Shown here one piece after another: positions 1 to 64,000 of a stretch of DNA of 64,000 nucleotides (position 1 is its first letter; the number at the start of each line of letters is the position of its first letter). The position numbers and the translations under genes are program-made. The stretch spans positions 1 through 64,000 of the forward strand of contig NZ_JACIIV010000006.1 of assembly GCF_014205635.1 (NCBI RefSeq), given 5' to 3'. The notes under the pieces were generated by a model. The model saw only the letters and a list, made by a program, of their open reading frames with translations. It made no database searches and had not been told where the DNA came from. Origin of the DNA: Polymorphobacter multimanifer. GTDB taxonomy: Bacteria > Pseudomonadota > Alphaproteobacteria > Sphingomonadales > Sphingomonadaceae.

Positions 1-210
1 CCGATCGAGCGCCTCAACGGCGAGATCAAGCGGCGAACCAATGTCGTCGGCATCTTTCCCAACGAGGACGCCATCACCCGCCTCGTCGGCGCCATCCTGC
101 TCGAACAAAACGACGAATGGGCTGTCCAGCGCGCCCGCTACATGACACTGGAAAGTGTGTCGCAAATGAGCGATGATCGCACCGTCACGCTGTCATCCAT
201 GGCAGCATGA
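1..210 (+). mobile_element. IS256-family transposase, C-terminal end (partial)
   Basis: The open reading frame enters from the left edge and ends at TGA 208-210, giving 69 residues. They contain [17 protein letters not shown] and a following [14 protein letters not shown] stretch, both characteristic of the C-terminus of IS256/mutator-type DDE transposases. The catalytic residues lie outside the window, so activity cannot be judged. The element ends just upstream of a TonB receptor gene and may affect its promoter. Confidence 0.85.
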
Positions 211-253
211 TCAACCCGGCCAAGCCGGAGATCAAAGCGGCGAGACCGCGAAC

Positions 254-280
254 CTACACCACGCTGTGGGACACGATCGA
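254..280 (+). repeat. Possible right terminal repeat of the IS256-family element
   Basis: About 45 bases after the transposase stop lies CTACACCACG followed by CTGTGGGACACGATC. This resembles, from memory, right ends of IS256-family elements in alphaproteobacteria. The left end is outside the window, so the inverted-repeat match and the target duplication cannot be tested. Confidence 0.3.
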
Positions 281-460
281 CCGCAAGGCGCACCGATCAT
301 TTGATGGCGCGTGCACAGCGCCGCGCCGCCACTTGGGCGCATTGGCACGACCCGGTCATGCACCCCGACGCGACAGCGTTTTTCTGGTTGCCGGTCGCTG
401 GCTCAAGCGGCGACCGGCGCCGCCTGCGACACTCTGCCGCAGCGCAATGGTGACACATGT

Positions 461-477
461 GTGACAGCTTCTGTCAC
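461..477. promoter_or_regulatory. Perfect inverted repeat upstream of TonB receptor
   Basis: GTGACAG-CTT-CTGTCAC is a perfect 7-bp inverted repeat. It lies about 90 bases before the receptor start and is followed by an A-rich stretch rather than a T run. A regulator site is therefore more likely than a terminator. Confidence 0.4.
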
Positions 478-566
478 TGGGGAAGACAAAATAAAAATAA
501 AATTGCGTAATAAAGGTTGTCAGTAGTCTTTTAGTACCTTTCTTCTTTTTTTTGGGGGCCCTGAAT

Positions 567-3500
567 ATGGTGATAGCGCTTGGTTGCGTGGGTAAATCCG
601 CGCGCCTCATGGGTGTGAGTTTCTGGGCGCTGGCAGCGGGGGCTGTGCAGGCGCAGGTTGTACAGGCGCAGGTTGTGCAGGCGCAGACAGCAGTGACGAC
701 GGCAGCGGCGGCCGAGCCGGCCGGCATCGGCGAAGAGATCATCGTCACGGGTTCGCAGATCAGGGGCGGCAAGAACACGGGTGCGACCCCGCTCAGCATC
801 ATCGGGGTCGAGCAGATCCAGGCCGTGGCCGCGGTGTCGGGCGCGGATCTTTATCGTTCGATCCCGCAGCTGGGTGCGGTGACCTTCAACGAGCAGGTGC
901 TGGGTGGCGGCAACGCCAATGCGGCGCGCGGTGACGTGTCCACGGTCAGCCTTCGTGGTCTGGGGCAGGGAAACACCCTGCTCATGATCAACGGTCGTCG
1001 TACCGTTCTGCACCCGACCTCGCAGGCCATCACCGGCGTGATCGATTCGGGGGTGCCGACGTTCGGGTACAATTCCAACACCATTCCAGTCGGCGCGGTC
1101 AGCCGGGTTGAAGTGCTGCTCGATGGTGCTGCGGCGCTGTACGGATCGGACGCGGTGGCCGGTGTCGTCAACAACGTGCTGAGATCCGACTTCAAGGGGC
1201 TGAAGATCGATGGCCAATATGGCGGTGCGGAGGGCACCAGCTTGCGGGAATGGCAAGTCAATGCGCTGGCCGGCACCGATTTCAACGAAGGCCGGGGCAA
1301 TATCTCGCTGTTTGTCGGCTATGCGCAAAAGTCCAAGCTGTTCCTGCGGGACCAGTCGTACACGGCAAATCTCGACCGCCGGCCGCTTGTGGCGGGCACG
1401 CCATTTGCCAACAATGCCGCGTTCAACGGTACGGCGACCGGGGCGCCCTGGGGCACGTTTCGCGCGTCGGGTGCGGGTATCCTGACCACCAACGGCACGC
1501 CGCTGACAAACGCCTCGCGGCAGTTCCACACCCAGCCGACCACAAACCCGGGCTGCCGGGTCGGAACCGCCACGACGGGAGCCTGCTATGATGATGGCGT
1601 GGGCACGACCGAGATGGCCAATGTCGACGCCAATCTCCGCTTCGATTCGGCGCTGACCTTTCCGGACATCACCACCCAGCCTTCGGTGCGGCGTATCAAC
1701 GCCTTCTCGTTCCTCAACTATGAGCTGACCGACAATCTCGATTTCTTCGGCGAGGTCGGCTTCTACCGCGGCAAGACCGCATCGACGGTCAGCTCGCTCG
1801 GCTCGCTTGCAAACATCCCGATCACGGTGTCCCCCACCGCGTTCTGGAACCCGCTGGGCGCTGTCGGCTCACCCAACCGGCTGCCGGGGCTGAACATTCC
1901 CGATGCCGGGCTGCCGGTGACGATCGTCAGCCTCAACTATGTCGATGCCGGAACCCGCGAAGTCGTGGTGACCAATTACCAGTATCGCTTCCTGGCCGGG
2001 CTGAAGGGCAACTTCGGCAACTGGAACTGGGAATCGGCTGGCCTTTATACATGGGCGACCGCCGCCGACGCTTCGGAAGGGCTCTCCAACACGGCATTGC
2101 AGGCGGCGATCAACCGGACCACGCCTGACGCCTATAATCCGTTCAACGGCGGCAATCTGACGACGCCGAACATCGGCGACGGGGTGGCCAACCCGCAGGC
2201 CACGATCGACAGCTTCAAGATCGTGGCGACGCGGGCCACCAAGACAACGCTGGGGCTGTGGGATCTGCGCATTTCGAACAACAAGCTGTTCGAGATCTGG
2301 GGTGGCAACAGCATCGGGATTGCGGCCGGGATCGAGTATCGGCGCGAGACCTACAGCGACAATCGCGACGCGCGGCAGGGTGGCATTCGTGGTGTGGATA
2401 TCACCTACACCGATTCCGTGACGGGCGTTTTCCTTGGCTCCGACTTGACCGGCGCCAGCCCGAGCCCGGACGTGGCCGGAGAACGCAATGTGAAATCGGC
2501 CTATGCCGAATTGGCCATTCCGTTGATCAATCCCGACATGGAAATCCCCATGTTCCGCTCGTTGGACCTGCAGGCGGCGGGGCGTTATGAGAATTACAGC
2601 GACGTCGGCAGCGTGGCGCGGCCGAAGTTTGCCGGCTCGTGGGAAGTGACCGAGGGGCTGAAGTTCCGCGGATCCTGGTCGCAGGGCTTCCGGGCACCTA
2701 ACCTCGAGGTCATCAACACCGCCACGCTCGACCGGGTGAATGGCGGGATCGAGTACACGCTCTGCGAAGCCGACCTTCGTGCCCGACGGATCACGAGTTT
2801 TGCCACATGCAACCGCCCGGTTTCGGTGCTGCGGCGCAGCGGCGGCAACCCGAACCTCGATCCCGAGGAATCGACCAGCTGGAACATCGGCGTGGTGCTG
2901 GCACCGCCGATGCCCGATGGCTGGGGAAACCTGACGCTGACGGTCGATCGTTGGCAGATCAAGCAGAAGAATGTCGTCGGGTTGTTCGATTTCCAGAACG
3001 GTCTCAACCTCGACTATCTGCTTCGCGTGGGCGGCAGCAGCAACCCCAATGTCAATCGCCAGGCGCCGACGGCGGATGATATTGCTGCAGTGGCCGGTAC
3101 CGGGCTGGCGCCGGTGGGCCTGCTCAACTTCGTCGTGGCGAACTTCGAGAATCTGCAGCCGGTGACGGTGAACGGTATCGACTTCAGTATCGATTATCAG
3201 CTGCGCACCGCTACGGTCGGCAACTTCACGGTCAATCTGACTGCATCCAAGCTGATCAACTATCTGGTTGTGGCGCCGCCTCCGGTGCAGGCGCTGCTCG
3301 ATGCGCAGAGGGCCGGGCAGATCAATGCCGGCGTGCCGATCCTCGGCGGCGGCGATGTGGTGGGCATCGATGGCCAGCCGCGCTGGCGCCTTGCGGCGAA
3401 CGTCACCTGGTCGATGGGGGCGTTCTCGGTCGGGGCGTTCACGCAGTTCATCGATGATGTGGTGCAGAATGCGGTGCGTGATGCCAACGCCAATCCGTTC

Positions 3501-3701
3501 CTCGTCAAGGGCCAGACGACGGTCAATTTGTTCCTGCGCTATGCGTTCGAGAACGAAGGCTGGCTGAAGGGCACGGCGATCACCGTCGGTGCGCGAAACC
3601 TCTTCGACAAGAACCCGCCGCTGGCCTCCACCGGCTATCTGTCGAACCTGTATGTACCCCAGGCGCGCTACTGGTATACCAACGTCTCCAAGACCTTCTG
3701 A
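567..3701 (+). CDS. TonB-dependent outer-membrane receptor
   Basis: This is an outer-membrane beta-barrel for active uptake of a substrate, energised by TonB. A signal peptide ends near AGAVQAQ. The plug domain begins with EEIIVTGSQI and contains SLRGLGQGNTLLMINGRR. The last residues are NVSKTF, the aromatic C-terminus typical of outer-membrane barrels. Length is about 1,044 residues, within the large sphingomonad receptor class. ATG 567 is preferred because a G-rich stretch sits 8-9 bases upstream; an in-frame TTG lies at 552. Three 15-base repeats at 645-689 encode VQAQV-VQAQV-VQAQT at the cleavage region. The substrate is unknown; the following peptidase-like genes suggest peptides. Confidence 0.93.
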   Translation: MVIALGCVGKSARLMGVSFWALAAGAVQAQVVQAQVVQAQTAVTTAAAAEPAGIGEEIIVTGSQIRGGKNTGATPLSIIGVEQIQAVAAVSGADLYRSIPQLGAVTFNEQVLGGGNANAARGDVSTVSLRGLGQGNTLLMINGRRTVLHPTSQAITGVIDSGVPTFGYNSNTIPVGAVSRVEVLLDGAAALYGSDAVAGVVNNVLRSDFKGLKIDGQYGGAEGTSLREWQVNALAGTDFNEGRGNISLFVGYAQKSKLFLRDQSYTANLDRRPLVAGTPFANNAAFNGTATGAPWGTFRASGAGILTTNGTPLTNASRQFHTQPTTNPGCRVGTATTGACYDDGVGTTEMANVDANLRFDSALTFPDITTQPSVRRINAFSFLNYELTDNLDFFGEVGFYRGKTASTVSSLGSLANIPITVSPTAFWNPLGAVGSPNRLPGLNIPDAGLPVTIVSLNYVDAGTREVVVTNYQYRFLAGLKGNFGNWNWESAGLYTWATAADASEGLSNTALQAAINRTTPDAYNPFNGGNLTTPNIGDGVANPQATIDSFKIVATRATKTTLGLWDLRISNNKLFEIWGGNSIGIAAGIEYRRETYSDNRDARQGGIRGVDITYTDSVTGVFLGSDLTGASPSPDVAGERNVKSAYAELAIPLINPDMEIPMFRSLDLQAAGRYENYSDVGSVARPKFAGSWEVTEGLKFRGSWSQGFRAPNLEVINTATLDRVNGGIEYTLCEADLRARRITSFATCNRPVSVLRRSGGNPNLDPEESTSWNIGVVLAPPMPDGWGNLTLTVDRWQIKQKNVVGLFDFQNGLNLDYLLRVGGSSNPNVNRQAPTADDIAAVAGTGLAPVGLLNFVVANFENLQPVTVNGIDFSIDYQLRTATVGNFTVNLTASKLINYLVVAPPPVQALLDAQRAGQINAGVPILGGGDVVGIDGQPRWRLAANVTWSMGAFSVGAFTQFIDDVVQNAVRDANANPFLVKGQTTVNLFLRYAFENEGWLKGTAITVGARNLFDKNPPLASTGYLSNLYVPQARYWYTNVSKTF
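645..689 (+). repeat. Three tandem 15-bp repeats at the signal-peptide junction
   Basis: Three near-identical 15-base units (GTRCAGGCGCAGGTT-like) encode VQAQV, VQAQV and VQAQT. They are in frame, so gain or loss of a unit keeps the reading frame. Confidence 0.85.
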
Positions 3702-3751
3702 TGATGCCGGCAGGCGACGCGATGCGTCGCCTGCCGCATGAGGACAAACAC

Positions 3752-5659
3752 ATGACCAACAGGCAGGATGACGCGCAGGGGCAGCTGAGCCGGCGCGAAA
3801 TGGCAGCATTGGCGCTGGGCGGCGCTGCCATGGTGGCCGTCACCGGCCCGGCGGCGGCCCAGACGGCAGCCCAGACGGCGGCAACACCCGTGCAGCGCGC
3901 CCCCGCGATCGAGCCGACGCGGCTGGTGAGTGCGGGCGAGACGCTGCGGCCCGAGATCGTCGGGGATTTCGGGATTGTCGCCGCTGGGCGGCACTATGCG
4001 GTCGCGGCGGGGATTCGGATGCTGATGGCGGGCGGCAACGCCACCGATGCAGGGGTGGCGGCGGTGTTCGCGGCGGCCGTGACCGAGATTTCGCACTTCG
4101 GCTTCGGCGGTGAGGCGCCGACGATCATCCATGATGTGGCGACGAAGAAGACCAGCGTCATCAGCGGTCAGGGCCCGGCACCCGGGCTGGCAACGCCGGA
4201 CAAGTTTGCGGCCCAGGGCGTGATCCCGGGCAATGGGCCGAACGGCGGGACGATCCCGGCGGTGGTCGATGCGATGGCGCTGGCGTTGCAGCTCAATGGC
4301 ACGATGACGCTGGACGCGGTGATGGCGCCGGCCATCGAGCTGGCGGACGGGTTCGTGATGTACAACTTCCTCGCCGAAGTGTTCGAGAGCCAGCAAAAGG
4401 CGACGTCGAAATACAAGACGGCCTATGACACCTATTATCCGGGCGGTGCGCTGCCGAAGACGGGCGAGATCTTCCGCCAGCCCAACCTCGCGCGGACGAT
4501 GCGGACTGTCGCGGACGCCTGCAAGGCGGCGACGGCGCGCGGTGTGGATCGCAAGGCGGCGATCCAGGCGGGGCGCGACGCGTTTTACAAGGGCGACATC
4601 GCGCGGCGGATCGGGGCGGCGATGGAGGCCGATGGCGGGCTGATGCGCTATGACGACCTGGCGCGCTACAAGGGCAAGGTCGAGGCGCCGGCGATGACGA
4701 GCGTGTTCGGCTATGAGGTGTGCAAGGGCGGTTTCTGGAGCCAGGGGCCGGCGATGCTGATGGCGATGAACATCGCCGAGGCGGCGGGCATCGGCAGCAT
4801 GGTGCCGGGGTCGGACGCCTATCTCCACACCGTCGCGGAGGCGATCAAGCTGGCCTTCGATGACCGCAACATGTTCTTCGGCGATCCGGACTTTGCGACC
4901 GTGCCGACGAAGGGCCTGCTCTCCAAGGCCTATGCCGCCGAGCGGGCGAAGCTGATCGGGCCGATGGCCTCGCTGGAGCATCGCTTCGGCAACCCCTGGG
5001 CCCATGAAGGCCGGGCCCGGACCACGCCGGCGTTCACGCCGCACATGCTGGCGCGCAAGGGCGGGCCAAGCGCCGACACCACCGCGATCGAGGTGGTGGA
5101 CAAGGCCGGCAACCTGTTCAGTTGCACGCCAAGCTCGGGCTGGCTGCTCGGCGGCGCCTATATCGCAGGCGATACCGGCGTGCCGATGAGCAACCGGCTG
5201 ACGATCTTCGACCTCGATCCGACCAGCCCCAACGTCATCGCCCCCTACAAGCGGCCGCGCACGACGCTGAGCCCGAGCATGGTGCTGAAGGACGGCGCAC
5301 CGTTTCTGGCGATCGGCACGCCAGGCGGAGACAATCAGGACCAGCAGATCATGAATGTGCTGCTGCGCGTTCTTGCCTTCGGCCAGCCGCTGCAAGCCGC
5401 AATCGAGGCGCCGCGCATCAACTCGAACCACTTCCACGGCTCCTTCGCGGTGAAGAAGGATGAGCCCGGCGTGCTCGAAATCGAGGACCGCGTTCCGGCC
5501 GACGTGCGCGCCGCGCTGACGGCGCGCGGCCACAAGCTCGATGTGCTGGGGCCGTTCGGCGTGTCCACGGGCATCGTCGCCGTGGGCGTGGTGCCGGGGC
5601 CGGGGACGCTGCGCGGCGGGGCGGACGTGCGCCGCGAACGCTATGTGATGGGCTGGTAG
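3752..5659 (+). CDS. Gamma-glutamyltransferase family protein
   Basis: This is an N-terminal-nucleophile hydrolase of the gamma-glutamyltranspeptidase family, which cleaves gamma-glutamyl amides such as glutathione after autoprocessing. ATG 3752 is chosen because AGGA lies 7 bases upstream; the frame also opens at 3701, overlapping the receptor stop. An SRREM...LALGGAAM stretch looks like a Tat-type signal peptide ending near PAAAQ. The DTTAIEVVDK motif gives Thr443 as the presumed nucleophile and processing site; the usual TTH is TTA here. The GTPGGDNQ motif near the C-terminus fits the oxyanion/glycine-rich part. It directly follows the TonB receptor and is probably co-transcribed with it. 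Confidence 0.88.
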   Translation: MTNRQDDAQGQLSRREMAALALGGAAMVAVTGPAAAQTAAQTAATPVQRAPAIEPTRLVSAGETLRPEIVGDFGIVAAGRHYAVAAGIRMLMAGGNATDAGVAAVFAAAVTEISHFGFGGEAPTIIHDVATKKTSVISGQGPAPGLATPDKFAAQGVIPGNGPNGGTIPAVVDAMALALQLNGTMTLDAVMAPAIELADGFVMYNFLAEVFESQQKATSKYKTAYDTYYPGGALPKTGEIFRQPNLARTMRTVADACKAATARGVDRKAAIQAGRDAFYKGDIARRIGAAMEADGGLMRYDDLARYKGKVEAPAMTSVFGYEVCKGGFWSQGPAMLMAMNIAEAAGIGSMVPGSDAYLHTVAEAIKLAFDDRNMFFGDPDFATVPTKGLLSKAYAAERAKLIGPMASLEHRFGNPWAHEGRARTTPAFTPHMLARKGGPSADTTAIEVVDKAGNLFSCTPSSGWLLGGAYIAGDTGVPMSNRLTIFDLDPTSPNVIAPYKRPRTTLSPSMVLKDGAPFLAIGTPGGDNQDQQIMNVLLRVLAFGQPLQAAIEAPRINSNHFHGSFAVKKDEPGVLEIEDRVPADVRAALTARGHKLDVLGPFGVSTGIVAVGVVPGPGTLRGGADVRRERYVMGW

Positions 5660-5680
5660 CCGCCAGGTGAGAGGGACGGG

Positions 5681-8653
5681 ATGATGATGCGCGCTATGGG
5701 GTTGCTGGCGGTATTGCTGGCAAGTGGAGCAGCAATTGCGGCGCCGACGATGCTGCCGCCGCCCGGCGAGGCCGAGCGCATTGCATTCGATGTGAGCCAG
5801 GGCACATCGATGTCGGTCTCGGCCTCTCCCGATGGCCGGATGCTGGCGATCGATTTGCAGGGCAGCCTGTGGCTTGTGCCGGCGGCGGGGGGGCGGGCGA
5901 CGCTGATCACCGACCATTTCAACGATGCCCGCCAGCCGGCCTGGTCCCCCGATGGCAAGCGTCTGGCTTATTTCGGCTACCGCGAAGGCGGCTATGACCT
6001 GTGGACGGTCGATGCCGATGGCAGCAACCCCCGCCGGCTGACCGATGGCGCCTATGATGACCGCGAGCCGGCCTGGTCCCCGGACGGCAGGATGATCGCC
6101 TTTGCCTCGGATCGCACCGGGCCGGGGGAGGCGGCGTACAATATCTGGACGCTCGACCTGGCGAGCGGCGCCCTGAAGCAGGTGACGAACACTGCAGGCG
6201 AGGACCGGATGCCGAGCTGGTCCCCCGATGGTCGCGAGCTGGCCTATGCCAGCGCGCGCGGCGGCAAGACAGCACTTTGGGCGACGACGCTCGCCACCGG
6301 CGCCGAGCGATCGCTGCGGGCGGTGGAGGGCCAGCGGCTGGAGGCGCCGAGCTGGGGGCCGGACGGACGGCTGGCCTATGTTGCCTCGGACGCCGCGAGC
6401 AGCCGGCTGGAGATTGATGGGACGGTCGTATCGGGCAAGGAGAATGTGTTTCCGTTCCGTGTTTCATGGGCAGGCAAGGGCTTTCACTATGTGTCGGACG
6501 GGTTGATCCGGCGGCGCGATGGCGGGACGGTGAAGACCGTGCCGTTTCAGGCGCGGCTCGATGTAAGCATTCCGCGCTATGCGCGTGCGAAGCGCGATTT
6601 CGACAGCACCGCACCGCGCAAGGCGCTGGGGATCGTCAAGCCTGCCCTTTCACCCGATGCCAGCCAGCTGGCGTTCGTGGCGCTGGGGGATGTGTGGCTG
6701 GTGCCGGTGGCGGGGGGCAAGCCGGTCAATCTCACCAATGATGCAGCACTCGATGCCGATGTTGCCTGGTCCCCCGATGGCAAGTCGCTGGTCTATACCT
6801 CCGACAAGGCGGGGGGGCTGCCGCAGCTTTACATTCGTGACGTTGCGGCGGGCACCGACCGGCAGTTGACGCGGCTCGATACCCAGCCGCTGGGGGCGGC
6901 ATGGAGCCCCGATGGCACGCGCATCGCCTTCATCGATGTCGATGGCATGTGGGGCGTTGCCGGGGTGTGCTTCGTCGATGTGGCGACGGGCAAGGTCACG
7001 CGGTTGCAGGCGTCGCTCGGCCAGCCGGGCTCGCCGAGCTGGTCCGCCGACGGGAAGCATCTGGCGATTGCGCTGTCGTACAAATATTCGGCGAGTTTTC
7101 GCGAGGGCACCAACCAGCTGCTGATCATTCCGACCGATCCGGCGCAAAAGCCCTTCTGGCAGATTCCGGCCACCAATGTGTCGATGGACACGCGCGGCGG
7201 CGGCGGGCCGGCCTGGTCTCCCGATGGCACCAAGATGGCGGCGATCTATGATGGCGTGCTGAAGATCTGGCCGGTGGGAGCGGGCGGCACCACGCTGGGG
7301 CCACCGCGGAGCTATTCGTCGGAGATCGCCTATTTTCCGAGTTGGGCCGCGGATTCAAGGCACCTTACCTACCAGTCTGCGGAAAAGGTGATGCTGCTCG
7401 ACATCGAGACGGGGGTATCGCGCGAAATCCCGATCGACCTGCAATATCGGCTGCACAAGCCCGAGGGACGGACGATCGTGCGGGTGAGCGGGCTCATCGA
7501 TTCGGTGAGCGATGCGACGCAGCGGAACAAGGACATCATCATCGAGGGCAATCGCATCGTCGCCATCGAGGACAGTGATCCGGCGCGGGCGACCACGGGG
7601 CGGTTCATCGATGGCACCGGGCTGACGGCGATCCCCGGGCTCATCGAGCATCATGCCCATGCGCAGAAGGATTTCGGCGCCAATGCGCACCGCGCCTGGC
7701 TTGCCTATGGCATCACCACGCTGCGGGACCCCGGCAACCAGCCCTATGACGGGGTCGAGGACCGCGAGGCGGCGGAGGCTGGGGTTCGGGTTGGGCCGCG
7801 CGTCTATACCAACGGCCCGCTCTACGAGTGGCAGCGCGTCTATTACAAGATGGGGGTGGCGGTTTCGGGGCCAGCGCATCTGGAGCGCGAGCTCGATCGG
7901 GCACGACGGCTGAAATATGACGTGCTGAAGAGCTATGTGCGGATGCCGGACCTTTACCAGCGCCGCATCGTGGAGGCGGCGCATGCGATGGGCGTGCCCG
8001 TTACGGGGCACGAGATTTATCCTGCGGCCTATACCGGTGTGGATGCGACCGAGCATCTGGGTGCCACCAGCCGACGCGGCTACTCGCCCAAGCAGGGGCC
8101 GATGGCGATGGCCTATGAGGATGTCATCCAGTTGTTCGGCAAGAGCCGGCGGGTGCTGACGCCGACCAACTTCGGCGCGCTGATCGGCTATCTGGAGAAA
8201 ACCCCGGCGCTGAAGGACGACCCGCGGCTGTCGCTCTATCCAGGCTGGGCGCAGACGAGCGTGCGCCAGCCCAACCCGATGTTTGCGCAGCTGCGCGGTG
8301 CCAGTTTTGCCGGAGCCCTGAAATCGTTGAAGGCGATCCATGATGCCGGGGCGATGATCACCGCCGGTACGGATTCTCCGATCGCGCTCAATTTGCACGC
8401 GGAAATTGCGTCCTATGTCGATGCAGGGCTCACGCCGTTCCAGGCGTTGCAGGCGGCGACGGTGACGCCGGCGCGGGCGCTCAACCTCGATGCCGGCACG
8501 CTGGAGGCGGGGAAGCTGGCGGATATCGTGCTGGTGGCCGGCGACCCGCGTGCCGACATCGGCAACACCGTGAACACCCGGATCGTCATCAGCAACGGCC
8601 GGGTGTTCATGGTGGACGAGCTCGTCAGGATGGCGGCGCCGCCGGCACCCTGA
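5681..8653 (+). CDS. TolB-like beta-propeller/amidohydrolase fusion protein
   Basis: This is a secreted or periplasmic metal-dependent hydrolase, about 990 residues. A signal peptide (LLAVLLASGAAIAA) is followed by at least seven PD40/WD40-like repeats marked by recurring WSPDG motifs. From about residue 600 there is an amidohydrolase domain: GLIEHHAHAQ carries the HxH metal motif (His658 and His660), with later GHEIYP, DATEHLG and TAGTDSP segments. The usual end of such enzymes, LEAGKLADIVLVAGDP, is present. A GAGGGA ribosome site precedes ATG 5681. Family members are annotated as Xaa-Pro or peptide-degrading amidohydrolases, which fits the neighbouring gamma-glutamyltransferase. The substrate is not known. 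Confidence 0.88.
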   Translation: MMMRAMGLLAVLLASGAAIAAPTMLPPPGEAERIAFDVSQGTSMSVSASPDGRMLAIDLQGSLWLVPAAGGRATLITDHFNDARQPAWSPDGKRLAYFGYREGGYDLWTVDADGSNPRRLTDGAYDDREPAWSPDGRMIAFASDRTGPGEAAYNIWTLDLASGALKQVTNTAGEDRMPSWSPDGRELAYASARGGKTALWATTLATGAERSLRAVEGQRLEAPSWGPDGRLAYVASDAASSRLEIDGTVVSGKENVFPFRVSWAGKGFHYVSDGLIRRRDGGTVKTVPFQARLDVSIPRYARAKRDFDSTAPRKALGIVKPALSPDASQLAFVALGDVWLVPVAGGKPVNLTNDAALDADVAWSPDGKSLVYTSDKAGGLPQLYIRDVAAGTDRQLTRLDTQPLGAAWSPDGTRIAFIDVDGMWGVAGVCFVDVATGKVTRLQASLGQPGSPSWSADGKHLAIALSYKYSASFREGTNQLLIIPTDPAQKPFWQIPATNVSMDTRGGGGPAWSPDGTKMAAIYDGVLKIWPVGAGGTTLGPPRSYSSEIAYFPSWAADSRHLTYQSAEKVMLLDIETGVSREIPIDLQYRLHKPEGRTIVRVSGLIDSVSDATQRNKDIIIEGNRIVAIEDSDPARATTGRFIDGTGLTAIPGLIEHHAHAQKDFGANAHRAWLAYGITTLRDPGNQPYDGVEDREAAEAGVRVGPRVYTNGPLYEWQRVYYKMGVAVSGPAHLERELDRARRLKYDVLKSYVRMPDLYQRRIVEAAHAMGVPVTGHEIYPAAYTGVDATEHLGATSRRGYSPKQGPMAMAYEDVIQLFGKSRRVLTPTNFGALIGYLEKTPALKDDPRLSLYPGWAQTSVRQPNPMFAQLRGASFAGALKSLKAIHDAGAMITAGTDSPIALNLHAEIASYVDAGLTPFQALQAATVTPARALNLDAGTLEAGKLADIVLVAGDPRADIGNTVNTRIVISNGRVFMVDELVRMAAPPAP

Positions 8654-8660
8654 GCGAGGG

Positions 8661-9317
8661 TCAGGCAGCCGGCGCGGTCTCGGGCATGTCGGCCAGCATG
8701 GTGCGGTGCGATTCGACCTTGGGCAGCGTCTCGCGGGCAAAGGTGGAGAGGCCGTCGGGCGCATCGCTGCGGTTGCTCATGGCGCGGTGGAGGTTGGCGG
8801 CCTCGGTGTGGGCAGCGAGCTGCTGCTGGCGGTAGAGGCGATCGAAGCTGCCATCATTGGACTGGCTCGCCGCCTGGAGCGCCTCGATTTGCTGGGCGTG
8901 GCGCGGGATCATGTCGGTGGGCAGGGGCAGCTGTGCCGCACTGGCGATCGGCGTGAGCTGGGCGGTGGTCGCCTCATGATCGATGATCATCTGCTGGGCG
9001 AAGGCGCGCAGGCCGACATCGCGGCTGTGCTGGAGGGCGAGACGGCTCGATTCGATCTCGTACTTGTCCCCGGAGGCGGCGTTGGTGACATAGGTTGCCG
9101 GGGTGATGGCGGCATCGGCGGTGGTGTCGGTGGTGGTGACGCCGTTGACCGTTGCCGTGGTGCCCGCATCGGTGGTGGTCACGTCGACATCGGTCGCGCC
9201 GGTGCGGTTGGGATCGCTGCCATCGCTGGTACCGCCGCATGCGGCGAGGGTGAACGCCGAGGCGAGAAGCAGGGCGATGCGCGCCTTGGGCGCTGGACGG
9301 TGGGGGGTGGTGGTCAT
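8661..9317 (-). CDS. DUF4142 lipoprotein
   Basis: The N-terminus has a lipobox (LLASAFTLAAC) and a long Thr/Asp/Ala-rich linker, so it is probably anchored in a membrane. The rest is the four-helix DUF4142 domain, seen in SRLALQHSRDVGLRAFAQQMIIDHE, a ferritin-like bundle without a clear metal site. Family members are secreted proteins of unknown function in proteobacteria, often stress-associated. It converges on the amidohydrolase gene, leaving only a few bases between stops. Confidence 0.85.
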   Translation of the reverse strand: MTTTPHRPAPKARIALLLASAFTLAACGGTSDGSDPNRTGATDVDVTTTDAGTTATVNGVTTTDTTADAAITPATYVTNAASGDKYEIESSRLALQHSRDVGLRAFAQQMIIDHEATTAQLTPIASAAQLPLPTDMIPRHAQQIEALQAASQSNDGSFDRLYRQQQLAAHTEAANLHRAMSNRSDAPDGLSTFARETLPKVESHRTMLADMPETAPAA

Positions 9318-9388
9318 CGGATGTGCCTTTTCGGAAGGACGGGGTGTTGCGATTCAATCCGATGTCGGCAAAACGGTTCCTTGGGCGA

Positions 9389-10528
9389 TCAGGGCCAGAA
9401 TTGCCTGGTTGCGATGGCAGCACCTTCGGCCAGAGCGGCCATCTTGGCCCAGACGACGCCAGGCTCGACGCCGCCCGAGCCGGCGTGGATCGAGAAGCCG
9501 CAATCGACGCCGGCCATCACATTGTCCCGGCCCACGAGATTGGCGTAGCGGCCGATGCGCTGGGCGATAAGCTCGGGGTGCTCGATATAGCCCGACTGGC
9601 ATTCGACGACGCCGGGGATGAGCATCTTGCCTTCGGGGAGGCAAACCTGCTGGAACAGCTCGAATTCGTGCGCGTGGCGGGGGTTGGCGGCCTCGAACTG
9701 GATGGCGTGGGGGCGGGCGGTCCAGACGAGGTCGATGATATCGCGGAGCGGCACGTCGCAATGGTGGGGGCCGGGGTAGTTGCCCCAGCAGAGGTGCATG
9801 CGCATCCGGTCGGGCGCGATGTTGCGGGTGGCGTGGTTGAGCGCGGCGATGTTGAGCGCCATGCGCTCGCGGAACTGGGCGAGGCTGAGATCGCGGAACT
9901 GGGTGTGGCGACCCATGGCGAGATCGGGGCAATCGACTTGCAGGATGATGCCGGCTTGCGTGATCGCTTCATATTCGTGGCGCAGGCCTTCGGCGAGCGC
10001 GAAGAGATAGTCCTCGTCGGTCGCATAGAAATCGTTGCGGAAAAACAGCGCGGTGACGCCGGGGGAAGCCGCGCTCATGAAGGCGGTGCGACCGGGGTGC
10101 TTGGCGATGGCGGTGTTGAGGGTGGTCGCATCCTCGTGGACGGCGTCCATGTCCTTGACGGTGATCGGGGCGTTGCAGGCGGGGGTCTTGCGGTGCTTGC
10201 GGCCGGTGTCGGCGAAGATGCGTGCCTTGACGCCGGGGAAATCCTCGATGTCCTGGAAGACATAGGAGGTGCCGGTGCCGCCGAAGCCGTTCAGCCGGTC
10301 CTTGATATAGGTGGCGTAGCTCGGCTTGGATTGTTCGCCGTCGTTGATGATGTCGAGGCCGGCGGTGGCCTGGGCGGTGACGACATCGTCGACCGCCTGG
10401 TGGATGCGGGTGGTGAGGGCGGCGGTGTCGACGGCCTCGCCTTCCTCGCGGGCGACGATGAGATCGAGCAGATCGTCGGCGCGGGGCAGGCTGCCAACGT
10501 GGGTGGTGAGGAAACGACCTGAATTCAT
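9389..10528 (-). CDS. Cobalamin-independent methionine synthase (MetE C-terminal)-like methyltransferase
   Basis: This is a 379-residue zinc-dependent methyltransferase-type TIM barrel of the UROD/MetE-like superfamily. It begins with TTHVGSLPR, the typical opening of MetE C-terminal-domain proteins. Likely zinc ligands are in MHLCWGNYPGPH (His-x-Cys) and VDCGFSIHAGSG. It has only the catalytic half and lacks the MetE N-terminal domain, so it is more likely a methyl- or alkyl-transfer enzyme of a catabolic route than the housekeeping methionine synthase. Its ATG overlaps the stop of the upstream citryl-CoA-lyase-like gene (ATGA), so the two are translationally coupled. Confidence 0.85.
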   Translation of the reverse strand: MNSGRFLTTHVGSLPRADDLLDLIVAREEGEAVDTAALTTRIHQAVDDVVTAQATAGLDIINDGEQSKPSYATYIKDRLNGFGGTGTSYVFQDIEDFPGVKARIFADTGRKHRKTPACNAPITVKDMDAVHEDATTLNTAIAKHPGRTAFMSAASPGVTALFFRNDFYATDEDYLFALAEGLRHEYEAITQAGIILQVDCPDLAMGRHTQFRDLSLAQFRERMALNIAALNHATRNIAPDRMRMHLCWGNYPGPHHCDVPLRDIIDLVWTARPHAIQFEAANPRHAHEFELFQQVCLPEGKMLIPGVVECQSGYIEHPELIAQRIGRYANLVGRDNVMAGVDCGFSIHAGSGGVEPGVVWAKMAALAEGAAIATRQFWP

Positions 10529-11289
10529 GCGGTTTCTCCGTCGAAGTCGATGGCGGCAGCAGCGGCACCCGACATGATGAAGCCGATGGGGCGCTCGCTT
10601 TCTTCCTGCAGATGGGCGATCAGGCTGGCGGTGCGGGCGAGGAGCGAGATGCCCTTGAGTGCTGCCAAGGGGAAGCCGACATCGAGCATGACGGCGGGGA
10701 TGGCGCCGTTGACGTTGATGGGGAGCGGCCGGCCGTGCGATTGGGGCAGGGCGGCGGATATGGCGCGGAGTGCGGCGATATGGGGGCCCTCGATATTGTG
10801 CTCTGCCGCCAAGGAAAGCAGCAGGTTGGCGCGGGGATCGCCGTCGCTGTGCTGGGGGTGGCCGAAGCCGGGGACGGGCTTCTTGCTGGCACGCAGATCC
10901 TTGAGGAGCGGCAGCGGATCGCCGCCGGCGGCGACGACTTCGGCGAGGAAGCGGCCGGCGACTTCGGCACTGCCGAGGACCACCGAGCCGCAGCCGAGCA
11001 GGCCGGCGGCAACCGCACCATGGAAGGCTTCGGGGGCGGCGGCATAGGTCATGCGGGTGGCGACGACGCTGGGGACCAGCCCGTGCTCGGCGATGGCGGC
11101 GAGGACGGCGTTGGCGAAGAAGGTCTGGGTTTCCGTTGGAGTCTGGCCGGTGACGAGGAGCCAGAAATAGCTGGTGAAATCCATCTTTCCAATGACTTCG
11201 CCGCAGAGATCATGGCCGCGCACGGTGATGTTATGAGCGTCGGATGTGCAAATGGCGGTGAATGGCGCGTCCTGCTTGCCGATGCGCAT
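10525..11289 (-). CDS. Citryl-CoA lyase / citrate synthase-like protein
   Basis: This 254-residue protein belongs to the short citrate-synthase superfamily (citryl-CoA lyase type), which makes or breaks a C-C bond between an acyl-CoA and an oxo acid. The motif PGFGHPQHSDGDPRA gives the conserved active-site His144. It is shorter than true citrate synthase, which has about 430 residues. It starts an operon with the MetE-like methyltransferase and is divergent from a class III CoA-transferase, so the substrate is probably a CoA-activated acid. The exact reaction is not known. The promoter region carries a double palindrome shared with 13565-13596. Confidence 0.85.
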   Translation of the reverse strand: MRIGKQDAPFTAICTSDAHNITVRGHDLCGEVIGKMDFTSYFWLLVTGQTPTETQTFFANAVLAAIAEHGLVPSVVATRMTYAAAPEAFHGAVAAGLLGCGSVVLGSAEVAGRFLAEVVAAGGDPLPLLKDLRASKKPVPGFGHPQHSDGDPRANLLLSLAAEHNIEGPHIAALRAISAALPQSHGRPLPINVNGAIPAVMLDVGFPLAALKGISLLARTASLIAHLQEESERPIGFIMSGAAAAAIDFDGETA

Positions 11290-11305
11290 GAGCCTCTCCC
11301 GGTTT

Positions 11306-11337
11306 TTCGATTTTCGAACTTGTTTTCGTTATGCGAA
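11306..11337. promoter_or_regulatory. Double palindrome operator, copy A (candidate IclR site)
   Basis: Two TTCG-N5-CGAA palindromes occur at 11306-11318 and 11325-11337, with centres 19 bp apart. Within 11314-11338, 20 of 25 bases match the site at 13573-13597. It sits between the divergent citryl-CoA-lyase-like and CoA-transferase genes. The IclR regulator encoded nearby is the likely ligand; this is inference from position and symmetry. Confidence 0.7.
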
Positions 11338-11450
11338 TATCTTAGAGAAACACAAGAATTTTTCGCGCATGATATTGCGCATTTCGGGTGCTGTTGGATT
11401 GGCACGGAAACTGCATGGTCCAGACGGGCATGGGACGAGGGAGTAGGGCG

Positions 11451-12584
11451 ATGGCGTTGCCACTGGCGGGGGTCAAGGTGCTTGAAATGGGCACGTTCAT
11501 CACCGGGCCGGCCGCAGGGATGATGCTCGCCGACCTGGGTGCCGAGGTCATCAAGATCGAGCAGACGGGGACGGGCGATCCGTTCCGGGCTTTCCGGGGC
11601 GGGCTCTATTCGCCGCACTTCCAGACGTATAATCGCAACAAGAAATCGGTGACGCTCGACACGCGCAAGGCGGAGGATCTGGCGTCATTCGATGCGCTGC
11701 TGGCCGATGCCGATGTCTTCATCCAGAACTTCCGGCCCGGGGTGGCGAAGAAGCTGGGCGTCGATGCAGCGCGCCTGCAGGGGCTGAACCCGCGGCTGGT
11801 CTATGGGTCGATCTCGGGGTTCGGCAGCTCGGGGCCTGACCGCGACCGGCCGGCGTTCGATACCGTGGCGCAGGCGGCTTCGGGGTTCTTGCGGCTGCTG
11901 CTCAACCCTTCGAAACCGCGCGTGGTGGGGCCGGCGATTGCCGATGCGATGACGGGGTTCTATGCAGCACAGGGCATTCTGGCTGCACTTTACGAGCGGC
12001 AGGTGACGGGGCGGGGGCGGCTGGTCGAGACGTCGATGTTCGAGGCGATGGCGCATTTCAACCTTGATGATTTCACGCATCTGCTGTCCGACGAGCAGCA
12101 TATGGGGCCGTACAGCCGGCCGCATGTGTCGCAAAGCTATGTGTTTGAATGTGCAGATGGAAAATGGCTGGCGCTGCACATGTCGAGCCCGCCGAAATTC
12201 TGGGAAAACCTGGCGCTGGCGGTCGAGCAGCCCGACATGCTGGCGCAGCCGGCCTTTGCCAGCCGCGAGGCGCGGATCGCGCATTATGAGGATGTGGTGC
12301 CCTTTCTGGCGCCGATCTTTGCCGGCCGCAGCCGCGCGGCGTGGCTGGCGCGGCTGACCGACCTCGAAGTGCCGAGTGCTGCCGTGGCGACGTCGGCCGA
12401 AGTGCTGGCGAGCCCGCAGGCCGAGCATCTGCAGCTGATGGTGTCGGCGCCCGGGCCGATGGGCGAATTCCGCACCATCCGCTCGCCGATCAGCTTCGAT
12501 GGGGAGCGCAATCTGCAAGTGACGGCACCGCCCTTGCTGGGGGCTGACAACGCGACGATTCTGGGCCAGAAACCGGAGAGGTGA
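11451..12584 (+). CDS. Class III CoA-transferase (CaiB/BaiF family)
   Basis: This 377-residue enzyme moves CoA between carboxylic acids by way of an aspartyl-CoA intermediate. It opens with the family signature LAGVKVLEMGTFITGPAAGMMLADLGAEVIKIE. Asp165 in IADAMTG is the expected catalytic aspartate. ATG 11451 is chosen because GAGGGAG lies about 8 bases upstream; a longer open frame back to 11388 lacks family similarity. Its stop overlaps the GTG start of the IclR gene by a GTGA. It probably activates the acid handled by the citryl-CoA-lyase-like enzyme across the divergent promoter. Confidence 0.9.
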   Translation: MALPLAGVKVLEMGTFITGPAAGMMLADLGAEVIKIEQTGTGDPFRAFRGGLYSPHFQTYNRNKKSVTLDTRKAEDLASFDALLADADVFIQNFRPGVAKKLGVDAARLQGLNPRLVYGSISGFGSSGPDRDRPAFDTVAQAASGFLRLLLNPSKPRVVGPAIADAMTGFYAAQGILAALYERQVTGRGRLVETSMFEAMAHFNLDDFTHLLSDEQHMGPYSRPHVSQSYVFECADGKWLALHMSSPPKFWENLALAVEQPDMLAQPAFASREARIAHYEDVVPFLAPIFAGRSRAAWLARLTDLEVPSAAVATSAEVLASPQAEHLQLMVSAPGPMGEFRTIRSPISFDGERNLQVTAPPLLGADNATILGQKPER

Positions 12585-13372
12585 AAGACCCCGAATATCT
12601 CTCGACGCTCGAACGCGGGCTTTCGGTGCTGCGGGCGTTCGATGCCGCACACCCTGAAATGGCGCTTTCGGAAGTGGCGATCGTGACCGGGCTTTCCCCG
12701 GCGGTGGCGCGGCGCTGCCTCAACACACTGGTATCGCTTGGTTATGTGGCGCAGGTGGGGCGGCGATTTCTGCTGCGGCCCGAGGTGCTGAGCTTCGGAT
12801 CGGCGTATCTCTCCTCGATGAATATCGAGCAGGTGGCCGCACCGCCGCTGCAGAGCCTGCGCGACCAGACCGGCGATTCGGCGAGCCTGGCGGTGCGATC
12901 GGGGCGCGACATCCTCTATGTCTGCCATATCCCGACGCAGCGGCGCATCCGGCTGGGGGCGGGGGTGGGGACGCGGTTTCCGCTCCATGCCACGTCGATG
13001 GGCAAGGTGCTGCTAGCGTTCCAGGGCGAGCGATTTGTCGAGGAATTTCTGGGTGGTGGCGCGCTGGCACGGATGACCGAGCGGACGATCACCGACCCCC
13101 AGGCGTTTCGCGAGCGGCTGGAGGCGATTGTCGACCGCCATTATGATTCCGCACTCGACGAGCTCGATTACGGCATCGTGTCGGTGGCGGTGCCGGTGTT
13201 CGATGCCGATGAGCGGGTGGTGGCGGCGATCAATTGCTCGACTTCGACGACGCGCATCTCGCAGGACGAGCTGGTGCGGACCCGGCTGCCGCTGCTGCGC
13301 GAGGCAGCGCGGGCGATCGAGGACGAATTGCGCCGCTGGCCGATGCTGGCGCGGTCGCTGGCGGCGAAATAG
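12581..13372 (+). CDS. IclR-family transcriptional regulator
   Basis: This 263-residue regulator has an N-terminal winged helix-turn-helix (SEVAIVTGLSPAVARRCLNTLVSLGYV) and a C-terminal GAF-like effector domain with GTRFPLHATSMGKVLLA. It resembles the PcaR/PobR group, which respond to aromatic or oxo acids. GTG 12581 has GGAGAG upstream and overlaps the CoA-transferase stop, so the regulator is made with the enzyme it probably controls. The shared TTCG-N5-CGAA sites at 11306 and 13565 are its likely operators. Confidence 0.92.
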   Translation: MKDPEYLSTLERGLSVLRAFDAAHPEMALSEVAIVTGLSPAVARRCLNTLVSLGYVAQVGRRFLLRPEVLSFGSAYLSSMNIEQVAAPPLQSLRDQTGDSASLAVRSGRDILYVCHIPTQRRIRLGAGVGTRFPLHATSMGKVLLAFQGERFVEEFLGGGALARMTERTITDPQAFRERLEAIVDRHYDSALDELDYGIVSVAVPVFDADERVVAAINCSTSTTRISQDELVRTRLPLLREAARAIEDELRRWPMLARSLAAK

Positions 13373-13447
13373 CCGCCGGTTGTTGGCCCGTTCCGGGCGA
13401 CGGGCGAAATCCTGAGGCTTTGCAGGTGGCGGGAACCCTCCCCCGGC

Positions 13448-13462
13448 CCCTCCCTGGGAGGG
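13448..13462. terminator. Terminator-like hairpin after IclR gene
   Basis: CCCTCCC-T-GGGAGGG is a perfect inverted repeat about 75 bases after the IclR stop. No T run follows, so it is a weak terminator candidate only. Confidence 0.3.
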
Positions 13463-13564
13463 ACGGGAGAAGAAGGGGGGTGGCTGAGGGGTGTTCAGGG
13501 GGTGTCTAAGGGCATTTTTGCGCTGTTTTCGGCCGAGATTTTGTCGCCATTCACACTAGAGAAA

Positions 13565-13596
13565 TTCGTATATCGAACTTGACTTCGCATTGCGAA
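13565..13596. promoter_or_regulatory. Double palindrome operator, copy B (candidate IclR site)
   Basis: Two TTCG-N5-CGAA palindromes occur at 13565-13577 and 13584-13596, with centres again 19 bp apart as in copy A. The linker contains CTTGAC, which could be a -35 element, so binding would block the receptor promoter. The site is about 100 bases before the receptor start. Confidence 0.7.
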
Positions 13597-13694
13597 TTCA
13601 GCATAGGCCGGAATGACCTGCCAGCAGATCGGGAGCCCGTGCGGCGCAATTCCGGCTGTGGATGATGGCAGCGCGCTTCTGGGGGATGATTGCC

Positions 13695-15899
13695 ATGGCC
13701 AAGCTTCGACTGTTTGCAGCCCTTCTTGCCGGTTCGGCGCTGGCGATGGGTGCGGCCCGGGCGCAGGAAGCGCCGACGGTGGAAGAGGGTGCCGGCGAGA
13801 TTCCGGGGGAGATTATCGTCACTGCCACCCGGCGCGCGGAATCGCTGCAGGATGTGCCGGCGTCGATCACTGCCTTCAATGCCGAGACGATCACTGCCGC
13901 CGGCATCGAGCGGCCGGGGGACTTCATCGGGCTGACTTCGAACGTCAATCTGATCGAGACGCAGAACGCCGGCAATGCGTTCGTGATCATCCGCGGCATC
14001 AGCCAGAACCGCAACTCCGAGCCTTCGGTGGCGGTGGTCGTCGATGGCGTGCAGCAGGTGAACCCGGCGCAGTTCAACCAGGAGCTGGTCGATGTGGCGC
14101 AGATCGAAGTGCTCAAGGGGCCGCAGGGCGGGCTCTATGGCCGCAACGCCATCGGGGGTGCCATCATCATCACCTCCAAGGCGCCGACCGACGAACTTTC
14201 GGGCAAGCTGACCGCCGGCATCGACAATGGCTTCGGCTATTATCTGCGCGGGAATTTGTCGGGGCCGCTTTCGGACACGCTCAAGTTCCGCGTGGCGGGC
14301 AGCTGGTATGATACCAATGGCTTCATTCCCAACACCTTCCTCGGCGAGGATGCCGACCCGGTGAAGGATCTGAACCTGCGCGCCAACCTGCTCTGGGAGC
14401 CGACGCCCGAGTTGACATTCGACTTGCGCGGCTCGGTCGGGCTGCTCAAGACCCAGGCCTTCTACTACAACATCGTGAATGACGTGAACGACACCTCGCT
14501 GCCGGTGCGGGTGAACAATGCCGGGCAGAACGACCGCGACCTCTACAATGTGGCCCTGCGCGTCACCCATGAAAGCGACATCGGCACGTTCGCCTCGGTG
14601 ACGAGCTATGACAAGGTGACCGAGATCCTGACCGGCGATGCCTTCGACTTTCTGCCGATCCCCGAATCCTTCTTCTTCAACCTGTTCGAGTCGATCTTCG
14701 GGCCGGGCAATGGCTTCGACCTCAACCAGAGCCAGTATCTCGATGTGAGCGCGGTCAGCCAGGAGCTACGCTATGAATCGCCCGCTGACGGGCCGCTGCA
14801 GGTGATCGCCGGCGGCTATGCGATCGGCACCAAGCGCTACATCTCGACCGGCAATCTGATCGACACCGGCCAGGGCGTGTTCCCGGTGTTCCGCGTGCCC
14901 TCGACCAACCCGATCAATCCGCAATTCTCCTTCCTCGCCGATGATGGCGACAATTTTGCCTGGGCGCTGTTCGGCAATGTGATCTGGAAGATCAATGACC
15001 AGCTGCGCTTCGATGGGTCGCTGCGCTACGACCGCGACCGCCGCGACAACACCACGCTGACCCCCACCGCCTTCCTGCCCAACCTGCCCGGCTTCCCGCC
15101 CGCCACCACCGGCGAAGTGCGCCGCCGGGTGTTCTCGGCCTGGCAGCCCAAGGCGACGCTGACCTGGAAGCCGGTCGATGAAGTGACGCTGTTCGGCGGC
15201 TGGTCACGCGGCTTCCGTTCGGGTGGCTTCAACCAGACCGGCGTGGGTGCCATCGCTGCCGGCAACGGCATCGTCGGCGTGGGCGATATCTTCGAGGCCG
15301 AAGTGGCGGAAACCTTCGAAATCGGCGCCAAGACGCAGACCTCCGACCGGGCGCTGACCTTCAACCTCGCCGCCTATACCACCAAGTCGGAAAACAGCTA
15401 TTTCTTCGTCTTCCTCGCCGCCAACTCGACGCAGAACCTCGGCAATGTGCCCGAAGCGCGGTTGAAGGGTTTCGAGGTCGATGCGACCTGGCGCGCGGCG
15501 CCTGGTCTGGATTTCATTCTGGGCTATGGCTACACCGACAGCGCCATCAAGCGCTTCGCCAATGCAGCCCTCATCGACAACAATTTGCCCGGGGTGAGCC
15601 GCTACACGCTCAACCTTTCGAGCCAGTACAAGGGCGACATCACCGACAGCGTGTCGCTGCTGGCACGCCTCGACTATCGCCGCACCGGGCGCACCTGGTT
15701 CGACATCGAGAACTCGACCTCGCGTGATCCGATCGACATCGTCGATGCGCGCGTGGGGATCACCAGCGGCGGGGTGACGCTGACGGGCTTTGCCTCGAAC
15801 CTGTTCGACGAGCGGTACAATGCCGAGTTCTCGCCGGGCGGCTTCGTGTTCAAGGGGCGGCCGCGGCGGTTCGGGGCCGAGGTGAGTTTTGCGTTCTGA
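13695..15899 (+). CDS. TonB-dependent outer-membrane receptor of the IclR-linked catabolic unit
   Basis: This is an outer-membrane receptor of about 734 residues. Its signal peptide ends near AARAQ. The plug begins with GEIIVTATRRAESLQDVPASI and contains IRGISQNRNSEPSVAVVVDGV and GPQGGLYGRNAIGGAI. The C-terminus is EVSFAF, as expected for a barrel. ATG 13695 has a G5 run 9 bases upstream; in-frame ATGs also occur at 13662 and 13686. The gene shares a double palindrome with the CoA-transferase/citryl-CoA-lyase promoter, suggesting it imports the substrate of that pathway. Confidence 0.93.
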   Translation: MAKLRLFAALLAGSALAMGAARAQEAPTVEEGAGEIPGEIIVTATRRAESLQDVPASITAFNAETITAAGIERPGDFIGLTSNVNLIETQNAGNAFVIIRGISQNRNSEPSVAVVVDGVQQVNPAQFNQELVDVAQIEVLKGPQGGLYGRNAIGGAIIITSKAPTDELSGKLTAGIDNGFGYYLRGNLSGPLSDTLKFRVAGSWYDTNGFIPNTFLGEDADPVKDLNLRANLLWEPTPELTFDLRGSVGLLKTQAFYYNIVNDVNDTSLPVRVNNAGQNDRDLYNVALRVTHESDIGTFASVTSYDKVTEILTGDAFDFLPIPESFFFNLFESIFGPGNGFDLNQSQYLDVSAVSQELRYESPADGPLQVIAGGYAIGTKRYISTGNLIDTGQGVFPVFRVPSTNPINPQFSFLADDGDNFAWALFGNVIWKINDQLRFDGSLRYDRDRRDNTTLTPTAFLPNLPGFPPATTGEVRRRVFSAWQPKATLTWKPVDEVTLFGGWSRGFRSGGFNQTGVGAIAAGNGIVGVGDIFEAEVAETFEIGAKTQTSDRALTFNLAAYTTKSENSYFFVFLAANSTQNLGNVPEARLKGFEVDATWRAAPGLDFILGYGYTDSAIKRFANAALIDNNLPGVSRYTLNLSSQYKGDITDSVSLLARLDYRRTGRTWFDIENSTSRDPIDIVDARVGITSGGVTLTGFASNLFDERYNAEFSPGGFVFKGRPRRFGAEVSFAF

Positions 15900-15930
15900 T
15901 GATGGGGCCGGAGGTTCTTTTTGAAGAAAG

Positions 15931-15966
15931 GGCCTCCGGCGGCTGGGGCCTTGGGCCCCAGACCCC
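15931..15966 (+). repeat. REP-like palindromic element, copy 1
   Basis: GGCCTCCGGCGGCTGGGGCC is followed by TTGGGCCCCAGACCCC. The core CTGGGGCC-TTG-GGCCCCAG folds into a hairpin. Related copies lie at 16067, 25542, 27672, 31028, 41848 and 44512. Confidence 0.8.
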
Positions 15967-16066
15967 GTTTTGGAGGCGATGCTTTGTTCGGCGGGGTTCG
16001 CGCGCAGCGCAGTTGAATGCCTGCGGCGCGGGACCCGACTCCTCGGCTTGTACCGGCAAAATTCCA

Positions 16067-16101
16067 GGGGTCTGGGGCCGTCGGCCCCAGCCGCCGGAGG
16101 C
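16067..16101 (-). repeat. REP-like palindromic element, copy 2 (inverted)
   Basis: GGGGTCTGGGGCCGTCGGCC continues to CCGCCGGAGGC. It is the reverse orientation of copy 1 and forms a REPIN-like doublet with it. Confidence 0.8.
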
Positions 16102-16193
16102 ATCTTTGCCTCGCCGAGAGCGGTGCGCGCGCTTCCAGCGGGCGCAGGTGGCGGCTATTGCGGTGAAGCGCTTTGGGTGAAGGAGGGGATGTG

Positions 16194-16748
16194 ATGAGCC
16201 AGAACGTGATGGGGCTGATGAGGCCGAACCGGTTGCACCATACGGCCTATGTGTCGAAGGACCTGGAGGCGACGCGGGCGTTTTACGAGGATGTGATCGG
16301 GCTGCCGCTGGTGGCGACGTATACCGAGATGGACGAGCTTTTCGGCAAGGAGCGGACCTATTGCCATTGCTTCTTCGAGCTGGCGGATGGCTCGGCGCTG
16401 GCGTTCTTCCAGTTTGCCGATCCGGAAGACCAGGCGGAGTTTGGCCCCGAGCTGCCGACGAGCCCGTTCATTCATGTGGCGCTGCAGGTGACGCCGGACG
16501 CACAGGCCGAGATCGAGGCGCGGATTGCGGCGGCGGGGATTATCGAGCCCGACACTTATGTGCTCGAGCATGGCTATTGCCGCTCGGTGTATGTGAAGGA
16601 CCCGAACGGGATGATCCTCGAGTTCACCCATGACGAGCCGGGTGCGGCGGCGGCGGATGCCGAGCGGCGGGCGACGGCGCGGGCCGAGCTGGCGCGCTGG
16701 CTGGGCGGCGACCGGCGCAACAACAACCCCTATCGCCACATCGCCTGA
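16194..16748 (+). CDS. VOC (glyoxalase/extradiol dioxygenase-type) family protein
   Basis: This is a 184-residue vicinal-oxygen-chelate metalloprotein. Expected metal ligands are in LHHTAYVSKDLEATRAFYEDVIG, FIHVALQV and DPNGMILEFTHD, giving the usual His...His...Glu pattern. ATG 16194 has GGAGGGG 6 bases upstream; the longer frame from 16173 is less likely. It is followed at once by an alpha/beta hydrolase. A dioxygenase-like plus hydrolase pair is reminiscent of meta-cleavage catabolism, but the substrate is unknown. Confidence 0.88.
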   Translation: MSQNVMGLMRPNRLHHTAYVSKDLEATRAFYEDVIGLPLVATYTEMDELFGKERTYCHCFFELADGSALAFFQFADPEDQAEFGPELPTSPFIHVALQVTPDAQAEIEARIAAAGIIEPDTYVLEHGYCRSVYVKDPNGMILEFTHDEPGAAAADAERRATARAELARWLGGDRRNNNPYRHIA

Positions 16749-16755
16749 GCGGCTG

Positions 16756-17568
16756 ATGCGCGGCGTGGCGGGGGGTGTATGGCCCGGCGCCGTGGAAGGT
16801 GAGGTGCCCGTGGCGGGCGGGGTGCTGCCGGTCGCGGTGCTGGGCGATGCGAGGGCGCCGGCGCTGCTTATGCTGCATGGCTGGACGCTCGACCGGCGGA
16901 TGTGGGCGCTGCAGGCGGGGCTGGCGCGGGATTTTCGGCTGGTGGCGTTCGACAGGCGGGGTTTTGGGGAATCGACGGCGCCGGCGGACCTGGCGGCGGA
17001 GCCCGACGATGTGCTGGCGGTGGCGGATGCGCTTGGGGTGGCGCGGTTTCATCTGATCGGCAACTCGCAAGGGGGGAAGGTGGCGCTGGCGGCGGCGACG
17101 AAGGCCGGCGAGCGGGTGCTTTCGGTGATCGTGCAGGGGACTGCGCTCGATGGGGTGATGGCGGCGGATGAGGCGGTACCGCTGGCGGCGATGCGGGCGG
17201 ACATGCGGCGCGGCGATGCGATGACGATGCGGGCGCGCTGGGCGGGGCATCCGCTGACGCGGGTGGCGGCGGGGCCGGCGCGGGCGCGGCTCGACGCGAT
17301 GCTGGCGGCGTATGACGGGCGCGATCTGCTCAGCGCCGGGCGGCCGCTGCAGGTGGGGGCCGATGTTGTGGCGCGTATCGGCGCTCCGGTGCTGGCGCTG
17401 GTGGGGGCCGATGACACGCCGCAGCGGCGGGCGAATGCGGATGCGCTGGCGGCGGCGGGGGCGGCGCTGCGGGTGCTGCCGGGCGGGCATTTGTGCGGGA
17501 TGGAGGAGCCGGCGGCGTTCGATGCGGCGGTGCTGGATTTTGCCGGTCAGGCGAGTGCCTTGGCGTAG
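16756..17568 (+). CDS. Alpha/beta-fold hydrolase
   Basis: This is a 270-residue serine hydrolase without a signal peptide, so cytoplasmic. The core shows LMLHGWTLD (oxyanion loop), GNSQGGK (nucleophile elbow, serine in the middle), GADDTPQ (acid) and GGHLCG (histidine), the full triad order. It starts 7 bases after the VOC stop, so the two are probably one operon. It may be a C-C or ester hydrolase in the same pathway. Confidence 0.88.
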   Translation: MRGVAGGVWPGAVEGEVPVAGGVLPVAVLGDARAPALLMLHGWTLDRRMWALQAGLARDFRLVAFDRRGFGESTAPADLAAEPDDVLAVADALGVARFHLIGNSQGGKVALAAATKAGERVLSVIVQGTALDGVMAADEAVPLAAMRADMRRGDAMTMRARWAGHPLTRVAAGPARARLDAMLAAYDGRDLLSAGRPLQVGADVVARIGAPVLALVGADDTPQRRANADALAAAGAALRVLPGGHLCGMEEPAAFDAAVLDFAGQASALA

Positions 17569-18620
17569 GCGGCTTCGGTCGCCTGGCCGCAGGCGGCCCA
17601 GCTGAAGGCGGCGAGGCGCGTGCGGCCGGCGGCGATGAGGGCGGGGCGATTGTGGAGGGCGCGCTCGATGGCGGCGCCGAGGGCGGCTGGATCGGCGGTT
17701 TCGGCATATTCGGCCGCGGCGCCGCAGACTTCGGGGAGCGAGGCGACGCGGTGGACGACGACGGGCGTGCCCGCGGCCATGGCTTCCAGTGGCGGGATGC
17801 CGAAGCCTTCGTAGAGCGAGGGGTACACGAAGGCGGCCGCACCGGCGTAGAGGCTGGCGAGGGTGGCATCGTCGGCGCTGCGCTGCTGGACGCGCGGCGC
17901 AAGGCCGAGGCGGGCGAGGTTGGCGGCTTCGGTTTCGGTGAAGGCGCCGCCGCCGACGGCGATGAGATCGAGATCGGCGAGGGCGGGGGTGGCGGCAAGG
18001 GCTTCGATGAGCCCGGCGAAGTTCTTGTAGCCGGCGCGGGGGCCGACGTGGAGCAGATAGGGGCGCTTGTGGGTGTGCGGGGGCGCTGCGGCGAAGGCGG
18101 TATCGAAGCCGAGCAGGGTGACGCTGGTCTTGCCGCGGGCCTGGGGGAGCATGGCGAGCACATCGGCCTCGGTGCTGGCGGAATTGCAGAGGATGTGATC
18201 GGCAGCTTCGACCGCGGCGGCCTTGGCGGCGGCGGTGGGATCTTTGGCGGGGAAGCTTTGCGGGAATTTCTCGTGGATCATGTCGTGGACGGTGAGCAGC
18301 TTGCGGGCGCCGCGAGGGGCGGCGCTGGGGGCATAATAGGTGGCGTGGACGATATCGGGGCGCGTTGCGGCGATGAGGGCGGGGGCGAGGGCGGCGCTGG
18401 CGGCGCGGGCGAGGCGGCCCTGCCAGCGGCCGGGGGGGAGATGGCGACCGGTGACGAGGCCGGGGGGAAGCTGGGCCAGGTAGCTGTTGATGTGGAGGGG
18501 GGCGATGATCTGGGGCGTGTGGCCGAGTGATGCGAGGGCGGGGGCGAGGCGTGCGATGTAGCGCGAGATGCCGCCATGCGCCTGGGTGGCGAAGATCTGA
18601 TGGTCGAAAGCGATGCGCAT
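17547..18620 (-). CDS. Glycosyltransferase family 4-type (GT-B) protein
   Basis: This 357-residue GT-B glycosyltransferase transfers a sugar from a nucleotide donor, probably to a glycan or lipid at the cytoplasmic face. The N-terminal acceptor half has QAHGGISRYIARLAPAL. The C-terminal donor half has LLHVGPRAGYKNFAGLIEAL and the signature PSLYEGFGIPPLEAMAAGTPVV. ATG at 18620 gives MRIAFDHQIF, the usual start for this group. Its 3' end overlaps the hydrolase gene tail-to-tail by about 20 bases. Confidence 0.9.
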   Translation of the reverse strand: MRIAFDHQIFATQAHGGISRYIARLAPALASLGHTPQIIAPLHINSYLAQLPPGLVTGRHLPPGRWQGRLARAASAALAPALIAATRPDIVHATYYAPSAAPRGARKLLTVHDMIHEKFPQSFPAKDPTAAAKAAAVEAADHILCNSASTEADVLAMLPQARGKTSVTLLGFDTAFAAAPPHTHKRPYLLHVGPRAGYKNFAGLIEALAATPALADLDLIAVGGGAFTETEAANLARLGLAPRVQQRSADDATLASLYAGAAAFVYPSLYEGFGIPPLEAMAAGTPVVVHRVASLPEVCGAAAEYAETADPAALGAAIERALHNRPALIAAGRTRLAAFSWAACGQATEAAYAKALA

Positions 18621-18702
18621 GGGGGTGGTTGCGCCCGAATGGACAGGGTTCGTCAACGCAAAACTGCTGGCGGTGGGAGTGCCTGCGCTCATAAGAGGGC
18701 GC

Positions 18703-19746
18703 ATGGGACGTGATTTGCATCTGGTACGGCAACTGCCGGTGTTCGGGCTGTTGGCGGTGGCGTTGGCCTGGGCAGGGCTGGCAGTGGCACAAAGCTGGCC
18801 GCAGGTGCAGCCGCTCGATGTGCTGCCGCCGGCGGCGGTGGCACTGCTGGCGCTGGCGCTGCTGGCGCAGGGGTTGAGCCGGGGGCGTGGGAATGGGCGC
18901 GGTGCGGCGCTGGCGGAGGTGCGCGGCGAGGCGGAAGCGCTCGAGGCGGTGCTGGCGCGGATTGAGGCGGGGCTGGATGTGGTGGCGGCGCGGACGAACG
19001 CGCTGGCGGCCGAGCTGCATGGGAGAGGCCCGGCGCTGGGGGGCCAGGTGGCAGCACTTGCGCGCCATGCCGAGACCGTGGCGGGTGCCGGCGAGCGGCT
19101 GCAGGCGGCTATCGTGCCGGTGCTGGCGCAGCTGGAGGCTTCGGGGGGGCAGGTGCGGGACATGGAGGCAACGCTGACGGCGCTGGCGGCGCGCAGTGCC
19201 GCGGTGGCCGAGGGCGAGACGCGGCTGCACGACCTGGCGCGAGCGCTGGAGGCGGAGCTGGGGCGGGCGCAGCAAGGGCTGGCGGACATCGAGACGGCGG
19301 CCGAGCGGCTGGCGGGGCCGCTGGGGACGATTCGGGCGGCTGTGGACGCGACCGAGGCGCGCGAGCGGAGCAGCTTGGCGCGCGATGCGAATGCGTTGAT
19401 GACGCGGCTGGGGAGCGACACGGCGGAGCTGGCGGGGCTGCTGGCGCTGCCGGTGCCCGAGGCGGTGTGGCAGGCGTGGCTGCGGGGCGACCGCACGGCG
19501 CTGCCGCGCAGCGTGCGGGCGCTGCTGGGCGAGGCGGACCAGCGGATGCTGGCGCGGCACCTGGCGCATGATCCGGCGTTCCGCACGGCGGCGTTGCGGT
19601 TTCTGGATGGCTTCGAGGCGATGGTGGCGCGGCTGCTGGGGGACCGGGACGGCGAGGCGCTGGCGGCGACGATGCTCAGCGGGGACTTTGGCGCGCTGTA
19701 TGTGCGGCTGGGGGAGGCCGCGGGGCGGTTGCCCGATCAGGCCTGA
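18703..19746 (+). CDS. Membrane-anchored coiled-coil protein of unknown function
   Basis: I do not recognise this 347-residue family. Two hydrophobic segments (GLLAVALAWAGLAVAQ and AVALLALALLAQG) are followed by a long Ala/Glu/Arg-rich helical region resembling a coiled coil, from about residue 70 to 230. A more globular C-terminus follows, with AVWQAWLRGDRTALPRSVRALL. No catalytic motif is seen. ATG 18703 has AGAGGG about 5 bases upstream; the frame is open back to 18613, overlapping the divergent glycosyltransferase start. A structural or division/polarity scaffold is conceivable. Confidence 0.7.
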   Translation: MGRDLHLVRQLPVFGLLAVALAWAGLAVAQSWPQVQPLDVLPPAAVALLALALLAQGLSRGRGNGRGAALAEVRGEAEALEAVLARIEAGLDVVAARTNALAAELHGRGPALGGQVAALARHAETVAGAGERLQAAIVPVLAQLEASGGQVRDMEATLTALAARSAAVAEGETRLHDLARALEAELGRAQQGLADIETAAERLAGPLGTIRAAVDATEARERSSLARDANALMTRLGSDTAELAGLLALPVPEAVWQAWLRGDRTALPRSVRALLGEADQRMLARHLAHDPAFRTAALRFLDGFEAMVARLLGDRDGEALAATMLSGDFGALYVRLGEAAGRLPDQA

Positions 19747-20843
19747 AGGCTGTTCATCGCGATATCGTGGGAGAGGACGACACGATCTTCTGCGTCGAGG
19801 ATCTGGGCGCCGATGGTGCGCTTGTCCCAATCGAGGGTGAGGAGGCCGATGTTGTTGGCTGAAAAGCTGGGGCCGAGGCGGTTGGGGCCGGCTTCCTCGC
19901 GGTGGGGACCGTTATTGCCCATGTTGAAGGATGAGGCGGTGATTTCGGTGAGGGGATAGGGCAGGCCGCGCGCTTCCTGGTAGATGCCGGCGCGGTGGCG
20001 ATCGCCCGAGACGAGGATGACGCCGTTTGCGCGGGTTTTGGCGAGCAGGGCGTAGAAGCGGGCGCGCTCGGCGGGGAAGAGGCGCCAGCATTCATAGCCA
20101 TGGCCATCGGCGATGAGCTGGTATGAGGTGACGATGATGCGGATATCGGCGGGCTGCATGAGCTGGGCTTCGAGCCAGGCCCATTGGGCGGGCCCAAGCA
20201 CGGTGCGCGATGGATCGGGGTTTTCGACCCAGGCTTCGCGGCCGGGGGCGCCGCGTTCGGGGGTTGGGGTCCAATCGTCGCGGAAGCTGCGGGTATCGAG
20301 CAGGATGGTCTGCACGCGCGCACCGGTGGGGCCGGTGATGGCGCTCTCGTAGATGCCGCCGGTGGTGCGACGGGGGCTGGCGGCGGGGACATCCCAGAAA
20401 TCGAAGAACAGCGGGCGCGACTGGTTTTTGTAGGCATAGGTGGCGCCGGCATCGTTGAGGCCGAAATCATGATCGTCCCAGGTGGCGGCGATGGGGACGG
20501 CTTCGCGGAAACGCCGGTAATCGGGGCGGGCGAGGGCGGCGGCATAGGCGGCGACGAGCTCATCGAGATCGGGGGAGCGGGTGTCTCCATAGACATTGTC
20601 CCCCATGAACAGGAACAGCTGGGGGTTGGTGCGCAGAGCGGTGCCGAGCAGGGTGCCGGGGCGGTTCTGGTTGAAGCACGAGCCGAGGCCGATGCGGGTG
20701 AGCAAGGTGTCTGGCGCCAGCGTGGGCGCCTTGGGGATGCTGAGGCGGCCGGCGAGGGTGGGGAAGCTGGGGCCTGACGTGGTGCAGCCGGCGAGGGCGG
20801 TGGTGGCGGCTATGCTGCCGAGGAAGGTGCGTCTGGTCAGCAT
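19737..20843 (-). CDS. PhoD-like alkaline phosphatase/phosphodiesterase
   Basis: This 368-residue protein is an exported metallophosphoesterase of the PhoD type. The N-terminus LTRRTFLGSIAATTALAGC combines a twin-arginine signal with a lipobox-like Cys. Metal-site motifs are GLGSCFNQ, FMGDNVYGD, WDDHDFGLND and SGDRHRAGI, as in PhoD-like enzymes. It probably hydrolyses phosphodiesters or monoesters in the periplasm. The ends of this gene and the coiled-coil gene overlap by 10 bases, tail-to-tail. Confidence 0.88.
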   Translation of the reverse strand: MLTRRTFLGSIAATTALAGCTTSGPSFPTLAGRLSIPKAPTLAPDTLLTRIGLGSCFNQNRPGTLLGTALRTNPQLFLFMGDNVYGDTRSPDLDELVAAYAAALARPDYRRFREAVPIAATWDDHDFGLNDAGATYAYKNQSRPLFFDFWDVPAASPRRTTGGIYESAITGPTGARVQTILLDTRSFRDDWTPTPERGAPGREAWVENPDPSRTVLGPAQWAWLEAQLMQPADIRIIVTSYQLIADGHGYECWRLFPAERARFYALLAKTRANGVILVSGDRHRAGIYQEARGLPYPLTEITASSFNMGNNGPHREEAGPNRLGPSFSANNIGLLTLDWDKRTIGAQILDAEDRVVLSHDIAMNSLQA

Positions 20844-20897
20844 GTGCGGTGCCCCTGTTGGTGGGGCGGTTGAAGCAGGGGTTTGTGACAGGGGTGT

Positions 20898-20919
20898 GAA
20901 TTGTAGGAGGTCGCAATTC
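20898..20919. promoter_or_regulatory. Inverted repeat in the phoD-like/cupin divergent region
   Basis: GAATTG-N10-CAATTC is a 6-bp inverted repeat about 55 bases upstream of the PhoD-like start. It could be an operator for either divergent gene; there is no further evidence. Confidence 0.25.
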
Positions 20920-21024
20920 TGAACGGGGGGGAACCATTTCGCGTGTCGGGCATTCTGCCTGTGCCTGCCCTTGTTGGTGGCAGCGCGCGGCTGTGCATCA
21001 CAGTCATCGAGGGGGAGAGCAATC

Positions 21025-21507
21025 ATGGGCCGGGACGCGCACAGGATCGAAGATATCGGGCCGAAGCCGCAGGCGTTCGACATCGAGCAGGCGACGCAGG
21101 ACAACACCGATTATCGTTCGGTGGCGTGGAGCGGGCGGTATCTGCAGGTGACGCTGATGTCGATTCCGGTCGGCGAGGATATCGGGCTGGAAGCGCATCC
21201 CGAAACCGACCAGTTCCTGCGGCTCGATGCCGGCAAGGGCCGTGTGCAGATGGGCCCGGCCAAGGACGAGCTGACCTTCGACCGGGAAGTGTCCGACGGC
21301 TGGTGTGTGCTGGTGCCGGCGGGCGCCTGGCACAACATCACCAACATCGGGGACACGCCGATGCAGGTCTATGCCATCTACGCCCCCGTGCACCATGCGC
21401 CGGGCAGGGTGCACGAGACGGCCGAGATCGCCGAAGCGGATGAGGATGACGACGAGCCGGCGAGCTGGTCGGTGCAGCCGGCGAAGGTGGCTGACAAGCA
21501 CGGGTGA
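21025..21507 (+). CDS. Cupin domain protein
   Basis: This is a single-domain cupin of 160 residues with no signal peptide. The two cupin motifs are seen in SIPVGEDIGLEAHPETDQFLRLDAGKG and PAGAWHNITNIGDTPMQVYAIY; the His and Glu residues would bind a metal. It ends in a short acidic tail (EADEDDDE). ATG 21025 has GGGGGAGAG upstream. Such stand-alone cupins are widely conserved, but the substrate is unknown. Confidence 0.85.
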   Translation: MGRDAHRIEDIGPKPQAFDIEQATQDNTDYRSVAWSGRYLQVTLMSIPVGEDIGLEAHPETDQFLRLDAGKGRVQMGPAKDELTFDREVSDGWCVLVPAGAWHNITNIGDTPMQVYAIYAPVHHAPGRVHETAEIAEADEDDDEPASWSVQPAKVADKHG

Positions 21508-21885
21508 TCGCGCGGCTTTGTCAGCCGGGTGTCGGCTTTGGGGCTGTCGGGCACCCGTCTGATCCTGTTCAAAGGGTGGGCGCGCTTCATGCTGTTTGTG
21601 CGGCGGCCGGCAAAGGCTGTGGAGCCGAAAGCGTCATAAGGGGGCTTGATTGTATGGCGCGGGTGGGTTGTGGGGGAGTGTTCGGGCAGTGATGGCGTCT
21701 GCCCGGTTGGCAGCGCACCCCTTGCGGACACCGTTCAGCTTTGGACAGATACCCCCGGCACGTTCTAACTCGCAAGGTTCCGACCTGTCACATTTTTAGC
21801 ATCGTAATGCGACAGATCGTGTAAATTTGCGTAGAATGCTACATGCCGAAAGGCGATTCATGTTGGGGGTGAGTTTGTTCGGCCT
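21508..21885. other. Gap upstream of the ATPase/protease island
   Basis: There is no gene. The composition shifts from GC-rich to more balanced around 21730-21780, marking the left edge of the island. The last 100 bases hold an inverted repeat (21785-21815) and a promoter-like pair. Confidence 0.6.
21785..21837 (+). promoter_or_regulatory. Candidate promoter and operator of the ietAS-like pair
   Basis: CTGTCACAT at 21785-21793 and ATGCGACAG at 21807-21815 form an inverted repeat matching at 8 of 9 positions. GCGACA (21809-21814) and TAGAAT (21832-21837) are spaced 17 bases, a plausible -35/-10 pair. The operator overlaps the -35 element, so binding would repress. Confidence 0.45.
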
Positions 21886-22917
21886 ATGACTCGCAGCGAT
21901 TTAGTTGTCTCGCTCGTACGCGCTGGCGCAGCCGGCGATAGAGAAATGCTGCGTGCGACTGCAGAAGCCTTGATGGCGGATGAACGTGCAAAAAATCATC
22001 ACATCGTTGCCGATCGCCTGCAGCGTGCCTTGTCTGCAGTACCAATAACGCCGCCGGCGCTTACAAGTGCGCAGTTGCATGCGACGTCAAATAACGGACG
22101 AGATACGATACTAGAACTCGTCCCCCGGATACGCCTAGACGAATTGATTCTCCCGCTGCCGGTCAGAGAGAGTGGCCGCCAGTTAGTTAGTGAGCATGCG
22201 CGAGCAGATGTGCTGCGGGCTCATGGCTATGAACCTCGTCATCGCATTTTGCTGTCGGGACCACCAGGAAATGGCAAGACATCCTTTGCCGAAGGGGTGG
22301 CGGAAGCCCTAGCGCTGCCATTTTTTGTTGTCCGGTATGATGCGTTGATTGGCAGTTATCTAGGCGAAACCAACGCGCGGCTTCGGCGGCTTTTCGATTA
22401 TGTCAGGACTCAGCCATGCGTGTTGTTTTTCGATGAATTCGATGCGATCGGCAAAGAGCGGGGAGACACTCACGAGACAGGTGAGATCAAGCGTGTCGTG
22501 TCATTCCTTTTGCAGCAACTTGACCAGCTTCCAAGCTACGTTCTCGTCGTTGCGGCGACTAATCACGGGGAGCTACTCGATAGTGCTGTTTGGCGCCGCT
22601 TTCAAATGAGGCTGTCGTTTCCTTCTCCGGATCGGAAAATGATCACGGCATTTTTAGATCAAATTATTGAACGCTGGCCGGAACGTCCTAGATTGCAGCC
22701 GTCGCGAATTGCAGGCAAGCTTGGGTATGTAAGCTATGCCGAAGCACTTGATTTTTGTCAGAACGTGCGTCGGCGGCAAATTTTGGGTTTGGGGGAGTTA
22801 GGCATTGAAGAAGCGTTGCAACTGGAAATTGGCCTGTGGTCTTCTCGCGTAACGCCTGAAGCACTCAATGCCGAGCGATCCCACCAAGCCGCTGCTGAGG
22901 CTCGTTCCTCAAGCTGA
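21886..22917 (+). CDS. ietA: AAA+ ATPase of an IetA/IetS-like ATPase-protease system
   Basis: This 343-residue protein has about 110 helical residues before a single AAA+ module. Walker A is GPPGNGKT (residues 125-132), Walker B is FFDEFDAIG (Asp183-Glu184), sensor 1 is VAATNHGE, and a RRF arginine pair follows. The next gene, a subtilisin-like protease, starts inside its last 50 bases. This ATPase-plus-subtilase pair matches IetA/IetS, described first as a stability and incompatibility module of an Agrobacterium Ti plasmid and later as antiphage. There the ATPase acts as antidote or controller of the protease. Codon use is less GC-rich than its neighbours, suggesting acquisition. Confidence 0.8.
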   Translation: MTRSDLVVSLVRAGAAGDREMLRATAEALMADERAKNHHIVADRLQRALSAVPITPPALTSAQLHATSNNGRDTILELVPRIRLDELILPLPVRESGRQLVSEHARADVLRAHGYEPRHRILLSGPPGNGKTSFAEGVAEALALPFFVVRYDALIGSYLGETNARLRRLFDYVRTQPCVLFFDEFDAIGKERGDTHETGEIKRVVSFLLQQLDQLPSYVLVVAATNHGELLDSAVWRRFQMRLSFPSPDRKMITAFLDQIIERWPERPRLQPSRIAGKLGYVSYAEALDFCQNVRRRQILGLGELGIEEALQLEIGLWSSRVTPEALNAERSHQAAAEARSSS

Positions 22918-25393
22918 CCAACCCCGTCCTACCGGCGTGCAACGAGCGATGCCTCGTCCCGAGCCCTTTGATGTCGCTCGTCAGCGCGGCACTGTGGGGC
23001 CGAAATTTGCGCGCTTAGCGCAAGTCCTCGATCGTGGAGCAAACCCGATCGAGCTTCGCGCCGATCCAACTGCACTGGCACCAGAACGGCTGTTGGTATT
23101 TGAAGTTCGCGGGGCGGTTAGTGCGTTCGCCACTGCCATTCGGCGTGTGCCGGGCTTGGAGCTGGTCGATGAAGAAGAACTGTCTTCTGATGAAGATGAC
23201 AAAGAGCCCGTTGCCTACCTCATGATGCCCGACATTGAGGCGTTGCGGCAGCTTGAGTCGCTTTGGCGGCGCTGGCTGCGAGGGCAGCTTGTTATGGGCG
23301 AAACGCCTTGGCGTGATGTTTTTCAGACGCTTCGTGAACTCCGTACATGGGGGCCACAGGATCGCGTTCAGCCTGCTGACGCGGCGCAACTTGCTGATGA
23401 AATCGAAGGCCGGGGTGAAGACGAGTTTGTCCGGTTAGAAATTGAACTCATTTTTCGTGCCCAGCGCGCTTTTGGTGTCCGCAGCGAAGATGACGTTCGG
23501 ACAGACGTAATTAGGCGCGGTGGCCGAGTCATCTCCTCCGCTCGAATTGACGACATCGCATACCACGCATTGTTGGTTGATCTCACGGTCCGAAGCGTTC
23601 GCGAAATGATAGAACAGAGGGTCGGGGGAATCCTTGGCCTTGAAGCCGTAATGCATATTCGGCCCCAAAGCTCAGCGACTAGCATTGAAACTGCGGACCC
23701 TGAGCCCTCAGCAGAGCTGGTCGCTGGCGCCACAGCATTGGGAGAGCCCATTGCTGCATTGTTAGACGGAGTACCGGTGGCTGCTCACCCACTCGTTAAT
23801 CGGCACGTAGTTCTTGACGACGCGTTCGACCTCGAACGCGGAGCTTTAGTCGCCAACCGTATGCATGGTACGGCTATGGCTTCACTTATCATACACGGAG
23901 ATCGCAATCGTCCAGAAGCTCCGATCCCGCGACGGGTGCACGTTGTTCCTGTCCTTGGCAATCAGGACGCTTTTCCCGAGGATCGGCTTATTGTAGACTT
24001 GATCTACCTCGCAATTGTCCGGATGCGAGCAGGAGACGCGCCGACCGCTCCAAACGTGATTCTGGTTAACTTATCCCTAGGCAATAAGCGGCGGCCCTTT
24101 CATGGCCAGCTCTCGGCTTGGGCAAGGTTGCTTGATCGGCTGGCCTATCAGTTTGGCGTGCTCTTCTTAGTCAGTGCAGGCAATTCTAGCGGCTCGTTCG
24201 GGGTGCCAGGATTCATTAGCCGCGCAGAGCTCGAGGCCGCAAATGGTCGTGCTCGTGCAGTCGCTATTGTGCGAGCCTTGGGAGCGATTGTTGCAGACCG
24301 TCGACTGTTTGCGCCCGCAGAGACTGTTAATGGGATCACTGTTGGTGCGTGCAATGATGATGCAATTGACCCAGCGGCTCGGGTCGCAGCGCGCGTCAAT
24401 GTTGACCCATTCCCTGGTCATAGGCTTGCAAATCCGTCGAGCACCCTAGGACCGGGCTTCGCGCGTTCGGTGAAGCCCGATATTCTTATGCCGGGCAGTC
24501 GTGAGCATGTGATGGTGGTACGCAATCACGATCATATCGATGTCCGGCCGGTCGGACCCTCGCGATTTGCGGGACTCAAAGTCGCTGCGCCACCGGCTGC
24601 AGGCCGAGAAAGTTCCGAAACCTTTACTTGCGGTACAAGCGCAGCCACCGCGCTTGCCACGCGTACGTGTCATCGAATCCACGACGCACTAGAGGCTGCA
24701 TACGGCGAACTCTTCACTAGTCTTGTACAACATCAACGCGCGGTGCTACTTAAGGCCTTGCTCGTCCATCCTGCTACTTGGCCAGCGGAGTCTGCGGCTC
24801 TAATTCGTGAGGTGTTAGGTCCTGCTGATGGGCGTCAGCATGTCCGGCAGAAAGACAACATCCGGCGCTTTTTGGGTTTTGGTTGGGTCGATGCCGATGA
24901 GGCCGTAGCCTGTGCGGAGGACCGTGCAACGTTTTGGGCCACCGGCACTCTTCATGCCAACAGGATTGTCAATGTAACGGTGCCGATACCTCAGGCCATC
25001 TCAGGCCAAGCGCGACTTCACTCCCTCTCTGCAACCTTAGCATGGTTTACCCCGGTAGCTCCGGGACGTAAGCGTTATCGGACGTGTCGGCTGAGGATTT
25101 TGGAGCCAACCGGTCTTGGTGATCTTACAGTCGGAGCTCATAGCGACCAGCCCGATACCAATCAGACTAATCGTGGTACCGTGTTTACACGCTGTTGGCG
25201 CGGCGACCGCGCGCCTATCGTGGGCCCTAATCACAGCATAGTTTTGTCAATCCAGCGAGATCCAGATCAGGGGTCGGCGGTGGACGACCCAATCCCGTTC
25301 GGCCTTGCGGTTACCATCGCAATGCCTGGAGTTGTTGGAATATACGAACAGGTGCGACAACGCCTTCAACCCCAAGTGCGCGCCAGCACATGA
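22868..25393 (+). CDS. ietS: Subtilisin-like S8 serine protease of an IetA/IetS-like system
   Basis: This 841-residue protein has no signal peptide, so it acts in the cytoplasm. Residues 1-290 form an uncharacterised N-terminal region with an acidic patch (DEEELSSDEDDKE). The S8 domain follows with a full catalytic set: Asp300 in LLDGVP, His333 in MHGTAMAS, oxyanion Asn439 in SAGNSSG and Ser591 in CGTSAAT. After about residue 680 comes a beta-rich C-terminal domain. ATG 22868 overlaps the ATPase gene by 50 bases, indicating coupled translation. By analogy with IetS it would be toxic when released from ATPase control, for example on infection or loss of the locus. Confidence 0.82.
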   Translation: MPSDPTKPLLRLVPQADQPRPTGVQRAMPRPEPFDVARQRGTVGPKFARLAQVLDRGANPIELRADPTALAPERLLVFEVRGAVSAFATAIRRVPGLELVDEEELSSDEDDKEPVAYLMMPDIEALRQLESLWRRWLRGQLVMGETPWRDVFQTLRELRTWGPQDRVQPADAAQLADEIEGRGEDEFVRLEIELIFRAQRAFGVRSEDDVRTDVIRRGGRVISSARIDDIAYHALLVDLTVRSVREMIEQRVGGILGLEAVMHIRPQSSATSIETADPEPSAELVAGATALGEPIAALLDGVPVAAHPLVNRHVVLDDAFDLERGALVANRMHGTAMASLIIHGDRNRPEAPIPRRVHVVPVLGNQDAFPEDRLIVDLIYLAIVRMRAGDAPTAPNVILVNLSLGNKRRPFHGQLSAWARLLDRLAYQFGVLFLVSAGNSSGSFGVPGFISRAELEAANGRARAVAIVRALGAIVADRRLFAPAETVNGITVGACNDDAIDPAARVAARVNVDPFPGHRLANPSSTLGPGFARSVKPDILMPGSREHVMVVRNHDHIDVRPVGPSRFAGLKVAAPPAAGRESSETFTCGTSAATALATRTCHRIHDALEAAYGELFTSLVQHQRAVLLKALLVHPATWPAESAALIREVLGPADGRQHVRQKDNIRRFLGFGWVDADEAVACAEDRATFWATGTLHANRIVNVTVPIPQAISGQARLHSLSATLAWFTPVAPGRKRYRTCRLRILEPTGLGDLTVGAHSDQPDTNQTNRGTVFTRCWRGDRAPIVGPNHSIVLSIQRDPDQGSAVDDPIPFGLAVTIAMPGVVGIYEQVRQRLQPQVRAST

Positions 25394-25541
25394 TCGGACT
25401 GCAGGTCCGAAAGTAGGAACGATCGCGAGGTGGCGCACGGTCGCTCATTTCTCGCCGCCAGCGAACCTTATTCCCCCAGCACTGCGACTTACATCACTGC
25501 GAGTATGTTTGACGAGTGGGATCGTTGCTGCAGGCGACCGA

Positions 25542-25576
25542 GGGGTCTGGGGCCTGAGGCCCCAGCCGCCGGAGGC
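25542..25576 (-). repeat. REP-like palindromic element, copy 3
   Basis: GGGGTCTGGGGCCTGAGGCC continues to CCGCCGGAGGC. It lies in the convergent gap between the protease gene and trcR, and may act as a bidirectional terminator. It also marks the return to host-like composition. Confidence 0.8.
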
Positions 25577-25594
25577 TTCTTCTGTCCTAAACCC

Positions 25595-26311
25595 CTACTT
25601 GCGGAACAGCGCTTCGCCGCGTTCCAGCGCCGTCGTCGGCTCGGGGCGGGCTTCTTCGCCGTTGGCGGCGGCTTCGGCGGCGGCGGCGGCGGCGATGCGT
25701 TCGGCCTGGAGTTCGGCGACGAGGGCGGCGCGGTCTTCACCGAGTTTGCCGAGATCGGGGGAGGTGTCGATGCCGGCCTTTTTGGCGGCGGCGGAGACGA
25801 GGGCGTCCATTTCGCGTTGCGAGGTGAGGCCGAGGGTGACGGGATCGCGTGGCTGGAGGTTGGCGTAGTTCCAGTGGCTCTTGTCGCGGATGGCGGCGAT
25901 GGTCGTCTTGGTGGTGCCGATCAGCTTGGAGATCTGGTTGTCGGTGATTTCGGGATGGTTCTTGATGACCCAGAGAATACCGTCCGGCTTGTCCTGCCGC
26001 TTGCTGACGGGGGTGTAGCGCGGGCCGGAGGTGCGGCGCTGCTGCTCGGGCATGCGCGAGAGCTTGATGGCGTAATCGGGGTTGTTCTGGCCCTTGTCGA
26101 TCTCGTCCTGCGTGAGCTCGCCCGAGCGGATGGGATCGCGGCCGGTGAGCTTGGTCTGGGCGGTATCGTCGGCGATGGCCTGGATTTCGAGGATGTGGAG
26201 GCCGCAGAAGGTGGCGATCTGCTCGAAGGCCAGCGCAGTGTTGTCCACCAGCCAGGCGGCGGTGGCGTGGGGCATGAGCGGGGTGACGGGGCGGTTGGGG
26301 GTGATGGCCAT
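25595..26311 (-). CDS. trcR: Cell-cycle transcriptional regulator TrcR (DUF1013)
   Basis: This 238-residue protein is conserved across alphaproteobacteria. It begins with the family stretch PLMPHATAAWLVDNTALAF and carries a helix-turn-helix-like segment around IKNHPEITDNQISKLIGTTKTTIAAIRDK. The C-terminal third is Ala/Glu-rich and helical. Family members are named cell-cycle transcriptional regulator TrcR. It is a core chromosomal gene, so its presence just right of the ATPase/protease island argues that the window is chromosomal. Confidence 0.9.
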   Translation of the reverse strand: MAITPNRPVTPLMPHATAAWLVDNTALAFEQIATFCGLHILEIQAIADDTAQTKLTGRDPIRSGELTQDEIDKGQNNPDYAIKLSRMPEQQRRTSGPRYTPVSKRQDKPDGILWVIKNHPEITDNQISKLIGTTKTTIAAIRDKSHWNYANLQPRDPVTLGLTSQREMDALVSAAAKKAGIDTSPDLGKLGEDRAALVAELQAERIAAAAAAEAAANGEEARPEPTTALERGEALFRK

Positions 26312-26399
26312 GGCGGGGAACCCTATCTTTCCGAAATAAAAACAGCCGCCCCTCGGGGACGGCTTGCAGGCTTGACCCTACGCCGCCGGGGCGCCCAAA

Positions 26400-27404
26400 T
26401 CAAGGTGTGACTGACAGGATGATCTTGCCGACATGGGACCCGGCTTCCATGCGGCGATGGGCTTCGGCGGCTTCTGCCAGCGGAAAGATGCGATCGGTGA
26501 CGGGCTGGAGGCGGCCGGATTCGAATTCGGGCCAGACCGCACCTTCGAGGGTTTCGGCGATGGCGGTCTTGAAGGCGATGCTGCGGGGGCGGAGCATGGA
26601 GCCGGTGAGGGTGAGGCGCTTGCGCATGACGGCCGTGAGATCGAGCTCGGCGGTGTTGCCGCGCTGGAAGGCGATGGAGACGTGGCGGCCGTCTTCGGCG
26701 AGGCATTTGAGATTGCGGGGGAGATAATCGCCGCCGACCATGTCCAGCACCAGATCGACGCCGCGGCCTTGGGTGAGGGTGCGGACTTCTTCGACGAAAT
26801 CCTGGGATTTGTAATCGATGGCGGCGTGGGCGCCGAGGGTGAGGGCGGCGGCGGTTTTCTCGGGGCTGCCGGCGGTGACGATGATGCGCAGGCCGAGGAC
26901 TTTTGCGAGCTTGATGGCCGTGACGCCGATGCCGGAGGTGCCGCCGTGGACGAGGATGGTTTCGCCGCTGCGGGCGCGGCCGCGGTCGACGACATTGGAC
27001 CAGACGGTGAACCAGGTTTCGGGGAGGCCCGCCGCGTCCGTGAGGGCCATGCCGGCGGGGACGGGGAGGCACTGGCCGGCGGGGGCGGTGCAATATTCGG
27101 CATAGCCGCCGCCGGGGACGAGGGCGCAGACCTGGTCGCCGGGGCGCCAGCGGGAGACGGCATCACCGACGGCGACGATGGTGCCGGCGATCTCCAGGCC
27201 GGGGATGCTGGGGGTTCCGGGGGGCATGGGGTAGAGGCCGAGGCGCTGAAGCACGTCCGGCCGGTTGACGCCGGCGGCGGCGACGCGGACGAGGACGTCT
27301 TCCGGACCGGGGGTGGGAACGGGGCGCTGGACGGGGAGGAGGACCTCGGGGCCGCCGGGGGCGGCGGGATCGATGGCGGTCATGGTGGTGGGGATGCTGG
27401 TCAT
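26400..27404 (-). CDS. NAD(P)H-quinone oxidoreductase, zinc-free MDR family
   Basis: This 334-residue cytoplasmic oxidoreductase resembles the PIG3/quinone oxidoreductase group. It has the N-terminal GroES-like fold (GVNRPDVLQRLGLYPMPPG) and the Rossmann motif HGGTSGIGVTAIKLAKVLG for NADPH. The zinc-binding cysteines of alcohol dehydrogenases are absent. ATG 27404 has AGGAG 7 bases upstream. It is divergent from a DUF1192 gene with about 50 bases between starts. Confidence 0.9.
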   Translation of the reverse strand: MTSIPTTMTAIDPAAPGGPEVLLPVQRPVPTPGPEDVLVRVAAAGVNRPDVLQRLGLYPMPPGTPSIPGLEIAGTIVAVGDAVSRWRPGDQVCALVPGGGYAEYCTAPAGQCLPVPAGMALTDAAGLPETWFTVWSNVVDRGRARSGETILVHGGTSGIGVTAIKLAKVLGLRIIVTAGSPEKTAAALTLGAHAAIDYKSQDFVEEVRTLTQGRGVDLVLDMVGGDYLPRNLKCLAEDGRHVSIAFQRGNTAELDLTAVMRKRLTLTGSMLRPRSIAFKTAIAETLEGAVWPEFESGRLQPVTDRIFPLAEAAEAHRRMEAGSHVGKIILSVTP

Positions 27405-27454
27405 GGCAATGCTCCTGGCGGCGGATATTGACGCGGCGGGCGGGGCGGTCAACC

Positions 27455-27667
27455 ATGGCGGACATGGACATGGACGAGATTCTGCCGGCGAAAAAGACGA
27501 GCGGGCCGCTGGCGGAGCTGGTGGCGCAGGACCTCGACCGGATGGGGCAGGGCGAGGTGGAGACGCGGATTGCCGTGCTGGAAGGCGAGATTGCGCGGTG
27601 CCGGACGCGGCTGGCGAGTGCGTCGGCGTTGCGGTCGGCGGCGGATGAGCTTTTTCGGAAGGGGTAG
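27455..27667 (+). CDS. DUF1192 small protein
   Basis: This is a 70-residue acidic protein of the DUF1192 family, common in alphaproteobacteria next to quinone oxidoreductases. The conserved part runs through DEILPAKK and a helical heptad-like segment (ELVAQDLDRMGQGEVETRIAVLEGEI, a probable short coiled coil). No signal or membrane segment is seen. ATG 27455 is used; the frame is open back to 27428. Confidence 0.82.
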   Translation: MADMDMDEILPAKKTSGPLAELVAQDLDRMGQGEVETRIAVLEGEIARCRTRLASASALRSAADELFRKG

Positions 27668-27671
27668 GGGT

Positions 27672-27692
27672 GCCTCCGGCGGTTGGGGCCTT
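27672..27692 (+). repeat. REP-like element, half copy 4
   Basis: GCCTCCGGCGGTTGGGGCCT matches the left half of the dispersed palindrome and then diverges. It lies between the DUF1192 and LytTR genes. Confidence 0.6.
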
Positions 27693-27729
27693 ATGGCATG
27701 CCGACCGCAGTGTATGGCATAAGGACGGC

Positions 27730-28560
27730 ATGCAGGATCCAACCCCTATCGACAACATGGTTGCCTCCAGCCCCTCTCTCCTTCCACCAAGTCCGCGTGC
27801 CTTGTGGCTCGGCGGTGGTCTGGTACTTTGGCTGCTGTACAGCGTCGTCTTCATCAACACGGTGCCGTCATCGCCGCTGCGCGCAGGCCGTGATGCGCTG
27901 GCCAATGTAGTGCCGCTGCTGCTACTCGCGATGATGACGCACAGCCTGTTGCGTGATCAGGTGATGAAGCTTTCGGTCCCCCGCCAGATGGCCGCCCATA
28001 TCGGGCTGGCGGCCTCGTTCGCCACATTCTGGTATGCGGGCGTGGTCATCATGCTGGCCTTCTTCAGCGGGCTTGGCAGCGGCATCTTCACCATCCGCGG
28101 CTTTTCCGGGCCGGCGTTCACGTGGCAGGTATTTCAGGGTCTGGTGATTTATGCAGCGATTGCCGCCACCTGCTATGCCATCCGTGGTGGCCGGGCGGCG
28201 GCCAACCTGACGATTGTGGACGACAGTGCACCGCGGCTTGAACGCTATCTCACCAAGACCGGAGACGAGATGACTCCGGTGCTGGTGCGCGACATCGTCC
28301 TGATCGAAGGCGCCCAGGACTATGCCGAAGTGGCGACCATGGCCGGCCGGCACCTCGTGCGGCTCAGCCTTGGCGAATTCGAAGCACGGCTTGATCCAGC
28401 ACGCTTTCTGCGGGTGCACCGGTCCACCATCATCAATTTCGATCACCTGCAGCGCGCCGAACCCGCCGGCAATGGCCGACTGACGTTGCACATGCGCAGC
28501 GGCGATTCGGTGACCAGCAGCCGTGCTGGTGCGCAGTTGCTGCGATCATTCATGGTCTGA
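27730..28560 (+). CDS. Membrane-bound LytTR-type transcriptional regulator
   Basis: This 276-residue protein has four hydrophobic segments (for example ALWLGGGLVLWLLYSVVF and NVVPLLLLAMMTHSLL) followed by a C-terminal LytTR DNA-binding domain from about residue 175. The domain shows VRDIVLIEGAQDYAEV, RFLRVHRSTIINFDHL and SRAGAQLLRSF. It resembles one-component membrane LytTR regulators, which sense at the membrane without a kinase. ATG 27730 has AAGGA close upstream. The next genes (hydrolase and thioredoxin-like) are possible targets. Confidence 0.85.
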   Translation: MQDPTPIDNMVASSPSLLPPSPRALWLGGGLVLWLLYSVVFINTVPSSPLRAGRDALANVVPLLLLAMMTHSLLRDQVMKLSVPRQMAAHIGLAASFATFWYAGVVIMLAFFSGLGSGIFTIRGFSGPAFTWQVFQGLVIYAAIAATCYAIRGGRAAANLTIVDDSAPRLERYLTKTGDEMTPVLVRDIVLIEGAQDYAEVATMAGRHLVRLSLGEFEARLDPARFLRVHRSTIINFDHLQRAEPAGNGRLTLHMRSGDSVTSSRAGAQLLRSFMV

Positions 28561-28661
28561 AGCTGGCGGTTCGCCGGCCGTCGTGTCGGTTCACGGCTTT
28601 TTTTGCGCAGGCGCTCGCGAATTCGGCACGCCAGTGGCTCATTCCTTTCGTCGGAGCCCCC

Positions 28662-29963
28662 ATGCGCGTGCCCCTGCTGTCGTTGCTTTTGACCGCTGCG
28701 CCATTGCCCGCCGCCACATTCACCGGGCCGGGAAGCCTGTCCGATTCCAATCCGGCCCCCATCCGCATCGCCGGCTTGGCGGCGGGCAGTACCGTCACCC
28801 TGGTGGCTGAACGGCACATCGGCTGGGCGGGGGGCGGGCAGCGGAGCGAAACGCGCTTCGTCGCAGCAGCCGACGGCACGATCGACACGTCGCGCGATGC
28901 GCCGATCGCGGGCAGCTATGCCGATGTGTCGAGCAGCGGGCCATTCTGGAGCATGCAACGGGCTGGCAACACGTCAGTGCCCGCCGATGGTGACGCCACG
29001 CTGGTGGCCACCACCAGTAGCGGCGAGCGCCTGGCGCTTTCGGTGCCGGCATGGCCCATGGGGGTTGCCCAGCGCAGCGTGCCGGATTTTCCCGGCGCCA
29101 TGCTGGCGCGGCCCTCCGGCAAGAAAGGTCGCTTGCCTGTCGTGATCGTGCTCGGTGGCTCGGAAGGCGGCGCGTTCACTGCCAAGACCTATGCGCCGAT
29201 GCTGGCGGCGCAGGGTTTTGCCGTGCTGGGGCTGCCCTATTATTCGCCGGGATACGATCCGGCAGACTTTGTGCCGGGGTTGCCCACAAGCTTCACCGAC
29301 ATCCCGGCAGACCGGCTGATTTCGGTGAAGGCATGGATCGACGGCCAACGCGATCTGGATGGCCGCCGCGTGGCCATCTGGGGCGTGTCCAAGGGCGGCG
29401 AATTTGCCGTGCTGGCCGCCAGCCGCCTGCCCTGGATCACGGCCATTGTGGGCGTCGTCCCCAGCGATGTGGTGTGGGAAGGCTGGGGCCGCGCAGGGCC
29501 GGCCACCGCATCCTTCAGCTGGGAGAACAGGCCTTTGCCCTTCGTGCCCTATCTGGGATTCGATCTGGAACTGGCACGCCTGCAGCGCGGTGAACGGATG
29601 GAGGCGCGCCGACCGCATATTGCAGGCCGCGCCGCCTATCCGGAACGGATTGCAGCGGCCACCATCAAGGTGGAGGACTATGCTGGCCAGATGCTGCTGA
29701 TCGGCGGCGATGATGACCGTGTGTGGCCATCCGGGCCCATGGCCCGCGCCATGGCGAATCGCCGGGCTGCCGCCGGCCTCACCACCGCAGTGCTCACTTG
29801 GCCCGATGCCGGCCACGCGCTGGCCGGTCCCGGTACCGAACCTATCGCACCGATGCTGGCCAATGGCGGCACCGCCAATGGCCTGGCTGGCGCGCGAAGC
29901 ACCGCATGGGCCGCCACTATCGCCTTTCTGAAGAGCACCCTCTTGCCGGAGATGACACGATGA
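28662..29963 (+). CDS. Secreted BAAT/acyl-CoA thioester hydrolase-type alpha/beta hydrolase
   Basis: A signal peptide (MRVPLLSLLLTAAPLPAA) is followed by a beta-rich N-terminal domain and a BAAT-type alpha/beta hydrolase domain. The triad residues are in GVSKGGEFAVL (nucleophile), GGDDDRVWPSG (acid) and WPDAGHALAG (histidine). Family members are acyl-CoA thioesterases or acyltransferases, but a signal peptide suggests this one acts on another ester or amide outside the cytoplasm. Its stop overlaps the next start, so the two genes are coupled. Confidence 0.85.
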   Translation: MRVPLLSLLLTAAPLPAATFTGPGSLSDSNPAPIRIAGLAAGSTVTLVAERHIGWAGGGQRSETRFVAAADGTIDTSRDAPIAGSYADVSSSGPFWSMQRAGNTSVPADGDATLVATTSSGERLALSVPAWPMGVAQRSVPDFPGAMLARPSGKKGRLPVVIVLGGSEGGAFTAKTYAPMLAAQGFAVLGLPYYSPGYDPADFVPGLPTSFTDIPADRLISVKAWIDGQRDLDGRRVAIWGVSKGGEFAVLAASRLPWITAIVGVVPSDVVWEGWGRAGPATASFSWENRPLPFVPYLGFDLELARLQRGERMEARRPHIAGRAAYPERIAAATIKVEDYAGQMLLIGGDDDRVWPSGPMARAMANRRAAAGLTTAVLTWPDAGHALAGPGTEPIAPMLANGGTANGLAGARSTAWAATIAFLKSTLLPEMTR

Positions 29964-30922
29964 ACATGCTGATCCTGATGGCCCTTGCTGCCGGCACTGC
30001 CCCAGACCGCATGGCCGAGGTGGACCGCCAACAGCAGGTGATCTGGGCCAGCAGTGCCGGGCCGGCGGCCCAGACCGCGCGGGCGCCGGCGCTGGCCGCC
30101 CTGCGCCAGGTCGGCACAACCGATGATGCCGCCGGGATGCGCGCTCAGGCGCTGTTGCTGAAATGGGGCAGCGACCGGGATGCACAGGCGGCGTGGAATT
30201 GGCTGGTGACGCGCCACCGTGACGACAAGCGCTTGGCGCCGATACTGGAAGGCTGGTGGGACGGCAGCGCGCTGCCGGATGCAACCGGGCAGTTGCGAAG
30301 GCTGGCTGCCCAGACCCTTGCGCCGGAGGTGCGCGCCAGCGCGCGGCTGTTGCTGGCGCGGCGTGATCTGGCCGAAGGCCGGCGGGCGCAGGGCCTGGCC
30401 GCGCTGCGGACATTGTCGCGCACCGCCGGGTCCACAACGAGCACCCTGATGGGGGCCGGCGATCCTCCACGCCTCGCCAATGTGGCGAGTGCCATGCTGT
30501 TCCAGGCGGAAGCGCTGAGCCCTGGCGCGCCGTTGCCGGCTATCACGGCGCCAACCATCGATGGCCGCAGGCCCGATCCGGCTGATTTGCATGGGCGGCC
30601 GATGGTTTTGGACTTCTGGGCGACATGGTGTCCGCCTTGCATCGCCGCGCTGCCACGGCTGAAGGCCATGGCCACTGCCAACCCGCAGCTTCGTCTGGTT
30701 TCGGTCAGCGGTGATGACAGCCCGAAGACCGTTCAGAAATGGTTGCAGCGAAAGCCACATCCCGGTGTCCATCTGTGGACCGGGCCTTCGGGGCGGGTTT
30801 CATCAGAATGGCTGAACAGCGCCTATCCCTTCTATGTCGTGGTGGGCGGCGATGGCCGGATCATCGGCACTGCAACCGACGTCGCCGATGTTGAGCAAAT
30901 GGTTTCTCGGGCTATTGGCTGA
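29960..30922 (+). CDS. TlpA-like thioredoxin-fold protein with long N-terminal extension
   Basis: This is a 320-residue protein with a short hydrophobic N-terminus (MNMLILMALAAGTA), probably a signal peptide. A helical region of about 180 residues precedes a TlpA/AhpC-type thioredoxin domain. The active site is WCPPC (Cys224 and Cys227). It should reduce or isomerise disulfides in the periplasm. ATG 29960 overlaps the upstream stop (ATGA) and has GGAG 8 bases before it. Confidence 0.87.
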   Translation: MNMLILMALAAGTAPDRMAEVDRQQQVIWASSAGPAAQTARAPALAALRQVGTTDDAAGMRAQALLLKWGSDRDAQAAWNWLVTRHRDDKRLAPILEGWWDGSALPDATGQLRRLAAQTLAPEVRASARLLLARRDLAEGRRAQGLAALRTLSRTAGSTTSTLMGAGDPPRLANVASAMLFQAEALSPGAPLPAITAPTIDGRRPDPADLHGRPMVLDFWATWCPPCIAALPRLKAMATANPQLRLVSVSGDDSPKTVQKWLQRKPHPGVHLWTGPSGRVSSEWLNSAYPFYVVVGGDGRIIGTATDVADVEQMVSRAIG

Positions 30923-31027
30923 GTGATGCAGACCTGTTCCCGCACAGTGACAGATCTGGCGCTTGCGCAATCTGCCTCTTGAAAGTTTGAAACCGGCCAG
31001 TCGCGTTTCATGCGCCGACAAACTGAC

Positions 31028-31061
31028 GGGGTCCGGGCCTGAGGCCCCGGCCGCCGGGGGC
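31028..31061 (-). repeat. REP-like palindromic element, copy 5
   Basis: GGGGTCCGGGCCTGAGGCCC continues to CGGCCGCCGGGGGC. It abuts the 73-bp direct repeat starting at 31060, so two element families are fused here. Confidence 0.75.
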
Positions 31062-31132
31062 ACCCCGCAAGTTTCAGGGTTGCCCGGGGTTGACGCAAGG
31101 GCAAGGTGGCCGGCGAACCTTTCTGGGGAGGG
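31060..31132 (+). repeat. 73-bp direct repeat, copy A
   Basis: Begins GCACCCCGCAAGTTTCAGGG and ends CTGGGGAGGG. It differs from copy B (32323-32395) at 8 of 73 positions by hand alignment. The two copies flank the serine hydrolase gene. Confidence 0.85.
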
Positions 31133-31154
31133 GGGCTGGGGGTTTTGAGCCCGT

Positions 31155-32180
31155 TCATGGGCTTTCGTGTGTTGACAGGATGGCCTTCAGGATCGCTTCC
31201 GATCGCCGCTGTCCATAGCCCTGGCCATAGGCAGTCGATGTGATGGCAACGACCATGCGGCGGCTCGGGATGACATAGATCTTGTTGCCGCCGTTGCCCG
31301 ATGCGAATGACACCGGAACCGCCTTGCCATTGATTTCATGAACCTTCGAATACCAGAAATAGCCATAGCCGTCGGCAAAGGGATCGCTATCGGAAATGGA
31401 GAACTTTGAGGCGAGCGAGTCTCGTATCCAGCCTGCGCTGACGATCCGGCGCCCGCTGTAAAGGCCTTCCCCGCGAACCATCTCGCCGATTTTCGCCATG
31501 TCTCGCGTTGTCAGAGACAGGTTGCCTTGGCCCTTCGTATAGCCGCCGGCATCCGACGCCCACTGCCAGCGACGGATATCAAGCGGACCGAACAGCGCGG
31601 TTTTCGCAAGATCGGCCATTGTCCCGCCGGTTGCCTTGGCAACGACAACACCGGCGGCATATGCGGTCAACGAATTGTAGTTATACCTCGATCCCGGCGG
31701 ATGGGCGCGGGGGATCGAACGCAGAAATGCCAGCGGGTCGGCCGCTGCATCGAGCTTGTCTTCGTTGCCCGGCGACGCGGCATCGTCGTCGAACGCGGCC
31801 AGCCCGGATCGCATCGTCAGAACATCCCTCATCTTGACGTCGCCGACCGCGCTACCCCGGGAGTCGGGCCAATAGGTGGCAACCGAATCGTCCACCGCAC
31901 GGATCTTGCCGCGGTCGATTGCGATGCCGACCAGAAGCGATGTGACGCTCTTGCCGGCGGAACGGATGTCGTTGAGCGAAGCAGGGGTTGCGCCATTGTA
32001 ATAGCGCTCCGCGACAAGCCTGCCATCGCGCAACACGACGACCCCGCGCAGATCGCGATGTTTGTCCTGGTCGAATGTCCCAAGAACCTTGGCAAGCGCG
32101 GGATCGATTTGCGCCGCAGAGGCCGCAGCGCAAAGTACGATAGCCCCGACCGCGATGATGACAGCTTTGACCGATATCAT
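31155..32180 (-). CDS. Class C beta-lactamase-family serine hydrolase
   Basis: This 341-residue protein has a signal peptide (VIIAVGAIVLCAAASAAQ), so it is periplasmic. The catalytic SxxK is Ser74-Ala-Gly-Lys77, and YNYNS supplies the Tyr-x-Asn motif. The third motif region is FASGNGGNKIYVIP, without the KTG of true beta-lactamases, so an esterase or D-aminopeptidase-like role is as likely as resistance. Its orientation, flanking 73-bp repeats and less GC-rich sequence suggest it entered as a unit. Confidence 0.88.
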   Translation of the reverse strand: MISVKAVIIAVGAIVLCAAASAAQIDPALAKVLGTFDQDKHRDLRGVVVLRDGRLVAERYYNGATPASLNDIRSAGKSVTSLLVGIAIDRGKIRAVDDSVATYWPDSRGSAVGDVKMRDVLTMRSGLAAFDDDAASPGNEDKLDAAADPLAFLRSIPRAHPPGSRYNYNSLTAYAAGVVVAKATGGTMADLAKTALFGPLDIRRWQWASDAGGYTKGQGNLSLTTRDMAKIGEMVRGEGLYSGRRIVSAGWIRDSLASKFSISDSDPFADGYGYFWYSKVHEINGKAVPVSFASGNGGNKIYVIPSRRMVVAITSTAYGQGYGQRRSEAILKAILSTHESP

Positions 32181-32322
32181 TGGTGATACTCGTGAAGAGA
32201 AGCGGACGGTTCACGACACATGCCGGCGACCGCGTCCTGCATCGGCAGAACACATCGGGATTTACGCCACAGTGCATCGGGGATGTCGAGACGGCACCGC
32301 AAGGTTCACGTCAGAGGAGCAG

Positions 32323-32395
32323 GCACCCCCCAAGTTTCAGGGTTGCCCGGGGTTGACGCGAGCGTAAGGTGGCTGGTGAACCGCTCTGGGGAGGG
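32323..32395 (+). repeat. 73-bp direct repeat, copy B, forming the leader of the next gene
   Basis: Begins GCACCCCCCAAGTTTCAGGG and ends CTGGGGAGGG. Its last bases, GGGGAGGG, are the ribosome-binding site for ATG 32401, so the repeat serves as the leader of the acyl-CoA dehydrogenase gene. Confidence 0.85.
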
Positions 32396-32400
32396 CTTAC

Positions 32401-33510
32401 ATGAATTTCGATTTTTCCGATGATGCCAAGGCGCTGGGGGAGCAGGCGCAGAAGCTGCTTGCCGAGCGTGGTGGGCCTGCGAAGGCGCGGCTGGCGATGG
32501 GCCAAAACGAAGAGGGGGGGGCGCCGGATTTCGATGCGGGGCTTTGGGCCGAGGTGGCCGGGTTGGGCTGGACGGCGGCGCGGGTGCCGGAGGCGCATGG
32601 TGGGTTGGGGATGAGTGCGGAGGAGAGTGCGATGCTCGCCGAGGCTGCGGGGGAACATCTGGCGTGTGTGCCGCTGGTGAGCACGTTGCTGGCGACCGAG
32701 GCGTTGTTGCTGGCGGGGACGGCCGAGCAGCAGGCGCGGTGGTTTCCGGGGATTGCGAGTGGTGAGGTGATTGCGGTGCCGGCGTGGAACGAGCCGGGGA
32801 TTGCTTCGCCGCTCGGCGTTGCCGTGCGGGTTGAAGGTGGCCGGATTTCGGGGGTGAAGGCGCCGGTGGCGGATCTGGCCGGGGCGCAACTGGCGATCGT
32901 GGCGGCGGCGGGGGCGGATGGGCCTTCGTTGTGGATTGTCGAGGTTTCGAACGCGCGGGTGGAAGCGGTGGAGACGCTCGACCTGGTGCGGCGGCATGGG
33001 CGGCTGGTGATGGATGGCACGCCGGCGGAGCCGCTGGGGACGGCGGCGGATTATCTGGCGTGGCTCGACCGGGCGGCGGTGATTTTGGCGTTCGAGGCGA
33101 TGGGAACGGCGCGGGCGGCGATGACGATGACGGTCGAGTATGCCAAGACGCGTGTGGCCTTTGGGCAGACGATCGGGCGCTACCAGGGCGTGAAGCACAA
33201 GTGTGCGGACATGTATATCAAGCTCGAGCTGGCGCGGGCGCATGCGCTGCATGGGCTGGCGCTGCTCGAGGCGGGCGGGGCGGAGCTGACGCAGGCGGCG
33301 AGTGCGGCGCGGGTGGCGAGCCTCGAGGCGCTGACCTTTACCGTGGAGGAGACGGTGCAGCTGCATGGCGGGATCGGCTTCACCTGGGAGAGCGACTGCC
33401 AATTCTATTATCGGCGCGGGCGGACGCTGACGGCGGCACTGGGGGCGCGGGGCTTCTGGGCGGACCGGCTGGTACGCGCACTCGAGCTGCGAAACCGCGC
33501 CGCAGCGTAA
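32401..33510 (+). CDS. Acyl-CoA dehydrogenase (small-subunit-like partner)
   Basis: This 369-residue FAD enzyme-family protein has the expected layout of N-terminal helices, a middle beta domain and a C-terminal helical domain with TRVAFGQTIGRYQGVKHKCADMYI and LHGGIGFTWE. It lies just before a second acyl-CoA dehydrogenase. Such pairs often form heteromeric enzymes, as in steroid side-chain degradation. In this half the usual catalytic base region is not obvious, so it may be the less active partner. It would oxidise an acyl-CoA in the cytoplasm. Confidence 0.88.
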   Translation: MNFDFSDDAKALGEQAQKLLAERGGPAKARLAMGQNEEGGAPDFDAGLWAEVAGLGWTAARVPEAHGGLGMSAEESAMLAEAAGEHLACVPLVSTLLATEALLLAGTAEQQARWFPGIASGEVIAVPAWNEPGIASPLGVAVRVEGGRISGVKAPVADLAGAQLAIVAAAGADGPSLWIVEVSNARVEAVETLDLVRRHGRLVMDGTPAEPLGTAADYLAWLDRAAVILAFEAMGTARAAMTMTVEYAKTRVAFGQTIGRYQGVKHKCADMYIKLELARAHALHGLALLEAGGAELTQAASAARVASLEALTFTVEETVQLHGGIGFTWESDCQFYYRRGRTLTAALGARGFWADRLVRALELRNRAAA

Positions 33511-33553
33511 ACGCCTTTCATTCACTGCATGATGCCCGCGAAGGGGAATGACG

Positions 33554-34771
33554 ATGGACTTCAACGACACCGCCCAGGATGCCGAATATCGTGCCAAGGC
33601 GCGCGGCTGGCTGGAAGAGAATGCTGCGGAATATCGGTCGCCGCCGGCCAGCCCATGGAAGCTCGACGAGTTCATCCGGCGCTCCAAGGCGTGGCAGAAG
33701 GCGAAATATGAGGCGGGTTATGCCGGCATCACCTGGCCCAAGGCGATGGGGGGGCAAGGGCTGAGCCCGATGCACTCGATCATCTATGGGCAGGAGGAAA
33801 GCCGCTTCCATGCGCCATCGGGGCTGTTCTCGATCGGGCTGGGGATGTGCATTCCCACCGTGTTCACCCATGGCTCGCCGGAGGTCATCCAGCGCTATGT
33901 GGCGAAGGCGCTGGTGGGCGAGGAGGTGTGGTGCCAGCTGTTCTCCGAGCCGGCGGCGGGATCCGATCTGGCCGGCATCCGGACGAAGGCGGTGAAGGAC
34001 GGCGATGACTGGGTGATCGACGGGCAGAAGGTCTGGACGAGCTTTGCCCATGCTTCGGACTTCGGGATCGTCGTCTGCCGTACCGATCCGGGTGTGCCGA
34101 AGCACAAGGGGCTGTCGATGTTCATTGTGGACATGAAGGCGCCGGGTGTGGAGGTGCGCGGCATCAAGCAGATGTCGGGCGGGAGCGACTTCAACGAGGT
34201 GTTCTTCACCGGCGTGCGGATTGCCGACACGCACCGGCTGGGAGCCGTTGGCGATGGCTGGAAGGTGGCGCTGACGACACTGATGCACGAGCGGCTGGCG
34301 GTGGGCGGCAAGCCGCGCCATGCGCCGGGCTACCAGACGCTGATGACGCTGGCGAAGGGCGTGGACGCGCCCAACGGCCAGCCGGCGATCGAGGCTTCGG
34401 ACGTGCGGCAGCGGATTGCGGCGAGCTATATCGCCGATGAGGGGATCAAGCTGACGCAGATGCGGGCGCTTTCCGCACTTTCGCGGGGGCAGATGCCGGG
34501 GCCGGAGCAATCGATCGCCAAGGTGGTGGTGGCCAAGACGATGCAGGACATGAGCGCCTTTGCGCTCGACCTGGCGGGGAGTGACGGCTTCATGACCGGG
34601 GGTGCGGACCCCGAGCTGGAGAAGCTGCAGGGCTCGTATCTGTGGTCGGCGGGCCTGCGGATTGCGGGCGGGACCGACGAGATCTTGCGCAACATCATCG
34701 CCGAGCGGGTGCTGGGGCTGCCGGGCGACCTTCGGCCCGACAAGGACAAGCCTTTCAACGCGGCGGCCTGA
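33554..34771 (+). CDS. Acyl-CoA dehydrogenase (large-subunit-like partner)
   Basis: This 405-residue protein carries the FAD-contacting motif QLFSEPAAGSDLAGIRTKAV, the substrate-side segment DDWVIDGQKVWTSFAHASD and the C-terminal IAGGTDEILRNIIAERVLGLP. It follows the first acyl-CoA dehydrogenase by about 40 bases and the two are likely one complex. ATG 33554 is preferred over ATG 33548 because GGGG lies 7 bases upstream. Its stop is 3 bases before the next gene's GTG. Confidence 0.9.
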   Translation: MDFNDTAQDAEYRAKARGWLEENAAEYRSPPASPWKLDEFIRRSKAWQKAKYEAGYAGITWPKAMGGQGLSPMHSIIYGQEESRFHAPSGLFSIGLGMCIPTVFTHGSPEVIQRYVAKALVGEEVWCQLFSEPAAGSDLAGIRTKAVKDGDDWVIDGQKVWTSFAHASDFGIVVCRTDPGVPKHKGLSMFIVDMKAPGVEVRGIKQMSGGSDFNEVFFTGVRIADTHRLGAVGDGWKVALTTLMHERLAVGGKPRHAPGYQTLMTLAKGVDAPNGQPAIEASDVRQRIAASYIADEGIKLTQMRALSALSRGQMPGPEQSIAKVVVAKTMQDMSAFALDLAGSDGFMTGGADPELEKLQGSYLWSAGLRIAGGTDEILRNIIAERVLGLPGDLRPDKDKPFNAAA

Positions 34772-34774
34772 GGG

Positions 34775-36190
34775 GTGCGCACGCTGGGGGCTTTGCTGCT
34801 GCTGCTGGGTGCGAGCCCGGCGGTGGCGGAGACGGCGTGTGCGGGCCTGACGGGGGTGGCGCTCGACAAGGCGCGGGTGACCGGGGCGGAGGTGATCACC
34901 AGCCTCGATCTGGGATCGCGGGTGGTGCCGCTGGCGGCGCCTGCGTGCCGGGTGCTGATCACCGCCACGCCCACGGCGGATTCGGACATTCGGATTGCGC
35001 TTGTGGTGCCGCAGGGGGCGGCGTGGAACGGCAAGTTCGCGCAGGTGGGCAATGGCGGCTTTGCGGGGAAGATACTGTGGGGATCGGTGTATCAGCAGCT
35101 CGCCAAGGGCTATGCGGTGGCGGCGACCGACAATGGCCATCAGGATGACGATGGCGCCTCGGCGAAATGGGCGCTGGGGCATCCGGAAAAGGTGGTGGAT
35201 TTCGGCTGGCGGGCGGTGAAGCTGACGACCGACCATGCGCAGGCGGTTCTGGCGGCGCATCGGGGGGCGCCGGCGAAGCGCTATTTCATCGGCTGCTCGG
35301 ACGGCGGGCGCGAGGCGCTGATGACGGCGCAGCGGTTTCCGCAGGATTTCGATGGCATTGTGGCGGGCGCCCCGGCCTGGCCCTGGACGCGGATGGTGGG
35401 CACCGGGGCGCTGGTGGTGAAGCAATCGCTGCTGCCCGGCCGGGTGCTGCCGCCGGCGAAGCTGCCCGCACTTCAGGCGGCGGCGCTGAAGGCGTGCGGC
35501 GAGGGGCAGAGCTATGTTCCGAACCCGCGGGCGTGCCGGTTCGATCCCGGCGTGCTGGCGTGTGCGGGGGCGGAGAGCGATGCGTGCCTGACGCCGGGGC
35601 AGGTGACGACGGCGCGGATGATTTATGCCGGCATCACCGATCCGGTGACGGGGAAGCCCTCGCCGGGGCTGATGCCGGGGGCGGAAGCACTGCCGGGGAG
35701 CTGGGCCTATTGGGGGCGGGCGATCGAGCCGGGGGACCGGGCGGATGCGACGTCGGCGGGGTTTCCGTGGAACTACATGGCGTATCTGGTGCGCGAGGAC
35801 CCGACGCTCGACCTGGCGAGCGTGACCGAGGCGGATGTGCGGGCGGGATTCAAGCGGTGGCGGGGGACGCTCGATGCCGAAAGTGCTGACCTTTCGGCGT
35901 TCAAGGCGCGCGGCGGCAAGCTGATCGGCTTTCATGGCTGGAACGACCCGGCGATCCCGCCGCTGCTCACCCGGCAGTATTTCGACATGGTGGCGGCGTC
36001 GATGGGGGATTACAGCGACTTCGCGCGGCTGTTCATGGTGCCGGGGATGCTCCACTGCACCGGCGGCGATGCACCGGTGGGGGTGGACTGGACCGCGTTG
36101 CTCGAAGCCTGGGTCGAGCGCGGCGACGCGCCGGCGGCGGTGACGGCGCGGGGTGGCGATGGGCGGAGCCAGGTGGTGCGGGCGGAGTAG
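34775..36190 (+). CDS. Tannase/feruloyl esterase family protein
   Basis: This 471-residue secreted ester hydrolase has an N-terminal signal (TLGALLLLLGASPAVAE). The nucleophile motif is GCSDGGREALMTAQRFP, where Cys-Ser is the typical pairing of this family. The catalytic acid and histidine lie in FHGWNDPAIPP and GMLHCTGG; the cysteine near the histidine would form the family disulfide with the one next to the serine. Substrates in the family are aromatic esters. GTG 34775 follows the dehydrogenase stop with AGGGG overlapping it, so the three genes form an operon that may release and oxidise an acid. Confidence 0.88.
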   Translation: MRTLGALLLLLGASPAVAETACAGLTGVALDKARVTGAEVITSLDLGSRVVPLAAPACRVLITATPTADSDIRIALVVPQGAAWNGKFAQVGNGGFAGKILWGSVYQQLAKGYAVAATDNGHQDDDGASAKWALGHPEKVVDFGWRAVKLTTDHAQAVLAAHRGAPAKRYFIGCSDGGREALMTAQRFPQDFDGIVAGAPAWPWTRMVGTGALVVKQSLLPGRVLPPAKLPALQAAALKACGEGQSYVPNPRACRFDPGVLACAGAESDACLTPGQVTTARMIYAGITDPVTGKPSPGLMPGAEALPGSWAYWGRAIEPGDRADATSAGFPWNYMAYLVREDPTLDLASVTEADVRAGFKRWRGTLDAESADLSAFKARGGKLIGFHGWNDPAIPPLLTRQYFDMVAASMGDYSDFARLFMVPGMLHCTGGDAPVGVDWTALLEAWVERGDAPAAVTARGGDGRSQVVRAE

Positions 36191-36274
36191 GCGGGGTTGT
36201 GGTCGGTATGGCTCCGGTTGCTGCCGTCCGCGCCTTTGCCAGGCTGTGATGGAGAACCGGACAGGGATGACGCG

Positions 36275-36730
36275 ATGAAGGGCGATCTGACGGGTGGCTG
36301 TTTATGCGGTGCGGTGCGCTACATCCTGCGCGAGGGCTTGCGCTTTCGGCCTTACGCCTGCCACTGCACCGATTGTCAGACGCGGACGGGCAGCGCCTTT
36401 AGCGAACACATGCTGATTGCGAAGCAGGACCTCGCGATCGAAGGTGATCTGGACAGTGGCGCCTGTGACCAGCCCAGCGGCGCTGTCTCGACCATATGGG
36501 GATGCGCCGGGTGCAAGGTCCGTATCTTCGCCGAGAGCGACCGGCGCCCCGGCTTTGCATCGCTCCGATGCGGCACGCTGCATCGGAGTGCGGAAATTGT
36601 TCCCGCTGCGCATTTGTGGGTCGGCAGCAAGCAGCCCTGGGTGACGCTTCCCGACGGCGTTCCCGCACTCGCCGAGCAACCGCGGACTCAAGCCGAATGG
36701 CTGGCGCTTGTCGGGCCGGCGGCGACCTGA
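36275..36730 (+). CDS. GFA-family (glutathione-dependent formaldehyde-activating-like) zinc protein
   Basis: This 151-residue protein has the zinc-binding cysteines of the GFA/CENP-V fold: GGCLCGAVRY, CHCTDCQTRTGSAF and WGCAGCKVR. It is cytoplasmic. The family includes glutathione-binding proteins, but most members have no proven activity. ATG 36275 has AGGG upstream. A second, unrelated-position GFA gene is at 43947-44369. Confidence 0.87.
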   Translation: MKGDLTGGCLCGAVRYILREGLRFRPYACHCTDCQTRTGSAFSEHMLIAKQDLAIEGDLDSGACDQPSGAVSTIWGCAGCKVRIFAESDRRPGFASLRCGTLHRSAEIVPAAHLWVGSKQPWVTLPDGVPALAEQPRTQAEWLALVGPAAT

Positions 36731-36856
36731 CGTGCGCGGTCGGCGTTCTGGGGTTGCAAGAAGCGCTGCCCACCGTCTTGCCCGAGGGCGACGATCAGAC
36801 GCCGAGCGATTCCAGCTAGGCGGACGGCGGCTGGTGGTGCGGCATGGGAAAAGCGG

Positions 36857-36882
36857 GACCCCGGATCAAGTCCGGGGTGACG
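36857..36882. repeat. Palindromic intergenic repeat (CCCCGGATCAAGTCCGGGG type)
   Basis: CCCCGGA-TCAAG-TCCGGGG is a perfect 7-bp stem with a 5-base loop. Elements of this type are abundant in alphaproteobacterial genomes. A tandem GTGACGAGGGG unit follows, present about three times. Confidence 0.8.
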
Positions 36883-36912
36883 AGGGGGGTGACGAGGGGG
36901 AGTGACGAGGGG

Positions 36913-37233
36913 GGTGGCGGTGCTGAAACCGTCGCGCGCAACGGTCACGATCCCCGCATCGGCGATGTAGGTCGCCAGGTCGAATGAAAAGGCAGTGACT
37001 GGGCGGGTGAAGTAGAAGGTTGCCGTGCCATTGGGCCCGTAGAACAGCGAGTCCCCCGATCCCCAGTCGTACCAGCTCTCGGAGCGGGGAATGTGGGGAT
37101 CGACGGTGAATGTGTAGCCGCCGGCGCCGAAGATAACGAAGCCGCTGCCGGTATAGCCATACGGGTACCAGCTGTTGCCGCCAGTCGGCGCGGTTTCGAA
37201 CGTTTCCGTGGCTTGCGGGTTGATCTTCGCTGC
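36913..37233 (-). pseudogene. Fragment of a secreted protein gene
   Basis: About 107 residues on the reverse strand look like real protein: SWYPYGYTGSGFVIFGAGGY, SESWYDWGSG and TATFYFTRPVTAFSFDLATY. This is the style of exosortase-sorted or surface proteins. The N-terminal side has no signal peptide, and the C-terminal side runs into the palindromic repeat, so the gene appears broken at both ends. Confidence 0.45.
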
Positions 37234-37461
37234 GGCGATGTCGGCAGCGTGTTCGATGTGCCGTGGAACAGGGGGGTGCGCGTCTCGTACAGCCTGGCCG
37301 GCGGCGCGCCGATTTTTTCGAGTGTTGGTTCCGGTCAGGTAACAGATCCTCAACTACGTTAGTTTTGGTTGTTTCTCTTGCGACTTGCTTGCGTGTAGTG
37401 CTTGCTGAAAGGCGCAATATCATTGCACACAATCAAGCGATATTTGCCGGGATGAAAAGCA

Positions 37462-38454
37462 ATGCAATGGATTAACGGACTTGTTGGCCTTGTGTTGGTT
37501 TTTGCGCCGGTGGCGCCGTCGCTGGCTGCCAGCAATATTTTATTCATCGGTAACAGCTTCACCTATGGTGGGCGCGAGGGGGCGCCCGAACCTTCGGCGC
37601 GCGGGTACAAGCCGTTTACGGTGCTGGACCTGAATGGCACCTCGATCGGCGGGGTGCCGGCGCTGTTCAAGGACTTTACCGTGCAGCTGGGGCTCGATTA
37701 TTCGGTGAGCCTGGCGGCGGTGGGCGGGACGAGCCTCGAATATCATTACGACAACCGGCTCGCTGTGATCGACAAGGCGTGGGACAAGGTGGTTCTGCAG
37801 GGGCATTCGGTGCTGGACCCGCTGAACCCCGGCAATCCGGCGAGCCTGATCACCTACACCGGGCTGCTGGCGGATGTTTTCGAGGCGCGCAACGATGATG
37901 TGGAGATCTATCTCACCGCGACATGGTCCCGCGCCGACCTGACCTATCGCCGGGAGAGCCCGTGGCTCGGGCGGCCGATCGATGCGATGGCCAATGATAT
38001 TGCAGCGGGATATGCGCTCGCCGCGGCGGCATCGCCGCATATCACCGGGGTGATCGCGGTGGGTGCAGCGTGGAACGATGCGATGCTGACCGGGCTGGCG
38101 GACAGCAATCCCTATGACGGCATTGGCGCCGGGCAGATCAATCTCTGGTCGTCCGACCGCTATCACGGCAGTCTGTACGGCTATTATCTATCGGCGCTGA
38201 TGCAGCTGGGTGCGGTGACCGGCGCCGACCCGCGGCGGCTTGGGGCCGCCGAGAATGTGGCGGCGCATTTCGGCTTTTCGGCCGATCATACGGTGCAGTT
38301 GCAGGATATCGCCTATGACCGGCTGCTGGCGAGCGGCGCATTTTCCGCGGTGCCCGAGGCTGCGACCTGGGCGATGCTGGTGTGCGGCTTCGGGCTGGTC
38401 GGCGGGGCGCTGCGGCACCGGCGTGCCGGGATGGCGACGACGGCGACGCGCTGA
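37462..38454 (+). CDS. SGNH-hydrolase-like exoprotein with PEPxxWA-type sorting signal
   Basis: This 330-residue protein has a signal peptide (GLVGLVLVFAPVAPSLAA). The first SGNH block is LFIGNSFTYGG, as in GDSL/SGNH hydrolases. The C-terminus has the exosortase signal VPEAATWAMLVCGFGLVGGALRHRR: motif, hydrophobic helix and basic end, here with PEA instead of PEP. It would be exported and anchored or processed at the envelope. The SGNH role rests mainly on the first motif, so the activity is tentative. Confidence 0.82.
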   Translation: MQWINGLVGLVLVFAPVAPSLAASNILFIGNSFTYGGREGAPEPSARGYKPFTVLDLNGTSIGGVPALFKDFTVQLGLDYSVSLAAVGGTSLEYHYDNRLAVIDKAWDKVVLQGHSVLDPLNPGNPASLITYTGLLADVFEARNDDVEIYLTATWSRADLTYRRESPWLGRPIDAMANDIAAGYALAAAASPHITGVIAVGAAWNDAMLTGLADSNPYDGIGAGQINLWSSDRYHGSLYGYYLSALMQLGAVTGADPRRLGAAENVAAHFGFSADHTVQLQDIAYDRLLASGAFSAVPEAATWAMLVCGFGLVGGALRHRRAGMATTATR

Positions 38455-38470
38455 AGCGACCCTCTCCGAC

Positions 38471-38485
38471 CCCTTCCTGGAAGGG
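38471..38485. terminator. Hairpin in the convergent gap
   Basis: CCCTTCC-T-GGAAGGG is a perfect inverted repeat between the stops of two convergent genes. A short T-rich stretch follows on the plus strand, so a bidirectional terminator is plausible. Confidence 0.45.
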
Positions 38486-38503
38486 AGGGGAGGCTTTTCG
38501 TCT

Positions 38504-39265
38504 TCAGGGGCAGGTGGCGAGGGCAGCGGCGGCGAGTTCGGCTTTTGCTGCGGCGAGGTCGGCCTTGAAAGCGTCGGTCTCGGCCTGTTTCTGGTAGAGG
38601 GCGGTTGCCAGGATGCGGCCGTGGGTGACGTCCGACAGCCAGTGGACGCGGCAGGCGAGGCGCAGGTCTCCGGTGGCCTGGCCGAAGCTGCGGATGGCGT
38701 CGGCGCGCTCGGGCAGGGCGTCCGACAGGATGAGCGCCCAGAGCCAGCCGATCCCGGCGTGGCCGCTGGGATAGGCTTTGCCAAGGGCTTCGCCGATGCC
38801 GTCTGCCGCATCGGGGTCGCAGGCCTGGCCTTTGTCGGTGGTGAAGGGGCGATTGCGGCCGAATTTCTCCTTGGCGGCGGCCATGGGGGGGACGAAATCG
38901 GCGGCGGCGCGGGTGAGCAGGGCTTGCGTCGCGCGGCCGGGCTGCTTGCCAATCGCGCAACCGAGCGCCTGCTGGAAGCTGGCGCTGCGGATGCTGAGCT
39001 GCTCGATGGCGGACTTCCAGGCGGGGCTGCCGACGCCGCTGGCGCTGACGGCATAGGTGTAGCGATCGGCCACTTCGGCAGGGGAATTTTTCACCGGGGG
39101 CGGGGGGAGCAGGGGGAGGATGCTCATTGCGGCATCCCTTGTGAGGTAGCCGGAGGTGGTGGCAGCGCTCATTGCGGTGGCGGGAGGTGCAGCGGGGGGA
39201 GCGGCGGGCTGGGCGAGGGCCGGTGCGGCGAGCAGAGTGGCGGCAACAAATGGCTTGAAGTTCAT
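38504..39265 (-). CDS. Secreted PAP2-type acid phosphatase
   Basis: This 253-residue protein has a signal peptide (FVAATLLAAPALAQ) and a Pro/Ala linker. The three phosphatase motifs are present: KEKFGRNRP, YPSGHAGIGW and CRVHWLSDV, corresponding to Kx6RP, PSGH and a (C)RxxxHxxxD variant of SRx5HxxxD. It should be a class A non-specific acid phosphatase in the periplasm. The reading frame is open upstream to 39493, but the signal peptide fixes ATG 39265. Confidence 0.88.
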   Translation of the reverse strand: MNFKPFVAATLLAAPALAQPAAPPAAPPATAMSAATTSGYLTRDAAMSILPLLPPPPVKNSPAEVADRYTYAVSASGVGSPAWKSAIEQLSIRSASFQQALGCAIGKQPGRATQALLTRAAADFVPPMAAAKEKFGRNRPFTTDKGQACDPDAADGIGEALGKAYPSGHAGIGWLWALILSDALPERADAIRSFGQATGDLRLACRVHWLSDVTHGRILATALYQKQAETDAFKADLAAAKAELAAAALATCP

Positions 39266-39486
39266 GACCTTGGCTCCCCGATTTCTGCCATGGTGGCGTG
39301 TGCGGGGCTGTGCCGCAAGGCCGCAGGGGGCAAATGAATTCGCCACCCCCTTGATTGTTTGGTGGATGAGGGTGACATTCGTGTTGCAAGCCGAGCCCCT
39401 GGTGGCCGTTCTCCTGAAGGATGCGCCGCCGTGACGGGTGAGGCACATGATCGGCGGGGATTCCCCCGCCCTATGAGGAGAGCGGG

Positions 39487-41841
39487 ATGCCATCCTTCAC
39501 CCGAGAGCTCGAAAAGACGCTCCACAATGCGCTGGCCGAAGCCGGTCGCCGCACGCATGAATATGCCACGCTCGAGCATCTGCTGCTGGCGCTGACATCG
39601 GACAATCATGCGCTGGCGGTGATGAAGGCGTGCAATGTCGATGTCGAGGAGCTGGGCGGCCAGCTTGTCGGCTATCTGGATACCGAGCTTTCGGCGCTCA
39701 AGGCCGATGCGTCGGTCGATCCTTCCCCCACCGCAGGCTTTCAGCGGGTGGTGCAGCGCGCCATTCTGCATGTGCAGAGTTCGGGTCGGGACGAGGTGAC
39801 GGGCGCCAATGTGCTGGTGGCGCTGTTCTCCGAGCGCGAGAGCCATGCGGTGTTCTTCCTGCAGCAGCAGGACATGAGCCGGCTCGATGCGGTGAGCTTC
39901 ATCAGCCATGGCATTGCCAAATCCGGCCAGTCCGAAAGCCGGAACCCCAAGGGGTCGGCCGACAAGGACGAGCCCGAGGCGGACAAGCCGCGTGCCAAGA
40001 CCGAAAAGGGCGGCAAGGAGGCGGAGTCGGCGCTCAAGCAGTTCACGGTCAATCTCAACGAAAAGGCGAAGATCGGCAAGATCGACCCGTTGATCGGGCG
40101 TCATGCCGAGGTCGACCGGACGATCCAGATCCTGTGCCGCCGCTCGAAGAACAACCCGCTTTATGTGGGCGATCCGGGCGTGGGCAAGACGGCGATTGCC
40201 GAGGGCTTGGCGCGCAAGATCATCGAAGGGTCGGTGCCCGATGTGCTGAAGCCGGCAGTGATCTATTCGCTCGACATGGGCGCGCTGCTCGCCGGCACGC
40301 GCTACCGTGGCGACTTCGAGGAGCGGCTGAAGAATGTCGTGAACGAGCTCGAGAAGCTGCCCCATGCCGTGCTGTTCATCGACGAGATCCATACGGTGAT
40401 CGGCGCCGGGGCGACGTCGGGCGGGGCGATGGATGCGTCCAACCTGCTCAAGCCTGCGCTCAGCTCGGGTGCCATTCGCTGCATCGGGTCGACGACCTAC
40501 AAGGAGTTTCGCAACCATTTCGAGAAGGACCGGGCGCTGCTGCGGCGCTTCCAGAAGATCGATGTGAACGAGCCTTCGGTCGAGGATACGGTGAAGATTC
40601 TCATGGGGCTGCGGCCTTCCTATGAGGAGCATCACAAGCTGAAGTACACCCCCGAGGCCATCAAGGCCGCGGTGGAGCTGAGTGCGCGCTACATCAACGA
40701 CCGCAAGCTGCCCGACAAGGCGATCGATGTGATCGACGAGACGGGGGCGAGCCAGATGCTGCTTGCCGAGCACAAGCGCAAGAAGGTGATCGGCGTGAAG
40801 GAAGTGGAGGCGGTGATTGCCACCATGGCGCGGATTCCGCCGAAATCGGTCTCGACCGACGACACCAAGGCGCTGGCGACGCTGGAGAGCGACTTGAAGC
40901 GCGTGGTCTTTGGCCAGGACAAGGCTATCGAGCGGGTGGCTTCGGCCATCAAGCTGGCGCGTGCCGGCTTGCGTGAGCCGAACAAGCCGATCGGCAGCTA
41001 TCTGTTCTCGGGCCCCACGGGTGTGGGCAAGACCGAGGTTGCGCGGCAGCTGGCCGAGATCATGGGCATTCCGCTCACCCGCTTCGACATGAGCGAGTAT
41101 ATGGAGCGGCACAGCGTCTCGCGGCTGATCGGGGCGCCGCCGGGCTATGTGGGCTTCGACCAGGGCGGGCTGCTGACCGATGCGGTGGACCAGCAGCCGC
41201 ATTCGGTGCTGCTGCTCGACGAGATCGAGAAGGCGCATCCCGACCTTTACAACATCCTTCTGCAGGTGATGGACAATGGCAAGCTGACCGACCACCACGG
41301 CAAGACGGTCGATTTCCGCAACACCATCCTCATCATGACGACCAATGCCGGGGCGGCCGACATGGCGCGTGAAGGCGTGGGCTTCGGATCGGTGCAGCGG
41401 ACGGGCGAGGATGAAGAGGCGATCAAGCGGATGTTCACGCCCGAATTCCGCAACCGCCTCGATGCGACGATCGCGTTCGATTATCTGCCGCCATCGGTGG
41501 TGGCGCGGGTGATCGACAAGTTCATCCTGCAGCTCGAATTGCAGCTGGCCGACCGCGAGGTGCATATCGCGCTGACCGACGAAGCCAAGGCCTGGCTGAC
41601 GCTGCGCGGCTATGACAAGCTCTATGGCGCGCGGCCGATGGGGCGCCTGCTGCAGGACAAGATCAAGCAGCCGCTCGCCGAGGAACTGCTGTTCGGCAAG
41701 CTGGTGAACGGCGGCGAAGTGCGGGTGCATGTGAAGGACGACGACCTCGCCTTCGAGATCGTGCCGGCGCTGAAGAAGCCGCCACGGTTGAAGAAGCCCA
41801 AGGCGGCGAAGGCGCTGCTGCCGCCGCCTGTGGAGGTCTGA
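39487..41841 (+). CDS. clpA: ATP-dependent Clp protease ATP-binding subunit ClpA
   Basis: This is the 784-residue Hsp100 unfoldase that feeds substrates to ClpP. It has the N-terminal Clp domain (FTRELEKTLHNALAEAGRRTHEYATLEHLLLAL) and two AAA+ modules. The first has Walker A GDPGVGKT (residues 228-235), the second GPTGVGKT (509-516). An IGxPPGYVGFDQGG pore/linker region and the usual C-terminal sequence are present, and there is no ClpB-type middle coiled coil. The adaptor gene clpS, which often precedes clpA, is not seen upstream in the window. AGGAG precedes ATG 39487. Confidence 0.96.
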   Translation: MPSFTRELEKTLHNALAEAGRRTHEYATLEHLLLALTSDNHALAVMKACNVDVEELGGQLVGYLDTELSALKADASVDPSPTAGFQRVVQRAILHVQSSGRDEVTGANVLVALFSERESHAVFFLQQQDMSRLDAVSFISHGIAKSGQSESRNPKGSADKDEPEADKPRAKTEKGGKEAESALKQFTVNLNEKAKIGKIDPLIGRHAEVDRTIQILCRRSKNNPLYVGDPGVGKTAIAEGLARKIIEGSVPDVLKPAVIYSLDMGALLAGTRYRGDFEERLKNVVNELEKLPHAVLFIDEIHTVIGAGATSGGAMDASNLLKPALSSGAIRCIGSTTYKEFRNHFEKDRALLRRFQKIDVNEPSVEDTVKILMGLRPSYEEHHKLKYTPEAIKAAVELSARYINDRKLPDKAIDVIDETGASQMLLAEHKRKKVIGVKEVEAVIATMARIPPKSVSTDDTKALATLESDLKRVVFGQDKAIERVASAIKLARAGLREPNKPIGSYLFSGPTGVGKTEVARQLAEIMGIPLTRFDMSEYMERHSVSRLIGAPPGYVGFDQGGLLTDAVDQQPHSVLLLDEIEKAHPDLYNILLQVMDNGKLTDHHGKTVDFRNTILIMTTNAGAADMAREGVGFGSVQRTGEDEEAIKRMFTPEFRNRLDATIAFDYLPPSVVARVIDKFILQLELQLADREVHIALTDEAKAWLTLRGYDKLYGARPMGRLLQDKIKQPLAEELLFGKLVNGGEVRVHVKDDDLAFEIVPALKKPPRLKKPKAAKALLPPPVEV

Positions 41842-41847
41842 GCTAGG

Positions 41848-41884
41848 GGCCTCCGGCGGCCGGGGCCTCAGGCCCCGGACCCCT
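41848..41884 (+). repeat. REP-like palindromic element, copy 6
   Basis: GGCCTCCGGCGGCCGGGGCC is followed by TCAGGCCCCGGACCCCTT. The core CCGGGGCC-TCA-GGCCCCGG is a strong hairpin with a short T pair after it. Confidence 0.8.
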
Positions 41885-42128
41885 TGAATGGGCCGTCGTG
41901 CTTTCCGGAGGTTTCCGGGAGTGCGGCGGTCTGTTTTTTTGTTTTATGATGGCCGCCGCCAGCTTTCATGCGGCATTTGTATCGGACTGCGTCGCAGCGT
42001 TCGATCGCGGTGCGGTTTTGTCCGAGCTGATTGGCAGCTGGTGGCGGGGCGCGGAATGGCAGCTTTCGGGAGAGTGACGCCGGTCCGTTCCTGAATTGCG
42101 CAATTGCTCCGCCGTTGACGGTCATACC

Positions 42129-42156
42129 TTGACGTGTATGTCCATATATGTAGACT
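42129..42156 (+). promoter_or_regulatory. Candidate promoter of the PadR operon
   Basis: TTGACG (42129-42134) and TAGACT (42151-42156) are separated by 16 bases. The spacer contains ATGTCCATATATGT, an ATGT-rich stretch of the sort PadR proteins bind. Transcription would begin near 42163, the ATG itself, so the message may be leaderless. Confidence 0.5.
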
Positions 42157-42162
42157 TATGGG

Positions 42163-42468
42163 ATGCGATCCCGCAAGCCTTCGCCTCAAACAGTTCGCGT
42201 GCTCGCGGCGTTGCTGGCCCGCGCTGCGGACTGGCGTTATGGCTATGAGCTTACCAAGGAAATCGGTTTGCCATCGGGGACGCTTTACCCGGTGCTGATG
42301 CGATTGGCCGACCAAGGGTTGCTGGACGCCGAGTGGCGCGCATCGGACAGGCCTGGTGCACCGCCCAGGCATGCTTATCGCTTGTCCCGGACAGGTGTTG
42401 CCTTCGCGCTGGCCAGCGTCGACGCGGCTGCTGCAACAAACACCCTGCCCGGGGCCACGCTCGCATGA
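42163..42468 (+). CDS. PadR-family transcriptional regulator
   Basis: This 101-residue protein is a winged-helix repressor of the PadR type. The DNA-binding core runs from VRVLAALLARAADWRYGYEL through IGLPSGTLYPVLMRLADQGLLDAEW, the signature of the family, and is followed by RHAYRLSRTG. It lacks the long C-terminal dimer helix, so it is of the short subfamily. Its stop overlaps the next ATG (ATGA). It probably represses its own three-gene operon. Confidence 0.92.
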   Translation: MRSRKPSPQTVRVLAALLARAADWRYGYELTKEIGLPSGTLYPVLMRLADQGLLDAEWRASDRPGAPPRHAYRLSRTGVAFALASVDAAAATNTLPGATLA

Positions 42469-43094
42469 TGCGGCGTCTTGCCTTGATGCTCTGCCAAGCG
42501 TCCGGCCGACTGTTGCCGGCATCACGCAAGCGCTGGGCCGATGCGATGTTCGTCGAACTGGCGCATGCCGGCAATGATCGCTCGGCGCTGGTCTTTGCCG
42601 CCGGCTGCCTGCACGCCGCGCTGCATGAACGCCTGCGCGATCTCGACACGCGCTTCGCAGCCGGACTGTGGTCGATCGGCATCGTCACCGCGCTGTTCGC
42701 CGTCTGGCAAATGCTTTGTGCTGCGCATGGGATCGCCGTGATTTTCGGCGCCACCGACGGGATGCACGTTGCTTTGGTGGGCCGGGGCGCCAGCGCGTCA
42801 TTGATTGCCCGCTATGACGCCGCGCGGCCTGTGGTTGTTGGCTGTTTCGTTCTTCTTGGCTGCGCGCAGCTTGCCGGCGCCTGGTTCCTCAGCCGAAGCC
42901 AGTTGCGCCGGTTCGTGCTTGCGTCCTGCGCTTCGCTGATCATCGCTGCGACCGCCGTTGGCATCCAGTTGTCGATCATCTGGAAGCTTGATGGGGTGCC
43001 TTCGGAATTTTACGCGCTTCTCGTGCAGGCAGTCGCGGTTCCTGCTCTGCTCGGGTGGTTCCAGCGTCAGCAGGATCGGCCGGAGGAAACATGA
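42465..43094 (+). CDS. Membrane protein of a PadR-controlled operon
   Basis: I do not recognise this 209-residue family with certainty. It begins with a soluble helical part (RKRWADAMFVELAHAGNDRS), like proteins that follow PadR genes in other proteobacteria. Four hydrophobic segments follow, for example AGLWSIGIVTALFAVWQ and LVQAVAVPALLGWF. Its start overlaps the PadR stop and its stop overlaps the next start, so the three genes are translated together. A sensing or stress-related role is possible. Confidence 0.78.
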   Translation: MMRRLALMLCQASGRLLPASRKRWADAMFVELAHAGNDRSALVFAAGCLHAALHERLRDLDTRFAAGLWSIGIVTALFAVWQMLCAAHGIAVIFGATDGMHVALVGRGASASLIARYDAARPVVVGCFVLLGCAQLAGAWFLSRSQLRRFVLASCASLIIAATAVGIQLSIIWKLDGVPSEFYALLVQAVAVPALLGWFQRQQDRPEET

Positions 43095-43816
43095 GCAGAG
43101 CATCGACACGGACCATCGCGGCATTGCTGTTCGCTTCAAGCCTTGCAAGCGCCGGAAATGCACGCGCACCGGCACCGAAAGCCGAAGCGATTGTCGCGGC
43201 TGCCAAGCTGGCTACCGGAGGGGCTGCTTGGGACAAGCTGCAAGGCTGCATCGAGGAAGGCACTCACGACGATGGTGCCGTCAGCTACCGAACGCGGTTC
43301 AGCCTTCGGGATTATGGCATGCGGATCGACAGCGAACGCAGCGGCCAGCAACGTTCGATGGGTTTCAATGGCAAGGTTCGCTGGCAATCGACCGCTGACG
43401 GCAAAGTCGACATTGTCTCCGACCCGGCTGCAATCAAGGAAGCCACGCTCACCAACTATCTCAGCATAAACGGCTTCTTCTTCCCTGACCGCTTTCCGGC
43501 CACATTCAAATATCTCCGATCTGCAGAGGAAGGCGGCAAGAGTTTCGACGTCGTTGAAATCTCCCCGAAGGGAGGTCGCGCCTTGGAGGTTTGGTTCAAC
43601 GGTCGAAGCCACCTGATTGGGCGTGTCGTCGATACATACGGTTCGCCGGCGGTGAGGGTCGAAGCCAGCGATTACCGCAAGGTCGATGGGTTGACCGTTG
43701 CCTACAAGCTCGAGGTGTTCACGCCAGATGGCGCGGTCGCCGATCGAGGGGTGTTGACCTCTTTTCATTGCGGCGCGATCGACAGCAGCATCTTCGAGCC
43801 GCCTGCCGCAAAGTGA
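43091..43816 (+). CDS. Periplasmic protein of the PadR operon, LolA/LppX-like fold possible
   Basis: This 241-residue protein has a signal peptide (ALLFASSLASAGNA) and a beta-rich mature part: YRTRFSLRDYGMRID, MGFNGKVRWQSTADG and ASDYRKVDGLTVAYKLEVF. The repeated strand pattern resembles outer-membrane lipoprotein-sorting (LolA-like) proteins. GGAGG precedes ATG 43091, which overlaps the upstream stop by an ATGA. No catalytic residues are evident. Confidence 0.75.
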   Translation: MSRASTRTIAALLFASSLASAGNARAPAPKAEAIVAAAKLATGGAAWDKLQGCIEEGTHDDGAVSYRTRFSLRDYGMRIDSERSGQQRSMGFNGKVRWQSTADGKVDIVSDPAAIKEATLTNYLSINGFFFPDRFPATFKYLRSAEEGGKSFDVVEISPKGGRALEVWFNGRSHLIGRVVDTYGSPAVRVEASDYRKVDGLTVAYKLEVFTPDGAVADRGVLTSFHCGAIDSSIFEPPAAK

Positions 43817-43946
43817 TACGGTGCCACACTCTGCGCCTTGCGCTGGCGAGCCGAGGTTTGGCCATTCGGAGCAATGCTCTCGCAACATGCGAGGCCTCTG
43901 AAGTCTGGATCAGGTACGCGCAGCAACCGTCGTTCGGCTGGAAGCG

Positions 43947-44369
43947 CTACTCGGCGGGTATGAAGCGAAGCGTACCTGCCATGCGTGTCGGTCCGCCGGT
44001 GTCGTTCGGATGATTCACACCGTCGACGACGGGTACATCGAGGAAGTCGAATGGGCTCACCCCATCAAGGCAGGCGACATTGACCCCATACTGGTTCTGG
44101 TTGGAGCGGCGCTGATGGTGGGTGTAGATCCCGCAGCGGGAACAGAAGAAGTGCTTCGCTGATCCTGTGTTGAACTGATAGCTGGTCAGAGCTTCCTCAC
44201 CTTCCACGATTCTCACGCCGCCCATTTCGGCTGAAACCGCCACTGCTCCTCGCATCCTGCAATATGAGCAGGTGCACCGACGAATTGTGTTGAAGCCGTC
44301 GCTCAAGGTCGCTTCGAAGCGCACCGCGCCGCAATGGCATTTGCCGACACGAACATTCTGGTTATCCAT
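43947..44369 (-). CDS. GFA-family zinc protein (second copy)
   Basis: This 140-residue protein has the cysteine pattern of the GFA/CENP-V fold: KCHCGAVRFEA, CTCSYCRMRGAVAV and FFCSRCGIYTHHQR. It is distinct from the GFA protein at 36275 and closer to members with a CxxC-THH tail. It is cytoplasmic. Function in the family is mostly unproven; glutathione or small-thiol adduct binding is the classical suggestion. Confidence 0.88.
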   Translation of the reverse strand: MDNQNVRVGKCHCGAVRFEATLSDGFNTIRRCTCSYCRMRGAVAVSAEMGGVRIVEGEEALTSYQFNTGSAKHFFCSRCGIYTHHQRRSNQNQYGVNVACLDGVSPFDFLDVPVVDGVNHPNDTGGPTRMAGTLRFIPAE

Positions 44370-44511
44370 CTCGATCCTCGCAGCAGAGATGGTGTGAGCC
44401 TACGTCCACTTTCAGCGCAGCCACAACGGCAATGTGATGACATGCTCCTGGGCCCCCGGACGAGCCCGGGGCGACGGGGAGGGTGTTGGCGCAGGGGCGA
44501 TGCCCACGTCA

Positions 44512-44547
44512 GGGGTGCAGGGGACAAGTCCCCTGCCCGCCGGAGGC
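44512..44547 (-). repeat. REP-like element, diverged copy 7
   Basis: GGGGTGCAGGGGACAAGTCC continues to CCTGCCCGCCGGAGGC. It keeps the flanks of the family but has a different stem, AGGGGACAAGTCCCCT. It lies just after the stop of the FecA-like receptor gene. Confidence 0.6.
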
Positions 44548-44554
44548 TTGGTTG

Positions 44555-46813
44555 TCAGAAGCGCAGCTTGACGCCGCCCATGGCCATGCGGGGGGCGCCG
44601 GGGCGGGCGCCGTCGGGGGAGAAGCTGGCGTTGTAGGCGACGTTGAAGACGTTGCTGACGGTGCCGAAGAGCGAGACACCGGGGCGCAGGTCGAAGCCGG
44701 CGGAGAGATCGACGAGGATGCGGTCGTCGATCAGGTCGAGGCCGGTGATGCCGCCCTGGCCGGCGGTGGCGCGGGCCTTGCTGACATAGTTGAGGGTGGT
44801 GTCGAAACGCAGCCGATCGAGCTGGAGGCCGGCGTTGACGGCGATCTGGTGCTCCGGGATGTAGGGCAGGCGGTCCCCGATCGCCACGGTGCCCCAGGGG
44901 GCGTAGCTGCTGGCAAAGGCCGTCTGGAAGCGGGCGTCGGTGTAGGTATAGACGAGCGAGACCGGCACTTCGAAGCCCTGGGTGGCGACGTTGCCGAGCA
45001 CGGTGCTGGCGGTGGCCTCGATGCCCTTCACTTCGACGGCACCGCCGGCGAACTGATCGCCGATGTTGCAATCGCCGCCCGAGGATGCGGTGCAGGTGCC
45101 GACGAGGTTGCTGTAATCGTTGAAGAAGCCGATGACTTCGGCGCGCCAGGCTTCGGTGCCGAAGCGCACACCGGCTTCGTAGTTCCAGGAGGTTTCGGCC
45201 GCCACGGTGGAGCCGGGGGCGGGGCTGGCAAAGCCGCGGTGGGCGCCGGCGATGAGGCGGACATCATCGGCGAGGCGCAGCGTGGCGGCGAGGCCGGGGA
45301 TCCAGACATCGACCTTTGAGGTGTTGATGGCGGTGGGGGTGGCGCGGACAGCGTCTCCCAGTGCCCAGCGGGTCTGGGTGAGGTCGATGGTTTCGTAGCG
45401 CAGGCCGGGGACGAGGGTGAGCGGGCCGGCTTCGATCGTGTCCTGCACGTAAAAGGCCCAGGCCTTGGCGTCGCCGCGGCGATTGTCCTGGCTGCCCGGC
45501 GCGCCGGGGGTGGTGAGGACGAGGCGGCCGTTCACCATCTGGAAGCGGTCGTCCTGCTGGAAACGGTCTTCGCTGTCTTCATGGTAGCGCGCCGAGACTT
45601 CGAGGGTGTGGGCGATGCTGCCGGTGTCGAAGCCGGCGGAGAGCGCGGTCTGGGCGCCGGTGGACTGGTAGATGCGGTTGTTGTCGCGGACGCGGAGCGA
45701 GCCGGCGCGGCCGGTGAAGCCTTCGGCGCCGACGAGCTCGGCGAACTGGATGGGGGCGGCGGCGGGGTTTTCGAGGACGCCGGCGATGCTCGTCCAGCCG
45801 GTGTTGGCGGTGTTGCGGATGTCGTTCAATTTGTACCAGGACCGCGCGGTGTCGTTGCGATAGGCGATGGTGGTGACGCGGACGCGGTCCGAGATTTTCC
45901 AGTCATGGGTGAGCTGGAAGGTTTCGTGGGAGACGTTCATCACGTCGGCGGCGCTGGCGTTGTAGCGGCGGTTGGGGGAGGTGCGGAAATCGGCGAGGGT
46001 GAGGCCGAGATAGGTTTCGTCGCTGCGCTCGGTGTAGCGCTGGTATTTGAAGGTGAGGGCGTGGGCGCCATCGGTGGAGCGCAGGCCGAGTTTTGCGACC
46101 ATGTCCGAAATCTTGAAGCCGGTTTCCCCACCGGCATCGATGGTCTTGAAGCCATCGCTGTGCTCGTAAAGGCCTTCGATGAGGCCGCCGACTTCGAGGC
46201 CGCCGCCAAGGCCGGCCCAGCCGCCGACCGAGCCCAGGGCGCGCTGGCTGCCATAGTTGCCGGCGAGGAGATCGACGCGGCCGCTGATCTCGCCGGCGGG
46301 GCCATCGGGGAGGGGGGTGGAGAAGAAGTTGATCGCGCCGCCGACGGTGCTGGGGCCGTATTTGATGGCAGCGGGGCCCTTGGCGACTTCGACGCCCTGG
46401 ATGCGGGCAAGGCGGGGGAAATAATAGGCGGCGGGGGCGGCATAGGGGGCCGGCGAGATGAGGACGCCATCCTCCATGATGGCGACGCGCGCCGAGCGAT
46501 CGGTGCCCGAGCCGCGGATGCCGATGTTGGGGCGCAGGCCGAAGCCGTCTTCCTCCTGCAGGAAGACGCCGGGAACCTGGCGGAGGATGCGGTTGACGTC
46601 GCCATAGGAGAAGCGATCGAGCGCCTGCGCATCGAGGACGGTGACCGAGCCGCCGATATCGAGCGTGCCGAGGCGCGAGGCGGTGACGGTGATGAGGCCT
46701 GCGCCCCAGTCGGTATCGTCTGCAACGATGTTTGCAGTGGAGGGGACTTCGGCGGCCTGCGTGGCTTGCGCGAGCGCGAGAGCGAGCAGCGAGGTGGTGA
46801 GGGCAAGCTTCAT
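44555..46813 (-). CDS. TonB-dependent receptor, FecA-like
   Basis: This 752-residue outer-membrane receptor has a signal peptide (LTTSLLALALAQATQA). The plug has AGLITVTASRLGTLDIGGSV, VPGVFLQEEDGFGLRPNIGIRG and VEVAKGPAAIKYGPSTVGGAINF, close to FecA/ferric-siderophore receptors. The C-terminus is MAMGGVKLRF, a proper barrel end. There is no N-terminal signalling extension, so it is not a sigma/anti-sigma regulated transducer. A LytS/LytTR pair lies immediately upstream on the same strand and may control it. Iron-citrate or another metal chelate is a reasonable guess for the ligand. Confidence 0.92.
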   Translation of the reverse strand: MKLALTTSLLALALAQATQAAEVPSTANIVADDTDWGAGLITVTASRLGTLDIGGSVTVLDAQALDRFSYGDVNRILRQVPGVFLQEEDGFGLRPNIGIRGSGTDRSARVAIMEDGVLISPAPYAAPAAYYFPRLARIQGVEVAKGPAAIKYGPSTVGGAINFFSTPLPDGPAGEISGRVDLLAGNYGSQRALGSVGGWAGLGGGLEVGGLIEGLYEHSDGFKTIDAGGETGFKISDMVAKLGLRSTDGAHALTFKYQRYTERSDETYLGLTLADFRTSPNRRYNASAADVMNVSHETFQLTHDWKISDRVRVTTIAYRNDTARSWYKLNDIRNTANTGWTSIAGVLENPAAAPIQFAELVGAEGFTGRAGSLRVRDNNRIYQSTGAQTALSAGFDTGSIAHTLEVSARYHEDSEDRFQQDDRFQMVNGRLVLTTPGAPGSQDNRRGDAKAWAFYVQDTIEAGPLTLVPGLRYETIDLTQTRWALGDAVRATPTAINTSKVDVWIPGLAATLRLADDVRLIAGAHRGFASPAPGSTVAAETSWNYEAGVRFGTEAWRAEVIGFFNDYSNLVGTCTASSGGDCNIGDQFAGGAVEVKGIEATASTVLGNVATQGFEVPVSLVYTYTDARFQTAFASSYAPWGTVAIGDRLPYIPEHQIAVNAGLQLDRLRFDTTLNYVSKARATAGQGGITGLDLIDDRILVDLSAGFDLRPGVSLFGTVSNVFNVAYNASFSPDGARPGAPRMAMGGVKLRF

Positions 46814-47016
46814 CGGGGTCCGTTCGTCGCTATTGCAAATTGGTTGCAGCGGCTGACTAGAATCGTGTTTTGGACTCGGCAAGCGGTTTTTGCGACGCAG
46901 TTGCAGTTTTTTGGGGTGCTGTCGGTCGATGATGGCGGGCGGGCGGGGACCCCCACCCCGCCTCGACCAGGGGGTGCGCGTCGTTGGTCCCCCAAGGGGG
47001 AGCGAGGGTGATTTCC

Positions 47017-47760
47017 TCAATGTCCGGTGAGCAGGGCCTTGACGCCGGCGGCGTGGGTGCGGCCGACGGGGAGTTGCAGGCCATTGACGAGCTCCACCTG
47101 CCAGCCGCTGCTGCGGCCGTGGAAGAGCCGGGCTACGTGGTCGCGCCGCACGATGACCGAGCGGTGGATGCGGACGAATTTTGCCGGATCGAGTCGCGCT
47201 TCGAGGGTGGATATGGTTTCGTGGATGAGGAAGCTGCGGGTGGCGGTGGTGAGGCGCATGTAATCGCGCTCGGCCTGGACATGTTCGACATCGTCGGCGG
47301 CGACGCGCACCATTTCGCCGCGCTGCGGAACCCAGAATTCGGCGATCCATTGCGGCGACGCGACCGGGGCCGGCATCGTCTGCCGCTGGCGGGCGCGCTC
47401 GAAGCCGCGAGCGAGGCGCGCGGCGTCGATCGGCTTCATCAGATAGTCGACGGCGGCGACTTCGAAGGCCGCGAGTGCGAACTGGTCGAAGGCGGTGATG
47501 AAGATGATGGCGGGGGCGGAGCCGGAAGCATCCTGGGGCAGGGCGGCGGCGAGTTGCAGGCCGGTCATGCCCGGCATGGCGATATCGAGCAGCAGGACGT
47601 CGGGGCGATGGACTTCGATGAGCCGCAGTGCGCCGGGGCCGTCGTTGGCGGTGCCGATGAGCTCGATCCCGGGAAGGCGGGCGCAGAGGATCTGCATGCG
47701 CTCGATCGCCAGCGGCTCGTCGTCGACGGCGAGGACGCGCAGGGTCGGGACTTCAGACAC
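47017..47760 (-). CDS. LytTR-family response regulator
   Basis: This 247-residue response regulator has a receiver domain with VDDEP acidic pair, phospho-acceptor Asp in DVLLLDIAMPG and Lys in YLMKPID. A LytTR DNA-binding domain follows (VQAERDYMRLTT, RFVRIHRS-like FVRIHRSVIVRRDHV). It starts at GTG 47760, inside the last bases of the histidine kinase gene, an overlap of 8 bases. The pair should act as a two-component system; the adjacent TonB receptor is the nearest candidate target. Confidence 0.92.
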   Translation of the reverse strand: MSEVPTLRVLAVDDEPLAIERMQILCARLPGIELIGTANDGPGALRLIEVHRPDVLLLDIAMPGMTGLQLAAALPQDASGSAPAIIFITAFDQFALAAFEVAAVDYLMKPIDAARLARGFERARQRQTMPAPVASPQWIAEFWVPQRGEMVRVAADDVEHVQAERDYMRLTTATRSFLIHETISTLEARLDPAKFVRIHRSVIVRRDHVARLFHGRSSGWQVELVNGLQLPVGRTHAAGVKALLTGH

Positions 47761-48862
47761 GCGACATTTCCAGCGGCATCTCCAGCTCGACCTTGTAGCC
47801 GCCGCAGAGGCGGGGGCTCGGCGTGCAGCGGGCGCGGCTGCCGAAGCGGGCTTCGAGGCGGGCGCAGACGTTCCTGACGCCGATGCCGTTGCCCGGCGGG
47901 GCGGCGCCGAGCGGGGCGGCATCATCGGTAATGGTGATGAACAGCCTTTCCCCCTCGGCGCGCGCGGTGATGCTGATGGTGACGGGAGCGCTGCTCATGG
48001 CGACGCCGTGGCGGACGGCATTTTCGACCAGCGGTTGCAGGATGAGCGCCGGCACACGCGCGGCGCCGAACTGCGGGGGGACGTCGATCTCGACCCTCAG
48101 CCGCTCGGGGAAGCGGACCTGCTCGATATCGAGGTAGAGCCGCTGCAACGCGATCTCGTCGGCGAGCGGCACATCGGCCTCGGGATCGGTGGCGAGGCTG
48201 GAGCGGAAGAAGGTGGAGAGGTTGAGGATCATCGCCTCGGCATCCTCGGCGCGGCCGGCCATGACCTGGGCGGAGAGCGAATTCAATGTGTTGAACAGGA
48301 AGTGCGGGTTGACCTGGTAGCGCAGCGCCCGGAGCTGGGCGGTCTGCGCCTCGGCGCGGAAGCGGGCGGCCTGGCGCTCGGCGCGCTGGACGCGGCCGGC
48401 ATAGGCGAGGGCGATGTAGAGGATGCCCCAGGCGACGACGAAGAAATACCAGTTGGCGGCGAGGGCGGCGATATAATGCCAGATGCTGTCGGGGTTGCGC
48501 TTCCAAGCGGCGATTTCCTCGAGGATGCTCGGGCTGGGGGCGATGACGAAGAAGACGAGGTGGTTGGCGAGCGAATAGGCGAAGGCGATCGGTGCGCTGG
48601 CGACAAACACCAGGCCCACGAGCCAGCGGGTCGACCATTGGGCGCGGCGGGCGAGCAACTGCCAGAGGACGGCGGTGAGCGCGATGCCGATCAGGGTGAC
48701 GATGCCGCGGCGCCACGCCATGCCGAGCTGATCGGGCTGATCGGTAAAGGCGATGCGCAGCGTGTTGATGAGGAAGTAGAAGGCCCAGAAGCCGGCGATC
48801 GACAGCAATGCCAGTCTTGTGGGGACAAGCGGCGCGTCATCGGCCTGTTGTGCTGCGTTCAT
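47753..48862 (-). CDS. LytS/YehU-type sensor histidine kinase
   Basis: This 369-residue inner-membrane kinase has four to five hydrophobic segments in the first 170 residues and a His_kinase domain with QVNPHFLFNTLNSLSAQV, whose histidine is the phospho-acceptor of this class. The ATPase part has LVENAVRHGV (N box), ITITDDA and GNGIGVRNVCARLEARFG (G box). It is co-transcribed with the LytTR regulator. The signal it senses is unknown; no periplasmic domain of size is present. Confidence 0.92.
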   Translation of the reverse strand: MNAAQQADDAPLVPTRLALLSIAGFWAFYFLINTLRIAFTDQPDQLGMAWRRGIVTLIGIALTAVLWQLLARRAQWSTRWLVGLVFVASAPIAFAYSLANHLVFFVIAPSPSILEEIAAWKRNPDSIWHYIAALAANWYFFVVAWGILYIALAYAGRVQRAERQAARFRAEAQTAQLRALRYQVNPHFLFNTLNSLSAQVMAGRAEDAEAMILNLSTFFRSSLATDPEADVPLADEIALQRLYLDIEQVRFPERLRVEIDVPPQFGAARVPALILQPLVENAVRHGVAMSSAPVTISITARAEGERLFITITDDAAPLGAAPPGNGIGVRNVCARLEARFGSRARCTPSPRLCGGYKVELEMPLEMSRV

Positions 48863-49009
48863 CCTGCTGTCCTAGCCGCTGCGGGGCTGCAAGTCCCCCT
48901 GTGCTGCAGTCGTTCATCGAAGCGGGAGCGGCTTTTGTCGAAGCGGTGCGGCGGGGCTGCGCGGTTTGGGCTTCAACGCCGGCTTCCAACTGTCTTGCGG
49001 GAGCCCGTG

Positions 49010-49183
49010 ATGCGTATTGCCCTTGTTCTGCTCATGCTTCTCGTGTCGGTTGCCAGCTTTGGCGGCCCCCGGCTGCATCTGGCACTGGAGGACCGCGGCG
49101 ACCCCAATCCACGGCAGCTCGCGGTGAGTGCGACGACGCTGGGGATGTGTGCGGCGCTGATCGTGAGCTGGTCCCGGCGTTGA
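49010..49183 (+). CDS. Small membrane protein (57 residues)
   Basis: A short open frame starting at ATG 49010 has a hydrophobic start (RIALVLLMLLVSVASFG), a charged middle (HLALEDRGDPNPRQ) and a second hydrophobic stretch (LAVSATTLGMCAALIVSW). GGGAG lies about 7 bases upstream. Two membrane segments with a 20-residue loop are plausible. It ends 6 bases before the convergent recX stop. There is no known family. Confidence 0.5.
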   Translation: MRIALVLLMLLVSVASFGGPRLHLALEDRGDPNPRQLAVSATTLGMCAALIVSWSRR

Positions 49184-49189
49184 CGCTGA

Positions 49190-49798
49190 TCAGGAAAGCG
49201 GTTGATCTTCGGCCATGGCCTCGGCTTCGGCGACGGTGCGGGCGGTGAGGATGCGGCGCGCCAGCCCGTGATCATGGCCGGCGCGGAGCATGGCGGCGAG
49301 CGCGCGGCGGGCGGTGCCAGGATCGGGGGCGGGGTCTGACGTGGACCCCTCGCGGGCGAAGGGGCCGAGGCGGCGGCGGCGGGCAAAGCGCAGGGCCGCG
49401 GCGATGCCGTCATCGGGAATGTCTTCGTCCTCGGCTTCGGGGGTGGCGTCTTCCGATGAAATGCCGGCGGCATTGAGCGCTTGCGACACGCGGCGCTCGC
49501 CGAGGCCGCGGATGCTCATCGTGCGACGCTTGGCGGCGGCCCAGGCGGCGTCGTCGACATAGCCGAGCTCGACGATGCGCGCGACGAGCGCGTCGGGATC
49601 GGGCGGGGTGGCGCCCTCCCAGGGGCGATCGCGGAGCTTGCGGCGCAGATAAGTGCGGAGCTTGGCGGCGGTGGTGGCGTAGCGCGCGGCATAGTGGAGG
49701 GCGAGCGCCTGGAGCCTGGGCGCGTCGAGCGGTTTGGGTGGTGGAGGCGGACCGCGCTCGCGGCGCTTGCGCGGTTTCGGCCTCTCTTCATCGATCAT
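49190..49798 (-). CDS. recX: RecX-family regulatory protein
   Basis: This 202-residue protein has a basic, Pro-rich N-terminus followed by the RecX helical repeats: YATTAAKLRTYLRRKLRDRPW, LVARIVELGYVDDAAWAAAKRRTM and IRGLGERRVSQALNAAGI. RecX binds RecA filaments and limits recombination. It is longer than the roughly 150-170 residues of many RecX proteins because of the extra N-terminal segment and an acidic insert. recA is not adjacent in this window. Confidence 0.88.
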   Translation of the reverse strand: MIDEERPKPRKRRERGPPPPPKPLDAPRLQALALHYAARYATTAAKLRTYLRRKLRDRPWEGATPPDPDALVARIVELGYVDDAAWAAAKRRTMSIRGLGERRVSQALNAAGISSEDATPEAEDEDIPDDGIAAALRFARRRRLGPFAREGSTSDPAPDPGTARRALAAMLRAGHDHGLARRILTARTVAEAEAMAEDQPLS

Positions 49799-49910
49799 GC
49801 CATCTTCTTGCCATGATCGGGCCGGAATTTGAACCCGCTGTGCTGCGATGACCTTGATGTCATAATGGCTCGGAACAGGGCCGGGTCGCATCGTTCAGGG
49901 AGATACGGGT

Positions 49911-51674
49911 TTGCAGATCGAGAGCACCCCGGAGGCGGAGACGGGTCTTGCACCCACCCCGACCTTCGACGACCTGCCGTACCGGCGCGCCGATTTCGGC
50001 ACCGTGGGCGACGCGCTCGACTATGCCGCGCAAGGGCTCAAGGGCTTCAATTTCCACGATGCGCGCGCCGATCTGGTGCGCGCCTATCCCTATGCCGAGC
50101 TGGCGCGCGATGCCCGCACCCAGGCGCTGCGGCTGATTGCCGAGGGCGTGGCTCCGGGGGACCGGGTGGCGCTGATTGCCGAGACGGGGGCGGATTTTGC
50201 CGCGGCCTTCTTTGCTGCCATCTATGCCGGCGCCCTGCCGGTGCCGCTGCCGCTGCCGACGAGCTTTGGCGGGCGCGAGGCGTATGTCGAGCAGATTGCG
50301 GTGCAATTGCGCTCGGCCGAGCCGAAGATGGTGCTGTCTTCGCAAGGGCTGTTCGCGATGGTCGAGCAGGCGGCCGAGGGGCTGTGCGCGGCGCGTGACT
50401 GGACGAGCTTCTTTGCAGCACCCGCGCCGGTGGTCGAGCTGCCGCAGGCGGCTGCCGGCGACATTGCCTATCTGCAGTACAGCTCGGGCAGCACGCGCTT
50501 TCCGCACGGCGTGGCGGTGACGCATGAGGCGCTGCTCGCCAACCTTGCCGGCCATGCGCATTGCATGGAGGCCGGTGACGGCGACCGGGTGGTATCGTGG
50601 TTGCCCTGGTATCATGACATGGGGCTGGTGGGGTGCATGCTCGCACCCTTGGCGAACCAGATTTCGGTCGATTATCTCGCCACCGAGGATTTTGCGCGGC
50701 GGCCGCTGAGCTGGCTGACGCTGATCAGCCGCAACGCCCACAACACGCTGAGCTATTCGCCGACCTTCGGCTATGACATCTGCGCGCGGCGGATTTCGCC
50801 GAGCATCAACGTTGCCGAGCGCTTCGATCTTTCGCGCTGGCGGGTGGCGGGGAATGGCGCCGACATGATCCGCCCCGAAGTGATGCAGGCGTTCGTCGAT
50901 GTGTTTGCCGCTGCCGGCTTCAAGGCTTCGGCCTTCCTGCCGAGCTATGGGCTGGCGGAAGCGACGCTCGCTGTTTCGATCATGCCGCTGGGCGAGGGGA
51001 TCGTCTCCGACCTCATCGACGAGCGGACGCTTGCGGGGCTTTCGGGCGGGCGAACCGATAGCCGTCGTCCGACGCGCTACCGTGCCATCGTCAATTGCGG
51101 CAAGGCAGTGCCGGGGCTGACGATCGAAGTCCGCGACGAGACGGGGGCCGTGCTGCCCGACCGCAAGATCGGCCGGGTGTTCGTGAAGGGGATCGGCGTG
51201 ATGGCGGGCTATTTCCGTGATCCCGAAGCCACCGCCGCAGCGCTTTCCGCCGATGGCTGGCTCGACACCGGCGACATGGGCTATCTGGCGAAGGGGTCGA
51301 TCTTCATCGTCGGCCGCGCCAAGGACATGATCATCATCAACGGCAAGAACCATTGGCCGCAGGACATCGAATGGGCGATCGAGCAGCTGCCGGGGTTCAA
51401 GGCCGGGGACATTGCTGCCTTTGCCATCACCACGCCTTCGGGCGAGGAGGCGCCGGCGGTGCTGGTACAGTGCCGCACCTCCGACCCCGCCGAGCGCAGC
51501 AATCTGCGCGAGGCGATCCGCACCAAGGTGCGCGCCATCACCGGCATGAGCTGCGTGGTGGAGCTGGTGCCGCCGCGCACGCTGCCGCGGACCTCCTCGG
51601 GCAAGCTTTCGCGCTCCAAGGCGCGGTCGCAGTATCTTTCGGGGGAAATCCAGCCGTTCGATGTGGCGGCCTGA
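49911..51674 (+). CDS. aasR: Fatty acyl-AMP ligase/acyl-ACP synthetase of the sphingolipid cluster (AasR-like)
   Basis: This 587-residue adenylate-forming enzyme has the AMP-binding motif YSSGSTRFPHGVAV, the substrate region SWLPWYHDMGLVG, YGLAEATLAVS and the hinge TGDMGYL. GKNHWPQDIEW fits the fatty acyl-AMP ligase subclass, which loads acyl carrier proteins rather than CoA. TTG 49911 has GGGAG 8 bases upstream. Together with the ACP, Spt and CerR-like genes downstream it matches the Caulobacter ceramide set, where AasR charges the dedicated ACP with the acyl chain used by Spt. Confidence 0.87.
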   Translation: MQIESTPEAETGLAPTPTFDDLPYRRADFGTVGDALDYAAQGLKGFNFHDARADLVRAYPYAELARDARTQALRLIAEGVAPGDRVALIAETGADFAAAFFAAIYAGALPVPLPLPTSFGGREAYVEQIAVQLRSAEPKMVLSSQGLFAMVEQAAEGLCAARDWTSFFAAPAPVVELPQAAAGDIAYLQYSSGSTRFPHGVAVTHEALLANLAGHAHCMEAGDGDRVVSWLPWYHDMGLVGCMLAPLANQISVDYLATEDFARRPLSWLTLISRNAHNTLSYSPTFGYDICARRISPSINVAERFDLSRWRVAGNGADMIRPEVMQAFVDVFAAAGFKASAFLPSYGLAEATLAVSIMPLGEGIVSDLIDERTLAGLSGGRTDSRRPTRYRAIVNCGKAVPGLTIEVRDETGAVLPDRKIGRVFVKGIGVMAGYFRDPEATAAALSADGWLDTGDMGYLAKGSIFIVGRAKDMIIINGKNHWPQDIEWAIEQLPGFKAGDIAAFAITTPSGEEAPAVLVQCRTSDPAERSNLREAIRTKVRAITGMSCVVELVPPRTLPRTSSGKLSRSKARSQYLSGEIQPFDVAA

Positions 51675-51741
51675 GGCGCGGTTGTTGACCGGCTGCTGAC
51701 GCCGCCATACTCTACACTGATAATATCAGTGGGGGCGGACC

Positions 51742-52839
51742 ATGGGGATCTACTGGAACTTGTGCGGAGCAGGTGCTTCGCTGAACAGCATCGTGATGGT
51801 GGGCACCCATGATGCCGGGATAAACAAGGGCAAATGGTACGCCAGGACGCAGAAGCATGACATCTGGCACCAGGCTTATAACGGAGTGCGGCTGTTCGAC
51901 CTGCGCATTGCCGCCGGCACATCGGGGGGCACGACGGGGGGCGTGAAAAACGCCGAGCTTCGGTCCTATCATGCCGATGGTGCAGCCAAGAAGCAGGAGA
52001 CCAAGACCCGCTATCTCGAGGATCTCGGCCGCAACCAGCAGCTGGAACGGTCCAGCATCCGGATGGGCACTTTCGGGGATTCGCTGCAGAGCATGATTGA
52101 CCAGGCCAAGAACTATGTGGAGTCGGAGCCCAACGAGTTTCTGATCCTGAAGTTCGACAAATGCCTGAAGTGGGCGCTGGTCGCGGAAGCCTGTGTGACG
52201 CTGCTCGGCAACCGGATCTACAAGGGTGGCGGCGATCTCAACATCAAGACGCTCGACGACCTGAAGGGCAAGGTGATCTGCGTGTTCACCCAGGATGGCC
52301 TGAACGCCATCGGCAACCAGTATGGACCGGCGGACGGCATATTGGGTATCCGCAACCTGAATGGGTCTGCCGGCGGCTATGATGCCGGGTATGAAGGGCT
52401 GCAGTATTTCGGCAAGGGCGGGACGTCGTTGACGGGGCTGACGCCGACATCCGAAAACAAGAAGAAGCAGCGGGGGCTGATGGTGGCCGGCGTGGGGAGC
52501 GACCCGCGTGCCATGGGCATGATGTACTGGACCAGCACCGGGCTGCTGGGCAATGTGCGGTTTCGCAACTGGATGATGTGGAAGGGCTCCAACCGGGCGG
52601 CGCTGAAGGCGACCTGGAACACCGGGCTGCAGGCGGCGATCGACGACCGGCTGAACGGGCAGAATGTGCTCGATGGGGGCGGGAACCTGCTGAAGACCTT
52701 CATGCCCAATATCGTGATGATCGATTTTGCCAACAGCGACCGGTGCAGCCTGATCCTCGACCTCAACAATGTTGCGGCGCATGAGCTGGCGCAGGCGGCG
52801 CAATTTGTAGCGGCACAGGGGCTAGACGCTGCGGGATGA
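51742..52839 (+). CDS. Phosphatidylinositol-phospholipase-C-like TIM-barrel protein
   Basis: This 365-residue protein resembles the PI-PLC X-domain superfamily. Catalytic candidates are His23 in MVGTHDAG, Asp53 and Arg55 in VRLFDLRI and His77 in RSYHADG, in the right order for the two-histidine mechanism; NEFLILKFDK fits a following core strand. No signal peptide is seen, so it is cytoplasmic unless exported otherwise. The next gene starts within its last four bases. It stands between aasR and cerR, so it may hydrolyse or transfer a phospho head group on ceramide or inositol lipids. That role is inference only. Confidence 0.78.
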   Translation: MGIYWNLCGAGASLNSIVMVGTHDAGINKGKWYARTQKHDIWHQAYNGVRLFDLRIAAGTSGGTTGGVKNAELRSYHADGAAKKQETKTRYLEDLGRNQQLERSSIRMGTFGDSLQSMIDQAKNYVESEPNEFLILKFDKCLKWALVAEACVTLLGNRIYKGGGDLNIKTLDDLKGKVICVFTQDGLNAIGNQYGPADGILGIRNLNGSAGGYDAGYEGLQYFGKGGTSLTGLTPTSENKKKQRGLMVAGVGSDPRAMGMMYWTSTGLLGNVRFRNWMMWKGSNRAALKATWNTGLQAAIDDRLNGQNVLDGGGNLLKTFMPNIVMIDFANSDRCSLILDLNNVAAHELAQAAQFVAAQGLDAAG

Positions 52840-53753
52840 CGCTTGCGATCACCGGCGGGACGGGATTTGTTGGACGGCGGGTGGTGCAGTTGGCGCCGCC
52901 GCCGGTGCAGGCGCTGGCGCGGCGGACGCAGCCCGAAACGGCAGGGGTGCGCTGGATTGCCGGCGATCTTGCCGACCGCGGCGCGCTGGGGCGGCTGTGC
53001 GAGGGGGCTTCGGCGGTGATCCATATCGCCGGGGTGGTGAATGCGCCCGACCGGGCGGGCTTCGAGATCGGCAATGTGCGCGGCACGGCCAATGTGGTGG
53101 CGGCGGCGCAGGCGGCGGGGGTGCGGCGCTTCGTGCAGGTGTCCAGCCTGTCGGCGCGCGAGCCGGGGCTTTCGGATTATGGTGCCTCCAAGGCGGCGGC
53201 CGATGCGGAGGTGATGGCGAGCGGGCTCGATTGGGTGATCGTGCGGCCGCCGGCGGTCTATGGGCCGGGTGATACCGAGATGCTCGATCTGTTCCGGGTG
53301 GCGCGCTGGGGGCTGGGGCTGGCGCCGGGGGGTGCGGGGGGACGGATTTCGATCATCCATGTCGATGATCTGGCGCGTGCGCTGCTGGCGCTGGCGGGGG
53401 GTGGCCCGCGGCAGGAGATTCTGGAGCTCGATGATGGCCGGGGGGATGCGGCGGACGGCTATTCGCATGCCGAGTTTGCCGACCTGATGGGGGTGGCGCT
53501 CGGGCGGCGGGTGCAGACGTTCGGGGTGCCGGGCGCTGTGCTGGGGGCGGCGGCTGCGGTGGCGACGCTGGCGGCGAAGGCGGGGGGCACGCAGCCCAAG
53601 CTCAGCCGCGACCGGGCGCGCTACATGGTGCATCCGGACTGGGTGGCACGCGGAGGCAATGCGCGACTGGCGGAACTTTGGGCGCCGAAGGTCGGCGCGG
53701 CGGAGGGGATGGCGGAGACGGTCGCGGGGTATCGGCGCAAGGGCTGGCTCTAG
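52836..53753 (+). CDS. cerR: NAD(P)-dependent epimerase/reductase, CerR-like
   Basis: This 305-residue short-chain dehydrogenase of the extended type has the Rossmann motif ITGGTGFVGRRVV, IHIAGVVNAPD and the SSLSAREPGLSDYGASKAAAD segment with Tyr-x3-Lys. In Caulobacter a protein of this class (CerR) reduces the 3-keto group of ceramide. Its ATG overlaps the phospholipase-like stop by 4 bases. A cytoplasmic or membrane-surface location is expected. Confidence 0.85.
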   Translation: MTLAITGGTGFVGRRVVQLAPPPVQALARRTQPETAGVRWIAGDLADRGALGRLCEGASAVIHIAGVVNAPDRAGFEIGNVRGTANVVAAAQAAGVRRFVQVSSLSAREPGLSDYGASKAAADAEVMASGLDWVIVRPPAVYGPGDTEMLDLFRVARWGLGLAPGGAGGRISIIHVDDLARALLALAGGGPRQEILELDDGRGDAADGYSHAEFADLMGVALGRRVQTFGVPGAVLGAAAAVATLAAKAGGTQPKLSRDRARYMVHPDWVARGGNARLAELWAPKVGAAEGMAETVAGYRRKGWL

Positions 53754-53812
53754 CGCCTTGCTGTGGTGGGTTCCTGTCGGAAAGCCGGAGCCAGACTTTT
53801 TCGGATCACACT

Positions 53813-54340
53813 TCAGGCCTGGACGAGTTGCAGCAGCAGCGCGGCCAGCGTGAGCACGATGCCGACGATGAAGATGCGATAGGCATAGCCGAGGTAGCGG
53901 TATTTCTTGCGCTTGAGCACCAGACCCTGCTGGTGGACATCGCGGAGCATGGCTTCGTAGATCTGCTCGTCGGTCGCCATGATGGTGCGCATGCGGGCCT
54001 GGAAATCGGCTTCGTCGAGATCGGCGAAGACGCCGAAGAACAGCATGTTGGGCTGGAAGCCCGGCGCCTCGACCTTGGTGGGGGACTTGCCGAACGCGGG
54101 GACGACCGCAAGCATGCAGCACAGTGCCGCGAGGAATGCGGTGAGGGTGAGGATGAGCAGCGGCGGCTGCAGATTGACGAGCGTGCCGTTGCGCACGACG
54201 AGGGCGAGCATGACCGAGGCGACGCCGAGCAGCATGTTGGCTTTCTGGTCGGCCATGGCGGACAGGGTCATGTGCTGTTGCTGGATCGTCCGCAGCATGT
54301 AGATCGAGTGCGGATGCGATTGTTTCGGCAAGTCGTCCAT
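53813..54340 (-). CDS. DUF5706 (PycTM-like) membrane protein
   Basis: This 175-residue protein has two N-terminal hydrophobic helices (NMLLGVASVMLALVV and LLILTLTAFLAALCCMLAVVP), a soluble middle and a C-terminal helix (YRIFIVGIVLTLAALLLQLV). The HMTLSAMADQKANMLLG opening is typical of DUF5706, the domain also used as membrane effector in Pycsar defence. There is no pyrimidine cyclase next to it, and it sits on the opposite strand inside the sphingolipid genes. A housekeeping or lipid-linked role is therefore more likely than defence. Confidence 0.8.
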   Translation of the reverse strand: MDDLPKQSHPHSIYMLRTIQQQHMTLSAMADQKANMLLGVASVMLALVVRNGTLVNLQPPLLILTLTAFLAALCCMLAVVPAFGKSPTKVEAPGFQPNMLFFGVFADLDEADFQARMRTIMATDEQIYEAMLRDVHQQGLVLKRKKYRYLGYAYRIFIVGIVLTLAALLLQLVQA

Positions 54341-54492
54341 GCGCGCGCGCCCCCGTTACCACGGCGGGCATTGATTGCACCTCCTGCGGCGTTTGGCCAG
54401 AGTGGCGGAAGCGCCTGCGCTTTGGGGGACGCATTGCCGCCATTTGGCCATATAATCCTGCAAATGGGCGACATCGCCTGACAGGATTTTCC

Positions 54493-54738
54493 ATGACCGA
54501 CCGTGCCACCATCTATGCCCGCATCATCGACCTCATCGAACCGCTCAACCCCAAGGGCGTGGCGTTGACCGAGGCCACAACCTTTGCCGGGGACCTTGAG
54601 ATGGACAGCCTGACGGTGATGGACCTTGTGGCGAGCATGGAGGATGAGTGGGACATCGTGATGCCCTTGAACATGCTCCCCGATCTGGAGACCATCGGCC
54701 AGGTCGCCGATGCTGTGACGAAGCTGGTGGTCAAGTGA
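54493..54738 (+). CDS. acpR: Acyl carrier protein of the sphingolipid cluster
   Basis: This 81-residue acyl carrier protein has the phosphopantetheine site Ser39 in EMDSLTVMDL. It is acidic and has the usual length. GTGA overlap with the downstream spt gene couples the two. It should carry the acyl chain loaded by the AasR-like ligase and deliver it to serine palmitoyltransferase, as shown for the Caulobacter cluster. It is not the fatty-acid synthesis ACP, since it lacks those neighbours. Confidence 0.88.
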   Translation: MTDRATIYARIIDLIEPLNPKGVALTEATTFAGDLEMDSLTVMDLVASMEDEWDIVMPLNMLPDLETIGQVADAVTKLVVK

Positions 54739-55949
54739 GCGACCTGTTTTCGAAGTTCGATGCGCTGATTGCCGAGCGCGCCGGGGTGCTTTCGACCGGC
54801 ATCCGCGATCCGTTCGCGATCGTGATGGAGGAGGTGCTCTCCCCCACCGTGGCGATGATCCAGGGGCGTGAGACGATTTTGCTCGGCACCTACAATTACA
54901 TGGGGATGACCTTCGACCCGGATGTGATCGCGGCGGGGCAGGATGCGCTGGCACGGTTCGGGGCCGGCACGACCGGCAGCCGGGTGCTCAACGGCACCTA
55001 CCAGGGCCACAAGGAGTGCGAGGATGCGCTGATCGCATTCTACGGCATGGAGCATGCCATGGTGTTTTCGACCGGCTATCAGGCGAACCTCGGCATGGTC
55101 TCGACGCTGGCGGGGAAGGGGGATTACATCATCCTCGACGCCGACAGCCATGCCTCGATCTATGACGGCTGTTACCTGGGCAATGCCGATATCGTGCGCT
55201 TCAAGCACAACAGCGCCGAAGACCTGGAGAAGCGGCTGCGGCGGCTGCCGGCCGAGGCGCACAAGCTGGTGATCCTCGAGGGCGTCTATTCGATGCTCGG
55301 CGATGTGGCGCCGCTGAAGGAACTGGTGGCGATCGCCAAGGCGCATGGCTGCATGGTGCTGGTGGACGAGGCGCATGGGATGGGCTTCTTCGGCGAGCAT
55401 GGCCGCGGCGTGTATGAGGCGGCGGGCGTGGCCGATGATGTGGATTTCGTGGTCGGCACCTTTTCGAAGTCGGTCGGCACGGTGGGGGGGTTCTGTGTAT
55501 CCAACCACCCGAAGTTCGAGATTCTGCGGCTGGTGTGCCGGCCCTATACCTTCACCGCCTCGCTGCCGCCGGCGGTGGTGGCGTGTGCGGCGACGAGCAT
55601 TCGCAAGCTGATGCATGCCGGGGACAAGCGCGAGCGGCTGTGGGCGATGACGCGCACGCTGCATGGCGGGCTGAAGGCGCGCGGCTTCCGGCTGGCGACC
55701 GAGACGCCCGAGAGCGCCATCGTGTCGGTGCTGATGCCCGACCAGGAGACGACGGTGCGGATGTGGGCGGCGATGATCGAGCTTGGCGTGTATGTGAACA
55801 TGTCGCGCCCGCCGGCGACGCCTGCGGGGGTGTTCTTGCTGCGCTGCTCGCTGTGTGCGGAACACTCGGCGGAGCAGCTTGCGACGGTGCTTGACCGCTT
55901 CGCGATGGCAGCCGAGCATGTAGGCCTTTTCAGGCAAGCAGCGGAGTAA
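54735..55949 (+). CDS. spt: Serine palmitoyltransferase
   Basis: This 404-residue PLP enzyme of the alpha-oxoamine synthase family condenses serine with an acyl thioester, the first step of sphingolipid synthesis. Seen are GTTGSRVLNGTYQGHKECE, VLVDEAHGMGFFGEHG and the PLP lysine Lys245 in GTFSKSVGTVGG. The TGSR-NGT region and the ACP and acyl-ligase neighbours favour Spt over 8-amino-7-oxononanoate synthase or KBL. GTG 54735 overlaps the ACP stop. The protein acts in the cytoplasm. Confidence 0.92.
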   Translation: MSDLFSKFDALIAERAGVLSTGIRDPFAIVMEEVLSPTVAMIQGRETILLGTYNYMGMTFDPDVIAAGQDALARFGAGTTGSRVLNGTYQGHKECEDALIAFYGMEHAMVFSTGYQANLGMVSTLAGKGDYIILDADSHASIYDGCYLGNADIVRFKHNSAEDLEKRLRRLPAEAHKLVILEGVYSMLGDVAPLKELVAIAKAHGCMVLVDEAHGMGFFGEHGRGVYEAAGVADDVDFVVGTFSKSVGTVGGFCVSNHPKFEILRLVCRPYTFTASLPPAVVACAATSIRKLMHAGDKRERLWAMTRTLHGGLKARGFRLATETPESAIVSVLMPDQETTVRMWAAMIELGVYVNMSRPPATPAGVFLLRCSLCAEHSAEQLATVLDRFAMAAEHVGLFRQAAE

Positions 55950-55953
55950 AACC

Positions 55954-56817
55954 ATGCGCATCCCGGTCCTTCTGATGGTGGCAGCAGGGCTGGGGGCGGG
56001 GATGGGGGCGGCACCGCTCGCGGCCGAGGTGCGGGTGGTGGCCGATATCGGGCTGAAGGGATCCGAAGCGGCGCGCCATGATGCCGAGGCCGATGTGATC
56101 TTCGTGTCCAACCTGGGCGAGCGCGGGCCGGGGAATGACGGCTATATCTCGCGGCTCGGCCCCGATGGGCAGGTGCTGGCGTTGAAATGGGTGGAAGGCG
56201 GGCGGAACGGGGTGACGCTCGTCGATCCGCTCGGCGTGTTCGTGCAGGGTGACATTGTCTATGTCGCCGATACAAGCACCGTCCGCCGGTTCGACCGCAA
56301 GACGGGGGCGCCGCGGGGGGACACGGCGGTGCCGGGTGCGGTGCGGCTGAATGACCTGAGCGTGGATGCGAAGGGGGAAATTCTCGTCACCGACAGTGGC
56401 AGCGACGACCGTGCGGGGGCGATCTACCGGATCGACCCGGCGGGCAAGGTGAGCGAATTTGCGGCGCGTGATGCAGCACTTGAGCGGCCGAACGGGATTG
56501 CGCACATGCCCGATGGCAGTATCGTGCACGGCGGGCGCGGGGTGAATCTGGTGTTTCGCGGGCGCGACGGGAAAATCTTGCGCGAGGTGACGCTGCCGAC
56601 CGGGCGGATGGACGGGATCATCCCGCTGGCGGACGGGACGCTGCTGGTGGCGAGCCAGGACGGGCATGGCGTGTACCGGGTGCCGCCGGGGGGCAAGGCG
56701 GAGATGGTGGCGAAGGACATTCCGATTCCCGCCGCCATCGGGCTCGATACCAAGCGGAACCGGCTGATCATTCCGCAGATCGTGGCGGCAACGTTGACGT
56801 TCGTGGATCTGCCGTGA
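55954..56817 (+). CDS. SMP-30/gluconolactonase-like beta-propeller protein
   Basis: This 287-residue protein has a signal peptide (VLLMVAAGLGAGMGAAPLAA) and a six-bladed-propeller pattern: DVIFVSNLGE, VQGDIVYVADTSTVRRFD, GEILVTDSGSDD and RPNGIAHMPDG. It would be periplasmic. Family members are lactonases or esterases needing a divalent metal. It starts just after spt and its stop overlaps the next ATG, so it may be part of the same transcript. Confidence 0.82.
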   Translation: MRIPVLLMVAAGLGAGMGAAPLAAEVRVVADIGLKGSEAARHDAEADVIFVSNLGERGPGNDGYISRLGPDGQVLALKWVEGGRNGVTLVDPLGVFVQGDIVYVADTSTVRRFDRKTGAPRGDTAVPGAVRLNDLSVDAKGEILVTDSGSDDRAGAIYRIDPAGKVSEFAARDAALERPNGIAHMPDGSIVHGGRGVNLVFRGRDGKILREVTLPTGRMDGIIPLADGTLLVASQDGHGVYRVPPGGKAEMVAKDIPIPAAIGLDTKRNRLIIPQIVAATLTFVDLP

Positions 56818-57713
56818 TGCGGCGGGCGATATGGGCGCTGATGCTGGCGGGGGCGCTGGCGGGAGCGCCGGTGATGGGGCAGGCGGTCGATCCGCCGCGG
56901 CATGCGACGCACCCGGCCGCCAACAAGCAACTGCTGCTGCCAAGTGCGGGCGTGGGGTTGAACGCGCTGTTCTTCCTGGCGGCGGGGCCGGAGCCCAAGC
57001 CGACAATCATCCTGCTGCACGGGCTGCCGGGGAATGAGCGCAACCTCGACCTGGCGCAGGCGATCCGCCGTGCGGGGTGGAATGTGCTGACCTTCACCTA
57101 TCGCGGGGCCTGGGGCTCGCCGGGTGCGTTCAGTCTGGCGAACAGCATCGAGGATACGGCGGCGGCGCTGGCGTTCGTGCGGACGCCGGATGCGGTGGCG
57201 CGCTACCGGATCGACCCGCGGCGGATCGTGCTGGCGGGGCATTCGATGGGCGGCGCCAACGCAGCCCTTGTGGCGGCGGAAGCCGATGGGCTGGCGGGGG
57301 TGGCGCTGCTCGATGCCGCCAACTTCAGCATCCGCGCCGAGGCGCTGGCGAAGGGCGGCGAGGCGGAGATTGCCAAGGTGGCGGCGGGGTTCGACGATTT
57401 CGGCAATGCGCTGGCGGGGAGCAGCCCCGATGCGGTGGCGCGCGAGATTGCGGCAAAGGGCAAGGGCTGGGACCTGGTGCCGCTGGCGCCGAAGCTGGCG
57501 CGGTTTCCGGTGCTGAGCCTTTATGCCGAATACGGCATTGCAGCGCCGAACAAGGCGCTGGCGGCGGCGATCGCGGCGCAGCCGGGGGCGCGGCTGACGG
57601 TGGCGGCATTGCCGACGAGCCATGGCTTCGAGGACCGGCGGCTGGAGCTTGGAGCGCGGCTGGTGGCGTGGTTGGAGGGGCTTGTGGCCGGCCGAGGCGC
57701 ATCAGTACGCTGA
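56817..57713 (+). CDS. Secreted alpha/beta-fold hydrolase
   Basis: This 298-residue protein has a signal peptide (ALMLAGALAGAPVMGQA). The hydrolase core shows LLHGLPGNERNLDLA, the nucleophile elbow AGHSMGGAN and the late histidine in TSHGFEDRR. The acid residue is less obvious. It starts at the overlap TGATG with the SMP-30-like gene. A GTG at 56814 is an alternative start. Substrate unknown. Confidence 0.85.
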   Translation: MRRAIWALMLAGALAGAPVMGQAVDPPRHATHPAANKQLLLPSAGVGLNALFFLAAGPEPKPTIILLHGLPGNERNLDLAQAIRRAGWNVLTFTYRGAWGSPGAFSLANSIEDTAAALAFVRTPDAVARYRIDPRRIVLAGHSMGGANAALVAAEADGLAGVALLDAANFSIRAEALAKGGEAEIAKVAAGFDDFGNALAGSSPDAVAREIAAKGKGWDLVPLAPKLARFPVLSLYAEYGIAAPNKALAAAIAAQPGARLTVAALPTSHGFEDRRLELGARLVAWLEGLVAGRGASVR

Positions 57714-57870
57714 GGCCTGCCGGCAACAAGGGCAAGCGACCATGGGCGATGCTGCACCATAGCCGGTCGGCAAGGTGCGTCATGCCTTTGTTAATGATCT
57801 CGTTTAATAATATGGCCAAGAATTTAACGAAACTGATTGCACGCCGTGACGGTGTCTGATCGGAGTTGCA

Positions 57871-59652
57871 ATGCGTGATTTTCTGGAAGATGGCCGCCTC
57901 GATGCCTTGCATCGCCTGAACTTGCTGGACACAGGTGCAAGCGAAAGTTTCGACCGGATCACGCGCATGGCAAGCCAGATTTTCGGGCTTCCGATGGCAG
58001 CGATATCACTGACCGATCGTGATCGACAATGGTTCAAATCCCGCGTCGGGATCGGTCACAGCAGTATTCCGAGGTTCAAGGCGCCTTGTGCGCAGGTGGC
58101 GGGATCGAAGGAAGTGCTGGTCATCGAAGATCTGCATGGCGATCCCACCTATTGCGACAGCCTTCTCGGCCGCAACGGAACGCGATTTTATGCTGGCGTG
58201 CCGCTGGTCACCAGCGATGGTTATGGGCTTGGATCATTGTGTGTTTTGGGAACGGCGCCACGGACAGCATCGGAGTCGGAACTGGCAACGCTGCGTGATC
58301 TGGCGGCCATGGTCATGGCGCAGATCGAACTTCAGCATGCTTTCGGACGGCTCGATCCTGTCAGCGGTCTGGCAACATGCCACCAGTTTTACGAAGACCT
58401 GGCTGATCTGGCGCTTGACGAGGCGGGGCAGCCGAAGGTTCTGGTTGTGGTCAAGTTTGCGCGCGATGACCAGATCAATGGCATCATGCGGGCGATGGGG
58501 GGAGCGCGTGTCGACGAGCTTGTCCGCGAGGCAACACACATCTTGCGCGACGGGCTGGAGGGACAGCCGAAGGTCTATCATGTCGGCGCCGCGCAATTTG
58601 CGTTCCTGATGCCGTCGGCCAGCAAGCATCCGACGTTGTTTCCTCGGCTTCGGGAACACCTCAATATGATGCGGCTATCCTCCTCGACGCGCTATGTGGC
58701 GAATATTGCCATCGGGGTTCGGCCGTTCGTGCTTGCCGAGGCTTCGGCGAGGGATCTGCTGCGCGGGGCGTTGACTGCCGCGGAAGACGCCCACCGCACC
58801 GATGACTTCATTTCGACCTATTCCGAGACGCGTGATGGTGCGCATCGTCGGCGCTATGCCTTGCTCGAGGATTTTGGCGCGGCACTTGAAGCCGATGACC
58901 AGCTGAGCCTCGTCTATCAGCCGCGCGTCGAACTGGCGACCGGCCGGTGCATCAGTGTCGAGGCTTTGCTGCGATGGCGGCACCCGCGGCTCGGCGATGT
59001 GTCGCCTTCGGAATTCATCCCCATTGTCGAGCAGACATCGCTTGCGCGGGCGACCACGCAGCGTGTTCTGGAAATGGCGCTGGACCAGCTTGCGAGGTGG
59101 GACATGGCCGGTATCGAGCTCATGGTCTCGGTGAACATTTCGGCTGCCAACCTTGCCGAGCCCGATCTTGCCCAGCGTATCCAGGCGGCGCTCGTCGAAC
59201 GGCAATTGCTTGCCAGCCGGCTCGAAATCGAACTGACCGAGAGTGCGACGATGGATCATCCCGAGCAGGCGCTCGGCATGTTGCGGCAGCTCGATGCTGC
59301 CGGCATCTGCCTCTCCATCGACGATTTCGGCACCGGCTACAGCAGCCTTTCCTATTTGCAGCGCATGCCGGTGCAGGTCCTCAAGATAGATCAGGCGTTT
59401 GTAAGCAATCTTGGCGAAGCGCCCGGGGCCGACCATGTTCTTGTGGATTCGATGATCCAGCTGGCGCACCGGCTGGGTTACCGCGTGGTTGCCGAAGGTG
59501 TCGAGACGGGTGACACCCTGGCCGCACTGAGAGAAATGGGATGTGAGGAAGCGCAGGGCTATCATTTTGCGCTGCCGATGGAGGCTGACGAGCTTGCTCG
59601 CTGGTTGAGCCGGAATGGGCAGGCCGAAAATTGCCTGGCATCGACGGATTGA
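57871..59652 (+). CDS. GAF / degenerate GGDEF / EAL cyclic-di-GMP phosphodiesterase-type protein
   Basis: This 593-residue cytoplasmic protein has an N-terminal GAF domain (residues about 15-160), a degenerate GGDEF domain (about 165-330) and an EAL domain (about 345-585). The GGDEF site is replaced by VGAAQF, so no cyclase activity is expected. The EAL domain keeps EAL at residues 364-366, with ELTES, DDFGTGYSS and KIDQAFV, so it should hydrolyse cyclic di-GMP. The GAF domain may sense a ligand or redox state. There is no membrane segment. Confidence 0.9.
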   Translation: MRDFLEDGRLDALHRLNLLDTGASESFDRITRMASQIFGLPMAAISLTDRDRQWFKSRVGIGHSSIPRFKAPCAQVAGSKEVLVIEDLHGDPTYCDSLLGRNGTRFYAGVPLVTSDGYGLGSLCVLGTAPRTASESELATLRDLAAMVMAQIELQHAFGRLDPVSGLATCHQFYEDLADLALDEAGQPKVLVVVKFARDDQINGIMRAMGGARVDELVREATHILRDGLEGQPKVYHVGAAQFAFLMPSASKHPTLFPRLREHLNMMRLSSSTRYVANIAIGVRPFVLAEASARDLLRGALTAAEDAHRTDDFISTYSETRDGAHRRRYALLEDFGAALEADDQLSLVYQPRVELATGRCISVEALLRWRHPRLGDVSPSEFIPIVEQTSLARATTQRVLEMALDQLARWDMAGIELMVSVNISAANLAEPDLAQRIQAALVERQLLASRLEIELTESATMDHPEQALGMLRQLDAAGICLSIDDFGTGYSSLSYLQRMPVQVLKIDQAFVSNLGEAPGADHVLVDSMIQLAHRLGYRVVAEGVETGDTLAALREMGCEEAQGYHFALPMEADELARWLSRNGQAENCLASTD

Positions 59653-59755
59653 GGCGGTTTGGCACTTCGCGCGGGCCGGCGGATGCTGCCGCGATATCGC
59701 CGGCTTCGCCGCACCGTCTGCCACGTGCGCGCGATCACTTCCGGGCAGGAAGCGA

Positions 59756-60589
59756 TCAAGGGGTCAGGCGGCGGCCGGCGTTCTGGAGGCGGGCGAGGAC
59801 TTTGGGGTCGTTGATGCGGCGGTAGCGGGCTTCGACGAGGCTGAAGATGCCGAACAGGCCGAGTCCGATGGCGACCGCCATGCGGGGCCAGCCGGTGAGC
59901 CAGCCCAGGGCTTCGCCGAGGCCGCCGGCTTGTTCGGCGCTGGCGGCGGCGCCGGCTTTCCAGAAGAACCAGGCCATGATGGCGAAGACGACGCCGCGGG
60001 CTGCGTAGCCGCCGCGGCCTGCCCATTTGACCCAGTCCTGCGCTGCGGCACGCGAATCGAGCTGCTTGAGGAAGCTGCCCTTGATGGCTTTCACGAGGTT
60101 GACGACGGCGGTGCCCAGAAGTGCGGCGGCTGCCAGCATCAGCAACCATTCGCCGCCGGGGAGGCTGAGTGCCGTTGCCGCGCCTTCCTCGGTGCCTCCG
60201 CCACCGCCACTGCCACCGCCACTGGCGCCGGCAGGCTGTCCCGCTGCGAGCCTTGCCGTGTAGACCCCCAGCCCCAGATGGATGATGCCGCTCACCGTGC
60301 CGCCGGCGCGTACTGCCAGTCCCTTGGCCTTGCTGCCATGGCCTTCGCTGTCGATGAAGACTTCCGCGAGCCGCCATATGCCATAGGCGAAGAAGCCAAG
60401 TGCCATGACGGCGAGGATGGCCCGCCCGGCGCCGCTGTCGAGAAGCTTGAGGGCGTCGGGGCCGTCTTCGGCGCGGCCCCACCAGAGTGCAAGAAACGCG
60501 ATGAGAAGATACATGATGCCGCGTGCGGCAAAGCCCATGCGCGTTGCCGCTTCCATCTTGCCAATGCCGTTCATGGCAGTGCCGTTCAT
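59756..60589 (-). CDS. DUF1206 membrane protein
   Basis: This protein of about 277 residues has six hydrophobic segments in three similar pairs, each opening with a short GFAARGIMY / AGGTVSGIIHLGLG / GRGGYAARGVVFA motif, the DUF1206 repeat. A Gly/Ser-rich loop (ASGGGSGGGGG) separates pairs two and three. Family function is unknown. In-frame ATGs at the start leave the exact start open. Confidence 0.87.
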   Translation of the reverse strand: MNGTAMNGIGKMEAATRMGFAARGIMYLLIAFLALWWGRAEDGPDALKLLDSGAGRAILAVMALGFFAYGIWRLAEVFIDSEGHGSKAKGLAVRAGGTVSGIIHLGLGVYTARLAAGQPAGASGGGSGGGGGTEEGAATALSLPGGEWLLMLAAAALLGTAVVNLVKAIKGSFLKQLDSRAAAQDWVKWAGRGGYAARGVVFAIMAWFFWKAGAAASAEQAGGLGEALGWLTGWPRMAVAIGLGLFGIFSLVEARYRRINDPKVLARLQNAGRRLTP

Positions 60590-60669
60590 TCCTGTCTCCC
60601 TTGCGGAGGAAGAACGTCAACAGCGCGCTGCCGTTCCTGCAGCGAACGCCCGAAGCCGCAGGAGGTCTG

Positions 60670-62163
60670 TTACCTGACCATCGCCGGCTTGGCCGCACCG
60701 TCTGCCACGCGCGCGGTGAGGGCGTAGAAGAAGCGATTGAAGGTGCGGGCGGCGGTGAAGTCGATGGGCTGGGTGATATCGTCCTGGGGGCGGTGGTAGC
60801 GGGTGCGGTACCAGAGGCGGAATTTTTCCTCTTCGGGCGAGCCGGTATCGTAGCCGAACATGAAGCTGATGGCGGGGATGCCGGCGCGGAGGAAGGGGGC
60901 GGCGTCGGTGCGGCCGATCATGCCGCGTTCGAGCTCGTTGTCGGGGCGGACCTCGATGCCCATGGGGGTGGCGATGGCGCGGACGTCCTGCACGAGGGTG
61001 CTGGCTTCCAGGCCGATGAGGGTGAGGATTTTCAGGGGGAAGAGCGGCCGGATGGCATCGAGGTTGATGTCGGCGGCGATGCTGGCGAGCGGAATTGTGG
61101 GGTGGCGGGTGAACCAGTTGGCACCGTGCAGGCCCTTTTCCTCGCCGGTGAAGACGGCGAACAGGACGGGGCGCCTGTAGCCCTTGCCCTTGCGGGCTTG
61201 CGCGAGCCGGATGAGGGTGGCGACATAGGCGGCATCGTCGAAGGCGCCGTTGTAGAGGCTGTCCCCATCGACCGGCTCGCCGAGGCCATAGCCATCGATA
61301 TGCGCGGAGACGACGACGGTTTCCGCATTGAGCGCGGGGTCGGTGCCGGGGAGGAGGGCGAGGACATTGTCCGAAGTGAAATCGCGCTCGGTGCGGGCCA
61401 GTGCGAGATCGAGCTGGGCGGGCAGATCGAAGGCGGGGAGCGGGCGGGCGGCAATGGCATCGGCGAGCAGGGTTTGCGCGCGGGGGCCGAGGAGCTTGGC
61501 AAGCGCGGCCGGGTTGAGGCGGAGCATCGGCAGGCCGGGTTCGGGACGGGCCTCGGTGGTGGGGATGGTGATGGTGCGGGCATAGGCCTCGGGCCAGCGC
61601 GGGGGCTCGATGGTGAAGCCGGCATCGTCGATCGTGACGAGGGCGGCGGCACCGGCGTCGACGACGGCGGCGAGGCGCTCCGCAGCGCCTGGCAGGCCCT
61701 TGCGGCGGCCACCGAAGCAGAGGACGACCTTGCCGGCGACGTCTGCGGTGACGTCCTGGCGGCTGCACCAGCCGCGGAAGACGATGGGGGCCTTGAGGGC
61801 GGCGGGGGCGGCCATGGTGGCGCGGACAGTGACATCGTGGAGGAAGGCGAGATCGGTGGTGCTTCCATCGGCGGCGACGATGGAGATGCGGGTGCCGGGC
61901 TTTTCGACGCGGACTTCGTGGAGGGCGATCGTCTGGGTGTAGCTGCCGTGCTCGCCGGCGGGCAGGAGGCGGGCGGCCTTGAACTGCGCGACCGTCCAGG
62001 CGACGGCGCGGGCATGGCCTTGCGAGCCGGTGTCGCGACCTTCGAAGGCATCGGACGAGAGGTGGCCGATCATCTTCCACCAGGCTTTGGTGTCGGCGTC
62101 CTGAGGGCCGGCGGCGAGGGCTGGAGAGGCCAGAAGCGCTGCGATGCCGATGAGCCCCCGCAT
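60670..62163 (-). CDS. M28-family zinc metallopeptidase
   Basis: This 497-residue secreted peptidase has a signal peptide (GIAALLASPALA), a PA-domain-like insert and the M28 catalytic part: SAHIDGYGLG (His), SLYNGAFDDAAYVATLI (bridging Asp), FTGEEKGLHGANWF (catalytic Glu pair) and DINLDAIRP. It likely removes N-terminal residues from peptides in the periplasm. In the first ligand motif the usual HxD is seen as HID. It follows the DUF2141 gene on the same strand. Confidence 0.9.
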   Translation of the reverse strand: MRGLIGIAALLASPALAAGPQDADTKAWWKMIGHLSSDAFEGRDTGSQGHARAVAWTVAQFKAARLLPAGEHGSYTQTIALHEVRVEKPGTRISIVAADGSTTDLAFLHDVTVRATMAAPAALKAPIVFRGWCSRQDVTADVAGKVVLCFGGRRKGLPGAAERLAAVVDAGAAALVTIDDAGFTIEPPRWPEAYARTITIPTTEARPEPGLPMLRLNPAALAKLLGPRAQTLLADAIAARPLPAFDLPAQLDLALARTERDFTSDNVLALLPGTDPALNAETVVVSAHIDGYGLGEPVDGDSLYNGAFDDAAYVATLIRLAQARKGKGYRRPVLFAVFTGEEKGLHGANWFTRHPTIPLASIAADINLDAIRPLFPLKILTLIGLEASTLVQDVRAIATPMGIEVRPDNELERGMIGRTDAAPFLRAGIPAISFMFGYDTGSPEEEKFRLWYRTRYHRPQDDITQPIDFTAARTFNRFFYALTARVADGAAKPAMVR

Positions 62164-62171
62164 GGTGCTTC

Positions 62172-62699
62172 CTATTTCTGGCGGATGGGGCGGGGCGAGA
62201 GGCCCTGCATGTAGTTGAGGACGACATCGATGCGGGTGATGCCGGGGCCGGCGGTGAAGCGCGTCTTTTCGAGCGGGGGCTTGCCGAGCGGGATGCGGGG
62301 ATTGTTGGAGAAGCCGATGCCGTCGCTCCAGACGTTCAACTTGCCGTCCTCGTTGCGATCGTGGAGGGCGACCATGACATAGCTGCCGGGGCGCGGCACA
62401 GTGATGCAGACCTGCATGTTGCCGCTGGCGGTGACGGGCACTTCCTGGCGGCGAATGTATTTGCCCGAGCCGAGATAATCTTCCTGCTCATCGGGGTAGA
62501 ATTGCACGCGCAGGCGGCCATCCCTGTTCTTGAAGCCGATGACGGTGACGAGGACGGCGGGGCCGCTAGCGCCGGCCCCTGTTGTGTTGGGGGCGCAGGC
62601 AGCGGCATCGGTGCCGAGCACCTGGGCCTCGGCCGGCACCGCGAGCAGGAGGGGGAGGGCTGCGAGCGCCCTGCACGATTTTGCCATGACCTTGAACAT
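62172..62699 (-). CDS. DUF2141 secreted protein
   Basis: This 175-residue protein has a signal peptide (ALAALPLLLAVPAEAQ) and one DUF2141 domain: VTVIGFKNRDGRLRVQFYPDE and YVMVALHDRNEDGKLNVWSDGIGFSNNP. The DxNxDGKL segment looks like a calcium-binding turn. It would be exported; function unknown. The start is ATG 62699, with an alternative at 62687. It is divergent from lptF. Confidence 0.87.
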   Translation of the reverse strand: MFKVMAKSCRALAALPLLLAVPAEAQVLGTDAAACAPNTTGAGASGPAVLVTVIGFKNRDGRLRVQFYPDEQEDYLGSGKYIRRQEVPVTASGNMQVCITVPRPGSYVMVALHDRNEDGKLNVWSDGIGFSNNPRIPLGKPPLEKTRFTAGPGITRIDVVLNYMQGLSPRPIRQK

Positions 62700-62774
62700 C
62701 ACCCGGGTTATAGGGAACGCAATCGACGGGGTAACCCGTCGTCTGCCCTCTCATGCCGATGGCTTGCGGCAACA

Positions 62775-64000
62775 ATGCGGCGCTTGCCATCTCCGCTCCA
62801 ACGGATTGTCGCCAAACCCTTGCTTACCCTCACCCGCTTCGATCGTTACCTGGCCCGGCTGATCATCGTGCCGCTCATCGGCTCGCTGGTGATTGCGGCG
62901 ATGCTGCTGGTGCTCGACCGGATGCTGCGGCTGTTCGATTTCGTGATGAACGAGGGTGGGCCGGTGGATGTGGTGTGGCGGATGCTGGGCAATCTGCTGC
63001 CGGAATATCTGTCGCTGGGCATTCCGATCGGGGTGATGATGGGGGTGCTGCTGGCGTTTCGCGGCATCGCGATCTCATCCGAGCTCGATGCGCTGCGGGC
63101 GGTGGGGATCTCGTATTTCCGGCTGCTGCGCGTGCCGTTCCTGTTTGCGACGCTGTTCGCGGTCGTCAATTTCGGCATTGTCGGCTGGCTGCAGCCGGTG
63201 TCGCGCTATTCCTACGAAAACCTTCGCTACGAGCTGCGCTCGGGGGCATTGGGAGCGTCGATCAAGGTGGGGGAATTCGCCAGCCTGGGCAAGGGGATGA
63301 CGTTGCGGGTGGAGGAGAGCCTCGACAATGGCCGGGACCTGCGCGGGCTTTTCGTGCGCGCGCAGGGCGAGAACGGGCAGAGCCTCGCGGTGACGGCGGC
63401 GAGCGGCACGTTTCTTTCCACCGATGATCCGGAGGTGATCCTGCTGCGGCTGAAGGCGGGCACGCTGGTGCACAGCCCGGGCGGGGGGGCGGTGCCGCGG
63501 GTGCTTAGCTTCGAGCAACATGATTTGCCGGTCAATCTGCCCAACATGGCGAGCTTCCGCGTGCGCGGCGACGGCAATCTGGAAGCGACGCTGCCCGAGC
63601 TGGCGGCAAAGGTGTTCGGAGCTGACACGCCGCCCGTGGAGCGGCGCGATGCAAGTGCGACCTTCCACCGGCGGCTGGTGCAGTGCGTGGTGATGTTCGT
63701 GCTGCCGTTCCTCAGCCTGGCGCTGGGGGTGCCGCCGAAACGGTCCTCGTCCGCGCTCGGGGTGTTCATCGCGCTGATTGCATTGGTGACGTTTCACAAG
63801 CTGACCGAATATGGCGAGCGGATGGGGTCGCTCGGACGGGTCGATCCGTTCCTGGCGCAATGGGTGCCGTTCGCGGGGTTCGTGCTGTTTTCGCTCTGGC
63901 TGTATCGGACGCTGGCGCATGTGCCGGGCGGGCAGCCGCTGGGGGCGCTCGACCGCTGGTTCGGCAAGGCGAGCAAGCTGGTTTCGGGGATCGTCGGCCG
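62775..64000 (+). CDS. lptF: LptF/LptG-family permease, probably LptF (partial at 3' end)
   Basis: The frame starts at ATG 62775 (or TTG 62820) and is still open at the window edge, about 408 residues. It has N-terminal membrane segments (LIIVPLIGSLVIAAMLLVL), the family stretch LPEYLSLGIPIGVMMGVLLAF, SELDALRAVGISYFRLLRVPF, a periplasmic beta-jellyroll region and C-terminal membrane helices. LptF and LptG form the inner-membrane part of the lipopolysaccharide exporter with LptB. In most genomes lptF precedes lptG, so lptG is expected just beyond the window. Confidence 0.88.
   Translation, partial: MRRLPSPLQRIVAKPLLTLTRFDRYLARLIIVPLIGSLVIAAMLLVLDRMLRLFDFVMNEGGPVDVVWRMLGNLLPEYLSLGIPIGVMMGVLLAFRGIAISSELDALRAVGISYFRLLRVPFLFATLFAVVNFGIVGWLQPVSRYSYENLRYELRSGALGASIKVGEFASLGKGMTLRVEESLDNGRDLRGLFVRAQGENGQSLAVTAASGTFLSTDDPEVILLRLKAGTLVHSPGGGAVPRVLSFEQHDLPVNLPNMASFRVRGDGNLEATLPELAAKVFGADTPPVERRDASATFHRRLVQCVVMFVLPFLSLALGVPPKRSSSALGVFIALIALVTFHKLTEYGERMGSLGRVDPFLAQWVPFAGFVLFSLWLYRTLAHVPGGQPLGALDRWFGKASKLVSGIVG

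What the first reader, a model, noticed from the sequence alone, without database searches (positions are those of the whole stretch)
21785..25393. IetA/IetS-like ATPase plus subtilisin protease island in an alphaproteobacterial chromosome
An AAA+ ATPase and a cytoplasmic S8 protease overlap by 50 bases. Walker A and B, and the protease residues Asp300, His333, Asn439 and Ser591, are all intact. The stretch is visibly less GC-rich than both flanks. The pair matches IetAS, known as a plasmid stability module and as an antiphage system. The large N-terminal region of the protease (about 290 residues) has no family I recognise and may be the trigger or substrate-recognition part. A chromosomal copy beside trcR suggests a defence or addiction role rather than plasmid maintenance.
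Basis: partly seen in the sequence, partly recalled or inferred. Interest (0 to 1): 0.85.

Follow-up and report, generated by a model that had tools for sequence, protein, structure and literature searches.

The report
Acquired IetAS protease defence gene pair
A bacterium has picked up a two-gene module, a cutting enzyme plus the motor protein thought to keep it in check, of a known kind reported to act against viruses and to keep mobile DNA in place; the gene pair is ordinary for its kind, but its protease has an unexplained double front domain that can now be tested.

Summary
ietA (21886-22917) and ietS (22868-25393) overlap by 50 bases; ATP-binding motifs and Asp300, His333, Asn439, Ser591 are intact. 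PADLOC profiles name them IetA (8e-141) and IetS (1e-274) over nearly their whole length. Both score far below NCBIfam's cut-offs for the antiphage IteA/IteS equivalogs: a divergent branch, already profiled, not a new kind.

The pair looks acquired: third-position GC 0.50-0.52 against 0.74-0.90 in four nearby genes; absent from the 10 other same-genus genomes searched and from 20 same-genus trcR loci. DNA similarity to its two closest relatives covers the operon only. Some relatives sit beside recombinases, Argonaute and CBASS genes, favouring defence.

What I add: the roughly 290-residue front of IetS is predicted (pLDDT 91) to hold two ferredoxin-like domains, the second in the place of a subtilisin prodomain; sequence profiles do not confirm this. 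Relatives of the protease are toxic alone and neutralised by the ATPase (PMC5006074, PMC8562856, PMC6755753), so IetA is the probable brake. Trigger and substrate are unknown.

The parts
21886..22917 (+). ietA: 343-aa AAA ATPase, N-terminal helices (res 3-51), flexible linker (53-68), one AAA module; putative antitoxin/regulator
   Evidence: PADLOC IetA PDLC04232 E 7.9e-141; Pfam AAA 3.5e-31; AF2 pLDDT 82; p97/FtsH/proteasome ATPase folds
22258..22281 (+). Walker A (GPPGNGKT, res 125-132)
   Evidence: G125, P126, P127, G128, G130, K131, T132 invariant in 39 IetA, N129 in at least 90%
22354..22371 (+). SYLGET, res 157-162, aligns with the WFGES stretch of p97 D2 (pore loop 1 by recall)
   Evidence: alignment; LGET in 39 of 39, residue 158 Tyr in 34, Phe in 4, Asn in 1
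22420..22443 (+). Walker B (VLFFDEFD, res 179-186)
   Evidence: F182, D183, E184, F185 invariant
22594..22599 (+). R237-R238, candidate arginine fingers
   Evidence: 39 of 39 IetA; align near the two arginines of p97 D2 ('arginine finger' is recalled)
22868..25393 (+). ietS: 841-aa S8 (subtilisin) protease, putative toxin/effector; no N-terminal hydrophobic stretch (taken as cytoplasmic)
   Evidence: PADLOC IetS PDLC04233 E 9.8e-275 over 6-839; Pfam Peptidase_S8 3.6e-15; best 19-residue Kyte-Doolittle mean in the first 60 residues 0.05 (no signal-peptide program was run)
22868..22917 (+). 50-base ietA/ietS overlap (translational coupling is inferred)
   Evidence: by estimated starts the pair overlaps in 90 of 94 relatives, by exactly 50 bases in 20
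23081..23353 (+). IetS N1, res 72-162: predicted ferredoxin-like domain (beta-alpha-beta-beta-alpha-beta)
   Evidence: E76-80 H87-92 E97-104 E115-121 H123-137 (H146-153) E155-160; no Pfam or PDB sequence match of note
23423..23671 (+). IetS N2, res 186-268: second predicted ferredoxin-like domain, directly before the protease, ending in (I)RPQS
   Evidence: E187-194 H200-216 E220-227 E232-240 H241-248 E261-266; no Pfam or PDB sequence match of note; P266 63, Q267 61, S268 54, R265 50 of 64
23672..23740 (+). variable linker res 269-291 between N2 and protease
   Evidence: low conservation in the 22 of 64 rows printed; lower pLDDT
23741..24847 (+). S8 catalytic domain, about res 292-660, with D300, H333, N439, S591
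24917..25390 (+). C-terminal beta-rich domain, about res 684-841
   Evidence: strands E686-695 to E809-818

Best explanation
This is a horizontally acquired chromosomal IetAS module. IetS is an intracellular subtilisin-type protease that acts as the effector: it harms the cell (or an invader) when unrestrained. IetA is a threading-type AAA ATPase made just before it from an overlapping gene; it binds IetS and holds or remodels it so that it stays harmless. Disturbance of IetA, its supply or its ATP cycle by phage infection, or loss of the genes, frees IetS to cut cell or phage proteins, giving abortive infection in the first case and addiction in the second. The two ferredoxin-like domains at the front of IetS are the most likely surface on which IetA acts; the second sits where subtilisins carry their prodomain. 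Shown here: gene content, motifs, pairing, signs of acquisition, predicted folds. Shown by others on relatives: toxicity of the protease alone and neutralisation by the ATPase. Inferred: the IetA-IetS contact, its site, the trigger, the substrates and that this copy defends.
For: Family. Pairing: an adjacent upstream ietA in 94 of 98 loci with an IetS ORF (100 loci examined; 2 gave no IetS ORF; the 4 without ietA have under 400 bases upstream). Catalytic residues identical in 64 of 64 IetS; dN/dS near 0.05 for both genes. Toxicity and neutralisation in relatives: SgiT/SgiA in E. coli (PMC5006074, section 4 read); T133/A132 in E. coli and M. capricolum (PMC8562856, abstract and passages); ATPase gene not removable unless the protease gene is lost or mutated (PMC6755753, section 8 read). 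Threading-motor motifs. Front domains: AF2 pLDDT 91.1, pTM 0.92; best PDB folds are subtilases whose entries include the prodomain, ProN-Tk-SP E 2.3e-20 (TM 0.39 by query, 0.60 by target) and PCSK9 8.4e-14. Defence context: 143 ORFs beside 25 relatives match 47 PADLOC families at 1e-10, 143 control ORFs match 2; the closest relative's locus (L070) has an Argonaute-like gene about 1.2 kb downstream of ietS, L081 an Argonaute with a REase-type partner, L093 a CBASS cyclase.
Against: No phage, toxicity or binding data for this copy. No other defence gene was recognised beside it; Pfam was run on seven neighbouring ORFs and PADLOC only on the 24 window ORFs that fell into the control draw. Relatives are frequent on plasmids (91 records), which fits addiction as well. 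SgiAT gave no post-segregational killing from its own promoter (PMC5006074), and B. subtilis tests of the mycoplasma pair were inconclusive (PMC8562856). The prodomain reading has no sequence support, and toxicity of relatives' IetS alone argues against a protease kept silent by its own prodomain. The control ORFs come mostly from a conserved core region, and one protein can match many models, so 47 to 2 overstates the enrichment.
Confidence: 0.6

Rival explanations
1. Plain addiction/stability module: the pair is a selfish relic of a plasmid or island that now only stabilises its own stretch of chromosome.
For: 91 plasmid records carry IetS relatives, 47 of them typed conjugative; the four plasmid regions viewed hold integrases, transposases and TA modules; maintenance of SGI1 by sgiAT is the title claim of PMC5006074, and plasmid stability that of the pTiC58 paper (seen as a citation only).
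Against: Neighbours of some genome relatives include Argonaute, CBASS and other defence families; no mobile gene was seen next to the pair here for it to stabilise.
Confidence: 0.2
2. ATP-fed protease: IetA unfolds and threads selected (for instance phage) proteins into IetS, like ClpXP with a subtilisin, and IetA is a partner in attack rather than a brake.
For: IetA keeps the pore-loop, Walker and arginine motifs of threading motors and is closest in fold to p97/FtsH/proteasome ATPases.
Against: In relatives the protease is toxic without the ATPase and harmless with it, the reverse of what a strictly ATPase-fed protease would show.
Confidence: 0.17
3. Core housekeeping pair of this lineage.
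For: Strong purifying selection.
Against: IetS matched in 13 of 397 family genomes, the own one included, and in none of the 10 other same-genus genomes searched; no match beside trcR in 20 same-genus loci; foreign GC3.
Confidence: 0.01

Closest known systems
IetAS as profiled in PADLOC (IetA PDLC04231/04232, IetS PDLC04233/04234)
   Same: Both proteins match nearly end to end, E 8e-141 and 1e-274.
   Different: No difference was found; the models' source loci were not seen.
NCBIfam IteA NF042959 / IteS NF042956, described as antiphage (Gao et al. 2020 is recalled as the source; paper not held)
   Same: Same two families, clear similarity.
   Different: 226 bits against a cut-off of 510, and 64 against 900: not the same orthologue group.
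ietA/ietS of pTiC58 (Yamamoto 2009; not held, seen only as a citation) and sgiAT of SGI1 (PMC5006074)
   Same: AAA ATPase antitoxin gene with a subtilisin toxin gene.
   Different: Those are on a plasmid and a mobilizable island; their sequences were not compared here.
Mycoplasma T133/A132 (PMC8562856, PMC6755753)
   Same: Chromosomal, ATPase (353 aa) upstream of an S8 protease (757 aa), toxin/antitoxin behaviour shown.
   Different: Different phylum, shorter protease; not aligned here.
Prodomain-carrying subtilases (Tk-SP 3afg, PCSK9)
   Same: Top structural matches of the IetS model; a ferredoxin-like domain precedes the S8 domain, and a further domain follows (domain layout of these entries partly recalled).
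   Different: IetS has a second ferredoxin-like domain in front, no recognised I9 sequence, and an AAA partner.

Membership tests
IetAS (broad family, PADLOC) | AAA ATPase matching IetA profiles | tested here: met
   E 7.9e-141, residues 1-326 of 343
IetAS (broad family, PADLOC) | S8 protease matching IetS profiles | tested here: met
   E 9.8e-275, residues 6-839 of 841
IetAS (broad family, PADLOC) | ietA directly upstream of ietS, same strand | tested here: met
   same in 94 of 98 relatives with an IetS ORF
IetAS (broad family, PADLOC) | Intact protease residues and ATP-binding motifs | tested here: met
IetAS (broad family, PADLOC) | Protease toxic alone, neutralised by the ATPase | not testable with these tools
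   shown for relatives only
IetAS (broad family, PADLOC) | Antiphage activity or plasmid stabilisation | not testable with these tools
   needs an experiment
NCBIfam IteA/IteS equivalogs | Scores above the curated cut-offs | tested here: not met
   226.4 of 510 bits; 63.7 of 900 bits; not filed as this equivalog
I9-prodomain subtilase (zymogen) | Ferredoxin-like domain just before the S8 domain | tested here: met
   order of strands and helices in the model, and Foldseek top hits; predicted only, coordinates could not be inspected
I9-prodomain subtilase (zymogen) | Inhibitor_I9 sequence family | tested here: not met
   not among the 14 families matched at E up to 1 by 54 members; PDB profile search gave only one chain at E 1.2, a ribonuclease H; not filed as a member
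I9-prodomain subtilase (zymogen) | Self-cleavage between prodomain and protease | not testable with these tools
   needs purified protein

The most novel reading that the evidence does not exclude
IetS is a cytoplasmic proprotease with a doubled front domain: the second ferredoxin-like domain is a prodomain kept in place, with the conserved RPQS stretch at its end near the active site, and the AAA motor IetA works on the first domain to set whether the prodomain blocks or leaves the protease. A motor-controlled subtilisin switch would be a new way of arming a bacterial immune protease.
Probability: 0.25. Interest if true: 0.65.

Novelty: new member of a known kind. Interest (0 to 1): 0.35.

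Why it matters
How IetAS senses phage and what IetS cuts did not turn up in my paper searches (four papers opened, the rest seen as listings; subscription papers and preprints are mostly not held). PMC9958689 (2023, passages) says the mechanism is still to be described. A confident fold for the unexplained front of IetS, present across 64 relatives, gives direct mutants to make. The find itself, one more acquired copy, is ordinary.

Tried and rejected
Third gene of the operon: an ORF of 197-198 aa in 4 loci (137 aa in a fifth) follows ietS at 19-30 bases, and another kind (9 ORFs of 68-185 aa in 8 loci, 7 of the 9 at 1-19 bases) in rhizobial-type loci; one protein of each kind was scanned, no Pfam match. 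No such gene was recognised at the window locus, so I do not count it to the module. Common operator before ietA: only the two closest relatives share the last 60 or so bases, and the palindrome seen in L070 is incomplete in the window (by eye). Integration marks: no direct repeat of 12 bases or more links the two edges (each edge alone). N1 and N2 as a sequence duplication: no profile similarity, so 'tandem' is structural only. Sequence route to I9: negative. RAYT transposase for the repeat element: none found. Rfam on the window: 0 matches. No phage record holds an IetS relative at E 1e-5, although 20 loci came from viral contigs; I did not check whether these contigs are true viruses.

The empty-site evidence is weaker than wished: only 1 of 20 same-genus trcR loci (G379) showed the phosphatase-side gene, 216 bases from the trcR match, and it lacks the cupin gene too; several of the other loci end near trcR. 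So I cannot tell whether cupin and ietAS came or went together; the cupin has native GC3, 0.87.
Full report
Observation. Walker A and B and the protease residues Asp300, His333, Asn439, Ser591 are present. The four protease residues are identical in 64 of 64 aligned IetS proteins, and the core ATPase motifs in 39 of 39 IetA proteins.

Identity. PADLOC gives IetA E 7.9e-141 (residues 1-326) and IetS E 9.8e-275 (residues 6-839). Pfam gives AAA and Peptidase_S8. NCBIfam's antiphage equivalogs match but far below cut-off: 226 of 510 bits and 64 of 900. So it is a member of the broad IetAS family, on a branch that PADLOC already models, not the orthologue group that NCBIfam names for antiphage activity.

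Acquisition. GC is 56% against 66% for the rest of the window; GC3 is 0.50 (ietA) and 0.52 (ietS) against cupin 0.87, trcR 0.90 and two further genes 0.74 and 0.77; of 805 sliding windows over 84 kb none that does not overlap the operon is as low. IetS is matched in 13 of 397 genomes of the family, the own genome included, and in none of the 10 other same-genus genomes in that draw. The trcR flank is matched throughout the 24 genus genomes searched, weakly in one, but none of 20 fetched same-genus trcR loci has a DNA match of 150 bases or more to the ietAS stretch; one, G379, has the phosphatase-side gene 216 bases from the trcR match, without cupin or ietAS. The closest relatives, Sphingopyxis indica (83% IetS identity) and an alphaproteobacterium (80%), align at DNA level by BLAST from window base 21850/21851 to 25387/25380 only, plus a 37-base repeat element in one. 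The quick IetS tree joins the window with these two (support 100) and places, for instance, a Thiocapsa sequence among Paracoccus and two Nitrospira sequences among alphaproteobacteria, as expected of a mobile cassette; the tool's own caveat is that this is no proof of transfer. Two relatives found under handles G183 and G363 have the contig lengths of Croceibacterium mercuriale and Croceicoccus mobilis records, so the window's family is probably that of the sphingomonads and erythrobacters; the exact organism is not known to me.

Module. Of 100 related loci, 98 gave an IetS ORF and 94 of these have ietA next to it upstream on the same strand; the other 4 have under 400 bases upstream. By estimated starts 90 of the 94 overlap, 20 of them by exactly 50 bases. 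No third gene is general. dN/dS is about 0.04-0.06 for both genes against L070 and L071; dS of 1.7-2.2 is near saturation, so read it as strong constraint, not a precise ratio.

Folds. IetS with 64 sequences: pLDDT 91.1, pTM 0.92. The front region shows beta-alpha-beta-beta-alpha-beta twice, residues 76-160 and 187-266, then a variable linker, the S8 domain and a beta-rich C-terminal domain. That this order is the ferredoxin-like and subtilisin-prodomain order is my knowledge of the folds. Foldseek's best PDB matches are Tk-SP with its prodomain (3afg, E 2.3e-20, TM 0.39 by query and 0.60 by target) and PCSK9 (8.4e-14); at E 1e-4 to 1e-2 come microcompartment shell proteins and acetohydroxyacid synthase regulatory subunits, which I recall as ferredoxin-like; the output does not show which part of IetS they match. 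Against this: 54 members of each front domain match no inhibitor family in Pfam, no PDB sequence below E 0.9, nor each other, and I could not inspect coordinates. IetA with 39 sequences: pLDDT 82, closest to p97, FtsH and proteasome ATPases; SYLGET lines up with the WFGES stretch of p97 D2 and the two arginines lie at its RpgR; residue 158 is aromatic in 38 of 39. That these are pore loop and arginine fingers is recalled knowledge.

Context of relatives. IetS relatives lie in 91 plasmid records, in no phage record and in 20 viral-contig loci. Four plasmid regions show integrases, transposases or TA modules. Among 143 ORFs flanking 25 relatives, 47 PADLOC families are matched at 1e-10 (25 shown), against 2 among 143 control ORFs; families are not genes, several models hit the same protein, and the control is mainly core DNA. 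Of 20 of these ORFs that I picked by length and scanned singly, 5 matched: a borderline MzaB (E 8e-11) in L073, Argonaute in L070, Argonaute and a REase-type partner in L081, a CBASS cyclase in L093; 15 did not. Pfam shows transposases and integrases among the flanking ORFs (25 of 81 families shown) and none among the 25 of 55 families shown for the control.

Mechanism. From relatives: expressing SgiT cut transformation 100- to 1000-fold and SgiA prevented this, while the operon from its own promoter gave no post-segregational killing (PMC5006074, section 4); T133 lowered E. coli counts by 3-5 logs and A132 neutralised it, while B. subtilis tests were inconclusive (PMC8562856, passages); in a minimal mycoplasma the ATPase gene could not be removed unless the protease gene was lost or mutated (PMC6755753, section 8). 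So IetA as brake and IetS as effector is the best reading for this copy. The trigger, the substrate and the contact site are inference. The prodomain idea must live with the fact that IetS relatives are toxic alone: if N2 is a prodomain it must be a folding aid or a switch, not a lock.

Verdict. Observation confirmed, interpretation supported, system already known; one new lead, the doubled ferredoxin-like front of IetS. Interest 0.35.

Noticed in passing
window 25542-25576; also 15923-15966, 16066-16106, 41849-41884: A palindromic element of about 35 bases with some 60 places in the own genome (62 rows with itself, the last few weak), about 20 of them forming inverted pairs within 300 bases by my count of that listing; REPIN-like. 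No Y1 transposase family (PF01797) was found in the genome, so what spreads it is unclear. A similar repeat follows ietS in relative L071.
   Followed up: partly
L081:12533-13123, L171:10533-11129, L096:12533-13090: Unknown genes directly after ietS: one kind in 5 loci, another kind in 8 loci; one protein of each kind had no Pfam match. Possible lineage-specific third component.
   Followed up: partly
L070:13720-15219; L081:13459-16339; L093:14505-15728: Short-Argonaute-type and CBASS cyclase genes within about 1-2 kb of ietS in relatives.
   Followed up: partly
L172:4439-6708: On a Neorhizobium plasmid, multiubiquitin, ThiF-like and DUF6527 genes lie just before ietA.
   Followed up: no
L100:371-1342 and loci L082, L083, L085, L101, L149: One cluster of ArdC-like antirestriction genes within about 500 bases of the pair in six loci, five of them upstream; only the L100 protein was scanned.
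   Followed up: no
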